A DNA stretch of 41,971 nucleotides. It comes from Ignavibacteriota bacterium (GTDB taxonomy: Bacteria > Bacteroidota > Ignavibacteria > UBA10030). The translations under genes and the position numbers were made by a program. This document shows, one piece after another, positions 1 through 41,971 of this stretch. The notes beneath the pieces are model-generated. The model searched no databases, was not told the origin of the DNA, and saw only the letters and a list, made by a program, of their open reading frames with translations. Numbering within the stretch: position 1 is the first letter of the stretch; each line of letters begins with the position of its first letter. The DNA lies in contig JAKEEG010000048.1 of assembly GCA_022616555.1 (NCBI GenBank), positions 1 through 41,971 of the forward strand, written 5' to 3'.

Positions 1-548
1 GGTCTTGGCGCATAACGTTTCGCCGCTTCACGAATATGTTCTACGCTTGCAATGCGGTCAGCATCACTCTCCCAATAGTCAAGGTGAGTGCTCATGAATA
101 CGATTTCCTGGCCGCGGACATTGAGCACGAGTTGCAACAACCCGCGCTGTTCTACATCGGTGGGGAACGTATAAAGAAAATTGCTCTCTTCGTAAATTGG
201 GTAGCGTGTCAAGATACCGTTGCCGTAATCGCCACTGTCGATTTCGATGGTTTTTCCGAACGCATACGCCATGTCGGTACGGTCAACGAGCTCGCTCATG
301 ATATCGATTCTACCCGTTCGCTTCGTCCAGCGGTCGACCTCTTGCAGCGCGACGATATCTGCTCGCGAGTCTTTGATGAGCGTGGCTATTCGTTCAATGT
401 CTATTTTCCCGTCCGTCCCTTCTCCATGATGGATATTATACGTCAACACTCGGAGGATGTTCTTCTCGGAAGGGAGTTGGTGTGTGGCGCAACCTGCTCC
501 CACAAGCCCGATAACTAGTACGACGAACAAGAGGCGGAAATATTGCAT
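1..548 (-). CDS. Endonuclease/exonuclease/phosphatase-fold lipoprotein (3' end outside window)
   Basis: Read leftward from ATG 548-546, the frame is open to the window edge (182 codons), so the C-terminus is missing. The first 20 residues form a lipoprotein signal ending in a GAGC lipobox (Cys20), which suggests an envelope-anchored enzyme. The mature part shows hallmarks of the EEP (DNase I-like) fold: TYNIHHGEG near residue 38, IVALQEVDRW with the metal-binding Glu, GNGILTRYP, and FMSTHLDYWE with the catalytic His. Proteins of this subgroup cleave phosphodiester bonds in nucleic acids, phosphoinositides or sphingolipids; the substrate here cannot be read. The start overlaps the upstream stop by one base (TGATG), so it is the distal cistron of the lysine operon and is probably translationally coupled. 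Confidence 0.85.
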   Translation of the reverse strand, partial: MQYFRLLFVVLVIGLVGAGCATHQLPSEKNILRVLTYNIHHGEGTDGKIDIERIATLIKDSRADIVALQEVDRWTKRTGRIDIMSELVDRTDMAYAFGKTIEIDSGDYGNGILTRYPIYEESNFLYTFPTDVEQRGLLQLVLNVRGQEIVFMSTHLDYWESDADRIASVEHIREAAKRYAPR

Positions 549-1213
549 CAGATGATTTTTGCTCCGATCCAAAGAAATCCGATTGTGATACTTGCCAAAC
601 CGGAAAGTGCCTGAAACCACGTTAACACCGAGTTCGATGGTACACGGGCGACGAGCGTGCCGATGGTATAGGCAAAAATGCTCATTGCCGTCATTGTGCC
701 GACGCCGAACAGCAGCAGGTAGAGCGATGCGGTAAATATTGATTGCGAAATAGCGACCGGCACAACAACCATCACCGCGGCTGTGCCTGCCAACCCGTGA
801 GTTGCCCCAACCCAGAACATCGAGTGTGAATGGCGGTGGTCCTCACCGTGCTCGTGAGAATGCACGTGCACGTGCTCGACACCGTCGTGTGTGTGCTTGT
901 GAACATGGATGTGTTTCCGTCTCACGGTAGTCCATACAACCCACACGCCGATAGCGATGAGAAGTAGTCCAACAGCCATCTCAGCGATAGATTCCATAAG
1001 AGGAGGAATCGCAAACCGGAAGATAATTGAGAGAGCACCCAGAATAACGAGGGTTGTCGTGTGCCCAAGTCCCCACATGAATCCAAACTTTGCCGCGCCA
1101 GCCGCTGATGGACGTTTGCTGGCAAAAGCCGTCACTGCGACGATGTGATCAACGTCGAACGCATGAATGCATCCAAGTGTAAATCCAGCAAGTAGGGGGA
1201 GTATGATTTCCAT
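548..1213 (-). CDS. NicO/UreH-type nickel/cobalt transporter-like membrane protein
   Basis: This 221-residue protein has about six hydrophobic segments. Residues 17-24 read HAFDVDHI, matching the H-x-x-D-x-D-H signature that NiCoT/NicO permeases use for Ni2+/Co2+ binding. A loop at about 101-131 holds 13 histidines alternating with short residues, a typical metal-buffering stretch, and HGLAGTAA (139-146) resembles the second conserved helix. I infer inner-membrane transport of a divalent transition metal; whether it imports or exports and which metal cannot be told. The ATG overlaps the stop of the upstream reductase gene by one base, and its own stop overlaps the next start by one base, so it is inside the operon. 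UreH-like or TauE-like membrane families are alternatives. Confidence 0.75.
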   Translation of the reverse strand: MEIILPLLAGFTLGCIHAFDVDHIVAVTAFASKRPSAAGAAKFGFMWGLGHTTTLVILGALSIIFRFAIPPLMESIAEMAVGLLLIAIGVWVVWTTVRRKHIHVHKHTHDGVEHVHVHSHEHGEDHRHSHSMFWVGATHGLAGTAAVMVVVPVAISQSIFTASLYLLLFGVGTMTAMSIFAYTIGTLVARVPSNSVLTWFQALSGLASITIGFLWIGAKII

Positions 1214-2124
1214 CAGTTTCTTCGGGATTGTTCGAGTTCTTGTTTGAGTAACGTGAGACCCTGGCGCACGTCGAGCGGTTCAATGCCCAGATCGCGTTGC
1301 GCTTTTTCCAGTACGAAAGATGTTTGGAGCGGTCTCCTCGCCGCAAGCTGCAAGTCCGAGCTTTTGACAGAATGAATAAGCGACGCGTCAAGATTGAACA
1401 CTTCGGCGACACGATGGGCGAACGTTAGCCGGCTTGCCGCCTCACTGCCGCAGACGTGATAGATGCCTTCTCGGTCACGCTCCATGATTTTAACGAGGCT
1501 CCTGGCGAGGTCGCCTACATACGTCGGGTTGTTGACCTGATCTTCCGCACAGCGTATTGAATTTCCCGCGCGCAAGTTTTCCAGCACCCAGAGCGGGAAA
1601 TTCCGCTTCACATTTATTCCATAGCCATACACGACAATCGTTCGGACGATGGCATAGCAAATCTCGCTTGTGCGGAGTGCGTTCTCCGCAGCAAGCTTGG
1701 ACTTGCCGTAGTACGAAAGGGGCTCAGGCCGGTCGTCTTCACGGTACGGCGAATGCTTTCCGTCGAAAATATAATCAGTTGAAACGTGAATGAGTTTTGC
1801 TTCGACCTTCCGCGCGGCTTCAATAAGATTTTCGACGCCATTAACATTGATTTTCCATGCTTCTTCGCGATGCGTCTCGCACCAATCGACATTCGTTGCC
1901 GCTGCCGCGTTGAAAATTACCGTAGGCTGGAAACTCGAAATCAAGCTCTTCACGTCGCTTTTGTGCGTAATGTCCAGCTGTGTATAATCGAATAGTTGGT
2001 TTTCCAACACGAATGACCGGTGGTGCGATGTGTTTAGGACTTCATACTCTGTTTGATTACCCAACATAAGACACAGCCGTTGACCCAACAAACCGTTGCT
2101 GCCGCAAATCAGAATGCGTTTCAT
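1213..2124 (-). CDS. RmlD-type NAD(P)-dependent sugar nucleotide reductase (dTDP-4-dehydrorhamnose reductase family)
   Basis: The 303-residue SDR-fold protein begins with an NAD(P)-binding loop, GSNGLLGQ (residues 8-15). It carries VSTDYIFDG and the catalytic [10 protein letters not shown] stretch (YxxxK), both typical of RmlD. RmlD reduces dTDP-4-keto-L-rhamnose to dTDP-L-rhamnose; related members act on other nucleotide sugars, and MAT2B-like relatives are not enzymes of that path. No rmlA, rmlB or rmlC is in the window, so the exact substrate is open. It overlaps dapD by 4 nt (ATGA) and the downstream transporter gene by 1 nt. A deoxysugar-type reductase in a lysine operon is unexpected, and I do not assign rmlD with certainty. 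Confidence 0.75.
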
Positions 2125-2969
2125 CGGAGGCTTTCTTCCAATGCTGAGGCGGCGTCAGTTTTATCGTCCCGGTATTTGATAATGACCGGCGTGTAGAGAG
2201 CGAGATGATGTTGTTTGGCAAACGGCGCGTCGATGTGCCGGCTGCCTTGAACGATAACGGCGCCCTCGGGGATGATGAGCGGCGACTCTGTCGTTCGGCG
2301 GTAGATTGTTTCGTTCACGAGGTCGTACACCGGTGTCGAGCCGGTAAGGATAACGCCGGCTCCGATGACAGCCCGGCGTTTTACGATCGTGCCTTCGTAC
2401 ACGCCGCAATTGCCACCGACGAGCACGTCGTCTTCGATAATAACCGGCATTGCGCCGACTGGCTCCAGCACTCCGCCAATTTGCGCCGCTGCACTGATGT
2501 GTACCCGCTTGCCGATTTGCGCGCACGAACCGACGAGCGCGTGAGAATCGATCAGCGTACCTTCATCCACAAACGCGCCGACATTGACATACGCGGGCGG
2601 CATGACGATCACGTTCTTGGCGATGAACGCACCATCGCGAATGGTCGTTCCGCCAGGCACAACGCGTACTTGATGTTCGAGTGAAAGCTTTTTGAGAGGA
2701 TACGTATTTTTATCGAAATACCTGAACTGGTCGTTAATCGGCAATTCAACCAGCTCACCGAGCCGGAAACCGAGAAGAATGCCTTTCTTGACCCAGTCGT
2801 TCACCACCCAGCCACCGTGATTGCCATTGGAATTGGAACGCTGAGCGGCGCGCACTTCGCCGCCGTTTAGGAAAAACTTGAACTCGTTGAACGAGCGCAA
2901 CGCCGCAGGTTTATCCACCTTGCCTATTTCTTGCGTGTAATAAGATTCTATCTGGTCTTTGAGAGCCAT
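2121..2969 (-). CDS. dapD: 2,3,4,5-tetrahydropyridine-2,6-dicarboxylate N-succinyltransferase
   Basis: The 282-residue protein has the DapD layout: an alpha-helical N-terminal domain, a left-handed beta-helix of hexapeptide repeats (about 110-240, for example [15 protein letters not shown] and [15 protein letters not shown]), and a short C-terminal extension. Motifs [13 protein letters not shown] and [19 protein letters not shown] are characteristic. DapD transfers succinyl from succinyl-CoA to tetrahydrodipicolinate in the cytoplasm, so this organism uses the succinylase branch to meso-diaminopimelate and lysine. dapC/argD and dapE, needed next, are not in the window. The start is 2 nt after the dapA stop, and the 3' end overlaps the reductase gene by 4 nt. 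Confidence 0.96.
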
Positions 2970-2971
2970 GG

Positions 2972-3865
2972 TTATAGCAAATCCAATTCCTTCAGTATCG
3001 CTTTTAACTTATCTTTGTTCTTAGCACCGATTGGCACGAGCGGCAAACGGTACGTTTCTTTAATCATACCCATCATCGCCAGAGCGGCTTTAACCGGGAT
3101 GGGGTTCGACTCGATGAAATTCGCGTTCATGAGCGGCAGGAGTTTTTCATGGAGCTTGCGAGCCTTTTCCCAATTGTTCGCAAGCACTGCACGTACCATA
3201 TCTGAGAACTCGCGCGGCGTTTCATTTGCAACGACGGAGATACACCCGTCTCCGCCGACCGACATAAGCGGCAGAGTGAAGGCATCATCGCCGGAAAGGA
3301 GGGAAAGATGCGCGGGGCGATTGCGAGCGATTTCCATCATTTGACCGATATTGGCTGAAGCTTCTTTGATTGCGATGATGTTGGGGATTTTTTCCGCCAT
3401 ACGTACTGTCGTTGCAGCTTCGATATTCCCGCCCGTTCGTCCGGGCACATTGTAAACGATAATGGGAATATCCACCGCCTCCGCTATTGCGCGATAGTGC
3501 TGAAAATATCCTTCTTGTGTCGGCTTGTTATAATAAGGACCTGCAATCAGCGCTGCGTCTAAACCGACACTCTTTGCCATTCGCGTCTGTTCGATTGCTT
3601 TCTCGGTGTTGTTACTACCTGTGCCACCGAAAATTTTCGCGCGTCCATTTGCCTGCTCGACTGTAATCTCGAACACACGTTGGTGCTCGTTTGCCGAGAG
3701 AGTTGGACCCTCGCCCGTTGTTCCGACGGGAACGATTGCTTCCACGCCGCCTTTAATTTGGAAGTCGATAAATTTTCTAAGTGCGGATTCGTCCAGGGAG
3801 CCGTCTTTTTTAAACGGCGTGACAATTGCTGTTCCTGTACCCTGAAATCGTTTAGTCTTTGCCAT
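2972..3865 (-). CDS. dapA: 4-hydroxy-tetrahydrodipicolinate synthase
   Basis: The protein is 297 residues from the ATG at 3865, which sits 11 nt after the dapB stop behind a purine-rich GGAAA. A longer in-frame extension to 3940 would run into dapB and is rejected. The TIM barrel shows GTAIVTPF near the N-terminus, GTTGEGPTL (substrate loop), [12 protein letters not shown] with the catalytic Tyr, and [11 protein letters not shown] with the Schiff-base Lys. [11 protein letters not shown] and GGDGCISV are also family signatures. DapA condenses pyruvate with aspartate semialdehyde, the first committed step towards DAP and lysine. It is usually feedback-inhibited by lysine; that cannot be judged here. 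Confidence 0.97.
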
Positions 3866-3876
3866 CGTTTTTCCGT

Positions 3877-4608
3877 CTATTGTAGAATGTCCCCTAGAAC
3901 ATCGTCCATGGTAAACAAGCCCTTTTTGTCGAGAACCCATTCGGCGGCAAGAAGAGCGCCCAAAGCGAACCCCGTCCGGTTCTTTGCCGTATGGATCAGC
4001 TCAATCTGGTCGGCGTCGGATTCAAAAACAACGCGATGCGTTCCCACCACGGTTCCAATGCGCTTGGAAGCAATGTGCAAATGATGCGGCTCGATTTTCC
4101 GCTCAGGCGGCGTGCTGATGATCTCTGTCTTTCGCTTTACAGTGTCAAGCAACGTGCGCGCGAGTGTCAGTGCAGTGCCGCTCGGACTATCGAGCTTCTG
4201 AGTATGGTGCGTTTCGTCGATGGAAACATCGTACTCGGCAAACTTATTGAACGCCTTCCCCGCGTGTTGAAGGACGTGCCGGAAAATGTTTACGCCTATG
4301 GAGAAATTCGAAGCGTAAACGAGTCCTATCTTATGATGTTCGACTATTTTTCGGACGTGTTCCAGTTCGTTATGCCAACCGGTTGTGCCGACGACGAGGT
4401 GTTTTTTCTTAGCTGCCCATTCTTCGATATGTTTCAGGACGGTTGGGGGCGTCGCGAAATGAACTGCTACGTCTATGCTGGCAAGCTGGTCATCGGAAAT
4501 AGCCGTCGATTGTGAGTTAAGCTTCGCGACGATATTCATGTTGCGTTCTTTTGCCAGCCGCTCGATTTCCTTGCCCATTTTGCCATAGCCTATCAGAGCG
4601 ACATTCAT
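3877..4608 (-). CDS. dapB: 4-hydroxy-tetrahydrodipicolinate reductase
   Basis: The 243-residue protein begins with a Rossmann motif, GYGKMGKEI, and continues with VGTTGW, ASNFSIGVN, and the DapB signature ETHHTQKLDSPSGTA that holds the catalytic His and Lys and the PSGTA substrate loop. It reduces hydroxy-tetrahydrodipicolinate with NAD(P)H, taking the DapA product to the DapD substrate. At 243 residues it is slightly shorter than Escherichia coli DapB (273) and fits the compact forms of the Bacteroidota. The ATG shares one base with the lysC stop (TAATG), which implies coupled translation and coordinated dosage with LysC. Confidence 0.96.
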   Translation of the reverse strand: MNVALIGYGKMGKEIERLAKERNMNIVAKLNSQSTAISDDQLASIDVAVHFATPPTVLKHIEEWAAKKKHLVVGTTGWHNELEHVRKIVEHHKIGLVYASNFSIGVNIFRHVLQHAGKAFNKFAEYDVSIDETHHTQKLDSPSGTALTLARTLLDTVKRKTEIISTPPERKIEPHHLHIASKRIGTVVGTHRVVFESDADQIELIHTAKNRTGFALGALLAAEWVLDKKGLFTMDDVLGDILQ

Positions 4609-6002
4609 TACGCTGCTCCGACGCTTTCAAAAAGCTCCATTTCCGGCACAGGCTCAAAGAATTCAGCATGAAGCCGTTTGACCGCTTCATTAGCATCAGC
4701 TTCATTAATAACCAAACTCATGTTGATCTCAGAAGCGCCTTGGGAAATCATCATCGCGTTGATATTGCCTAAGGCGTGGAAAATCCGGTCGGCAACACCT
4801 GCCGTCGAGTGCATTTGCTCGCCGACAATGCAGACGATGGCCTTGCGGTCGTACACGGTGACTTCGGCGAATTCCTCAAGGTCGGTCACCACTCGCTCTA
4901 AACGCGCTGTGTTATCAATCGTGAGTGACACGGCGACTTCAGAAGTACTCACCAGGTCGACAGGCGTCTTGTGCTTACTGAAGATGAAAAAAATCGACTC
5001 GAGAAAGCCGTAAGCCATCAGCATGCGCGTTGATTGGATGTTGATAACCGTGATGCCCTTTTTGGATGCGATGGCTTTGACCGCGACGTTCGACTTTGGC
5101 GGGTTGGCGACGATTTGCGTACCGCTCGAGTTGGGCCGTTTTGAGTTCAGCACCACAACAGGGATATTCTTTTTAACAGCCGGCAGTATGGTGCTGGGAT
5201 GCAGAACCTTTGCGCCAAAATATGCCAACTCGGACGCCTCGCGGAAGGATAGGATTTTTAGTTTTTTTGCCGCAGGTGCGATGCGCGGGTCAGCGGTCAA
5301 CACGCCATCCACATCAGTCCAGATTTGAATCTCCTCAGTATTTAACACCGACCCCAAAATTGCTGCTGTGTAATCCGACCCGCCACGTCCCAATGTTGAC
5401 GTGATGCCTTTTGTTGTCGAGCCGATGAACCCCTGCGTGACGATAATTTTTTTGTCGTCGATCAAGGGCTGTATGGTCGCCTTCGCTTTTTCTTCGATAT
5501 GATTGAAGAGGGGGGTTGCCGATGCGAAATGGTCGTCCGTTATAATGATAGACCGCGCGTCCACGAGTACTGCTGGCAAGCCGCGCTCCTTCATTCCCTC
5601 AGTGAGAATGAATGAGGAGAGACGCTCGCCGACGGATGCGATGGCATCCAACGAACGCTTCGTCAGCTCACCCAGCACGGCAATGCTTTGACACAAATGC
5701 TTCAATTCGTCGATCCTGCGGCGGGTTTCGAGCAGTAACTGTTGGACGGTTGAGCGAGTATCAATCAGATTCTCAAGTACCAGGATATGCCGCTCGTACA
5801 AATCGTTAAGACTGTTAATGGCCTCCTCAATTTTTCCATCAACAGCGAGCTCAGCGGCGCTTAACAGAGTATTGGTTGCTCCGGAGATTGCCGAGACAAC
5901 GACAAGGGGAGTTCTACCGCGCTCTTGTGTGACAATGTCGATCACATTTTTCATAGCGCGCGCGTCTTCGACAGACGTGCCGCCGAATTTCATCACGATC
6001 AT
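4608..6002 (-). CDS. lysC: Aspartate kinase (monofunctional)
   Basis: The 464-residue protein starts MIVMKFGGTSV with the kinase signature KFGGTS. It continues with VVVSAISGATN, SVGERLSS, TQGFIGS and GRGGSDYTAA, all amino-acid-kinase motifs, then two C-terminal ACT domains from about residue 310 (ITVINIQSTRML and IVCIVGEQMHST). It phosphorylates aspartate, the entry to lysine, threonine and methionine synthesis. ACT domains normally bind lysine or threonine as allosteric inhibitors. The protein ends at the ACT region, so it is not a fused homoserine dehydrogenase. It overlaps the upstream kinase gene by 4 nt (ATGA), leaving no room for a lysine riboswitch or T-box directly in front of it. Confidence 0.96.
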   Translation of the reverse strand: MIVMKFGGTSVEDARAMKNVIDIVTQERGRTPLVVVSAISGATNTLLSAAELAVDGKIEEAINSLNDLYERHILVLENLIDTRSTVQQLLLETRRRIDELKHLCQSIAVLGELTKRSLDAIASVGERLSSFILTEGMKERGLPAVLVDARSIIITDDHFASATPLFNHIEEKAKATIQPLIDDKKIIVTQGFIGSTTKGITSTLGRGGSDYTAAILGSVLNTEEIQIWTDVDGVLTADPRIAPAAKKLKILSFREASELAYFGAKVLHPSTILPAVKKNIPVVVLNSKRPNSSGTQIVANPPKSNVAVKAIASKKGITVINIQSTRMLMAYGFLESIFFIFSKHKTPVDLVSTSEVAVSLTIDNTARLERVVTDLEEFAEVTVYDRKAIVCIVGEQMHSTAGVADRIFHALGNINAMMISQGASEINMSLVINEADANEAVKRLHAEFFEPVPEMELFESVGAA

Positions 6003-6928
6003 ACAGGAATCTCTGTGGCGGAATGTTCTTTAAATGTATTGAGCGCCTCGGGGCCTTTCCCCGATGCGTTAAACGCCGCGACTGTGTTGGCAAAGCGGGC
6101 AGCTTGCAGCGCGTCGTGCGATTTTACAACATGGAAAAGAAACGCCGCGCCGTACACATCCCCGCAGCCAGTCGGGTCGATTGTTCCGGTCGCGGTGATA
6201 CCCGCGATGTCGTGTCTCGTCAATTTTTTGTTGTTTTGATGCACGAACGTAGCTCCCCGTGCACCGCGTGTAATCAAGAGGGATTGAACCATGAGCGGCA
6301 TCAGTTGATTGATAAGCGTAGGCTCATCGTAGTGCTCTGTTGTTAATCCATTCGCTTCCTCTTCGCTCATTTGGATAGAATTGACGAAGAAACACCATCG
6401 TCGCCAATCTTGCAGCGGACGGCGATAGCGCTTGGCTTGTCCATCGATGCCGAGCGTTAAGGAATGGAAATCAAAGTGTATCGGCGTTTGTTTTTCGCGT
6501 ACTTCCATTCTAATACGGTCGAGGGTCTCTAAGGTAACGTCAAACCCCGATACCATGTTGATGAGTAAGGCGTTTGTGTTGAGGAATGGCTTAATCCGCT
6601 CCCACGGTATTGCCGGCGATATGTGTTTCGAACATTCGGTCCGGCCTTGCCCACCTTCATAATAAAACAGTATGACGCGGTTTGTAGGACTATCAATACG
6701 ATAAATTCCCTCTGTATTGATATTGGGGTACTGCCGAAGAAACTTCATCGTCTTGTCGTATTCATCTTGTCCGACAGGAAAGATCGGGTAAATTGTATCG
6801 CTCCCGGACATCAGATTTGCCAGCGTGGTAAGCGAATACATAATTCCGCCGAACATCTCCTGCGTTTCCTTCCCCTCGGCAGAGTGATGTTCGTCAATGC
6901 ACAAATGGCCTATGACGGTAATGGTCAT
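5999..6928 (-). CDS. PfkB-family sugar/nucleoside kinase
   Basis: The 309-residue protein has PfkB (ribokinase) landmarks: N-terminal ITVIGHLCIDE, the early Gly pair FGGIMYSLTTLA, LLITRGARGATF, and the C-terminal signature DPTGCGDVYGAAF with the catalytic base Asp257. Cys replaces the usual Ala in the GAGD box. These enzymes phosphorylate a sugar, nucleoside or vitamin alcohol using ATP. The substrate cannot be named. The gene is the second in the lysine operon, 79 nt after the HisA-like gene and overlapping lysC by 4 nt. That position suggests a substrate connected with the HisA-like product or with aspartate-family metabolism, but this is inference. Confidence 0.85.
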   Translation of the reverse strand: MTITVIGHLCIDEHHSAEGKETQEMFGGIMYSLTTLANLMSGSDTIYPIFPVGQDEYDKTMKFLRQYPNINTEGIYRIDSPTNRVILFYYEGGQGRTECSKHISPAIPWERIKPFLNTNALLINMVSGFDVTLETLDRIRMEVREKQTPIHFDFHSLTLGIDGQAKRYRRPLQDWRRWCFFVNSIQMSEEEANGLTTEHYDEPTLINQLMPLMVQSLLITRGARGATFVHQNNKKLTRHDIAGITATGTIDPTGCGDVYGAAFLFHVVKSHDALQAARFANTVAAFNASGKGPEALNTFKEHSATEIPV

Positions 6929-7007
6929 TGGTACTCTGTTATAAGTTTCTTGTGAATCGAATGAGAGGATTCCGATGAGAATGACTTACCTGCAGCTCAC
7001 CGCTCGT

Positions 7008-7775
7008 TTACATTCTCCTGGTCGGACCCAAATCGGTCAATTCTTTTTCGTTGATGCGCCACAACCCCTGACAGGGGAAGTTATTCTCATAGAGTGGCTT
7101 GCTGAGCACAACGGAATCAACCCCAAATTTTTCCAACTCCTGCAGACGAATAAGGTCTCGATAGTTGTAGGCGCAGTCTTTAGCAGTGACCCGCACACCA
7201 CTTTGTGTCGCAATCTCTTTCAGCGTGTCATAGTATTCCTGCGTCAACTCCTCGCGTGGCGGATTGAGTTCTGAATACAGTACACGGCAAACACCCAGCT
7301 TCTTCATACTATTGGTTAACTGAAGCGGTGTGATGTCCGTTGGTTTTGTGCCCCCTGCGAGCTGTACCAATCCGTTCCTAGCTTCGACACTAATAGCGAC
7401 TTTTCTAGCGCCGAACTCTTTGATCAATTGCTCGACCAGTGCCGGGTTTTCTACGGATGCCGTCCCGATGACGACACGGTACACACCGATATCGAGCAAC
7501 CGTTTTACTTCATCGTACGAACGCAACCCGCCGCCGACCTGCACAGGGATATCGACGGCCTCAACAAGGCGCTTGAGTACATCAAAATGCCTCACGACTC
7601 CATCGGCAACGCCATCGCGGTCTACTACGTGCAAAGTTTTCGCGTTCTCACCGCGCCAAAGGACTGCCATTTGGACGGGGTCAACGGAATATGACCTTTT
7701 AGATCCGCGCTCCCCGCGCACGAGGAAAATACAGGCTTCTCTGCTTATTTCTATTGTCGGAAAGATGAGCAACAT
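7008..7775 (-). CDS. Divergent HisA-like TIM-barrel protein
   Basis: The 255-residue protein aligns by eye with HisA (ProFAR isomerase): TLHVVDRDG at 47-55, VQVGGGLRS at 79-86, VVIGTASVENP and VLSKPLYE. HisA isomerises an aminoaldose to an aminoketose in histidine synthesis using two aspartates. Here the first is Glu (IFPTIEI, Glu9) and the second is Glu131 (ISVEARNG). The usual Thr in the T-[DE]-I motif is Ser (YSEL), the RDGT that follows is lost, and the second Gly-Gly phosphate loop is replaced by TAKDCAY. It is therefore probably not ordinary HisA: either an isomerase with a changed substrate or a non-catalytic paralogue. No other his gene is nearby. It heads the lysine operon. Confidence 0.75.
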   Translation of the reverse strand: MLLIFPTIEISREACIFLVRGERGSKRSYSVDPVQMAVLWRGENAKTLHVVDRDGVADGVVRHFDVLKRLVEAVDIPVQVGGGLRSYDEVKRLLDIGVYRVVIGTASVENPALVEQLIKEFGARKVAISVEARNGLVQLAGGTKPTDITPLQLTNSMKKLGVCRVLYSELNPPREELTQEYYDTLKEIATQSGVRVTAKDCAYNYRDLIRLQELEKFGVDSVVLSKPLYENNFPCQGLWRINEKELTDLGPTRRM

Positions 7776-7885
7776 ACGATATGCCTACATATCTTACTAC
7801 CATAATGCTGAAATTTTGAGAGAGATTCAAGGAAAGGGACAAGTACTATGGGGAGTGATGAGGTGGATTACTTACGGCTGTGAAG
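7776..7885 (-). promoter_or_regulatory. Probable promoter region of the HisA-like/lysC/dap operon
   Basis: This 110-bp gap separates the receiver gene stop from the first gene of the lysine operon and is the only space upstream large enough for a promoter. Read leftward it is AT-rich near the gene and contains TTGAAT followed after 17 nt by CATTAT, a weak match to -35/-10 boxes. I see no leader peptide, T-box or lysine-riboswitch structure that I could defend. Confidence 0.3.
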
Positions 7886-8284
7886 TCAACCGATAATGTC
7901 CTGTATTTTTTGTACTACTTCGTTCATCACGTAAGGCTTTTGTACGAAATCGACCGCGCCTGCACTCACCATCTCTTCCCGTAGCTTCGGGTCGAAGAAG
8001 CCGCTCGCGAGAATGGCTTTCACGTTTGGATTCAGCTCTTTCATCTGGAGAAATGCCTCCCAGCCGCCGAGGTTGGGGAGGCCCATATCCGAGAGCACAA
8101 CTGCAATATTGTCTTTGTGGAGCGTATACTGCTCGACTGCGCGGACTCCGTCTTCCGCTCTCAAGACTGCATAACCGTAATCTTCGAGCACGCTGGAGAC
8201 AAGGTCGAGCAGCATTTCGTCATCTTCTACGACGAGAATTGTTCGCTGTTTTCCGAAATGAAGTTGTTTGTTCTCTGCTTCCAT
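7886..8284 (-). CDS. Single-domain response regulator (receiver only)
   Basis: The 132-residue protein is one REC domain: acidic pair in VVEDDEM (19-23), phosphoacceptor Asp66 in VVLSDMGLPNLGG, and Lys116 in FVQKPY. There is no output domain, so it probably acts by phosphotransfer or protein contact, as CheY or Spo0F do. It lies 44 nt downstream of the giant hybrid kinase. The kinase's own C-terminal receiver is closely similar in wording (TDLGLPRLGG, ASGYLDP, IQKPYDTDEI), so one probably arose by duplication of the other. I infer that it is a partner of that kinase. Confidence 0.9.
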   Translation of the reverse strand: MEAENKQLHFGKQRTILVVEDDEMLLDLVSSVLEDYGYAVLRAEDGVRAVEQYTLHKDNIAVVLSDMGLPNLGGWEAFLQMKELNPNVKAILASGFFDPKLREEMVSAGAVDFVQKPYVMNEVVQKIQDIIG

Positions 8285-8328
8285 GGGATTAACAGTGGAT
8301 TGTTGACAAATGCGCCAGAATACTTCTT

Positions 8329-11300
8329 TTATACTTTTGAGTCGATGACGTCCCTCACGCGGCGGAGTATTTCATCGGTATCATACGGCTTTTGAATAAA
8401 TGCTTTCGCGCGGGCTTTGTTGAGATCTGCCTTGATATTCGGGTCCAGGTACCCACTTGCGAAAATGACTTTTACGTGAGGATTAATCGAGACCATTTCC
8501 AACGATGATTCCAGCCCGCCAAGACGGGGTAGGCCAAGGTCGGTGATCACAGCGGCTATTGCCTGGTGGTGCTCTCTGAAGACGTCGACTGCTTCAACTC
8601 CATCTCGCGCCATCAATACGGTATAGCCTTTTGTTTCCAGAGTGCTCTTGATCAAGTCGAGCAGCATATCTTCATCTTCGACCACAAGTATTGTTTCGCT
8701 GCCGCCGGGGATATTTGCGGTGCGTTGCGCTTTTGCAGCAGTGCGCTCGACCTCCCCCTGTGGATTGGGTAAATAAATCCTGAACGTTGTGCCGCGTCCT
8801 GGTTCGCTGTACACGTCGATGAAGCCTCGGTGGCTATCAACGATGCCGTACACGACTGCCAGCCCAAGTCCGGTACCGGCGCCACGCCGCTTCGTTGTAA
8901 AGAACGGCTCGAATATTCTATTCAGCGTTGCTTCATCCATACCGGATCCCGTATCCGAGACGCTGATGCACACGTAACTGTCTTCATGTGCTTTGGAATT
9001 TCTTTGCCTCAAGCTTGATCCATCTCTCAGTTGTGTCGTGATGAGGAGTTGGCCGCCTTGTGGCATAGCGTCCTTCGCGTTCAGGCACAAATTCAGTAAA
9101 GACTGGTGGAGTTGGTTGCTGTCCGCAACAATTGTCGGCAGATTCTGTGCGAGGTCAACTGTGAGAGTGATTGTCTTGGGGAATGTTTCGTTGACGATGC
9201 GAGCGATTTCATCTATGACAGAATTGATATTGACAGACTCGAGGGCAACGTCGGTCTGGCGAGCAAACGTGAGCAGCTGGCGGACAAGACCCGTGCCGCG
9301 CTCGGTGGCTTTCGTAATGGCGGTAATAGACTGCTCGATGCGCTCAACATTAGATTTATCCCGCGCAAGCCGTGAGATATACCCGAGGATGATGCCGAGT
9401 ATATTATTGAAATCGTGAGCGATGCCGCCGGCAAGTGTTCCGATGCTTTGTAACTTTTGCGCCTGGCGCAGTTGCTCTTCAAGTCGCTTTCGCTCGGTGA
9501 TATCGCGGATGATGCCACGGTACGCGATGATTTTTCCGTCGTCGTCGTCGTGCACGGCGGTTGCCGTCTCAAGTACCACAAGTTTCTCTCCGTCTTTTCT
9601 TCTGAGCGTGAGCTCGAAATCGCGGACAAACCCACGCTGCTCGATTATTCGATGGAAGGTTCTACGGTCATTCTGGTTGAAATAGAGCTCGTTTGCAATA
9701 TCGACATGCATCATTTCTTCTTTTGATGAGAACCCAAAGAGGTCAACACCTGCCGGGTTGATATCGACGAACCGCCCATCAACCGAGCTGATAAACACCA
9801 CGTCTTTTGACTCTTCGAACAACGCGCGGTACTTTTCTTCGGATTCGCGCACAGCTTTTTCTGCCTGTAGCCGCGTGGTGATATCGCGAAAGCTCCACAC
9901 GCGCCCGACGAGTTTACCCTCGGTTCGCTGAGGGATGGAGTAGCGTTCGAAGACTCTACCGTCTTTGAATTCGACAATGTCGAAGCTTTCACCGTCGGGT
10001 TTCGCCTCGAGCTCACGTTTAACAGCTAGGAATGTTTCCGGGTCCTTGAGCTGGTCCAAAGCAGAAGCCAGCGCGCCGTCGTCGCTGCGATCGAGGACTT
10101 CTTGAGGAATTCTCCAGAGTTGCGAGAAACGTTGGTTGAACGTTACGGTTTTTCCATTGAGGTCGACAAGCAGAATGCCGTCTGCGGTCGATTCCAGTGT
10201 GCTTTGTAAGAGGGAGAGCATTTGCTTTAAACCCTCTTCAGCATTACGGCGTTCCGTAACATCACGAAGGATGCCCTGGACAGCAGTGCCCCCTTTGTAG
10301 GAGATGTAGGAGACCGATGCTTCGACCGGAATCAGCCTTCCGTCACGCGAACGAGCGAGAAATTCGTACCGGAGAGGCGGTTCTTGCCCGCGTCCCACCA
10401 TCCGTTGACGCTCCTCGATGAGCGGGATGCTTTCGGGCGCCACAAGGTCGAGGAAATTGAATTCTGGGGAGCGTACTTCCTCGGCTGAAACGCCGAAAAG
10501 ATCCATAAATTTCTTGTTGACCACCTCAAATTTTTTGTCGTACAATAAGTAGATGGCGTCGTTTGATTGTTCGATCAGGATGCGATATTTGCGCTCGGAT
10601 TCCTTAACGGCAAGCTCGGCTAATTTCTGTTCGGTTATGTTTTCGACAATCCGGAGACAATACAATGGCTTTCCGTTATCATCGCGTATTAAAGAGGAAG
10701 TGACGTTACTCCAGATTGTTTCTCCGCTCTTCGCAAAATATCGATTTTGAACCAGGAAACTCGGCAGCTCTCCCCGGAATAACTTTTGGGTCAATTCTAG
10801 ATCGAGTTTCAAATCCTCAGGGTGTGTAACATCTTTCAACGCCAGCGAGGTAAATTCGTGTTTTGAATAGCCCGATGCCTTGCAAAGCGCGTCGTTAACG
10901 CTAATGATCTCTAAGTTTGTGTTAATGAGTGCGATACCGGTAGGGTTTTCTTCAAAGATTTTTCGGAACCGTTCCTCACTTTCCTGCAACGCGCGCTCGG
11001 CCCGTTTGCGTTCTGTAATATCGGTCAGTGTGCCCTCGTAATACAATATCTCGCCGCGGTCATTTCGAAGGCAGCGTGAGTTCTCAAGGACGGTGATAAT
11101 TTCACCGTCTTTACGCCGCAGGACAAGCTCCGCATTGCGGAGCTCTCCCGTAGAATCCAAGGTGCGCTTGAATTGCTCTCGCTGTGACGGGTGGACGTAG
11201 AACTTGGCAGAGTTGCCGACTGACCGTAGCTCATCTTCAGAATCATACCCCAAAATTCGAACGAGAGCGGGATTGGCTGCAAGAATTCCGCCGTCCGGCG

Positions 11301-13740
11301 TGCTCTGGTAAACTCCATCGGGCACGTTTTCGAACAGCCCGCGGAATTTCTTTTCGGACGAGCGCAACGCTTCCGCGGCGTGCTTTTGCTCTGTAATATC
11401 TTGGACAACGCCAATCATGGCGACAGCTGTTCCCGCTGCATTGCGTGAAATCTCAGCCTGCTCGAAGACCCAGCGCTCTGTAGCGTCAGGCAAGATGATT
11501 CTGTGCTCGATGGCGTACCGTTCCCCGGTTTTCATTGCCAGCTCCGACGCCGCGCGAATCTCAGCACGGTCATCCGGATGGACGCTGGCGAAAAATTTTT
11601 CGTTCGTAGGAATAAATGTCGAAGGGTCTTGCCCGAAAATCCGGTACACCTGCTCAGACCATTCAAGTGTATTCTTTTCGATATTGACGTACCAGCTTCC
11701 CATTTTCCCTACTTGTTGGGCGCGACGGAGCTGGTCTTCGCTTTTGCGCAGGGCTTCTTCGGCTATTTTTCGCTCTGTGATATTTGTGTGGAGTCCGATT
11801 GAACCGACCACCTTCCCGTTATGGTCGTACACGGGTGTACCGTTGATCCGTACCCAAACTCGTTCACCCGATTTCCTAATTAACTGTACTTCATACTGGC
11901 TGGAAATTCCTTCCTGGCGCAGTTTGAGTTTCGGGAGGATGATATTCCTGCCGGCCTCGTCTGTCAGGATATCGGTGGCTACTTTGCCCAACAGCTCTTC
12001 CGGCAAGTATCCCACTAAGTCACATAATTGCTTGTTGACGAAGAGGATCACGTTATCGGGCGTCACCTGCATCAAACCGTCATTCATTTGTTCAATGAGC
12101 TGACGGTACTTCGATTCGCTCAATCGAAATGCTTCTTCAGCACGCTTGCGCTCGGTAATGTCCCGTTGTGTGCCCCAAATATGCAGTAGATGGTTGTTTT
12201 CAACAGTGCCGACGAGGTTGTTCAAAAAGTATTTTGGTTTTCCATGTTTATCCAGTTCATGTGACTCGGCATCGACGAGCCTGTACTGTGCACGAATGAA
12301 AGAGCGAAGGTACTCTATATTATGCGGGTCACTGCGGGGGAGAAGATCTTCTGTCGGTTTGCCGATGAGGTCCTGCGAGCTGGAATAACCGTACATCTGC
12401 GCCATCGCCAGGTTGCATTCGGAATGGAAGCCGTACTTATAGATATAGTCGATTTGCTCTTCTTCGGACAGGTCGGTAGGCATTGGCTTTCGAAATTCAA
12501 ACCGGTAGATACCTTCGGTGCTTTGTGAGATGAAAGCGCGGTAACGCTCGTCGCTTTTCCGAACGGCTTCTTCAATCCGTTTTTGTTCTGAAATGTCGCT
12601 GATGACCCCAATCGCTCCAATGATGACACCCTGCGTATTCCGATGAGGGGCGTAGGTGCAAATGGCCCAGCAACTTTTTCCAGTTTTTGGGAAAAAGAGA
12701 AAAACATCTTCTGCCTTTGTTGTCTCTCCTGTAAGAGAACGGAGAAGCAGTTCGTACAAACCCTGATCGCGCAGACCGGGGAAGACATCCCCGGCGCGCT
12801 GTCCTCTCGCCTCTTGTGCTGTTATGCCCGTAAGTCTCTCCATAAACGCGTTCCATACCACATGGCGCATCTCAGTATCGTAGACGACAATCCCTTGTCC
12901 GGCTGTTGAGATAATCCGCTCGTTAAAATGCAGAGCGTCGCGAAGCGCGTATTCGGTCTTTTTTCGTTCAGAGATATCCCGTACCACCACTTGCGCTCCC
13001 GGTTTCCCGTTATACATCATTGGGAAGGAGGTTACCTCGACGTCGATAACAGTGTTATCCAACCGGATGAATTTTTCTTCCATCGGAGGCACCGACTTCC
13101 ACTCTTTAAACATCTGTTCAAATCGTTCTTTGACGGACTCATGATAATCGGGATGCACGACACTCAACACAGGTTTACCGATTAGCTCGGTCGCTGCCTG
13201 GGCACGCATGAGGCTCACGGCAGCGTTATTGACGAATACGATTTTCCCTTCACTATGCACAGCGATCGCTTCCGGGGAATGCTCAACGAGCAGGCGATAG
13301 CGTTCTTCGCTTTCGCGTAGTGCTGATTCTGCTTTTTTCCTTTGTGTAATGTCGAATAGATAGACGTCTATTCCTGTATCAGCGGGCTGGACGTGAATTT
13401 CGAACCATGTATTGAGTGGGGGGTAGTAATCTTCGAACTGTGCCGGTTGTTTATCGACAAGCACCTTGCGGAAAATTTTATAGCCTTTAAGCTCGACAGC
13501 CTCCGGGAATTCCTTCCAGATATCCTTCCCTAACAATGACGAGCTTTTCTTCTTGAGTCTTGTCAGAAAATCTTCAGCCTTGGGGCTCAGGTAGGTAAAA
13601 CGCCATTTTGTATCGAGCGAGAATGAGGCATCAGTGAGGTTATTCAGTAGATGGGCAAACTGTTGAGGCGGAAGTACACGGGTGGGCTTAGGTGGCCTGG
13701 GTGTTCGTTTGCGCGTTTTGCTCTGCTTTCGTTTGGACAT
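8329..13740 (-). CDS. Multi-PAS hybrid sensor histidine kinase (about 11 PAS domains, HisKA, HATPase, receiver)
   Basis: At 1803 residues this is the largest gene here. From about residue 30 to 1420 there are eleven PAS/PAC units, counted from the recurring D-I-T/S-E-R/Q-K linker followed by a short helix (A-L-R-x-S-E-E-R-Y). HisKA follows with the phospho-acceptor His1442 in GGIAHDFNNILG, then a HATPase_c domain (LNLCLNAKDAMPQGG, VSDTGSGMD, GAGTGLGLAVVYG), then a receiver with Asp1734 in VITDLGLPRLGG. No membrane segment or signal peptide is evident, so it is probably cytoplasmic and senses through PAS-bound ligands or redox state. It should autophosphorylate at His1442 and pass phosphate to Asp1734 and possibly the adjacent lone receiver. 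Signals are unknown. Confidence 0.95.
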   Translation of the reverse strand: MSKRKQSKTRKRTPRPPKPTRVLPPQQFAHLLNNLTDASFSLDTKWRFTYLSPKAEDFLTRLKKKSSSLLGKDIWKEFPEAVELKGYKIFRKVLVDKQPAQFEDYYPPLNTWFEIHVQPADTGIDVYLFDITQRKKAESALRESEERYRLLVEHSPEAIAVHSEGKIVFVNNAAVSLMRAQAATELIGKPVLSVVHPDYHESVKERFEQMFKEWKSVPPMEEKFIRLDNTVIDVEVTSFPMMYNGKPGAQVVVRDISERKKTEYALRDALHFNERIISTAGQGIVVYDTEMRHVVWNAFMERLTGITAQEARGQRAGDVFPGLRDQGLYELLLRSLTGETTKAEDVFLFFPKTGKSCWAICTYAPHRNTQGVIIGAIGVISDISEQKRIEEAVRKSDERYRAFISQSTEGIYRFEFRKPMPTDLSEEEQIDYIYKYGFHSECNLAMAQMYGYSSSQDLIGKPTEDLLPRSDPHNIEYLRSFIRAQYRLVDAESHELDKHGKPKYFLNNLVGTVENNHLLHIWGTQRDITERKRAEEAFRLSESKYRQLIEQMNDGLMQVTPDNVILFVNKQLCDLVGYLPEELLGKVATDILTDEAGRNIILPKLKLRQEGISSQYEVQLIRKSGERVWVRINGTPVYDHNGKVVGSIGLHTNITERKIAEEALRKSEDQLRRAQQVGKMGSWYVNIEKNTLEWSEQVYRIFGQDPSTFIPTNEKFFASVHPDDRAEIRAASELAMKTGERYAIEHRIILPDATERWVFEQAEISRNAAGTAVAMIGVVQDITEQKHAAEALRSSEKKFRGLFENVPDGVYQSTPDGGILAANPALVRILGYDSEDELRSVGNSAKFYVHPSQREQFKRTLDSTGELRNAELVLRRKDGEIITVLENSRCLRNDRGEILYYEGTLTDITERKRAERALQESEERFRKIFEENPTGIALINTNLEIISVNDALCKASGYSKHEFTSLALKDVTHPEDLKLDLELTQKLFRGELPSFLVQNRYFAKSGETIWSNVTSSLIRDDNGKPLYCLRIVENITEQKLAELAVKESERKYRILIEQSNDAIYLLYDKKFEVVNKKFMDLFGVSAEEVRSPEFNFLDLVAPESIPLIEERQRMVGRGQEPPLRYEFLARSRDGRLIPVEASVSYISYKGGTAVQGILRDVTERRNAEEGLKQMLSLLQSTLESTADGILLVDLNGKTVTFNQRFSQLWRIPQEVLDRSDDGALASALDQLKDPETFLAVKRELEAKPDGESFDIVEFKDGRVFERYSIPQRTEGKLVGRVWSFRDITTRLQAEKAVRESEEKYRALFEESKDVVFISSVDGRFVDINPAGVDLFGFSSKEEMMHVDIANELYFNQNDRRTFHRIIEQRGFVRDFELTLRRKDGEKLVVLETATAVHDDDDGKIIAYRGIIRDITERKRLEEQLRQAQKLQSIGTLAGGIAHDFNNILGIILGYISRLARDKSNVERIEQSITAITKATERGTGLVRQLLTFARQTDVALESVNINSVIDEIARIVNETFPKTITLTVDLAQNLPTIVADSNQLHQSLLNLCLNAKDAMPQGGQLLITTQLRDGSSLRQRNSKAHEDSYVCISVSDTGSGMDEATLNRIFEPFFTTKRRGAGTGLGLAVVYGIVDSHRGFIDVYSEPGRGTTFRIYLPNPQGEVERTAAKAQRTANIPGGSETILVVEDEDMLLDLIKSTLETKGYTVLMARDGVEAVDVFREHHQAIAAVITDLGLPRLGGLESSLEMVSINPHVKVIFASGYLDPNIKADLNKARAKAFIQKPYDTDEILRRVRDVIDSKV

Positions 13741-13988
13741 ACGAGAGGAATCGGGTAACGGGTACGAAATTCATGAGACGAAATGCCAACCTGTCCCTGC
13801 TACCAAGCATAATGCCTCCCAAGCAAAATTCTGCACAGAGCATACGTCACACAACGCGGGAGACGGCTGCCGTCCTTATTCCGCTAAGACGCTGACTGTT
13901 GCTCGCCCCCCAGGCATAACACAGACGCATCAATGTGTGATAATTTTTAAACTTTCGCAAGAACGAAAGTGAAGATGTAGGAATTGTC
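13741..13988. other. 248-bp intergenic region upstream of the hybrid kinase
   Basis: This gap lies between the kinase start and the VWA gene stop, both on the minus strand. It must hold any independent promoter for the kinase. I see no convincing promoter boxes, no strong terminator hairpin and no RNA gene in it. Confidence 0.4.
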
Positions 13989-15092
13989 TTACTGGCGGGA
14001 ATTCATTCGCTTACGGCGGTTGCGGAGGTAGTCCACGAAAATAAACTTACCGAGATTATTCAGGGAGGAATAATACGCCCGCCCCTGATTCGCTTTGGTA
14101 AAATCCTCCACATAATTAATCAGGTAGGGGTCTTGGGCGACCATAAAGGTGCTGACGACGATTTTTTCGCGCCTGCATTGCACCGCCTCGTCGAGCGTTT
14201 TGTTGACAATGCGCGGGTCGAGCCCGAAGGAATTCTTGTACAGACGCCCGGCGTCGTCAAAGATCGCCGAGGGCTTACCGTCTGTGACCATGAAGATTTG
14301 TTTATTGACGTTGCCCCGGCGGCGCAGCAGGCTGCGTGCGAGCTGAAGCCCCGCACGGGTATTGGTGTGGTAGGGACCGACATTTAGAAATGGGAGCTCG
14401 CTCATGCTGACCACTTTTGCATCGTCTCCGAAGACGACGAGTGAAAGGTAGTCTTTCGGGAATTTAGTGCTGATCAATTCGGATAATGCCAGAGCGACCT
14501 GCTTTGCGGGTGTAATCCTGTCTTCACCGTACAGGATCATGCTGTGGCTGATATCGACCATGAGCACCGTAGCGCAAGTTGTCATGTGCTCCGTCTCGTA
14601 CACTTCCAGGTCTTCCTCCTTCAAGGAAAAATCGTCAATGCCGTCTCGTTTGAACGAATTTGTGAGTGTTGAAGTGAGGTCGAGGTCTGTCGGCTGGTCG
14701 CCGAAGCTCCATTTTTTCGTCTCACTTAAACGGTCAACGCCCTTGCCCGTGTAAGGTGTTTCGTGGCTGCCGCTGGGAGCTTTCTTGAGTGAAGTGAATA
14801 TTTCGCGCAGAGCATCCTGACGAATCCGTTGAACGCCCTTCGTCGTCAGCACGAACATGTCTTTCGCTTCTTCGATGATGCCCATTTCTTTGAGCTTTTC
14901 GATCAGGTCGTCGAGCGTCATGTTTTCATCGAACAAGCCGTACTGCTTGGCAACCTCGCGGAGCCATTCGAGCGCTTCGTTCACATCGCCGCTCGTTTTG
15001 ACGAGGAGATAACTAAAGAGCGACGTCAGCGATTGCAATCGCTGCTCGTCGGTCATCGATTGTGGTGTCCATTGGCTGTAGCGAATTCGCAT
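13989..15092 (-). CDS. VWA-domain protein partnered with a MoxR-type ATPase
   Basis: The 367-residue protein has a helical N-terminal region (1-110), a polar linker, and a von Willebrand A domain from about residue 172. The MIDAS motif D-x-S-x-S is intact as DISHS at 180-184, with the further MIDAS residues in NTRAGLQLA and MVTDGKPS. There is no signal peptide or TM segment, so it is cytoplasmic. Its ATG lies 3 nt after the stop of the AAA gene, the classical MoxR-VWA arrangement in which the AAA ATPase and the metal-binding VWA partner act together as a chaperone or insertase on a target. The target is not encoded nearby. Confidence 0.88.
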   Translation of the reverse strand: MRIRYSQWTPQSMTDEQRLQSLTSLFSYLLVKTSGDVNEALEWLREVAKQYGLFDENMTLDDLIEKLKEMGIIEEAKDMFVLTTKGVQRIRQDALREIFTSLKKAPSGSHETPYTGKGVDRLSETKKWSFGDQPTDLDLTSTLTNSFKRDGIDDFSLKEEDLEVYETEHMTTCATVLMVDISHSMILYGEDRITPAKQVALALSELISTKFPKDYLSLVVFGDDAKVVSMSELPFLNVGPYHTNTRAGLQLARSLLRRRGNVNKQIFMVTDGKPSAIFDDAGRLYKNSFGLDPRIVNKTLDEAVQCRREKIVVSTFMVAQDPYLINYVEDFTKANQGRAYYSSLNNLGKFIFVDYLRNRRKRMNSRQ

Positions 15093-15095
15093 GAG

Positions 15096-16601
15096 TTAAA
15101 ATTCTTCTTCTATGCTTTTTCCTCTTCCGGAAAAGATACTTCCCACCATATCCTTATATGATGTCACGTGGTCGACTTCGTCTTTAGCAAGTTTTGAGCT
15201 TTGGTGTAAACCATCCAAAACGAATTCCATAGCAGAAGCAAACTCGTACGAGTTGCTTTCGGGGATGTTCATATGCCTCTTGGTAGTTTCCCGCAGTCCC
15301 TTCACACGATCAAGTTCTCGTAAATATGCTTCGAGCGGCATATCGTCCGCAATTTCGACTCGATTGCCGGCTTCGAACCACCGTACGATAATAGCGTACT
15401 CGGAATCATCATGTTGTCTGCTTTCCGCTGTTTGTTTTGTACGTCGTTGGAGTGGGTCCGGGAAATAATTCTTAAACACTTCCTTGACCGCCTTCCCAAT
15501 GAGCGCTTTACTGACTTTGACCGGGCCCTCTTGCTCCCCTTCGAAAACCAACTCGACCTTGCCAGTCATGCCCGGCAAGGCGTGGGGTAGGTCGCAAATA
15601 CGCGGGACTACAAACAAATCATTAAGGAGAATAGCGCGTCGTTCCGCATTGCTGACTAAATTCTCTATTGCGGAAATCGTAAAGCGCGCGCTCACGCCAG
15701 ATTTTTGATCGACGAACTCACTTTTGCGCGCCTCAAAAGCTATTTGCTCGACGATCTCACGGAAGTACTTCGGTATTTTCATCTCGCGCCCGTTACGTTG
15801 TAACCATGCTTCCTGTTCGGTGATGGCAATGGCGTCTTGTAGTGTCCGCGGGTAATGCGTAATAATCTGGGAGTCGATGCGGTCTTTCAACGGCGTGATG
15901 AGGTTACCGCGGTTCGTGTAGTCCTCTGGGTTTGCTGTAAAGACGATCATCACATCCAGCGGGATCCGGATGTTGAAACCGCGAATCTGAATATCCTTTT
16001 CCTCCATAATATTGAAAAGCCCCACTTGTATGCGCGGCTGGAGGTCGGGCAATTCGTTGATGGCAAAGATGCCGCGGTTGGTGCGCGGGATGATGCCGAA
16101 ATGGATTGCGCCTTCATGTGCGTAGTGCAACCGTTGAGTTGCCGCCTTGATAGGGTCAATATCTCCGATGAGGTCAGCTATCGTGACGTCCGGAGTAGCG
16201 AGCTTTTCCGAGAAGCGCGCATCGCGGTGCAGCCATTCAATTTCCACCTCATCACCGGATTGTTTGACGAGTTCCGTGCAGCGTCTGCAAACCGGCTTAA
16301 AAGGATTATCGTTAATTTCGCAGCCCTTGATCACTGAGACATATTCGTCAAGGAATGTCGGCAGCAGGCGGACAATACGGGACTTTGCTTGTCCTCTTAA
16401 TCCCAGTAATAGAACATCGTGCTTTGCAAGAATGGCGTTGACGAGCGCCGGAAGAACGGTATGGTCGTAACCGACGATGCCAGGCAGCAGCGGTCCGCCA
16501 GCTTGTAGCTTTCGGATGAGGTTGTTACGCACCTCATCTTTTACGGATTGGACTTGGTATCCGCTCTTACGAAGCTCGCCGATTGTGGATGCGTGTTTCA
16601 T
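15096..16601 (-). CDS. MoxR/magnesium-chelatase-like AAA+ ATPase
   Basis: The 501-residue protein has a Walker A variant GLRGQAKS (67-74), a Walker-B-like strand GIFAINELPDL where Asn182-Glu183 replaces the usual Asp-Glu, and FTANPEDYTNRG with the sensor Asn. TPLKDRIDSQI holds the likely arginine finger, and a C-terminal lid follows. Three cysteines (94, 105, 108) lie in an insert after Walker A and may bind Zn. It resembles BchI/ChlI and the long MoxR proteins that work with VWA partners rather than a biosynthetic chelatase, as no bchD/H genes are near. It is the first gene of a two-gene operon with the VWA protein. Confidence 0.85.
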   Translation of the reverse strand: MKHASTIGELRKSGYQVQSVKDEVRNNLIRKLQAGGPLLPGIVGYDHTVLPALVNAILAKHDVLLLGLRGQAKSRIVRLLPTFLDEYVSVIKGCEINDNPFKPVCRRCTELVKQSGDEVEIEWLHRDARFSEKLATPDVTIADLIGDIDPIKAATQRLHYAHEGAIHFGIIPRTNRGIFAINELPDLQPRIQVGLFNIMEEKDIQIRGFNIRIPLDVMIVFTANPEDYTNRGNLITPLKDRIDSQIITHYPRTLQDAIAITEQEAWLQRNGREMKIPKYFREIVEQIAFEARKSEFVDQKSGVSARFTISAIENLVSNAERRAILLNDLFVVPRICDLPHALPGMTGKVELVFEGEQEGPVKVSKALIGKAVKEVFKNYFPDPLQRRTKQTAESRQHDDSEYAIIVRWFEAGNRVEIADDMPLEAYLRELDRVKGLRETTKRHMNIPESNSYEFASAMEFVLDGLHQSSKLAKDEVDHVTSYKDMVGSIFSGRGKSIEEEF

Positions 16602-16886
16602 AGTTGTTACGTCCTCGAAGGCAATATAAAAGGCTTCGGTGCAAAATGCAATGATGCCGAAATAGTGAAATTGTTATTTCGAAGTATAAGCTCTCTACGT
16701 AATGAGTGATACATGCTATACAAGTTAAATCAAAAAAGATACGATGCAGTTTGTTGAGTGGGACAGGCATTCTTGCCTGTCCGCCGAAAAGGTTAGCCAA
16801 GCCAAAGGGATGGTAATGCCAAATGTCCGGCCTACCCAAATTAACGCGCCACCATTGTTGAAAGTCCTTCAATTAAATGCTACCTT
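16602..16886. other. 285-bp divergent intergenic region
   Basis: The region separates the MoxR gene (leftward) from the GT9 gene (rightward) and must contain both promoters. It is AT-rich beside the MoxR start and contains a palindrome at 16761-16782. A 101-codon minus-strand frame crosses it but has no recognisable protein character. Confidence 0.5.
16761..16782. repeat. REP-like palindrome (9-bp stem, 4-nt loop)
   Basis: GGACAGGCA (16761-16769) and TGCCTGTCC (16774-16782) form a perfect 9-bp hairpin around TTCT. No T-run follows on either strand, so it is a poor intrinsic terminator. Short GC-rich palindromes of this kind are often dispersed extragenic repeats. Confidence 0.5.
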
Positions 16887-17954
16887 TTGATTCAATGGAG
16901 GTACCTTCTAAAACAAAATCGATTTGGCTTTGGGGACATTGTCCTAGCCACGCCGCTGTTGCGAGTGCTCCGTGAGAAATTTCCCCAAAGCCAAATCGAT
17001 TTTGTGACCCGGACGGAATATGCCGAACTTGTGAAAAACAACCACAACTTGAACCTCGTTCATCAGTATGACGTCCGTGAGGGGCTTCAAGGGCTTCGAG
17101 AGCTCAAGCGCAAGCTCAAAGCCGAACGCTACGACCTCGTGGTGGATATCCACGGAAGCCTCCGAAGCCGTTACCTGACGGCGGGAATAGGTGCCCAGGA
17201 GGTGCTTAGTATTGACAAACGAAAGCAAGAACGGTTTGTGCTTGTAAAATTCAAGCAGAACCTTTATAAAAATGTTGTCCCGGTGTCTGACCGCTATATC
17301 GAGTCGTTGAATGTCTTCGGTATTCGCCCGGACGGGAAGGGTCCTGAGCTCCATATACCGGATGAAATCCTGTTTGGTGTTTCGGGTAAAATCGCTACCT
17401 TGCGGTTGAGCAGGTTTGAAAAAACAATCGGGTTGTGCCCGGGTTCCCGGCACTTTACCAAACGGTGGCCATGGGAACGATTTGCTGAGTTAGGCGTTCG
17501 ATTAGTGCGGGACCACGATGCGAAAATCCTGATTTTTGGCAGTCCTCAGGAACAAGAGTATAACCTTCGCATCGCCGACACCATTGTAGAAGGCACAAAT
17601 GCCGAACGAGTGACTGATTTTACCGGTCAGCTCTCTTTGCTTGAGACAGCCGCGGCGATGGAATTTTGCGACGTTATTGTCTCGAATGACTCCGGGCTTA
17701 TGCATATTGCATCAGCGATGCATAAAAAGCTCGTTGCCATTTTCGGTTCGACCGTTCGGGAGTTCGGCTTTTTTCCGCGCGGAATTGACGTTGTCGTTGT
17801 CGAGCGCGAAGGGCTGTATTGCCGGCCGTGCTCGCACATCGGGAAGCCGAGCTGCCCGGAAGCGCACTTCCGTTGTATGAGAGAGATCGAAACCAGCGAA
17901 ATTTTTTCAACCGTTCAAACATTGTTAGGACGGGTTGCACTGCAACAGAAATAA
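16887..17954 (+). CDS. GT9-family (heptosyltransferase-like) glycosyltransferase, start uncertain
   Basis: The frame encodes about 355 residues from a TTG at 16887. GT9 features are clear: GDIVLATPLLRVLRE near the N-terminus, IGLCPGSRHFTKRWPWERFAEL (read as two motifs, IGLCPGSRHFTKRW and WERFAEL), SNDSGLMHIASA, and a Cys-rich end with CRPCSHIG and SCPEAHFRCM. Family members add heptose or related sugars to lipopolysaccharide core from ADP-heptose at the inner membrane. The start is doubtful. A good GGAGG at 16896-16900 lies inside the called frame and no start codon follows at normal spacing. Just there begins a 24-bp arm that is an inverted copy of codons downstream, so the original first codons may have been overwritten. 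Confidence 0.8.
   Translation: MIQWRYLLKQNRFGFGDIVLATPLLRVLREKFPQSQIDFVTRTEYAELVKNNHNLNLVHQYDVREGLQGLRELKRKLKAERYDLVVDIHGSLRSRYLTAGIGAQEVLSIDKRKQERFVLVKFKQNLYKNVVPVSDRYIESLNVFGIRPDGKGPELHIPDEILFGVSGKIATLRLSRFEKTIGLCPGSRHFTKRWPWERFAELGVRLVRDHDAKILIFGSPQEQEYNLRIADTIVEGTNAERVTDFTGQLSLLETAAAMEFCDVIVSNDSGLMHIASAMHKKLVAIFGSTVREFGFFPRGIDVVVVEREGLYCRPCSHIGKPSCPEAHFRCMREIETSEIFSTVQTLLGRVALQQK
16913..17005. repeat. 24-bp perfect inverted repeat at the 5' end of the GT9 gene
   Basis: Bases 16913-16936 and 16982-17005 are exact reverse complements, with 45 bp between them. Both arms include AAATCGATTTGGCTTTGGGG or its complement. The right arm encodes the conserved family stretch FPQSQIDFV, while the left arm encodes the atypical QNRFGFG just before GD-IVL. 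This suggests the left arm is the derived copy. Confidence 0.9.
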
Positions 17955-17969
17955 TATGAGGAGCACGAG

Positions 17970-18191
17970 ATGAAACGTTTGCGGAAACATTCTTTTGCCA
18001 TATTTCAATTCGGGTTACTTGTTTTAGTGTTCGTGGTGATGGCGTTTGTCACCAGTGCTTGTGAAGAAGAAGACGGTGGCCCGACGGACCCGTCGTGCGG
18101 AAGTGGACAACTGACGTGGGATTCCAAGGCAGGTGTTTGCCGCGATGATGCGAACGGAAGCATCGTGCCATCCAGCTGCTGTGGTCAATAA
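17970..18191 (+). CDS. Small Cys-rich lipoprotein
   Basis: The 73-residue protein has a basic N-terminus, a hydrophobic stretch (12-27) and the lipobox VTSAC with Cys31. After cleavage a 43-residue acidic, Gly/Ser-rich peptide with four more cysteines remains (in PSCGSG, GVCRDD and the terminal SCCGQ), which could form two disulfides in the periplasm. The ATG follows an AGGAG at good spacing and lies 15 nt after the GT9 stop, so the two genes are probably cotranscribed. I do not recognise the family. A short exported peptide of this size could be a structural or binding lipoprotein; no function is assigned. Confidence 0.75.
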   Translation: MKRLRKHSFAIFQFGLLVLVFVVMAFVTSACEEEDGGPTDPSCGSGQLTWDSKAGVCRDDANGSIVPSSCCGQ

Positions 18192-18235
18192 GGAATTGAA
18201 AGGCGCAGCCAGTTTTCGTATATTGATAAGTGACC

Positions 18236-18309
18236 GACCCCGTAGCTCAATTGGATAGAGCAACAGCCTTCTAAGCTGTAGGTTGCGCGTTCGATTCGCG
18301 CCGGGGTCA
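18236..18309 (+). tRNA. tRNA-Arg (anticodon UCU)
   Basis: All four arms fold. The acceptor is GACCCCG/CGGGGTC and the D stem GCTC/GAGC. The anticodon stem is ACAGC/GCTGT with loop CTTCTAA (anticodon TCT at 18270-18272), and the T stem is GCGCG/CGCGC with a 7-nt loop. The discriminator is A and CCA is not encoded. It decodes AGA/AGG. Confidence 0.95.
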
Positions 18310-18390
18310 CAAATCGGCTCTCCCCGCGTTCATCTGAGAGATTCGGTTGTACCGCCCCTGAAGTGAAATGGCACCTTCTCAGAACTCTGC

Positions 18391-21039
18391 ATGCTCAAAC
18401 AATATCTTATTGCCATCCTTGTTGTTGCTGCCCTCGCGGTGCTCTCTGTGCTCCTGTCTCCCGTTACTTCAACGCTGGAGCAACAGGCGCTCGACCTCAA
18501 GTATGCCCTACGGGGTGAGATCGAAGCCGATACCAATGTCGTCATACTATATTTCGATAACGATGATATCGCAGCACTAGGCGGCGGCAGCCTGAGGCGG
18601 AATTACTATGCCCTCGTCGTTGACGTGCTGACATTTGTAGGCGCCTCGGCGATAGGTATCGACGCTCACCTTGGCGAGCGGCAAGCGGAATATCCCGAAT
18701 ACGACGACCTCTTGGCTCGAAGGGTAGAGAGATCCGGCAGGGTTGTTCTCTCGTGTTATTTTCCCCAGCTTAATTCACAATCAATCACTCCGCGAAGTGA
18801 CGAGTTGCCGCAACGCTTTCGTTATCCCGTTCTGATGCCGGGCGAAAGCCGGGAGCAACTTCAGTTGCCGCTCGCAGAGTTTCTTGTCCGCGCTGCCGGG
18901 GTTGGACACACAAATGTTGCCGAGGTCTCTGAAAACGATATTCCTCTGTTTATCGCCTGCAATGGCTTTTCCGTACCTGCATTTTCTGTTGAGTTGTTGC
19001 GTGTCCATCAGCATTCTGAACCTTCTCATATCCAAGTTGCCGGAAATAAGCTGACGTTCGGCGACCATTCCACAGTTCGCATTCCGTTCAAGGAAGGTGG
19101 AAGGACTTCGGTGATGTTCCCAGGCACACTTGCGTCCTTCAAAGCCTACCGATGTGTAGAAGTTCTCAGGGCGTTTGAGAGGCAGCGAAAGGGCTTGACG
19201 TCGCGGTTGGACGTCGCGGCGCTAAAGGGTAAGATTGTTCTCGTTGGGATCATCGGGGAAGGGCGGAGCAATTTCGTCGGGTCGCCGTTTACCTCATCGT
19301 ATCCCTCGATTGCCGTCCAGGGTGCTGTCATCGATAATGCACTCAACAACCGTTTTCTTGTAGAGCCCGAGCCTCTCGTCAACTCCGGCATTGCGTTTGT
19401 TCTCGGGCTTATCGGTGTGCTGTTGACTCTCCGCGTCAGCGTGATGAAGGGAATCATTTCTACGCTGATTGTTTTTCTCGCCTACGCAAGCGCTTCGTAT
19501 TTCATTTTTGAGCAATGGCACTATACTGTGCCATTGGTTCAACCTCTGTTTGTAGTGTTTTTCGCAGTGATTGTGGCTGTCGCCCTTGAGCACCGGATAG
19601 TGAAAAATAAGGTCGTTGTGCTGGAATCCGAAAAGGCACTTGTGGACTCCGAGCTTAGAGCCAAAGAGCTCAAAGTGCAGATGCTGGAACGCGAGCTCCT
19701 AGACAAAATCGATAATGCCAGCCAGCGAGATTCGCAGCTCACGATGCGCCTTGCCGAAGAAATCAATCGTTATAAAAAAGACATTAGTGTACTTTCGTCA
19801 CGAGTAACAGACTTTGTAAAGTACGAGTTTGCCGAGCCCCGGCAGAAAGAAGGACCGGGCCTCTATGAAGAAATATTGTACGACCGTTCCGGGAAGATGT
19901 CGGAGGTCGTGAAACTCGTCGAAAAAATTGCTGCGAGCGACGCCAATGTGCTGATTCTCGGCGAAAGCGGGACCGGCAAGGAACTGGTCGCTCACGCAAT
20001 CCATCACAGGAGCAAAAGGGTATCGAAACCGTTCGTTGCCATCAACTGCGGCGCCATACCCGAAACCCTCTTGGAAAGCGAGCTCTTCGGACACGAAAAG
20101 GGTGCATTTACAGGCGCCGTTCAGGAGAAGGCAGGGCGGTTTGAATATGCCGATGGTGGAACCATTTTTCTTGATGAAGTTGCCGAAACGAGCGAAGCAT
20201 TTCAAGTTAAGCTTCTGCGTGTTGTTCAACACGGTGAGTTCGAGCGCGTCGGCTCCAGCGTTACGAAAGAAGTCAACGTCCGTATCCTCGCTGCCACCAA
20301 TAAAGACGTCAAGAGTCTCTTGCGCGAAAAAGGCTTCCGGGAGGATCTCTACTACCGCCTGAATGTTTTTACCGTTCAGTTGCCGACGCTGCGCGAGCGC
20401 AAAAGTGATATCCCGTTGTTGGCGAAGTATTTCCTCAAGCGTACCGATGAAGCGCTCTCGGTTTCCTCAAGCGTGATGGATGCATTTTTGCAGTATTCGT
20501 GGCCCGGAAACGTCCGGGAACTGGAGAGCGCCGTCCAGCGCGCGGCGATTCTGGCAAAAGCCGACGACAGGACGCTCATTCGGCTCAAAGATATCCCCGA
20601 AGAAGTCGCTGCAGTACTACACGACAAAATTCAACTTGAAGACCAAATTCTTGAGCTGTTGCGCGAGAAGCGATTTTCACGCAGCTCGATTTCCGAAACG
20701 GCGCAAGAGTTAGGCGGTCTTCACCGCGGCACTGTGGCGGAATATTTCCGTGGCACGTGTTTCCGTTATTTTCTCGAAAGCGGGTGGGACGTTCCTCGTG
20801 CAGTTCGGTTGATCGCGAGTTCAGCCAACTCCGATTCGAACACCCGGGTTACAAGGAAGCTCATCGAGTATCTCCAAAATGCCGTGGAAGACTTGCCGAC
20901 GGGAGTGGCATTTGAGGAAGTCCAACCGAACATTAAATCCAAGTATAAGAACCTGCCCCAGCGATATCACCCGGTGCTTAACGAGGTCATCAGAGCTTAT
21001 TTACAAGGCAAGTGGAGTTTGGATTCCGTTGACCGATAG
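18391..21039 (+). CDS. CHASE2-sensor sigma-54-dependent transcriptional activator
   Basis: The 882-residue protein begins with a TM helix (5-23), followed by an extracytoplasmic CHASE2 domain (about 30-325), two or three TM helices (331-400), and a coiled coil (about 405-470). An AAA+ sigma54-activation domain follows, with Walker A GESGTGKE (524-531), the sigma54-contacting loop GAFTGA (571-576), Walker B GGTIFLDEV, and the arginine finger region FREDLYYRLNVF. Instead of an ordinary Fis helix-turn-helix, the end has SISETAQELGGLHRGTV plus about 90 further residues. It probably senses an envelope signal and directly remodels sigma54 RNA polymerase, with no kinase step. Fusing CHASE2 to an AAA activator rather than to a kinase or cyclase is uncommon. 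Confidence 0.9.
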   Translation: MLKQYLIAILVVAALAVLSVLLSPVTSTLEQQALDLKYALRGEIEADTNVVILYFDNDDIAALGGGSLRRNYYALVVDVLTFVGASAIGIDAHLGERQAEYPEYDDLLARRVERSGRVVLSCYFPQLNSQSITPRSDELPQRFRYPVLMPGESREQLQLPLAEFLVRAAGVGHTNVAEVSENDIPLFIACNGFSVPAFSVELLRVHQHSEPSHIQVAGNKLTFGDHSTVRIPFKEGGRTSVMFPGTLASFKAYRCVEVLRAFERQRKGLTSRLDVAALKGKIVLVGIIGEGRSNFVGSPFTSSYPSIAVQGAVIDNALNNRFLVEPEPLVNSGIAFVLGLIGVLLTLRVSVMKGIISTLIVFLAYASASYFIFEQWHYTVPLVQPLFVVFFAVIVAVALEHRIVKNKVVVLESEKALVDSELRAKELKVQMLERELLDKIDNASQRDSQLTMRLAEEINRYKKDISVLSSRVTDFVKYEFAEPRQKEGPGLYEEILYDRSGKMSEVVKLVEKIAASDANVLILGESGTGKELVAHAIHHRSKRVSKPFVAINCGAIPETLLESELFGHEKGAFTGAVQEKAGRFEYADGGTIFLDEVAETSEAFQVKLLRVVQHGEFERVGSSVTKEVNVRILAATNKDVKSLLREKGFREDLYYRLNVFTVQLPTLRERKSDIPLLAKYFLKRTDEALSVSSSVMDAFLQYSWPGNVRELESAVQRAAILAKADDRTLIRLKDIPEEVAAVLHDKIQLEDQILELLREKRFSRSSISETAQELGGLHRGTVAEYFRGTCFRYFLESGWDVPRAVRLIASSANSDSNTRVTRKLIEYLQNAVEDLPTGVAFEEVQPNIKSKYKNLPQRYHPVLNEVIRAYLQGKWSLDSVDR

Positions 21040-21372
21040 CCCTCACTCTGCGTAATAATTACGCTCTCTAACCCACGATTTTATCGTGTTGTACTGCAGG
21101 AATCTTGTCCATTCCGGCAGTACCAGCACCGAATTCCGGCAGTACAACCTACCTCCGTTATTTCTCCTTACCTGGTGATTTCCCCATAACTGTTTGTAAA
21201 TAAAGTGTTTGAGCATTTTTGCATTGCTGCTGATTCATTTCTTACGGACGTGGCACGGGTTTGGATATGCCTACAACACCAATTGCTCTGCACCGTGTCG
21301 TTCAGTCTGATGCAGTGCTGCCATGAGAGAAATCTGATATCGAGAAACGAACCCTCATACAAGGGAGTCGAT
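21040..21372. other. 333-bp intergenic region with repeats
   Basis: The gap follows the CHASE2 activator. It holds a 6-bp hairpin (CACGAT-TTT-ATCGTG, 21074-21088) without a T-run, then a cluster of inverted and direct copies of a 13-mer (21088-21148). The remainder, to 21372, shows no gene with coding character. An in-frame extension of the next gene back to 21205 has no signal-peptide or domain features, and I consider it non-coding. Confidence 0.6.
21088..21148. repeat. Inverted/direct repeat cluster (REP-like)
   Basis: ATTCCGGCAGTAC occurs at 21111-21123 and again at 21133-21145. An inverted copy with one mismatch is at 21091-21103. The inverted copy and the far direct copy pair over 16 bp (21088-21103 with 21133-21148, one mismatch), while the near copy gives a tight hairpin with a 7-nt loop. 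No T-run follows, so it looks like a dispersed extragenic palindrome rather than an intrinsic terminator. Confidence 0.6.
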
Positions 21373-22350
21373 ATGAGCGATAACATCTCCACAAAAACAA
21401 AACGGGATACCGTGCTGACACACGTTGACCACCGGAGGCCAAGTACCGTACAAAAAACGAATGTGCGCCTGGCAGCAGTGAAACGCGAACAGCATGTGGG
21501 TGATGTAAGCCAGAAGGAGCGACTGTACTTTGAGTATTGCCTCAAAAACGAGCCGTTGCTAAGCAATACGGTGGAGCTTCTTATCGACGGTGATGCTTAC
21601 CCTAGTCATTACACCGGGAAGCCGGAGTTTCAACAAGAAAACTGGGCACACATCCGTTGGGGAAGAGTGACCAGGAATATAGGCGAAACAGTCAACTTAG
21701 TAAAAACCAGTCCGGATACGGTTGAAGCTACAGTTGTGACGACCATCGACGGGGCGATGAAAATTTCCGCTCCGTATCATATGAGCCGCAGGAAGCGCCA
21801 TGCGGTCCTCTTTAAACCGTTCCAGGAAACGTGCACCAGAACCGTTGTGTTTCATCGCACGAATCACTCTCTAGATCCCGCGCAAGCTTGGAAGATGGCT
21901 TTTATTTCAGGGTGCCAGGGAGGAACGCATATCAATCCGGATACAGCGATTACCGCACTACGATTGACCGTTGGGGGAGGGTCGATCGACATGCATTCAG
22001 CGTTCCGGCATTCTTTCATTCTCAATGGCAACAAAGCGATGACGCCCCACCTGAGGGCGGCACAGGAATTCGGAATAGAGGTGAAACTCTGTTCTAAAGA
22101 GATAGAGCAGAATATGGTTGTTGCCCGTCTAATGGCAGACGAGGTTACCGTATCGCGGATGCAGCTTGGGCTGCGTGGTGATTGCCGCGAGGGTTCTACC
22201 TTTTGCCAGGAATACGCCGGCAAGATACAAGCGGGAGTAAAGCCCGGCGTCCAGAGAGTGGTGGTTGAAGCAGTTTCTCGATCCTCGTTATATGAGCCTG
22301 GTGTTCGTATGACGTCGAATTTTTGGATATTTCCGATTGTAATCTTATAA
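21373..22350 (+). CDS. Uncharacterised protein, C-terminal beta-rich domain
   Basis: I do not recognise this 325-residue protein. The ATG at 21373 follows AAGGGAG at suitable spacing; the open frame to 21205 upstream is disregarded. No signal peptide or TM helix is visible. The N-terminal third is basic and polar. A middle part (about 80-175) contains NLVKTSPDTVEATVVTTIDG, which looks like beta-strands of an extracytoplasmic domain. The last 60 residues (LRGDCREGSTFCQEYAG, PGVQRVVVEAVSR, SNFWIFP) resemble a beta-sandwich module seen at the ends of secreted Bacteroidota proteins. If it is secreted, the missing signal is odd and the true N-terminus may be damaged. The coding frame is well sustained, so it is probably a real gene. 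Confidence 0.55.
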   Translation: MSDNISTKTKRDTVLTHVDHRRPSTVQKTNVRLAAVKREQHVGDVSQKERLYFEYCLKNEPLLSNTVELLIDGDAYPSHYTGKPEFQQENWAHIRWGRVTRNIGETVNLVKTSPDTVEATVVTTIDGAMKISAPYHMSRRKRHAVLFKPFQETCTRTVVFHRTNHSLDPAQAWKMAFISGCQGGTHINPDTAITALRLTVGGGSIDMHSAFRHSFILNGNKAMTPHLRAAQEFGIEVKLCSKEIEQNMVVARLMADEVTVSRMQLGLRGDCREGSTFCQEYAGKIQAGVKPGVQRVVVEAVSRSSLYEPGVRMTSNFWIFPIVIL

Positions 22351-22446
22351 CTGTTCCCCAGTTGATAATTCTGAAAAAACGGAGTATACTATTTCACCTG
22401 AGTTATGTTATATTCGCGATAACCGCTCCAAAGAAGGAGAGCGAAT

Positions 22447-23196
22447 ATGAAACGAAGATTGGCCGCATTTGTTGTGGCACTGGCGTTTGGGTCTCACTGT
22501 TCACTGGCGGCAGATGACGCTGTTGTCAAAGAGGTGCGTGGCGCCGTTGAAGTACGACGTGGAGTTTCCGAAGAATGGAATATTCTGCAGGCGGGTGAAT
22601 ACCTGCGCCCGGAGGACACAATCCGCACCGGGAAGAACTCTGCCGCGCGCATTCTCGTTGAAGGCAGGCAAATTCGCATTCCAGCGCAGACAATTGTCGA
22701 TGTGTCCGATTTCCGCAACATTGGACTGGAAGAGTTTTTATTAAGGCTTGCGATGGAAAACATTCTCTCCCTCCCGCAACGAGAGGAAAGTTCGGTCTCT
22801 ATTGTGCCTGCAGCCGAGGCTGCCGAGCCGCTAGAGGAGCCTGAGTTGCCCGAAACGCCACAAGCGCCCGTTATGGAAGAAAATGAGCCTTCGGGGACAG
22901 AACAGGCAGAGGCCAATGAGGGCGCGATGTTGCTCCAGGGTGCAAAATTGTTATACGATAATGCATTTTATGCCACTTCAATCCTGCAAACGAAGGAAAC
23001 ATTCCGTCTGTACCCTGCGTTGCAGTTCGATATTAACGCCCGCATGAGGGTTGCTTACGCTTTTGAGTCGATGAGGTTGCTAAACGAAGCGCTCACGGTG
23101 TATTCCGGACTGCTCGGCGAACAATTGCCGACGCAAGAGCGAGCAGCAGTGCAAGGGGCCATCGAACGGATCCGAAATTTGCAAAACCAGCATTAA
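22447..23196 (+). CDS. Exported FecR-like/TPR protein
   Basis: The 249-residue protein starts with a Sec signal (1-22, cleavage near SLAADD). Residues 25-90 read like a FecR-type domain: VVKEVRGAVEVRRG, LRPEDTIRTGKNSAARILVEG and the strand IRIPAQTIVDV. An acidic Pro/Glu linker follows (about 115-155), then helical TPR-like repeats (158-245: AKLLYDNAFYATSILQ, RVAYAFESMRLLNEALTVY). I infer a periplasmic scaffold, since FecR-like domains without an anti-sigma part often bind other envelope components. A GGAGAG lies 5-10 nt before the ATG. It stands alone, 96 nt after the orphan gene and 137 nt before the ABC genes. Confidence 0.75.
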   Translation: MKRRLAAFVVALAFGSHCSLAADDAVVKEVRGAVEVRRGVSEEWNILQAGEYLRPEDTIRTGKNSAARILVEGRQIRIPAQTIVDVSDFRNIGLEEFLLRLAMENILSLPQREESSVSIVPAAEAAEPLEEPELPETPQAPVMEENEPSGTEQAEANEGAMLLQGAKLLYDNAFYATSILQTKETFRLYPALQFDINARMRVAYAFESMRLLNEALTVYSGLLGEQLPTQERAAVQGAIERIRNLQNQH

Positions 23197-23333
23197 GTAC
23201 GGCATTCTTCCACTTTCCACAATCCGCCAAAGCCCAAACGGGGTTTCTTCTTGCTATTCCCTCCATTTTGCTCTACCTTTCTCGCGTTGTGCATAACGCT
23301 AAGTTCACGTACCATTCCTGAAGAACTCCGCAC

Positions 23334-24260
23334 TTGAGTAACGACAGTATTCTTCGAACGCATAACCTCAGCAAGCAGTACAAAAAACGTTGGGCTGTCA
23401 AGAACCTCAACCTTGAAGTCCATCGCGGCGATGTCTTCGGTTTCCTCGGTCCCAACGGTGCGGGCAAAAGCACAACCATCCGCATGTTGCTGTCGCTTAT
23501 CAAGCCTGCCACGGGAGAGGTCGAGCTGTTCGGTCACAGACTTCATACCGACCGCGCGCGCGCGCTGCGTTCCGTCGGGGGGATAGTCGAAAAGCCGGAC
23601 TTCTATCTGTATCTTTCTGCCCGCAAGAATCTAGAACTCATCGGCGCTCTCAACGGCGGGACAACCAAGGCGCGGATACAAGAAGTACTTGGGCTTGTCG
23701 GGTTGAAGGACAGGGGGTCCGATAAAGTAAAAACGTATTCGCACGGCATGAAGCAGCGCCTGGGTATTGCACAGGCATTGTTGTCAGACCCCGAGCTTGT
23801 GATTCTCGACGAGCCGACAAACGGGCTAGACCCGCAAGGAATGAAGGAAGTCCGCCAGTTGATCCAGCACCTCTCGCAAGACCGCAAGAAAACGATTTTC
23901 CTCTCATCGCATCTTCTCAACGAAATCGAGCTGGTTGCCACGCGCATGGCAATTATTAACCGCGGCGAGCTGGTGGTGCAGGGCAGCGTGCAAGAGCTTC
24001 TCGCCAAAGGCGACAATTATGTAGTTATTGAAGGCTCGCCGGCTACGAGCATCCGGAAAGTGTTAAAAAGCCAGCGGCGTATCGTTCAGCGCTTCACGGA
24101 GCGGGGTGGAGCGTTTGAAGTTAGGATGGACTTCAAGAATATTCCCGCGCTGAACGTTGCTCTCGTGCGCGGCGAAGTAAAAGTAGGTGCATTGATTCCG
24201 AAGCGTTCGCTTGAGCAATATTTTTTGTCGCTTACGGACGGTCAGACCAGCGACCGTTGA
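23334..24260 (+). CDS. ABC transporter ATP-binding protein
   Basis: The 308-residue protein carries a full ABC ATPase: Walker A GPNGAGKSTT, Q-loop region, signature YSHGMKQRLGIAQALL (a CcmA/NatA-type SHGMKQ signature instead of LSGGQ), Walker B LVILDEPTNGLDP, and switch His in FLSSHLLNEIE. A C-terminal 80-residue extension follows (ASTSIRKV-like beta region to SLEQYFLSLT), as in NatA/DrrA-type exporters. The start is a TTG at 23334 with no clear Shine-Dalgarno; no ATG lies between it and the first conserved strand. Its stop is 19 nt before the permease gene. It would power the adjacent membrane protein; the substrate is unknown. Confidence 0.92.
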   Translation: MSNDSILRTHNLSKQYKKRWAVKNLNLEVHRGDVFGFLGPNGAGKSTTIRMLLSLIKPATGEVELFGHRLHTDRARALRSVGGIVEKPDFYLYLSARKNLELIGALNGGTTKARIQEVLGLVGLKDRGSDKVKTYSHGMKQRLGIAQALLSDPELVILDEPTNGLDPQGMKEVRQLIQHLSQDRKKTIFLSSHLLNEIELVATRMAIINRGELVVQGSVQELLAKGDNYVVIEGSPATSIRKVLKSQRRIVQRFTERGGAFEVRMDFKNIPALNVALVRGEVKVGALIPKRSLEQYFLSLTDGQTSDR

Positions 24261-24279
24261 GATTTCCGATTGAATCCAC

Positions 24280-25116
24280 ATGGGTAAACTCCTTTACTAC
24301 GAACTGATCAAGACGTTTTTCAAGAAGCGGACATACATTGGCTTCCTGATTGCAGCAATTATTGTTCCGCTGGTAGAGGTTGCGATCAAGTTCGAGGGCG
24401 ACCGCTTTTTGCAGGTTGCGACGCGCCGCTTGCAGGAAGACTTTTTCTTTATTGGAAACCTGTTTAACGGCTGGTTTGTCTCGTACCAGATCATGAACGC
24501 CTTGTGGGTGCACGTCCCGCTGCTCATCTCCTTTGTCGCAGGCGACCTGCTTGCGGGTGAAGCGACCGCCGGTACATACCGCTTGCTCTTGATTCGACCG
24601 GTTTCCCGAACCCGCATTTTTCTCGCCAAGCTGGGAGCGACCGTGTTATACACTTTTTCGTTTGTATCGTTCCTCGGTGTGCTCAGCGTGGGTTTAGCGC
24701 TCGCATTGCTGGACAGCGGGGACATGATCGTCATCGAAAACGGCATTCTCATTCTCGAAGAATCTTCCGTTGCATGGCGTTTTTTAGTGGCGTTTCTTCT
24801 TGCGGTGTGGCCGATGTTAACGATAGCGTCCATTGCGCTGTTGTTTTCGTCGTTTGTTGATAATGCCATCGGTCCCATCGTTGCAACCATGGGCGTGCTA
24901 ATCGTGTTCCTGGTTCTCACCGTGTTGCCGCTCGAGGCTTTTGATTCGATTCGCGATGGATTTTTTACCAAGCACATGGTTCTGTGGCAGAAGGTGTTTG
25001 CCGACCCGATCCCGTGGGATGATATTCAGCACAGCGCAATCGTACTAGGAATTTATACCGTTGTTTCATGCATTTCGGCTTGGGTGATTTTTGTGAAACG
25101 GGATATTTTGTCATAG
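24280..25116 (+). CDS. ABC-2-type transporter permease
   Basis: The 278-residue protein has six hydrophobic segments (about 17-37, 65-95, 110-145, 160-185, 195-220 and 250-272). Between them is the ABC-2 hallmark ATAGTYRLLLIRPVSRTRIF, a cytoplasmic coupling region also found in GldF/NosY-type permeases. It pairs with the ATPase encoded immediately upstream to form an exporter in the inner membrane, probably as a dimer of each subunit. There is no periplasmic partner in the operon. The following gene is 112 nt away and carries its own ribosome-binding site, so the operon may end here. Confidence 0.88.
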   Translation: MGKLLYYELIKTFFKKRTYIGFLIAAIIVPLVEVAIKFEGDRFLQVATRRLQEDFFFIGNLFNGWFVSYQIMNALWVHVPLLISFVAGDLLAGEATAGTYRLLLIRPVSRTRIFLAKLGATVLYTFSFVSFLGVLSVGLALALLDSGDMIVIENGILILEESSVAWRFLVAFLLAVWPMLTIASIALLFSSFVDNAIGPIVATMGVLIVFLVLTVLPLEAFDSIRDGFFTKHMVLWQKVFADPIPWDDIQHSAIVLGIYTVVSCISAWVIFVKRDILS

Positions 25117-25125
25117 TAAAATTCG

Positions 25126-25147
25126 GTAGGCGCAGGCTTCAGCCTAC
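25126..25147. repeat. Short extragenic palindrome
   Basis: GTAGGC (25126-25131) pairs with GCCTAC (25142-25147); an alternative inner pairing is AGGCT-TC-AGCCT. No T-run follows. It lies between the ABC permease and the symporter and resembles a dispersed repeat. Confidence 0.4.
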
Positions 25148-25228
25148 GAGTTTGATTGCTGCTCGCAACCTGAAATTCCGAGGGAATCTCTTTGGGAGTT
25201 GTGGCCACCCAAAATTTTTAGGAGCCTC

Positions 25229-26686
25229 ATGGACATCTACTTGATAGCAATTCTCTTGTATGTCGGCGGCTTGATGGCAGTGGGCATTTACAAAAGCCGC
25301 ACGGTCAAGACGCAGGATGATTTCATGGTCGCCGGGCGCAGCACGCCGACATGGCTGTTGGTGGGGACGCTGGTGTGCAGTTGGATCGGCTCCGGCAGTT
25401 TGTTTGGCGGCGCGGGGCTTGCTTTTCGCACGGGCTTTTCTGAATTGTGGTTCAGCGCCGGCGCATGGGTTGGTATTGTGATTGTGTATTTTATCGCTCA
25501 TAAAGTCAGGCGGATTTCGCAATACACGGTGTCCGACATTCTCGAGAAGCGCTATAATGTGGTTGCCCGTCTCTTTGGTACCTCCGCGATTATCATCGCG
25601 TATTTAACGATTGTAGGGTACCAATACCGCGGGGGAGCGCGCCTGCTGCAAATTCTTACCGGACTCGACCCCGAATACGGCAGAATGATTGCCTGCGCAG
25701 TTGTTATTCTTTTCACCGTAGCTGCGGGGATGGTATCCATCATCTCTGTTGATTTGTTTAATGGGATTGTGATGACGCTCGGTGTCCTGCTTGCGCTGCC
25801 GCTTGCCGTCGATGCTGTAGGCGGCATGGGGCAAGTCACGTCGTTGCCCGCTGAACGATTTATGGTCTTCGGCGGCAACGATGCGTGGTGGGCGCTCGGA
25901 ATTTTCCTCCCGACATTTTTCCTCCTTCTGGGTGAGAGCGGAATGTACCAGAAATTCTTCGCCGCTAAAGACGAACGTGCTGCGCGCCGCGCAGTCATCG
26001 GCATGATCATCGGTGTGGTTATTGTCGAGACAGCTTTAGCTACGCTTGCCATCATCGGCAGCTCCAAGTACGCGGCGCTGGCTCCGTTTTTACAACCGGA
26101 CGGAACGTTTGACAAAGCCACAACGGAGACTATCATCCTACACCTTGCACGGTTTGACCTCCCAGAAATAGCAGGCGTTATGTTGCTCTGTGCCGCGGTG
26201 GCGATTATTCTCTCGACAGCCAATTCGTACCTCATGATTCCCTCGACGAACATCGCTCGTGACATCTACCAACGTTTCATTAACCCGAATGTCTCACAAG
26301 AGAACATCGTCCGCTTCCAGCGTATCTCGATTGTTGTTCTCGGCGTACTGGCATATGTGCTCGCGAGCTTCTTCACGAGCATTCTCGAAATGGCGCTCAC
26401 CGCGTATACGATGGTCGGTGCGGGAATCACTCCAGCGCTCTTAGCGGCATTCCTGTGGAAGCGCGTAACGGTCGCCGGCGGCGTCGCGTCGATTATTTCC
26501 GGTATGGGTGTTACGGTTATTCTTACTGTGCTCAACTTCATTCTTGCTGAGCCTCTCGTCGAGGCGGATTATATCATTATTCCTGCGGTGGCGGCTTCAC
26601 TGTTGAGTTTAGTCGTTGTCAGCTTGGCGACTTCACCCTCGCCGGAAGAAAAGTGGAAACCGTTTATTGAAAACATGGAGCGATGA
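25229..26686 (+). CDS. Sodium:solute symporter (SSS family)
   Basis: The 485-residue protein has about thirteen TM helices typical of SSS. Family motifs include DDFMVAGRSTPTWLLVGTLVCSWIGSGSLFGGAG in the N-terminal half (AGRSTP and GSGSLFGGAG are the key parts), GYQYRGGARLL, and the helix-8 region AIILSTANSYLMIPSTNIARDIYQ with the conserved Ser/Thr Na+ ligands. It should import an organic solute with Na+. Proline, pantothenate, sugars and carboxylates are all possible, and the sequence does not decide. The ATG at 25229 follows AGGAG; an earlier TTG at 25199 is less likely. The stop overlaps the next gene's ATG (ATGATG). Confidence 0.93.
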   Translation: MDIYLIAILLYVGGLMAVGIYKSRTVKTQDDFMVAGRSTPTWLLVGTLVCSWIGSGSLFGGAGLAFRTGFSELWFSAGAWVGIVIVYFIAHKVRRISQYTVSDILEKRYNVVARLFGTSAIIIAYLTIVGYQYRGGARLLQILTGLDPEYGRMIACAVVILFTVAAGMVSIISVDLFNGIVMTLGVLLALPLAVDAVGGMGQVTSLPAERFMVFGGNDAWWALGIFLPTFFLLLGESGMYQKFFAAKDERAARRAVIGMIIGVVIVETALATLAIIGSSKYAALAPFLQPDGTFDKATTETIILHLARFDLPEIAGVMLLCAAVAIILSTANSYLMIPSTNIARDIYQRFINPNVSQENIVRFQRISIVVLGVLAYVLASFFTSILEMALTAYTMVGAGITPALLAAFLWKRVTVAGGVASIISGMGVTVILTVLNFILAEPLVEADYIIIPAVAASLLSLVVVSLATSPSPEEKWKPFIENMER

Positions 26687-27369
26687 TGTATTCTCTCACT
26701 GTTATCCTTGGTCTCTTGTTATTGTTTCAACAACCCTCCGGCGAGGAGATTCTTCGCAAAGTAGAAGAGCAGCTCGCGCCGGTCAATGACTATACGGCCG
26801 ATCTCGTTGCTGAAGTCGATATGCAGCGCTTGCGGGTGCCCCGGATGAAAGCGACTTTATATTTCAAAAAACCGGACAAAGTGCATTTTGAAGCCTCTGG
26901 ATTTGCGATGCTGCCGCGCGAGGGCTTTGCGCTTAACCCTACATGGCTGCGCCAGAATTTTGACGCGACTTTTGCCGGGAGTGATACGATCGATGCACGT
27001 ATTCTCTACAAGCTCCAGCTCGCTGCCAAGGACAAATCGACGCGTATTCGCCAGCTCTTCCTGTGGGTTGATACAGAGAGATGGACGGTTGCAAAATTCG
27101 AGACGATTCCGTACGAGGGCAGAAACCTGACGGTGACGTTCCGCTACGCGCAGCAGGGGAGTGTCTTTCTTCCCGATACGATGCACGCGGTATTCGGTTT
27201 TGTTGGAACCGAACCCGACAGCCTCTCGGGCATCTACCAAGCCAAGCCTCAGCTCAGGGAGATGATGGGGCAAGTCCGCGGCGGCACAATGACTGTGGTG
27301 TATTCTAACTATCGCATCAACACCGGGCTTTCAGACACGTTATTTGAGAAGAAAGAGGAGAAGAAGTAG
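26683..27369 (+). CDS. LolA-like outer-membrane lipoprotein-sorting/carrier protein
   Basis: The 228-residue protein has a short signal (1-17) and the LolA/LolB-like pattern: EILRKVEEQLAPVNDYTADLVAEVDM, the strand MKATLYFKKPDKVHFEASGF, and LFLWVDTERWTVAKFETIPYEGRNLTVTFRY. These make up a half-barrel with a hydrophobic cavity for lipid. It is longer than classical LolA-type cores only by the C-terminal part. I infer a periplasmic lipid or lipoprotein carrier. It overlaps the symporter stop by 4 nt (ATGA, with a second ATG following), so translation is coupled. A link between symporter and carrier function is not obvious. Confidence 0.7.
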   Translation: MMYSLTVILGLLLLFQQPSGEEILRKVEEQLAPVNDYTADLVAEVDMQRLRVPRMKATLYFKKPDKVHFEASGFAMLPREGFALNPTWLRQNFDATFAGSDTIDARILYKLQLAAKDKSTRIRQLFLWVDTERWTVAKFETIPYEGRNLTVTFRYAQQGSVFLPDTMHAVFGFVGTEPDSLSGIYQAKPQLREMMGQVRGGTMTVVYSNYRINTGLSDTLFEKKEEKK

Positions 27370-27462
27370 TCCGCCAGAATTGCGATTCAACAGGAAACTC
27401 TTGTCATTGTCCACCGTATAGATTGTATTCCATCGAACAATGTCTCAGAAGGAGGTTACACC

Positions 27463-29586
27463 ATGAGCAGATTTGCCGCGTATCTCCGTGTCCTGCTTGT
27501 CTTTGTCTTCATTAGCATTACCCCTGCGTTTTCGTTCCAACAATCCAACAAATACGCCAAAGAGATTGCCGCCATCGAGGAGACCATCCAAAAGAATCTG
27601 GCAGTCAACAAAAATACCGCCATCTCGATTGCGTTCATGAAGGACGGGTTCACCTGGGCGAAGGGCTTTGGCTATGCGGACTTGGAGAATAAAGTCCCGG
27701 CGACGGAGCATTCCGCTTACCGCCTCGCCTCGGTCACAAAGCCGATGACTGCGGTGGCCATTCTACAGCTTGTCGAGCAAGGGAAAATTAATCTCGACGC
27801 TGAAGTGCAAACCTATGTTCCCTATTTCCCGCGCAAGCGAGGGCCTATCACAGTGCGCCAGTTGCTGGGGCACATTGGCGGTATCAGCCATTATAAGGAT
27901 CCGGTGAACGAGCTGCACATCAAAGAGCCGAAGACAACGCGCGAATCGATTGCGATTTTTGAGGACTTCGATTTGGTTGCAGAACCGGGCACGCGTTATA
28001 ATTATTCGAGCTACGGGTATAACCTGCTCGGCGCGGTTGTGGAAGGAGCTTCGGGAATGCCGTACGGCGAGTATATGACGAAGTATGTGTGGGAACCGGC
28101 AGGAATGAGCGACACTCGTATGGATAGCCCGCGCGAAATTATCCCAAACCGCGTGCGGGGATATGTATTGGAGAACGGTAAGTTGGTGAATTCCGAATAC
28201 GTCGATATCAGCAGCCGGTTTGCGGCGGGTGGAACGCGCAGCACCGTTTTGGACTTGCTGAAATTTGCGCAGGGAGTCAACGATGGGAAATTGCTCAAGC
28301 CTGCTACTCGCGCGATGATGTTTGAGCCGATGGTGCTCAAGAATGGCAGAATGATATCGTACGGAATGGGTTGGAGCATCGAAACGACGTATGGACGGCT
28401 GCGAGTCAGCCACGGCGGTTCGCAGAACGAAACGCGCACGATGCTGTATAATTTTCCCGGATTGAATTTCATTCTTGCCGTCGCGTCGAATTATGAAAAC
28501 GTGGATGGCACTTTTGTTCAGGACGTTGTCGCAATCGTGCTCGGCGAGCCGATGTCGATTCCCTCTTACACGCAGGATAAATCGCTCGATGGCGTCAGGC
28601 GCGCGCTCTATAGTATCACTGCATTTGGTCCGGAGGACGTCAAGACCTATGGCGCACGGACTGCTGCAAACGAGAAGGAACTTGCCGAAGCGTTCGCGTA
28701 TGTCAACACATGGGTGAGCAAAGACGCTTTCGATTCGAATTCTGAGGAGGCGAGGACAAAGGTGTTGGAAGGACCGCACCCTGCGGCAAACAAGCCGTTC
28801 CTCAAGACCGGAGCCTTTATGGCGGGTGCCATTACGAAGGCGTACGGGGCCGAGCGTCTGAACAGTTATTTCAAAGCGGGTGTGTTTCCATTCTTCGCAG
28901 ATTACGTGCAGGCCTATCAGAACGACAAGACAATACCCGCCGAATTGCGATTCTCGAAATCATTAGAAGAGCTTGTGCTGAAATGGAATACCGATTGGCA
29001 GAAAGCATGGACGGCGGAGACACGGACGGTGAGTATTTCCACAGGGACCGATTTTGACGCGCTGGGCAAGCAGCTGCGCCGTGCGTTTCAAGGAGCGGAA
29101 GTCTATCCAAATTATATCGATGATATGGGGTTTGCTGTTCGCGACCTTACTGTTGCGGGAAAGAAGGAACAGGCGTTGAGTGCCGGGACATTAGGCGTTG
29201 AACTGTATCCTTCTTCTGACTTGCTGAATGCCTACTATGGTATTTCGCTCACATTATTTGGCGATGAAGTGAAGGGTTTTCCCTTTATCGAAAAGGCGGC
29301 GAAGTTGAATCCGACTGGCGCAGGGGGACCCGGCGGGTTGAATAACGTCGCGTACGGATTACTTGGGCGCGGTATGGTGGACGAAGGGCTTGTTGTTTTG
29401 AATACGGCTGTTAAACTCTACCCCAAGGAAGCGAATTTGTACGACAGCATCGGAGAATTTTATGTGAACAAGGGGCAAAAGGATAAGGCGATCGAGTACT
29501 ACAAGAAAGCGCTTGAGATTAATCCGAAATTCGAAAGTTCATTGAAAGCATTGGAGAATTTAACGAAGTCGGCAAGCGAGAAGTGA
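27463..29586 (+). CDS. Exported serine beta-lactamase-like hydrolase with C-terminal TPRs
   Basis: The 707-residue protein has a signal peptide (1-25, cleavage near AFSFQQ) and a class-C beta-lactamase/DD-peptidase fold: S-x-x-K at Ser90-Val-Thr-Lys93, a YSS variant of YxN at Tyr181 in YSSYGYNLLG, and a HGG third motif in SHGGSQNE. From about residue 370 to 560 there is an alpha-helical middle region. From about 600 come TPR units (NVAYGLLGRGMVDEGLVVL, DKAIEYYKKALEINPKFES). It probably acts in the periplasm on peptidoglycan or an ester/amide substrate. The ATG follows AAGGAGG. The usual Asn of YxN is Ser, which makes true beta-lactamase activity uncertain. Confidence 0.88.
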   Translation: MSRFAAYLRVLLVFVFISITPAFSFQQSNKYAKEIAAIEETIQKNLAVNKNTAISIAFMKDGFTWAKGFGYADLENKVPATEHSAYRLASVTKPMTAVAILQLVEQGKINLDAEVQTYVPYFPRKRGPITVRQLLGHIGGISHYKDPVNELHIKEPKTTRESIAIFEDFDLVAEPGTRYNYSSYGYNLLGAVVEGASGMPYGEYMTKYVWEPAGMSDTRMDSPREIIPNRVRGYVLENGKLVNSEYVDISSRFAAGGTRSTVLDLLKFAQGVNDGKLLKPATRAMMFEPMVLKNGRMISYGMGWSIETTYGRLRVSHGGSQNETRTMLYNFPGLNFILAVASNYENVDGTFVQDVVAIVLGEPMSIPSYTQDKSLDGVRRALYSITAFGPEDVKTYGARTAANEKELAEAFAYVNTWVSKDAFDSNSEEARTKVLEGPHPAANKPFLKTGAFMAGAITKAYGAERLNSYFKAGVFPFFADYVQAYQNDKTIPAELRFSKSLEELVLKWNTDWQKAWTAETRTVSISTGTDFDALGKQLRRAFQGAEVYPNYIDDMGFAVRDLTVAGKKEQALSAGTLGVELYPSSDLLNAYYGISLTLFGDEVKGFPFIEKAAKLNPTGAGGPGGLNNVAYGLLGRGMVDEGLVVLNTAVKLYPKEANLYDSIGEFYVNKGQKDKAIEYYKKALEINPKFESSLKALENLTKSASEK

Positions 29587-29632
29587 AATCCGGCATTCTT
29601 CACAAACAATCTAAAAATAAAAAGGAGGCTGT

Positions 29633-30085
29633 ATGGATGTTGTACTCTTGTTGGTCGGATTAACAATCTTTCAAACCGATGGACAGCAGCAAAACCCTCC
29701 CCAACAACCAGAGAGGAACCGCATCGTGCTGGCAATTGAGGAATCGATAAAAGGGAAGGAGAATCTGCCTGCAGAGGAGGTATTTAAGAACATCCAGATG
29801 TTCAAAGGCATGCCGGCGAAGCGGGTGCTCGCAGTGATGGAGTATGGCTTTTCCCCTGCGCTCGGCGTAAAGTGTAATTATTGCCATGAACCCGGGAAAT
29901 GGGAGAGCGACTCCAACAAACATAAGGATGTCGCCCGCAAAATGATGGCAATGTCGCAGGAGCTCAGCGCAAAGGTGAGAGAAATTACGGGCGAGAATGA
30001 TGCCGCGGTGAACTGCACAACGTGCCACAGAGGAGATACAAAGCCCGCGCTGAACCTTTCACCTCGTCAACGCTCTGGTGGTTAG
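29633..30085 (+). CDS. Dihaem cytochrome c (reaction-centre cytochrome-type fold)
   Basis: The 150-residue protein starts with a short hydrophobic stretch (2-13) that may be a signal or anchor. It contains two haem-c attachment motifs: CNYCH in LGVKCNYCHEPGKW and CTTCH in VNCTTCHRGDTKP. The spacing and the words ALGVKCNYCH, KHKDVARKMM and CHRGDTKP match the small c-type cytochromes related to the photosynthetic reaction-centre cytochrome subunit, common in Bacteroidota and Acidobacteria. Two distal Met residues in KMMAM are candidate axial ligands. It is periplasmic. AAAGGAGG precedes the ATG, and the gene lies 46 nt after the serine hydrolase. Confidence 0.85.
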   Translation: MDVVLLLVGLTIFQTDGQQQNPPQQPERNRIVLAIEESIKGKENLPAEEVFKNIQMFKGMPAKRVLAVMEYGFSPALGVKCNYCHEPGKWESDSNKHKDVARKMMAMSQELSAKVREITGENDAAVNCTTCHRGDTKPALNLSPRQRSGG

Positions 30086-30096
30086 GAAGCTGTCTC

Positions 30097-30831
30097 TTAT
30101 TGTTTTCTCTCGGCGGCTGTTTTATCGACAGTCGCTTTTTTATTTGTCAACGAAGAAAAAATCCATCCCCATAAACCATTCGGTGCAAAGTACAGGAGAA
30201 GAATGAGAAGGTGGACGGGTAACGATTCCAGCCCGAGCTCAAAAAACCCGCCGAGCAGGAACATCAGGAAGAATATTTTGAGGATTTTCTTGTATGGCTC
30301 GAAGTATTGGTCTTTCGCCGGGACAGTCTGGAAGACTTTGTAGTCGTGTGCGATGGAGATAAGAGCAAAATACCAGTACGATCCTACGGCTGTCCACATC
30401 GTAGCGAAAAAGTCGAATTCGGTGTTGCCTCTCCACGTAAGATGGCCGACGTATTCTCTGCCCGGGTGTGGCATGAGCGGCATGAGCATATCCAACATGC
30501 TCGCAAAGATGTAATGGAAAAAGCCGAAGTGCACCGAGAAGAATGCCATCCCGAACAGCGTGCCGATAACGGTAAATCCCCACTCTGCCGCATTCTTATG
30601 TTGTTTGGCGGCAGGTGCGAGTTTCATGTAAAACTGGATAGCGAAACCGGAGACGAGGCTTGCGGCCCAAAAACTCCAAACCAAATCTTTTGTTGACCAG
30701 CCAAGAAAGTACGCTATTGCCAGACCGCCGATGAACGTAAAGATATCGAGGAGTGAGGGTTGGGGAGCGCGGGAGATATTGGTTGGTTCAATCGGTTTTT
30801 CGGTATCGAGACGGATGTCTTTGTTGTTCAC
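30097..30831 (-). CDS. Multi-pass membrane protein, possibly DUF6498-like
   Basis: This 244-residue protein (from a GTG at 30831) has about six TM helices: near LLDIFTFIGGLAIAYFLGW, LVWSFWAASLVSGFAIQF, EWGFTVIGTLFGMAFFSV, a mid helix at FATMWTAVGSYWYFALISIA, IFFLMFLLGGFFELGL and LLILLLYFAPNGLW. A conserved-looking segment is HFGFFHYIFASM. I do not recognise a catalytic motif; the hydropathy and aromatic pattern resemble the DUF6498 family. The start is ambiguous: a TTG at 30885 gives 18 more residues, but the terminator of the next operon lies at 30894-30926. It converges with the cytochrome gene, 11 nt apart. Confidence 0.65.
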   Translation of the reverse strand: MNNKDIRLDTEKPIEPTNISRAPQPSLLDIFTFIGGLAIAYFLGWSTKDLVWSFWAASLVSGFAIQFYMKLAPAAKQHKNAAEWGFTVIGTLFGMAFFSVHFGFFHYIFASMLDMLMPLMPHPGREYVGHLTWRGNTEFDFFATMWTAVGSYWYFALISIAHDYKVFQTVPAKDQYFEPYKKILKIFFLMFLLGGFFELGLESLPVHLLILLLYFAPNGLWGWIFSSLTNKKATVDKTAAERKQ

Positions 30832-30893
30832 GTGTTCAGTTCTGAAAGTGTGAAGGAAAGTAAGCGAAATCGCGGAGGTAAGCAAGAGAAGAA

Positions 30894-30926
30894 AAAAGCC
30901 GCTTCGAGCATACCGAAGCGGCTTTT
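30894..30926 (-). terminator. Intrinsic terminator of the ArsR/SRPBCC/SnoaL operon
   Basis: AAAAGCCGCTTCG (30894-30906) and CGAAGCGGCTTTT (30914-30926) form a perfect 13-bp stem with a 7-nt loop. On the minus strand a run of T follows the stem. It lies 18 nt beyond the SnoaL-gene stop. Confidence 0.9.
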
Positions 30927-30944
30927 GTGTAGTGACACAGGTTC

Positions 30945-31643
30945 TTATTTCTTTGGTTCTGATGTCATTGGCATGACACCGAGCTGCTGCATCATACTCA
31001 TTTGATCGGCGACTGCCCAGTGTTCTACGATTTTTCCATTCGCGATACGGTCTATCCGAATGCCGGTCATACGAATTTGCTGGTTTGTCGCCGGCATTTC
31101 CATAAACGGTCCGGTGTTCGTTCCAGTCAGAACGACACGGCTGACAACCTTGTCGCCCTCTGCAATCTGGTCTTCAATCGCGATGGCAAGGTCTGGGAAC
31201 GCATGTTTGAACATCATTGCCATCATTTGTGCGCTCGCTGCGCCCTGTGGCATTCCGGGGGGCAGAGAGTGCTCGATGTACTTCTCAGAAAGAAATTTCT
31301 CGAGAACGCTGTTGACCATTGTCGCACGTACCATGCCGTTTTTCATTTCGGGTGTGAGATTTTTTGGCACCTGCGGGTGTTCTTTCGCGGCGACATGCTT
31401 GTCCATTGCCGGAATCATCGTGGTGACAGCCGTCTCGTAGTTGTCGGCGGTAACGTTCACGTTTTCGCCGCAGACGCAGGTGATACGATATGCTCCAGCG
31501 GTATTCTTTGTATTCCAAAATTCGTCGATAAAACTTTTGACGATAACTTTATTTTGATTCAATGTCGTCGCGGATACCGACTGTTGTGCTGTTCCTGATC
31601 CTGTGATCAGGAGTAAACAGAAGGCAACTGAGTAATATTTCAT
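30945..31643 (-). CDS. Exported SnoaL-like protein with an inserted CVCG module
   Basis: The 232-residue protein has a signal peptide (1-20). Residues 31-50 (NKVIVKSFIDEFWNTKNTAG) and 113-225 (LEKFLSEKYIEHSLPPG, DLAIAIEDQIAEGDKVV, TGIRIDRIANGKIVEHW) are the two parts of one SnoaL-like cyclase/NTF2 fold, which is normally continuous. Between them, residues 51-112 form an inserted module (YRITCVCGENVNV ... DKHVAAKEHPQVPKNLT) that is clearly homologous to the 72-residue protein encoded just upstream. SnoaL proteins are isomerases, hydrolases or small-molecule binders. The ATG overlaps the upstream stop by 4 nt, and a GGAGGA within the preceding gene supplies the ribosome-binding site. Confidence 0.85.
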   Translation of the reverse strand: MKYYSVAFCLLLITGSGTAQQSVSATTLNQNKVIVKSFIDEFWNTKNTAGAYRITCVCGENVNVTADNYETAVTTMIPAMDKHVAAKEHPQVPKNLTPEMKNGMVRATMVNSVLEKFLSEKYIEHSLPPGMPQGAASAQMMAMMFKHAFPDLAIAIEDQIAEGDKVVSRVVLTGTNTGPFMEMPATNQQIRMTGIRIDRIANGKIVEHWAVADQMSMMQQLGVMPMTSEPKK

Positions 31644-31858
31644 TTTATCCTCCGAGTGTATGATAAGTATCCTTTTTGCATGGTGCTTCTCACCATCCCA
31701 TCTTTCTGCTCGTGTGTAAGATTTTTTGGGACTTCCGGATGCTCTTTTGCCGCTACATGTTTGTCCATTGTCGGGATGAGAGCCTTCACGGCGGCTTCAT
31801 CGTTGTCAGCCATTACGCTGACTTTTTCTCCGCAGACGCAAATGATGTGGTAGTTCAT
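31640..31858 (-). CDS. Small CVCG-motif (DUF1059-like) protein
   Basis: The 72-residue protein has ICVCGEKVSVMADND, then DKHVAAKEHPEVPKNLTHEQK. Two cysteines in C-V-C-G and the histidines of H-V-A-A-K-E-H-P could form one metal site, a pattern reminiscent of DUF1059-type small proteins; that assignment is by resemblance only. No signal peptide is evident, so it is probably cytoplasmic, unlike the inserted copy in the next gene. The last ten residues (GYLSYTRRIK) look like read-through over the next gene's ribosome-binding site and are probably not a conserved part. It lies 11 nt after the SRPBCC gene. Confidence 0.75.
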   Translation of the reverse strand: MNYHIICVCGEKVSVMADNDEAAVKALIPTMDKHVAAKEHPEVPKNLTHEQKDGMVRSTMQKGYLSYTRRIK

Positions 31859-31869
31859 GATGTGGCTCC

Positions 31870-32316
31870 TTAGGATGTTAGGTGTAAAGACTGTTCAAGT
31901 TTGTCGAGGCAGCCGACCCAGCCCTCTTCATGCTTCTTTTTGGATTCCTCGCTAGGGAAGTATTCATGTGTTAACGAGAGCTCGGTCGTTCCTGCTTTTT
32001 CCCGAAGCTCGATGGTGACCAGCATTTCCATGCTCTTGGGATCGCCTTCCCACGACCACGTGAAGACCAGGCGATGCGGCGGCTTTATCTCACGGTATGT
32101 ACCGATTGCAAAATATGAAGCATTGAGTGCATCGTCGCGCATGTGGATACGGTATGAACCTCCGATTCGAAGGTCAACACTTACTTCGGGTACATGGGCG
32201 GGACCGGGTGCGAACCATTTTTTAATTTCTTGTGGGTCTGTCCATGCGCGAAATACTTTCTCACGTGACTCAGGAATAGTGCGTTTCATAAACAGCTTCG
32301 TGACCTGTGAGGGCAT
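31870..32316 (-). CDS. SRPBCC/AHSA1-family protein
   Basis: The 148-residue protein shows the AHSA1-type START-like fold: MKRTIPESREKVFRAWTDPQEIKKWFAPGP, IGGSYRIHM, LVFTWSWEG, TTELSLTHEYFPSEESKKKHEEGW and a C-terminal helix (LDKLEQSL). This family pairs with ArsR regulators in many genomes and probably binds small hydrophobic ligands. It does not appear to be a true Hsp90 co-chaperone, as it has only the C-terminal-type domain. It begins 8 nt after the arsR stop, behind AGGAGG. Confidence 0.9.
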   Translation of the reverse strand: MPSQVTKLFMKRTIPESREKVFRAWTDPQEIKKWFAPGPAHVPEVSVDLRIGGSYRIHMRDDALNASYFAIGTYREIKPPHRLVFTWSWEGDPKSMEMLVTIELREKAGTTELSLTHEYFPSEESKKKHEEGWVGCLDKLEQSLHLTS

Positions 32317-32324
32317 CTCACCTC

Positions 32325-32660
32325 CTACTGTTTCTTCGATACGTCGAAATACTGTACAAGCGAATCAAGTCGATCGTCCCAGAATTGGCGATAGTGCTCG
32401 ATCCATTGCAGGGCTTCTTTCATCGGCTTGCTGTTGAGTTGAATGTGATGTACGCGTCCCTCCTTGCGTCGCAGCAGGAGGCCCGCCTCTTCCAGAATAC
32501 GGAGATGCTTGGAGATAGCGGGTAGGGACATATCAAATGGTTCAGCCAGCTCTGTAACGGACGCTTCACCTTGCGAGAGTCGCTCGACAATCGCGCGTCT
32601 TGTCGGGTCGGAAAGCGCAGCAAAAATACCATCCAAATGTTTAGCAGAATACTTAACCAT
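32325..32660 (-). CDS. ArsR-family winged-helix repressor
   Basis: The 111-residue protein has the ArsR layout: LDGIFAALSDPTRRAIVERL, then SVTELAEPFDMSLPAISKHLRILEEAGLL (helix-turn-helix) and a wing with LLRRKEGRVHHIQL. The usual ELCVCDL metal site is absent, so it is of the non-metal type that travels with AHSA1/SRPBCC proteins. It probably represses its own four-gene operon and is released by a ligand, perhaps one bound by the SRPBCC partner. The start codon lies inside a palindrome that is the likely operator. Confidence 0.92.
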   Translation of the reverse strand: MVKYSAKHLDGIFAALSDPTRRAIVERLSQGEASVTELAEPFDMSLPAISKHLRILEEAGLLLRRKEGRVHHIQLNSKPMKEALQWIEHYRQFWDDRLDSLVQYFDVSKKQ

Positions 32661-32668
32661 TTGGTTAA
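32653..32668. promoter_or_regulatory. Probable ArsR operator over the start codon
   Basis: TTAACCA-TT-TGGTTAA is a perfect 7+7 palindrome (32653-32659 and 32662-32668). It contains the ATG of the arsR gene (32660-32658). Its position fits autorepression by blocking initiation of transcription or early elongation. Binding itself is inferred. Confidence 0.6.
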
Positions 32669-32865
32669 ATATATAATCTTTTCAACAAAAGGTCAAGGAC
32701 ACTCAACATTTACCTTATAACACTAAGATATGACCATTAAAATGGACAAACTGGGCTTTTCCTGCTCCTTTTCTGCATTTAGACAGCGAAAAACTGAAAC
32801 TCGCACAATTCTTATAACGTATTCTACTATAGATAATAACTGCGCTGATACCTTGGAGACAAACT

Positions 32866-34719
32866 ATGAAATTTTTATTGCCTAAGAGTTCTGCAGTATT
32901 CTTTAGCGCACTAGCGCTCGGGTTTATTGCGGTGCCACAGTCTGTTGTCCGCGTTTCTCTGCCGTTGGAGGCTGCTGTGGTTTCTCCGTGGGACCATGTG
33001 GTGGCAGACTTGCGCGATTTTCGCGACCAGGAAGTTCGCGTTGCGGGCTTCCGCTTGTCGAAAGACGCGACCGTGCGTATTAATGCGTATGGCGGCGGCG
33101 ATAGAAGCTCGTGGCGCGGTTTCACCGAAGACGAGGAGCCCCAGTTGTACGCAGCCGGGTGGATCATCGACGCCGAGTCGCGCGACGTTGTGTGGGAGAT
33201 GACGTTCCAAAATTCCTCCGGTCGCGCGGACCGCAGGACGTTTGACGGTGACGTGCGGTTATCGCGCGGCGCTTATGAAGTGTACTTCTCCGCTCATGGA
33301 TATGACCATCGCGGGAGTTTTTCTAATTTTTCGATGAATATCGACCGCAGAAAGAGTGGGCGGAACTCGTCGAATTTCGGCGAAGGAATACTAAAGATGT
33401 TCGGCGTTGGCAGCGAAGACTGGTACGAAGACTTTATGCAGATGGCGAAAGAATGGGGTATCACCCTCAGCGTTCCTGACGGGGATGCCGGCTCAGTGAC
33501 TAATTTCGAAGCGCCTCTGCCGAATCGCCGTGCTGTCTTCATGGCATACAATCTCGGGGATAAGGAATATCTGCGCAAATCGATCACCGTGACGAAAGAT
33601 GTGGCTATTGAGATCGATGCGTTGGGCGAGGGCCGGCGGAATGATGGGATGTTCGATTACGGATGGATTGTCCGCAGCGACACGCGTCAGCGTGTGTGGG
33701 TGATGGATTTCCGCAGTACTGAATATGCAGGAGGAGCTACCAAGAACAGAAGGTATAAAGATGAATTGACGCTGGCAAGAGGCTCATACGAGCTATTGTA
33801 TGTAACGGATGATTCTCACTCATCGGAAGATTGGAATTCCAAGCCGCCCTTTGACCCATTCCGCTACGGGATAGCTGTTTCTGTGCGGAATGAGTCTGAC
33901 AGAAACACGATAACGATTTCCGAGCCTGAGCCAATCGATAAGAATGTCATCGTGAGCCTTGTGAAGGTGCGGGATAATGATTACCTCAGTATGGGATTTT
34001 CACTCAAGCGCGAAAGCATGATACGCGTCTATGCTATCGGCGAGCAGGTGGACCGCGACGACCCGGCTGACTACGGCTGGATTGTCAATGCGAAGACGCG
34101 CGAGCGCGTGTGGACGATGGAACGGCGACGTTTAGAGCATGCCGGTGGTGCACAGAAGAACAAGATGGTAGATGAGATTATCACTCTGCCTGCAGGCAAT
34201 TACATCGTGAATTACCAAACGGACGGGTCGCACGCATACAACGAGTGGAATTCAGACCCACCGTACGACGAAGAGCACTGGGGGATTACGGTGATGGGCG
34301 TGGGTGACCGATTCGAAGCCGGCTCCGTCGAAAAATTTGCCGAAGAAGCGGAGACGGATATCATTAGCCAGATTATCAAGGTCGGTGACAGCGATAAGAT
34401 TCGACGACGGTTTACGATTTCACAACCAACCACGGTCAGAGTGTATGCTCTTGGCGAGGGTCAAGATCGCACGATGTACGATTGGGGCTGGATTGAAGAC
34501 GCAAAGACCGGCCGGATTGTCTGGGAGATGACGTACCGGATGACCGAACATGCTGGGGGCGCGCGCAAAAACCGCATGGTGAGCCAAACAGTAACATTGC
34601 AGTCGGGCGAGTACGAGCTGCATTATGAATCCGACGGCTCACATTCGTTCAACGACTGGAACGATGACCCGCCCGAGGATCGTACACATTGGGGGATTAC
34701 AGTTTATAGGGAAAAGTAG
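32866..34719 (+). CDS. Secreted protein with four copies of an unrecognised domain
   Basis: The 617-residue protein has a signal peptide (1-29). After it come four related units of about 110-150 residues: 45-200, 222-341, 361-477 and 501-614. Units 2-4 share the order YGWI, RVWxM, ExAGGAxKN, a YEL/YIV strand, D(D/G)SH, WNSxPP or WNDDPP, and (Y/W)GI(A/T)V. Unit 1 keeps GWIIDAESRDVVWEM and EWGITLSV but lacks AGGA and DGSH. The units look beta-rich with conserved Trp, Asp, His and Asn, suggesting ligand- or metal-binding modules in the periplasm or outside. I do not recognise the family. It sits 24 nt before an NTF2-like gene, with which it is probably cotranscribed. Confidence 0.85.
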   Translation: MKFLLPKSSAVFFSALALGFIAVPQSVVRVSLPLEAAVVSPWDHVVADLRDFRDQEVRVAGFRLSKDATVRINAYGGGDRSSWRGFTEDEEPQLYAAGWIIDAESRDVVWEMTFQNSSGRADRRTFDGDVRLSRGAYEVYFSAHGYDHRGSFSNFSMNIDRRKSGRNSSNFGEGILKMFGVGSEDWYEDFMQMAKEWGITLSVPDGDAGSVTNFEAPLPNRRAVFMAYNLGDKEYLRKSITVTKDVAIEIDALGEGRRNDGMFDYGWIVRSDTRQRVWVMDFRSTEYAGGATKNRRYKDELTLARGSYELLYVTDDSHSSEDWNSKPPFDPFRYGIAVSVRNESDRNTITISEPEPIDKNVIVSLVKVRDNDYLSMGFSLKRESMIRVYAIGEQVDRDDPADYGWIVNAKTRERVWTMERRRLEHAGGAQKNKMVDEIITLPAGNYIVNYQTDGSHAYNEWNSDPPYDEEHWGITVMGVGDRFEAGSVEKFAEEAETDIISQIIKVGDSDKIRRRFTISQPTTVRVYALGEGQDRTMYDWGWIEDAKTGRIVWEMTYRMTEHAGGARKNRMVSQTVTLQSGEYELHYESDGSHSFNDWNDDPPEDRTHWGITVYREK

Positions 34720-34742
34720 TGGTTAGACGCTAAGGAGATAAC

Positions 34743-35180
34743 ATGAGGAGACCTGTTGTTGCTGTCTTTGTGCTGGTGCTTAGCCTTACCGGGTTGTCAA
34801 TGGAAACAACTGCTCGAGATGGGGACGCGGATGCAATTCGTGAGGTTGTCGTGCTGGCGTACGTCAATGGGATTCACCGACTACGGGACTCCGTGGCAGT
34901 GAGGAGCGGCTTTCATCCCACGTTCGTGATGAGCATCAGGACAAGCGACGGTGTACAAGCGTTAACGCTCGATGCGTGGCTTCAGCGGCTGAAACTTGAC
35001 GGCAAGCCCAATCCGAAGAAAGTCGAATACAAGATCCTAAACATCGATGCCGTAGGAAATACAGGGACGGTGAAACTTGAACTCTCTATTGACGGCAAGC
35101 TGACGTTCACGGATTTTTTGAGCTTGTATCGTTTCCCAGACGGCTGGCGTATTGTCAACAAGGTATTTGAGAGGCATTAG
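34743..35180 (+). CDS. Exported NTF2-like protein (putative lumazine-binding type)
   Basis: The 145-residue protein has a signal peptide (1-24) and an NTF2/SnoaL-type fold: DAIREVVVLAYVNGIHRLRD, VRSGFHPTFVMSI, DAWLQRLK, YKILNIDAVGNTGTVKLEL and FTDFLSLYRFPDGWRIVNKVF. The ending DGWRIVNKVF is typical of the putative lumazine-binding family, whose members are mostly uncharacterised; binding of lumazine should not be assumed. It follows the four-repeat gene by 23 nt and precedes a strong terminator, which makes a two-gene unit. Confidence 0.8.
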   Translation: MRRPVVAVFVLVLSLTGLSMETTARDGDADAIREVVVLAYVNGIHRLRDSVAVRSGFHPTFVMSIRTSDGVQALTLDAWLQRLKLDGKPNPKKVEYKILNIDAVGNTGTVKLELSIDGKLTFTDFLSLYRFPDGWRIVNKVFERH

Positions 35181-35199
35181 ATTGTTTCGCAACAACAAC

Positions 35200-35224
35200 A
35201 AAGCCCGACCAGTGGTCGGGCTTT
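35200..35224. terminator. Bidirectional intrinsic terminator
   Basis: AAAGCCCGACC (35200-35210) and GGTCGGGCTTT (35214-35224) form an 11-bp perfect stem with a 3-nt loop, with short A/T flanks on both sides. It lies 19 nt after the NTF2-like stop and next to the minus-strand gene end, so it can serve both. Confidence 0.9.
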
Positions 35225-35227
35225 ATG

Positions 35228-35601
35228 TTAGTAGTTTGTTTTTATTTCTACCGGTATTTCTTTTTGTAGAGCTCCCCAATTTGCAATGAGTTTTCCGTGA
35301 ACGTAGTGTGCTTTCGGGTCTTCGATTATTGGTAGTATATTGTTCCAATAATATGCTTTTCTTGAGCTTGAATATGTTCTTGGGTGTTGAAGATGCCCAT
35401 ATGAGGAATAAACAAATGTACCTCCGGATTTCCTGAAGCCTTCCAGCGCAGCGCGTTTTGTTGAGAGCCATGCGAACTTGTCGGGAATTGTCCAAGAATT
35501 GATATTTCCGGAGAAGTCGCTTTGGTGTGAGCTGACGGCAATTCCTGGCACCCGCCAACCGACAGAGCTAAGGAAACTAAAAGTAAGTTACCCCTGAACA
35601 C
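35228..35601 (-). pseudogene. Apparently frameshifted small lipoprotein gene
   Basis: Two overlapping minus-strand frames share this stretch. One begins at GTG 35601 behind AAGGA and encodes a lipoprotein signal (NLLLVSLALSVGGCQ), then runs to a stop at 35326. The other, starting at GTG 35551 and ending at 35228, lacks a signal but has a well-composed 107-residue sequence (SWTIPDKFAWLSTKRAALEG, AYYWNNILPIIEDPKAHY). The simplest reading is one about 120-residue lipoprotein gene with a frameshift between 35480 and 35555. Alternatively only one of the frames is translated. No family is recognised. It follows the esterase gene. Confidence 0.4.
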
Positions 35602-35693
35602 TGGATCGTTCCTTCCTGTGGCGGGATTCATCTCTAAGACAGCAGCAAGCAAGTGCTCAGTAGAAATGACTTCGATGAAAATGAGTAATAACC

Positions 35694-36503
35694 CTACTTC
35701 ACATACTCGGCCCATCTGAGAATCGCGCTTGGGGCGGAGAGTTTTGCATTAGTCTGGTGATTGGCATTGGGAGTATATTCCGCGTACCAGACGATCCCGT
35801 TTGAAGCATGCTCTTTGAATGCCGCTGACATTGCAGCAAGCCCGCCTTTGATATTATCCGTCTCATCTTCTCCTGCGCTTATGTAGAGAAACGTCTGGAG
35901 AGCGTTCGTCGAACGCAAGACTTCAGTAACTTTAAAGACGATGAGATTATCCTCGCGCCAGAACGGCGTGCTGAAGCAAAATCGTGCCTGGAACATTTCC
36001 GGTTTATACACCAGCGAGTGCATCACCAGTAGCCCGCCTCTCGAATTGCCTGCGAATGTTCTGACATTTGATGCAGAATACGTTCGTTCTATAAACGGAA
36101 ATAATTCGTGCTCCATGAAAGCGAGGAACCGGTCGGCATCACCTGTTGGACTTTCCGGCTTTTCGTGGTCGAGTTTCATGTACGGCGGGATCAACTGCCG
36201 TTGCCTGTTCTGTGCCGACATGTTGGGGATGGCGACGACAATGGCCGGCGGAACGAGTCCAGCTTTTGACAAGCTATCGAGTGTTGCGAAAATATGCTCG
36301 CTTTGTGAAAGTCCATCTAACACGTACACAACGGGATATTTTCGCGTGGAATCGTACGAGCTGGGAAGATGAATCCCCAGCGCCCTATCTTGCTTCAGCG
36401 TGTCGGAATGCAACATTGTTTTGACGAGGCCTTGCGATTGTAATGACGCCGGGATTGCCAGTGCCACAAGCATTGACAATCCCAGTCGAAGAAGAGTTTT
36501 CAT
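35694..36503 (-). CDS. Exported alpha/beta-hydrolase esterase (enterochelin-esterase-like)
   Basis: The 269-residue protein has a signal peptide (1-23, cleavage near LQSQG). The esterase-D/putative-esterase family is shown by LHSDTLKQDRALGIHLPSSYD, KYPVVYVLDGLSQ, PPAIVVAIPN and the nucleophile elbow GNSRGG. A later FLYISAGEDE strand holds the likely acid, and NANHQTNAKLS a probable catalytic His. It is shorter than Fes and resembles periplasmic esterases that hydrolyse acyl or siderophore esters. The substrate is unknown. It lies 3 nt after the stop of the DUF6249-like gene, so the two are likely cotranscribed. Confidence 0.87.
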   Translation of the reverse strand: MKTLLRLGLSMLVALAIPASLQSQGLVKTMLHSDTLKQDRALGIHLPSSYDSTRKYPVVYVLDGLSQSEHIFATLDSLSKAGLVPPAIVVAIPNMSAQNRQRQLIPPYMKLDHEKPESPTGDADRFLAFMEHELFPFIERTYSASNVRTFAGNSRGGLLVMHSLVYKPEMFQARFCFSTPFWREDNLIVFKVTEVLRSTNALQTFLYISAGEDETDNIKGGLAAMSAAFKEHASNGIVWYAEYTPNANHQTNAKLSAPSAILRWAEYVK

Positions 36504-36506
36504 GGA

Positions 36507-36860
36507 TTACTCGCCGTCCTTATTCATCTTTTTGGATGCGATGACGTAGAAAACGATCAGCGCGAGGCCGCCGAAGATGAGCATGCTTGCCGGGTACACG
36601 GAGTCGTTCCAGTACAGGTTTCGCTCCAGATAGGTCGCAACCATGATCCCGATGCCGACAAATGCTGCTAACATACCCCACTTGAGACTGGAGAGAGGGT
36701 TTGGACGAAACCAATCTCTGAGTGGTGTGCCCTTGAACTCAGCTGGTTTCACCCCTTTTTCGATCATCGTCATCCGCTCGCGATGCCGGCTTTCTATCCA
36801 CTTCCACAGGATAAGTCCGGTTGACCCGAAAATGATGAGCATTACTATGACTGGTTCCAT
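36507..36860 (-). CDS. DUF6249-like membrane protein
   Basis: From the ATG at 36860, behind a GGAG Shine-Dalgarno, this is 117 residues; the open frame upstream to 37058 overlaps the divergent sigma gene and is rejected. One TM helix (PVIVMLIIFGSTGLILW) is followed by ESRHRERMTMIEKG, the typical cytoplasmic segment of DUF6249 proteins. Two more TM helices follow (MLAAFVGIGIMVATYL and LIFGGLALIVFYVIAS). The family is often found beside ECF sigma/anti-sigma genes, as here, where it is divergent from such a pair. Its function is not known. Confidence 0.8.
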   Translation of the reverse strand: MEPVIVMLIIFGSTGLILWKWIESRHRERMTMIEKGVKPAEFKGTPLRDWFRPNPLSSLKWGMLAAFVGIGIMVATYLERNLYWNDSVYPASMLIFGGLALIVFYVIASKKMNKDGE

Positions 36861-36939
36861 AACGGTGCTCCTTAATAATGAAGAAAGTGATACATTGATG
36901 TTCGTCTGCCGCTTTAGTAACTTTGACTTGGGTTTTAGC

Positions 36940-36982
36940 GGTAGGGTTTCACGGATTTCAGCGGGAAACACGAAACCCAACC
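36940..36982. promoter_or_regulatory. Inverted repeat between divergent DUF6249-like and sigma genes
   Basis: GGTAGGGTTTC (36940-36950) and GAAACCCAACC (36972-36982) are reverse complements with one mismatch, with a 21-bp spacer. The repeat lies in the divergent promoter region, 47 bp before the sigma gene start, so it may be a control site. I could not identify a clear ECF -35/-10 pair. Confidence 0.35.
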
Positions 36983-37028
36983 CCTGAAAATGCGGTCTAA
37001 AAGAAAAAAAAGCACCGTACGGAGCCGA

Positions 37029-37631
37029 ATGGCAAACCCGGATTACGAGACGATACAACGGATTCTAGCAGGAGAAAAGCGCGCTTATGCCGAACTAATT
37101 GACCGGCACAAGGATAGGGCAATGACGTTAGCGTTGAGGATGTTGAAGAATCGCGAGGACGCCGAAGAGGCGCTGCAGGACGCCTTTGTGCGGGCGTTTA
37201 ACGCTTTGTCGCGGTTTGAGTGGAAGTCGAGTTTTTTCACGTGGTTTTACCGCATCGTCTATAATGTGTGCGCAACCGTCTTGAGCAGACGGGGAGACGA
37301 GTCGTTTAGTTCAGTCGATGATGATGAGGGCGTCACCGGCGAGTTACCTTCATTAGATAAGCTGCCGGATACAGATTATGAAGGCTTGGAGTTCCGCCGG
37401 ATAGTCCAGCGGGAAATCGACCGGCTTCCCCCGGTCTATGCGTCGGTGTTGACATTGTTTCTTATTCAAGATTTAAGCTATGATGAGATTGTGGAGGCGA
37501 CGGGATTGCCCTTGGGGACCGTCAAAGTAAGACTATTCCGAGCACGGGGAATGTTACGCGATGCGGTCATTGGGGCTCTGGATGAAGGCTCGCAACAATC
37601 TAGTCAAAGAAAGGTTGCATTAAAGCCGTGA
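37029..37631 (+). CDS. ECF-type RNA polymerase sigma factor
   Basis: The 200-residue protein, taken from the ATG at 37029 behind GGAG, contains region 2 (YAELIDRHKDRAMTLALRML, DAEEALQDAFVRAFNAL, FFTWFYRIVYNVC) and region 4 (LPPVYASVLTLFLIQDLSYDEI, LPLGTVKVRLFRARGML). Between them is an acidic linker with SVDDDEGV. An upstream ATG at 36990 would add 13 basic residues but has no ribosome-binding site. It directs polymerase to stress- or envelope-type promoters and is controlled by the anti-sigma factor next door, 41 nt downstream. Confidence 0.93.
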   Translation: MANPDYETIQRILAGEKRAYAELIDRHKDRAMTLALRMLKNREDAEEALQDAFVRAFNALSRFEWKSSFFTWFYRIVYNVCATVLSRRGDESFSSVDDDEGVTGELPSLDKLPDTDYEGLEFRRIVQREIDRLPPVYASVLTLFLIQDLSYDEIVEATGLPLGTVKVRLFRARGMLRDAVIGALDEGSQQSSQRKVALKP

Positions 37632-37672
37632 GTTTACGATTATACTATGTACGCACGGAAGGAGATGGGCCG

Positions 37673-38227
37673 ATGAACCATTTATCACGACAACAGGTCT
37701 TTGCACTCATCGATGGGCAGCTTGATGATGCGGAAGAGCGCACATGCAACGCGCACCTTGCTGGTTGTGCTCGTTGCCGAAACGAGGTTGCTCTGCAACG
37801 CTCGCTCGACACTGCTGTGGAGAACTTGCCGTTAGAACGGACATCGTCGTGGTTTACGGAGCGGACGATGAACAGAATCCTCCGAGCCGGAAAACAATCG
37901 CTTTCCTATAGAATTCTCCAGCATGTTGGTTCCGCGGTTGCGATGGTTGCTGTGTTGGTGGTACTGGGATACATCCTGAGCTCGCCGTCCGAGCTGTTGG
38001 TTGGCAACGACGATTCGGCTTCGTCTTCGCTGTTCTCGTCTTGGAAAACATTCTACAACAACGTCAGCGCGGCGGTATCGCAGAACGCCACCCGGTTGAA
38101 CAATGTGTTCGCAGGGCAAACAGCGACGCCGGTTACTAAAATTATTGCAACGACGTTGTTGGTTCTTGTCGTTCTTGCCGGACTCGACCGGTATGTATTT
38201 CGAAAGGTAGTGCGGATGAAAATATAG
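37673..38227 (+). CDS. Zinc-binding anti-sigma factor (transmembrane)
   Basis: The 184-residue protein starts at ATG 37673 behind AAGGAG; an upstream GTG at 37628, overlapping the sigma stop (GTGA), gives 15 extra residues. The N-terminal ZAS motif H-x3-C-x2-C is present in CNAHLAGCARC. A TM helix follows (VGSAVAMVAVLVVLGYIL) with a polar region (about 108-140), and a second TM helix (ATTLLVLVVLAGLDRYVF) lies near the C-terminus. It should hold the ECF factor at the membrane until a signal releases it. It is cotranscribed with the sigma gene. Confidence 0.9.
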   Translation: MNHLSRQQVFALIDGQLDDAEERTCNAHLAGCARCRNEVALQRSLDTAVENLPLERTSSWFTERTMNRILRAGKQSLSYRILQHVGSAVAMVAVLVVLGYILSSPSELLVGNDDSASSSLFSSWKTFYNNVSAAVSQNATRLNNVFAGQTATPVTKIIATTLLVLVVLAGLDRYVFRKVVRMKI

Positions 38228-38242
38228 CCGCTCTTGTTGTAG

Positions 38243-38285
38243 AATGCCTCAATCGCTCACATGCGGTTGAGGCATTTTTCTTTTG
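38243..38285 (+). terminator. Intrinsic terminator of the sigma/anti-sigma operon
   Basis: AATGCCTCAATCGC (38243-38256) pairs with GCGGTTGAGGCATT (38263-38276), with one G-U and a 6-nt loop, followed by TTTCTTTTG. It lies 16 nt after the anti-sigma stop. It ends before the GTG of the next gene. Confidence 0.88.
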
Positions 38286-38334
38286 TTTCCCTCTCATTTC
38301 TTCTTATATTGCCGCACGCTAGTATACTCACGAA

Positions 38335-39132
38335 GTGTCAAAACCCCTGAACATATTCTTCATCGGCGATATTATGGGCAAGCCGGGCCTCACGCTTGTC
38401 TCGAACTTGCTCAAGCAATATCTCCAGAAGTACAGCGTCGACCTCTGCATTGCGAACGGAGAAAACTGCACTGAGGGGAAAGGGATTTCCGAAAAAGACG
38501 CGAAGACGCTGTTCGAGCTTGGCGTACATGTGATTACGACAGGTAACCATTTGTGGGATCGATGGGAATCAAAGTCTCTTCTTGCAAAAGAAAAGCATAT
38601 CCTTCGTCCACTTAACTACCCGCGTGAGAATCCGGGCAACGGTTTCATCCTGTATGACCTAAAAGAAAAAGGCAGAGTAGGCGTGTTAAATTTGCAGGGC
38701 AGGACGTACATGCAAACGATTGATGATCCCTTTAAGGCGGCCGATTGGGCTGTTAGCAAAATTGCCAACGACACGAAAGTGATTTTTATCGATATGCACG
38801 CTGAAGCATCGGCAGAAAAGATGGCTTTGGCATGGCATTTAGACGGGCGTGTCAGCGCGTTGGTGGGAACGCATACACACGTGCCGACAGCCGACGCAAG
38901 AATCTTAACTGGCGGCACAGCGTTCATCACCGATGTCGGGATGACGGGACCGTACGACTCCGTCATCGGCATGAAAAAGGATATCGCCGTGAAGAGGTTC
39001 CTCATGCAAACACCGTACAAGTTTGAAATGGCGGAGCATGACGTCCACCTCTGCGCCGTGTTTGTTCAAGTTGACGCAGAAACGGGAAAAGCGCTAAAGA
39101 TCGAGCAGGTGGTGTTCCCGAGTTTTATATAG
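38335..39132 (+). CDS. YmdB-like metallophosphoesterase (TIGR00282 family)
   Basis: The 265-residue protein has FFIGDIMGKPG near the N-terminus, IANGENCTEGKGI, VHVITTGNHLWDR, FIDMHAEASAEK, VGTHTHVPTADARIL and ITDVGMTGPYDSVIG, the diagnostic order of the YmdB family. Bacillus YmdB is a cytoplasmic di-metal phosphodiesterase active on 2',3'-cAMP and influences the choice between biofilm and motility. Family members in other phyla are less studied. It starts with GTG at 38335 without a strong Shine-Dalgarno, and no better start is present. It is followed after 14 nt by the M20 gene. Confidence 0.93.
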   Translation: MSKPLNIFFIGDIMGKPGLTLVSNLLKQYLQKYSVDLCIANGENCTEGKGISEKDAKTLFELGVHVITTGNHLWDRWESKSLLAKEKHILRPLNYPRENPGNGFILYDLKEKGRVGVLNLQGRTYMQTIDDPFKAADWAVSKIANDTKVIFIDMHAEASAEKMALAWHLDGRVSALVGTHTHVPTADARILTGGTAFITDVGMTGPYDSVIGMKKDIAVKRFLMQTPYKFEMAEHDVHLCAVFVQVDAETGKALKIEQVVFPSFI

Positions 39133-39146
39133 TCGAAGGAGGCTGC

Positions 39147-40447
39147 ATGAGCAATCGCACTTGGTTGATTGTCGTTGGAATATTTGTCGCAACACAGCTT
39201 GCCGTTTCCCAACCTGCCCTCAAATCCCAAATAGATAAACTTGCAGACCAAATCGAATCGAAAGTCATCGATTGGCGGCGGCATTTTCATCAAAACCCCG
39301 AGCTCTCCAACCGCGAGTTCAAGACTGCAGAGAAAATTGCTGCGCATTTGAAATCTCTCGGTCTCGAAGTGACAACAGGTGTGGCAAAGACGGGTGTTGT
39401 TGCGTTGCTCAAAGGTGGCAAACCGGGCCCTGTTGTTGCACTGCGTGCCGATATGGATGCCTTGCCCGTGACGGAACGGGTAGATTTGCCATTCACATCG
39501 AAAGTGCGTTCGACATACAATGGCCAGGAAGTCGGTGTGATGCACGCCTGCGGGCATGATACGCACGTGGCAATCCTGATGGGCGTTGCTGAGGTCCTTA
39601 CGACAATGAAAGATAACCTGCGCGGGTCGGTGAAATTTATTTTTCAGCCGGCAGAGGAAGGCGCTCCGGAGGGCGAAGAGGGCGGAGCGGAGGTGATGGT
39701 GAAGGAAGGTGTGCTGGAGAATCCAAAAGTCGACGTGATATTTGGTTTGCACATTTCAGCGCAGGAAGAGTCGAACACCATCCGCTATCGCCCGGGCGGC
39801 GTGATGGCGGCGGCGGATCGCTTTCGCATTTCCGTCAAAGGAAGGCAAACGCACGGCGCGTATCCGTGGGAGGGCGTTGATCCCATTGTTGTCTCAGCTC
39901 AGATTATCACCGGATTGCAAACGATCGTGAGTAGGCAAATGCAATTGACGGAGAATCCTGTTGTGGTGACCGTCGGAATGATCCACGGCGGCGTGCGCAA
40001 TAACATTATTCCAGAAGAAGTTGAAATGGTCGGTACTATCCGTACGCTCGATACGCTGATGCAGAAGATTGTGCACGATAAGATCCGTCGGACGGCGTTT
40101 TCCATCGCACAGAGTGGAGGTGGGGTGCATCAGTCTCAATTACCAATGGAACGCCGGTCACATACAACGACCCGGAGTTGACTGAAAAAATGCTCCCGAC
40201 GCTTCAATATGTGGCTGGCAAAGATAAAACCCTTCTCATGAAGCCTGTTATGGGCGCGGAGGATTACTCGTTCTACGGACAGAAAGTCCCCGCACTCTTT
40301 TTCTTTATCGGTGGGCGGCCTGCAAATGTGAAACGCGAGGAATCCGCAGCGCATCACACTCCCGATTTTTTTATTGATGAAAGTGAACTGAAACTCGGTG
40401 TCCGCGCAATGTGCAATCTTGTGATTGACTACATGGAAATGAAGTAG
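39147..40447 (+). pseudogene. M20 amidohydrolase with a one-base frameshift (or sequencing error)
   Basis: Coding runs in one frame from 39147 to about 40125, then must shift to the frame ending at 40447. The first part (signal peptide 1-22, WRRHFHQNPELSN, ALRADMDALPVTE, MHACGHDTHVAILMG, FQPAEEGAPEGEEGG, HGAYPWEGVDPIV, GMIHGGVRNNIIP) and the second (PVMGAEDYSFYGQ, HHTPDFF) form one complete M20 peptidase, as in exported IAA-amidohydrolase-like hippurate hydrolases. At 40122-40125 a GGGG run, if it were five G, would restore G-G-G-G-A-S-V-S-I-T-N-G-T-P. The protein would be about 433 residues. AAGGAGG precedes the start. Confidence 0.85.
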
Positions 40448-40495
40448 TGGAGTAATGGAGTAGTAAGTAGTTAAGTTTTGCACTAGAGACTTGTC

Positions 40496-40513
40496 CCGAA
40501 GGGATGCCTTCGG
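40496..40513. repeat. Short extragenic palindrome
   Basis: CCGAAG (40496-40501) and CTTCGG (40508-40513) pair around GGATGC in the M20-folD gap. There is no T-run. It is preceded by imperfect GGAGTA/GTAGTA direct repeats. It resembles a dispersed extragenic repeat. Confidence 0.4.
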
Positions 40514-40540
40514 CAAAACATTAGACTTTAAACTTAAAGC

Positions 40541-41422
40541 ATGGCTCAAATCATTGACGGAAAAAAAATTGCTCAGGAAATTCGCAACGAGGTGAGAGGG
40601 GAAACCACGTTGTTGAAAGAAATGAGCGGTATTACCCCCGGCTTGGCATTTATTTTGGTCGGGGAGAACCCCGCGTCGCAGGTGTACGTGAATATGAAAG
40701 GCAAAGCTTGTGAGGAGATGGGGTTTTATTCCATCACCGAACGGATGCCGGAGAATACACCGGAACAGGCACTGTTGAATAAAATTCAAGAATTTAACGC
40801 CGCATCGAATATTCACGGCATACTCGTCCAACTTCCGCTGCCCAAGCACATCAACGAAGCGAAAGTTTTAGAACTTATCCGGCCCTCAAAGGATGTTGAC
40901 GGCTTTCATCCGTATAATGTCGGAAAGTTAGTTGTGGGCGAAGACACGCTCAAGCCCTGCACGCCGGCGGGAATACAGGAACTGCTTATCCGCAGCGGCA
41001 ACGACCCGAAGGGCAAGCATGTCGTTGTGGTGGGGCGGAGCAACATTGTCGGCAAGCCGGTGGCGAACATTCTCCTGCAGAAACAAGCCGGCGCGAATGC
41101 CGTGGTGACCGTCGCTCACACTGGCGCGGCGGATCTCACACGCTACACCAAGACCGCGGATGTGTTAATTGCCGCGATGGGGAAAGCGGAAGTCATCACC
41201 GGCGACATGCTGAAAGAAAGCGTTGTCGTTATCGATGTGGGCGTGAACCGTGTCGATGACCCATCTGCCAAGAACGGCTACAAGCTCGTGGGCGACGTGC
41301 ATTTTGAATCGGCGAGCAAAGTGGCAAAAGCCATCACGCCCGTACCCGGCGGCGTGGGACCGATGACCATCGCCATGCTGATGAAAAATACACTCAAGGC
41401 GGCAAAATCTTCATTTCGCTAA
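40541..41422 (+). CDS. folD: Bifunctional methylenetetrahydrofolate dehydrogenase/methenyltetrahydrofolate cyclohydrolase
   Basis: The 293-residue protein has the FolD motifs PGLAFILVGENPASQVYV, the catalytic Lys region in YVNMKGKACEEMGF, GILVQLPLPKHI, DVDGFHPYNVGKL, CTPAGIQELL and GRSNIVGKPVA (NADP-binding). VVIDVGVNRV and TPVPGGVGPMTIAMLMKNT follow. It interconverts 5,10-methylene- and 10-formyl-tetrahydrofolate in the cytoplasm for purine and formyl-Met synthesis. The length is typical. No Shine-Dalgarno is visible before the ATG at 40541, which is common in this group of bacteria. It is probably transcribed separately from the M20 gene. Confidence 0.97.
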   Translation: MAQIIDGKKIAQEIRNEVRGETTLLKEMSGITPGLAFILVGENPASQVYVNMKGKACEEMGFYSITERMPENTPEQALLNKIQEFNAASNIHGILVQLPLPKHINEAKVLELIRPSKDVDGFHPYNVGKLVVGEDTLKPCTPAGIQELLIRSGNDPKGKHVVVVGRSNIVGKPVANILLQKQAGANAVVTVAHTGAADLTRYTKTADVLIAAMGKAEVITGDMLKESVVVIDVGVNRVDDPSAKNGYKLVGDVHFESASKVAKAITPVPGGVGPMTIAMLMKNTLKAAKSSFR

Positions 41423-41462
41423 AAGTCTTACTCTCGCCACGCTACAAAAAAATCTGCACGAC

Positions 41463-41654
41463 TCAGGTATTTTTCTCCGGCTGCTTCTCGGCTGGTTGCG
41501 GCTTTCGAGTAATGCCGATAATGAGAAACACCAGTCCGACCGCAAGGAAGACAACGCCGGTGCCGGTAGAGCCTTCAGATTTTGCAAGCAGAATAACCGC
41601 CACAAGTTCCAGGATGATGCCAGTTGCCAGGAACAATTGTTTTCCTTTGTTCAT
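41463..41654 (-). CDS. Small two-helix membrane protein
   Basis: From ATG 41654, behind a strong GGGAGG, the protein is 63 residues. It has two hydrophobic helices (about 8-23, LATGIILELVAVILLA, and 33-48, VVFLAVGLVFLIIGI) joined by a polar Ser/Gly/Thr turn (KSEGSTGTG), then a charged Lys/Glu/Gln/Pro-rich tail. I do not recognise the family; it looks like a small inner-membrane hairpin protein. Upstream codons to 41834 are out of context with the ribosome-binding site and overlap the barrel gene. Confidence 0.7.
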   Translation of the reverse strand: MNKGKQLFLATGIILELVAVILLAKSEGSTGTGVVFLAVGLVFLIIGITRKPQPAEKQPEKNT

Positions 41655-41678
41655 AGTGTCCTCCCTGAATGAAAGATG

Positions 41679-41709
41679 CTCCGCTCCAACGAAATTTGTT
41701 GGAGCGGAG
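41679..41709 (-). terminator. Hairpin after the outer-membrane protein gene
   Basis: CTCCGCTCCAAC (41679-41690) and GTTGGAGCGGAG (41698-41709) form a 12-bp perfect stem with a 7-nt loop, 16 nt past the barrel gene stop on the minus strand. Only a weak T-rich tract follows, so it may attenuate rather than fully end transcription into the small downstream gene. Confidence 0.6.
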
Positions 41710-41725
41710 AGTAGGGTAGAGTGTA

Positions 41726-41971
41726 TCACAACCGGTACATCAGCGCCAGATAAATCCCGCCGAAGCCGTCCTCCAAATCCGGTATAATCACGTATTTGAC
41801 GTCGGGTCCGATTGCCAAGTCGGGGGTTGCCCACACGTACAGTGCGAAAGCGGGGGAGACGTAAAACGCCGATTCGCCTCCGCCAAGGATTGTGCCTAGG
41901 CTCGCGTAGGGTTGAAACGTAATCTTGTCCGCACGGACGTTAAAGCCGAGATCTGCGCCGAGATATGAAAC
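41726..41971 (-). CDS. Outer-membrane beta-barrel protein, C-terminal fragment (5' end outside window)
   Basis: The minus-strand frame is open from the window edge to TGA at 41728-41726 and gives 81 residues. They alternate polar and hydrophobic residues with frequent Gly and aromatics (VSYLGADLGFNV, SAFYVSPAFALYVW, FGGIYLALMYRL) and end in Y-R-L, as barrel-terminating strands do. The pattern suits porin-like or OmpW/outer-membrane beta-barrel families that fold through BamA. The N-terminal part, including any signal peptide, is outside the window, so the family cannot be fixed. Confidence 0.65.
   Translation of the reverse strand, partial: VSYLGADLGFNVRADKITFQPYASLGTILGGGESAFYVSPAFALYVWATPDLAIGPDVKYVIIPDLEDGFGGIYLALMYRL

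Follow-up and report, generated by a model that had tools for sequence, protein, structure and literature searches.

A small CVCG protein and its counterpart inserted in the adjacent SnoaL-like protein, in a predicted ArsR-controlled gene unit of an Ignavibacteriota bacterium

We found that a 72-residue protein with a CVCG motif, encoded in the window (the whole analysed stretch of 41,971 nucleotides, from an Ignavibacteriota bacterium), has a paralogous counterpart inside the product of the adjacent gene, where 63 residues interrupt a SnoaL domain. Our preferred explanation, to which we assign a probability of roughly 0.6, is that a tolerant loop of the SnoaL-like protein received a copy of the free gene, within a probably self-repressed unit of four genes. 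The copy, without the start codon and the last 8-12 codons, would have gone in frame into the downstream SnoaL-like gene at the loop after helix 1, and both copies would thereafter have been conserved as protein. The features concerned are as follows.

30894..30926, minus strand: terminator-like hairpin downstream of the SnoaL gene, a 14-pair stem followed by a T-rich tail
30945..31643, minus strand: open reading frame of the SnoaL-like protein, 232 aa, with a signal-peptide-like N-terminus (Pfam SnoaL, 123.6 bits)
31305..31493, minus strand: inserted CVCG module, residues 51-113 of the SnoaL-like protein, placed by splice test, alignment and homology
31640..31858, minus strand: open reading frame of the free CVCG module, 72 aa, paralogous to the insert
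31870..32316, minus strand: AHSA1/SRPBCC-family protein, 148 aa (Pfam AHSA1, 111 bits)
32325..32660, minus strand: ArsR-family regulator, 111 aa, without cysteine (NCBIfam HTH_metalloreg, 88.3 bits)
32649..32672, minus strand: predicted palindromic operator, core TTAACCAAATGGTTAA at 32653-32668, over the arsR start codon and the -10 element
32668..32696, minus strand: sigma-70-like promoter TTGACC-17-TATATT, with the same layout in four relatives

Homology between the free protein and the insert is far above chance by protein and DNA alignment alike: BLASTP gave 43 identical residues out of 63 (E 7e-30) and BLASTN 113 identical bases out of 155 (73%, E 4e-23), and a repeat search returned the pair as the sole direct-repeat family of the region. 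The initial annotation had noticed this match and had estimated the DNA identity by eye at roughly 70%; both points were confirmed, since the ungapped alignment over 58 codons (174 bases) yielded 70% identity for DNA and 72% for protein. Identity at the first, second and third codon positions was 83%, 86% and 41%, the same codon was used at only 20 of the 42 identical residues, and by the NG86 method dN was 0.17 with dS saturated. Judged from the 70% DNA identity, this codon-position pattern and the saturated dS, both copies are old and have been retained by selection on the protein. The residues C7, C9, H34 and H40 as well as the stretches MDKHVAAKEHP and VPKNLT are unchanged between the copies, a conservation that rests on two sequences because no relative of the module was found outside the source genome.

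The first residues of the insert match those right behind the start methionine of the free protein, and the final clear matches are Thr-Met at residues 108-109; beyond this point the free protein continues into a private tail. As read from the sequence, an AAGGAG-type ribosome-binding site lies 8 nt upstream of the ATG of the free gene, and the SnoaL gene has its GGAGG ribosome-binding site within the DNA of that private tail.

In the intact SnoaL-like protein, the alignment to the Pfam SnoaL model (PF07366, gathering cut-off 28.4 bits) begins only at model position 18, at residue 113. Upon excision of residues 51-113 the score increased by 14 bits to 137.7, and model positions 3-126 were aligned as 124 residues to 124 positions with no net gap. 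Excisions shifted by about 10 residues in either direction gave 122.9 and 124.7 bits and did not bring this increase. The junction of the spliced protein was gap-free against the solved structures 4lgq and 8ysb, and its VEHWAVAD stretch aligned with IdmH 6hnn. Among ten aligned SnoaL proteins the stretch is present only in that of the window and is missing from nine relatives of the same order; in a genome search with the SnoaL-like protein, most SnoaL matches started at or beyond residue 110. The splice test, the gap-free junction and the relatives without the stretch thus place the insert in the loop after helix 1, where by these alignments it is a clean insertion of 63 residues net, host residues showing no clear loss; its exact ends are ambiguous by about 2 residues. 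An interruption of a normally continuous fold had been proposed earlier for residues 51-112, and the interruption holds while its end moves to residue 113.

By its profile match the host domain is a member of the SnoaL/ester cyclase family, which has an NTF2-like fold: with the insert removed it covers nearly the whole profile, and its closest solved relatives are IdmH 6hnn and the ester cyclase 8ysb. The whole protein is a variant, in that helix 1 is normally joined directly to the next helix, whereas here the 63-residue module, which the nine aligned relatives lack, stands between them. A literature search returned no paper describing a SnoaL protein with a domain inserted in it. The protein would be exported, as its signal-peptide-like N-terminus, recognised by eye, suggests; the exported version that the initial annotation spoke of keeps this conditional standing. 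Three SnoaL-protein relatives (L008, L016, L025) have a long extra N-terminal region, itself NTF2-like in look, ahead of the SnoaL domain.

On the minus strand the genes follow one another in the order arsR, AHSA1, free module and SnoaL. The first two gaps measure 8 and 11 bases and the last two genes share an ATGA overlap, and by this spacing the four look like one operon. The sigma-70-like promoter stands directly ahead of arsR, and the terminator-like hairpin downstream of the SnoaL gene is a strong one. The proposal that both copies stand under one ArsR repressor is well matched by the operator, the promoter-like site, the gene overlaps and the terminator-like hairpin. A 16-bp palindrome, TTAACCANATGGTTAA, covers the arsR start codon and touches the -10 element; of 98 genomes in the order only five, from five genera, have it, at one site each and always at the start of the orthologous arsR near AHSA1 (the relatives being L147, L149, L150 and L151), and the reversed control pattern occurred once in total. 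Such a distribution argues well for an operator dedicated to autoregulation, to which ArsR would bind. From the promoter spacing the arsR message is probably nearly leaderless, and arsR is probably self-repressed; by occupying the palindrome that covers the start codon of its gene, ArsR would then switch the whole unit of four genes.

With 88.3 bits against a cut-off of 55, the regulator belongs to the ArsR/SmtB family by profile. Its translation contains no cysteine, and cysteine-based metal sites of the kind used by ArsR/SmtB sensors are therefore missing. Classical metal sensing and metal-responsive control of the unit are thus unsupported, and the regulator offers no argument for a metal role of the cargo.

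Four relatives have the regulator-AHSA1 pair together with the same palindrome over arsR, whereas the neighbouring cargo genes vary by genome, and CVCG together with SnoaL was seen only at the locus of the window. The cargo of the relatives, recognised by eye, includes a second SRPBCC-like protein and exported DUF1579-like or YciI-like proteins. Since accessory genes differ around a conserved pair, CVCG and SnoaL appear to occupy a variable cargo position. At loci L097-L101 the gene set around the ArsR-AHSA1 pair changes per genome, as if the cargo were exchangeable. Little on ArsR-AHSA1 or ArsR-SRPBCC operons was found in a literature search.

The composition of the contig is within the range of the source genome, which speaks against a contaminant contig. 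Elsewhere on it, a 617-residue protein (window positions 32866-34719) consists of several similar repeats (YGWI..A.T...VW.M ... AGGA.KNR) and has no Pfam match above cut-off, and a beta-lactamase-family protein (27463-29586) has a weak DUF5700 match in its middle and C-terminal TPR repeats.

Structure prediction was informative for the module by itself and much less so for the host. The two-sequence AlphaFold (AF2) model of the free protein reached a pLDDT of 79.6 (about 80), with strands at residues 2-6 and 12-16 and helices at 20-38 and 49-59, so that in the model the module is probably self-folding as a beta hairpin, a long helix and a short helix. The model of the whole SnoaL-like protein had a pLDDT of 37, which is due to the viral_contigs search giving no SnoaL relatives for a deeper alignment; in this otherwise poor model the insert shows the same order of elements as the free module. 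Fold searches with the module against the PDB gave nothing at E < 0.001 (the best hit, with a VIA Z of 3.5, was T7 Gp2, 4lk0_M, and is not meaningful). The absence of a convincing fold match does not make the fold of the module new.

The model of the module places CVCG in the turn of the hairpin; of the two histidines, His34 is close to where the long helix ends on its C-terminal side, and His40 follows right after that helix. From the lengths of strands and helices, the end of the helix should return towards the hairpin turn, which makes a Cys2His2 site geometrically reasonable. The CxCG in the turn and the two histidines may thus form a structural metal (Zn) site; the possible Cys/His site of the initial annotation fits the motif, the predicted topology and the conservation, and we consider it plausible, at somewhat under even odds. 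The zinc-knuckle consensus is CPxCG, and in the treble clef a knuckle is followed by a loop, a further hairpin and then ligands at the N-terminus of a helix (PMC4999995). The module resembles such fingers in that its CxCG falls in a predicted hairpin turn and a helix supplies two possible ligands, but it differs in having one hairpin and, in the model, histidines at the C-terminal end of the helix. Against the criterion of a knuckle plus two helix ligands the model is thus a loose topological fit, with no fold match listed.

An alternative is that the cysteines are redox-active or purely structural, with a CxC disulfide in the exported copy and incidental histidines. A single intervening residue is unusual for a zinc knuckle, given the CPxCG consensus (PMC4999995), and an oxidising compartment would surround the exported copy. 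However, both cysteines and both histidines are also kept in the free copy, which is predicted to be cytosolic, and the topology of the model would make the end of the long helix return to the hairpin turn. We therefore hold this alternative to be doubtful, though it is the strongest of those considered here. In our preferred scheme, the module would most likely be a small binding or docking domain, free in the cytosol and added to the exported SnoaL-like protein.

The searches made assign the module to no known family: Pfam, NCBIfam, PHROGs and PDB sequences gave no match, and neither did plasmids or phages. No copy was present among 32 genomes of the family or 98 of the order; a class sample of 391 genomes gave nothing at E below 0.001, and a phylum sample of 395 gave none, three weak matches (G067, G256, G334) being judged spurious after BLAST returned one weak alignment without the Cys motif. 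About 80 genomes of the class sample had matches at E 0.006-1, which, viewed as a set, are mostly short, partial or stop-containing, and none passes E 0.001. Two different pattern scans over 84,980 species genomes found no relative, with the limit that such scans depend on short conserved stretches, may miss distant relatives and possibly excluded the source genome's own records. Alignment-based scans of genome_contigs and viral_contigs also gave none. The pattern CxCG..[DE]..[KQE]H-x5-HP had 23 matches in genome_contigs and 5 in viral_contigs, and every translation was unrelated or broken. By these searches the module is known from one draft genome only.

It might instead be a divergent DUF1059 (PF06348), i.e. 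a known domain inserted into SnoaL. Both share the order of Cys pair, strand, helix, His pair and helix in a small protein, and exported DUF1059 proteins are present in the same class; a number of these (L026, L027, L028, L060-L063) combine signal-peptide-like N-termini with Met/Lys/Asp-rich spacers. This kinship is attractive by eye, but the Pfam model of DUF1059 did not match the module up to E 10, and hhalign of the module against same-class DUF1059 gave a probability of 0.4%, with 18 of 100 column shuffles scoring as high. Moreover, the module has CxC in place of CxxxC and a longer helix, and no DUF1059 was found in the source genome itself. With no statistical support from HMM or profile comparison, we reject this kinship as improbable.

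The initial annotation had read the arrangement as a duplication of the neighbouring gene into the host gene. The paralogy and the clean insertion stand; because no outgroup was found, the donor role of the free gene is one that we infer. The SnoaL gene very probably received its copy from the free gene, given that the free copy owns a ribosome-binding site and a start. The reverse, in which the SnoaL-like protein had the module first and a copy excised from it became the free gene upstream, draws on the homology being symmetric with only two copies; yet the module is absent in SnoaL relatives, so the host fold would be older without it, and we consider this direction quite improbable. A third source of both copies is also conceivable. 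That the second copy is a functionless chimera produced by ordinary decay or an assembly artefact is very improbable, even though the pair comes from a single draft genome. An assembly duplicate is refuted by a DNA identity of 70% in which the first and second codon positions are conserved, and the copy has an open frame, a SnoaL profile restored by excision and normal composition.

Inserted domains are common, and their origin is usually hard to trace. Domain insertions are reported in about 20% of multidomain proteins (PMC13114784). The present protein shares with nested-domain proteins generally the order host-insert-host, and differs in that the gene next to it in the operon encodes the inserted domain in its free form. 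What is unusual here is that the free version is still a neighbour in the same apparent operon, and that the module is of no known family. A bolder reading, tentative and in our estimate unlikely, treats CVCG as a new family of Cys2His2 metal domains that fold by themselves and that this lineage either alone possesses or acquired recently. The operon would then display domain shuffling in which the donor has stayed where it was, one module serving in the cytosol and, through insertion into a neighbouring scaffold gene, outside the membrane as well.

Since the free gene and the interrupted host are adjacent in one predicted operon and about 70% identical over the module, the insertion can be located with nearly single-residue precision and would be testable in the laboratory. 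The module itself is a small domain with a plausible predicted metal site, and the predicted operator, sharply defined across genera, may offer a route to the inducer.
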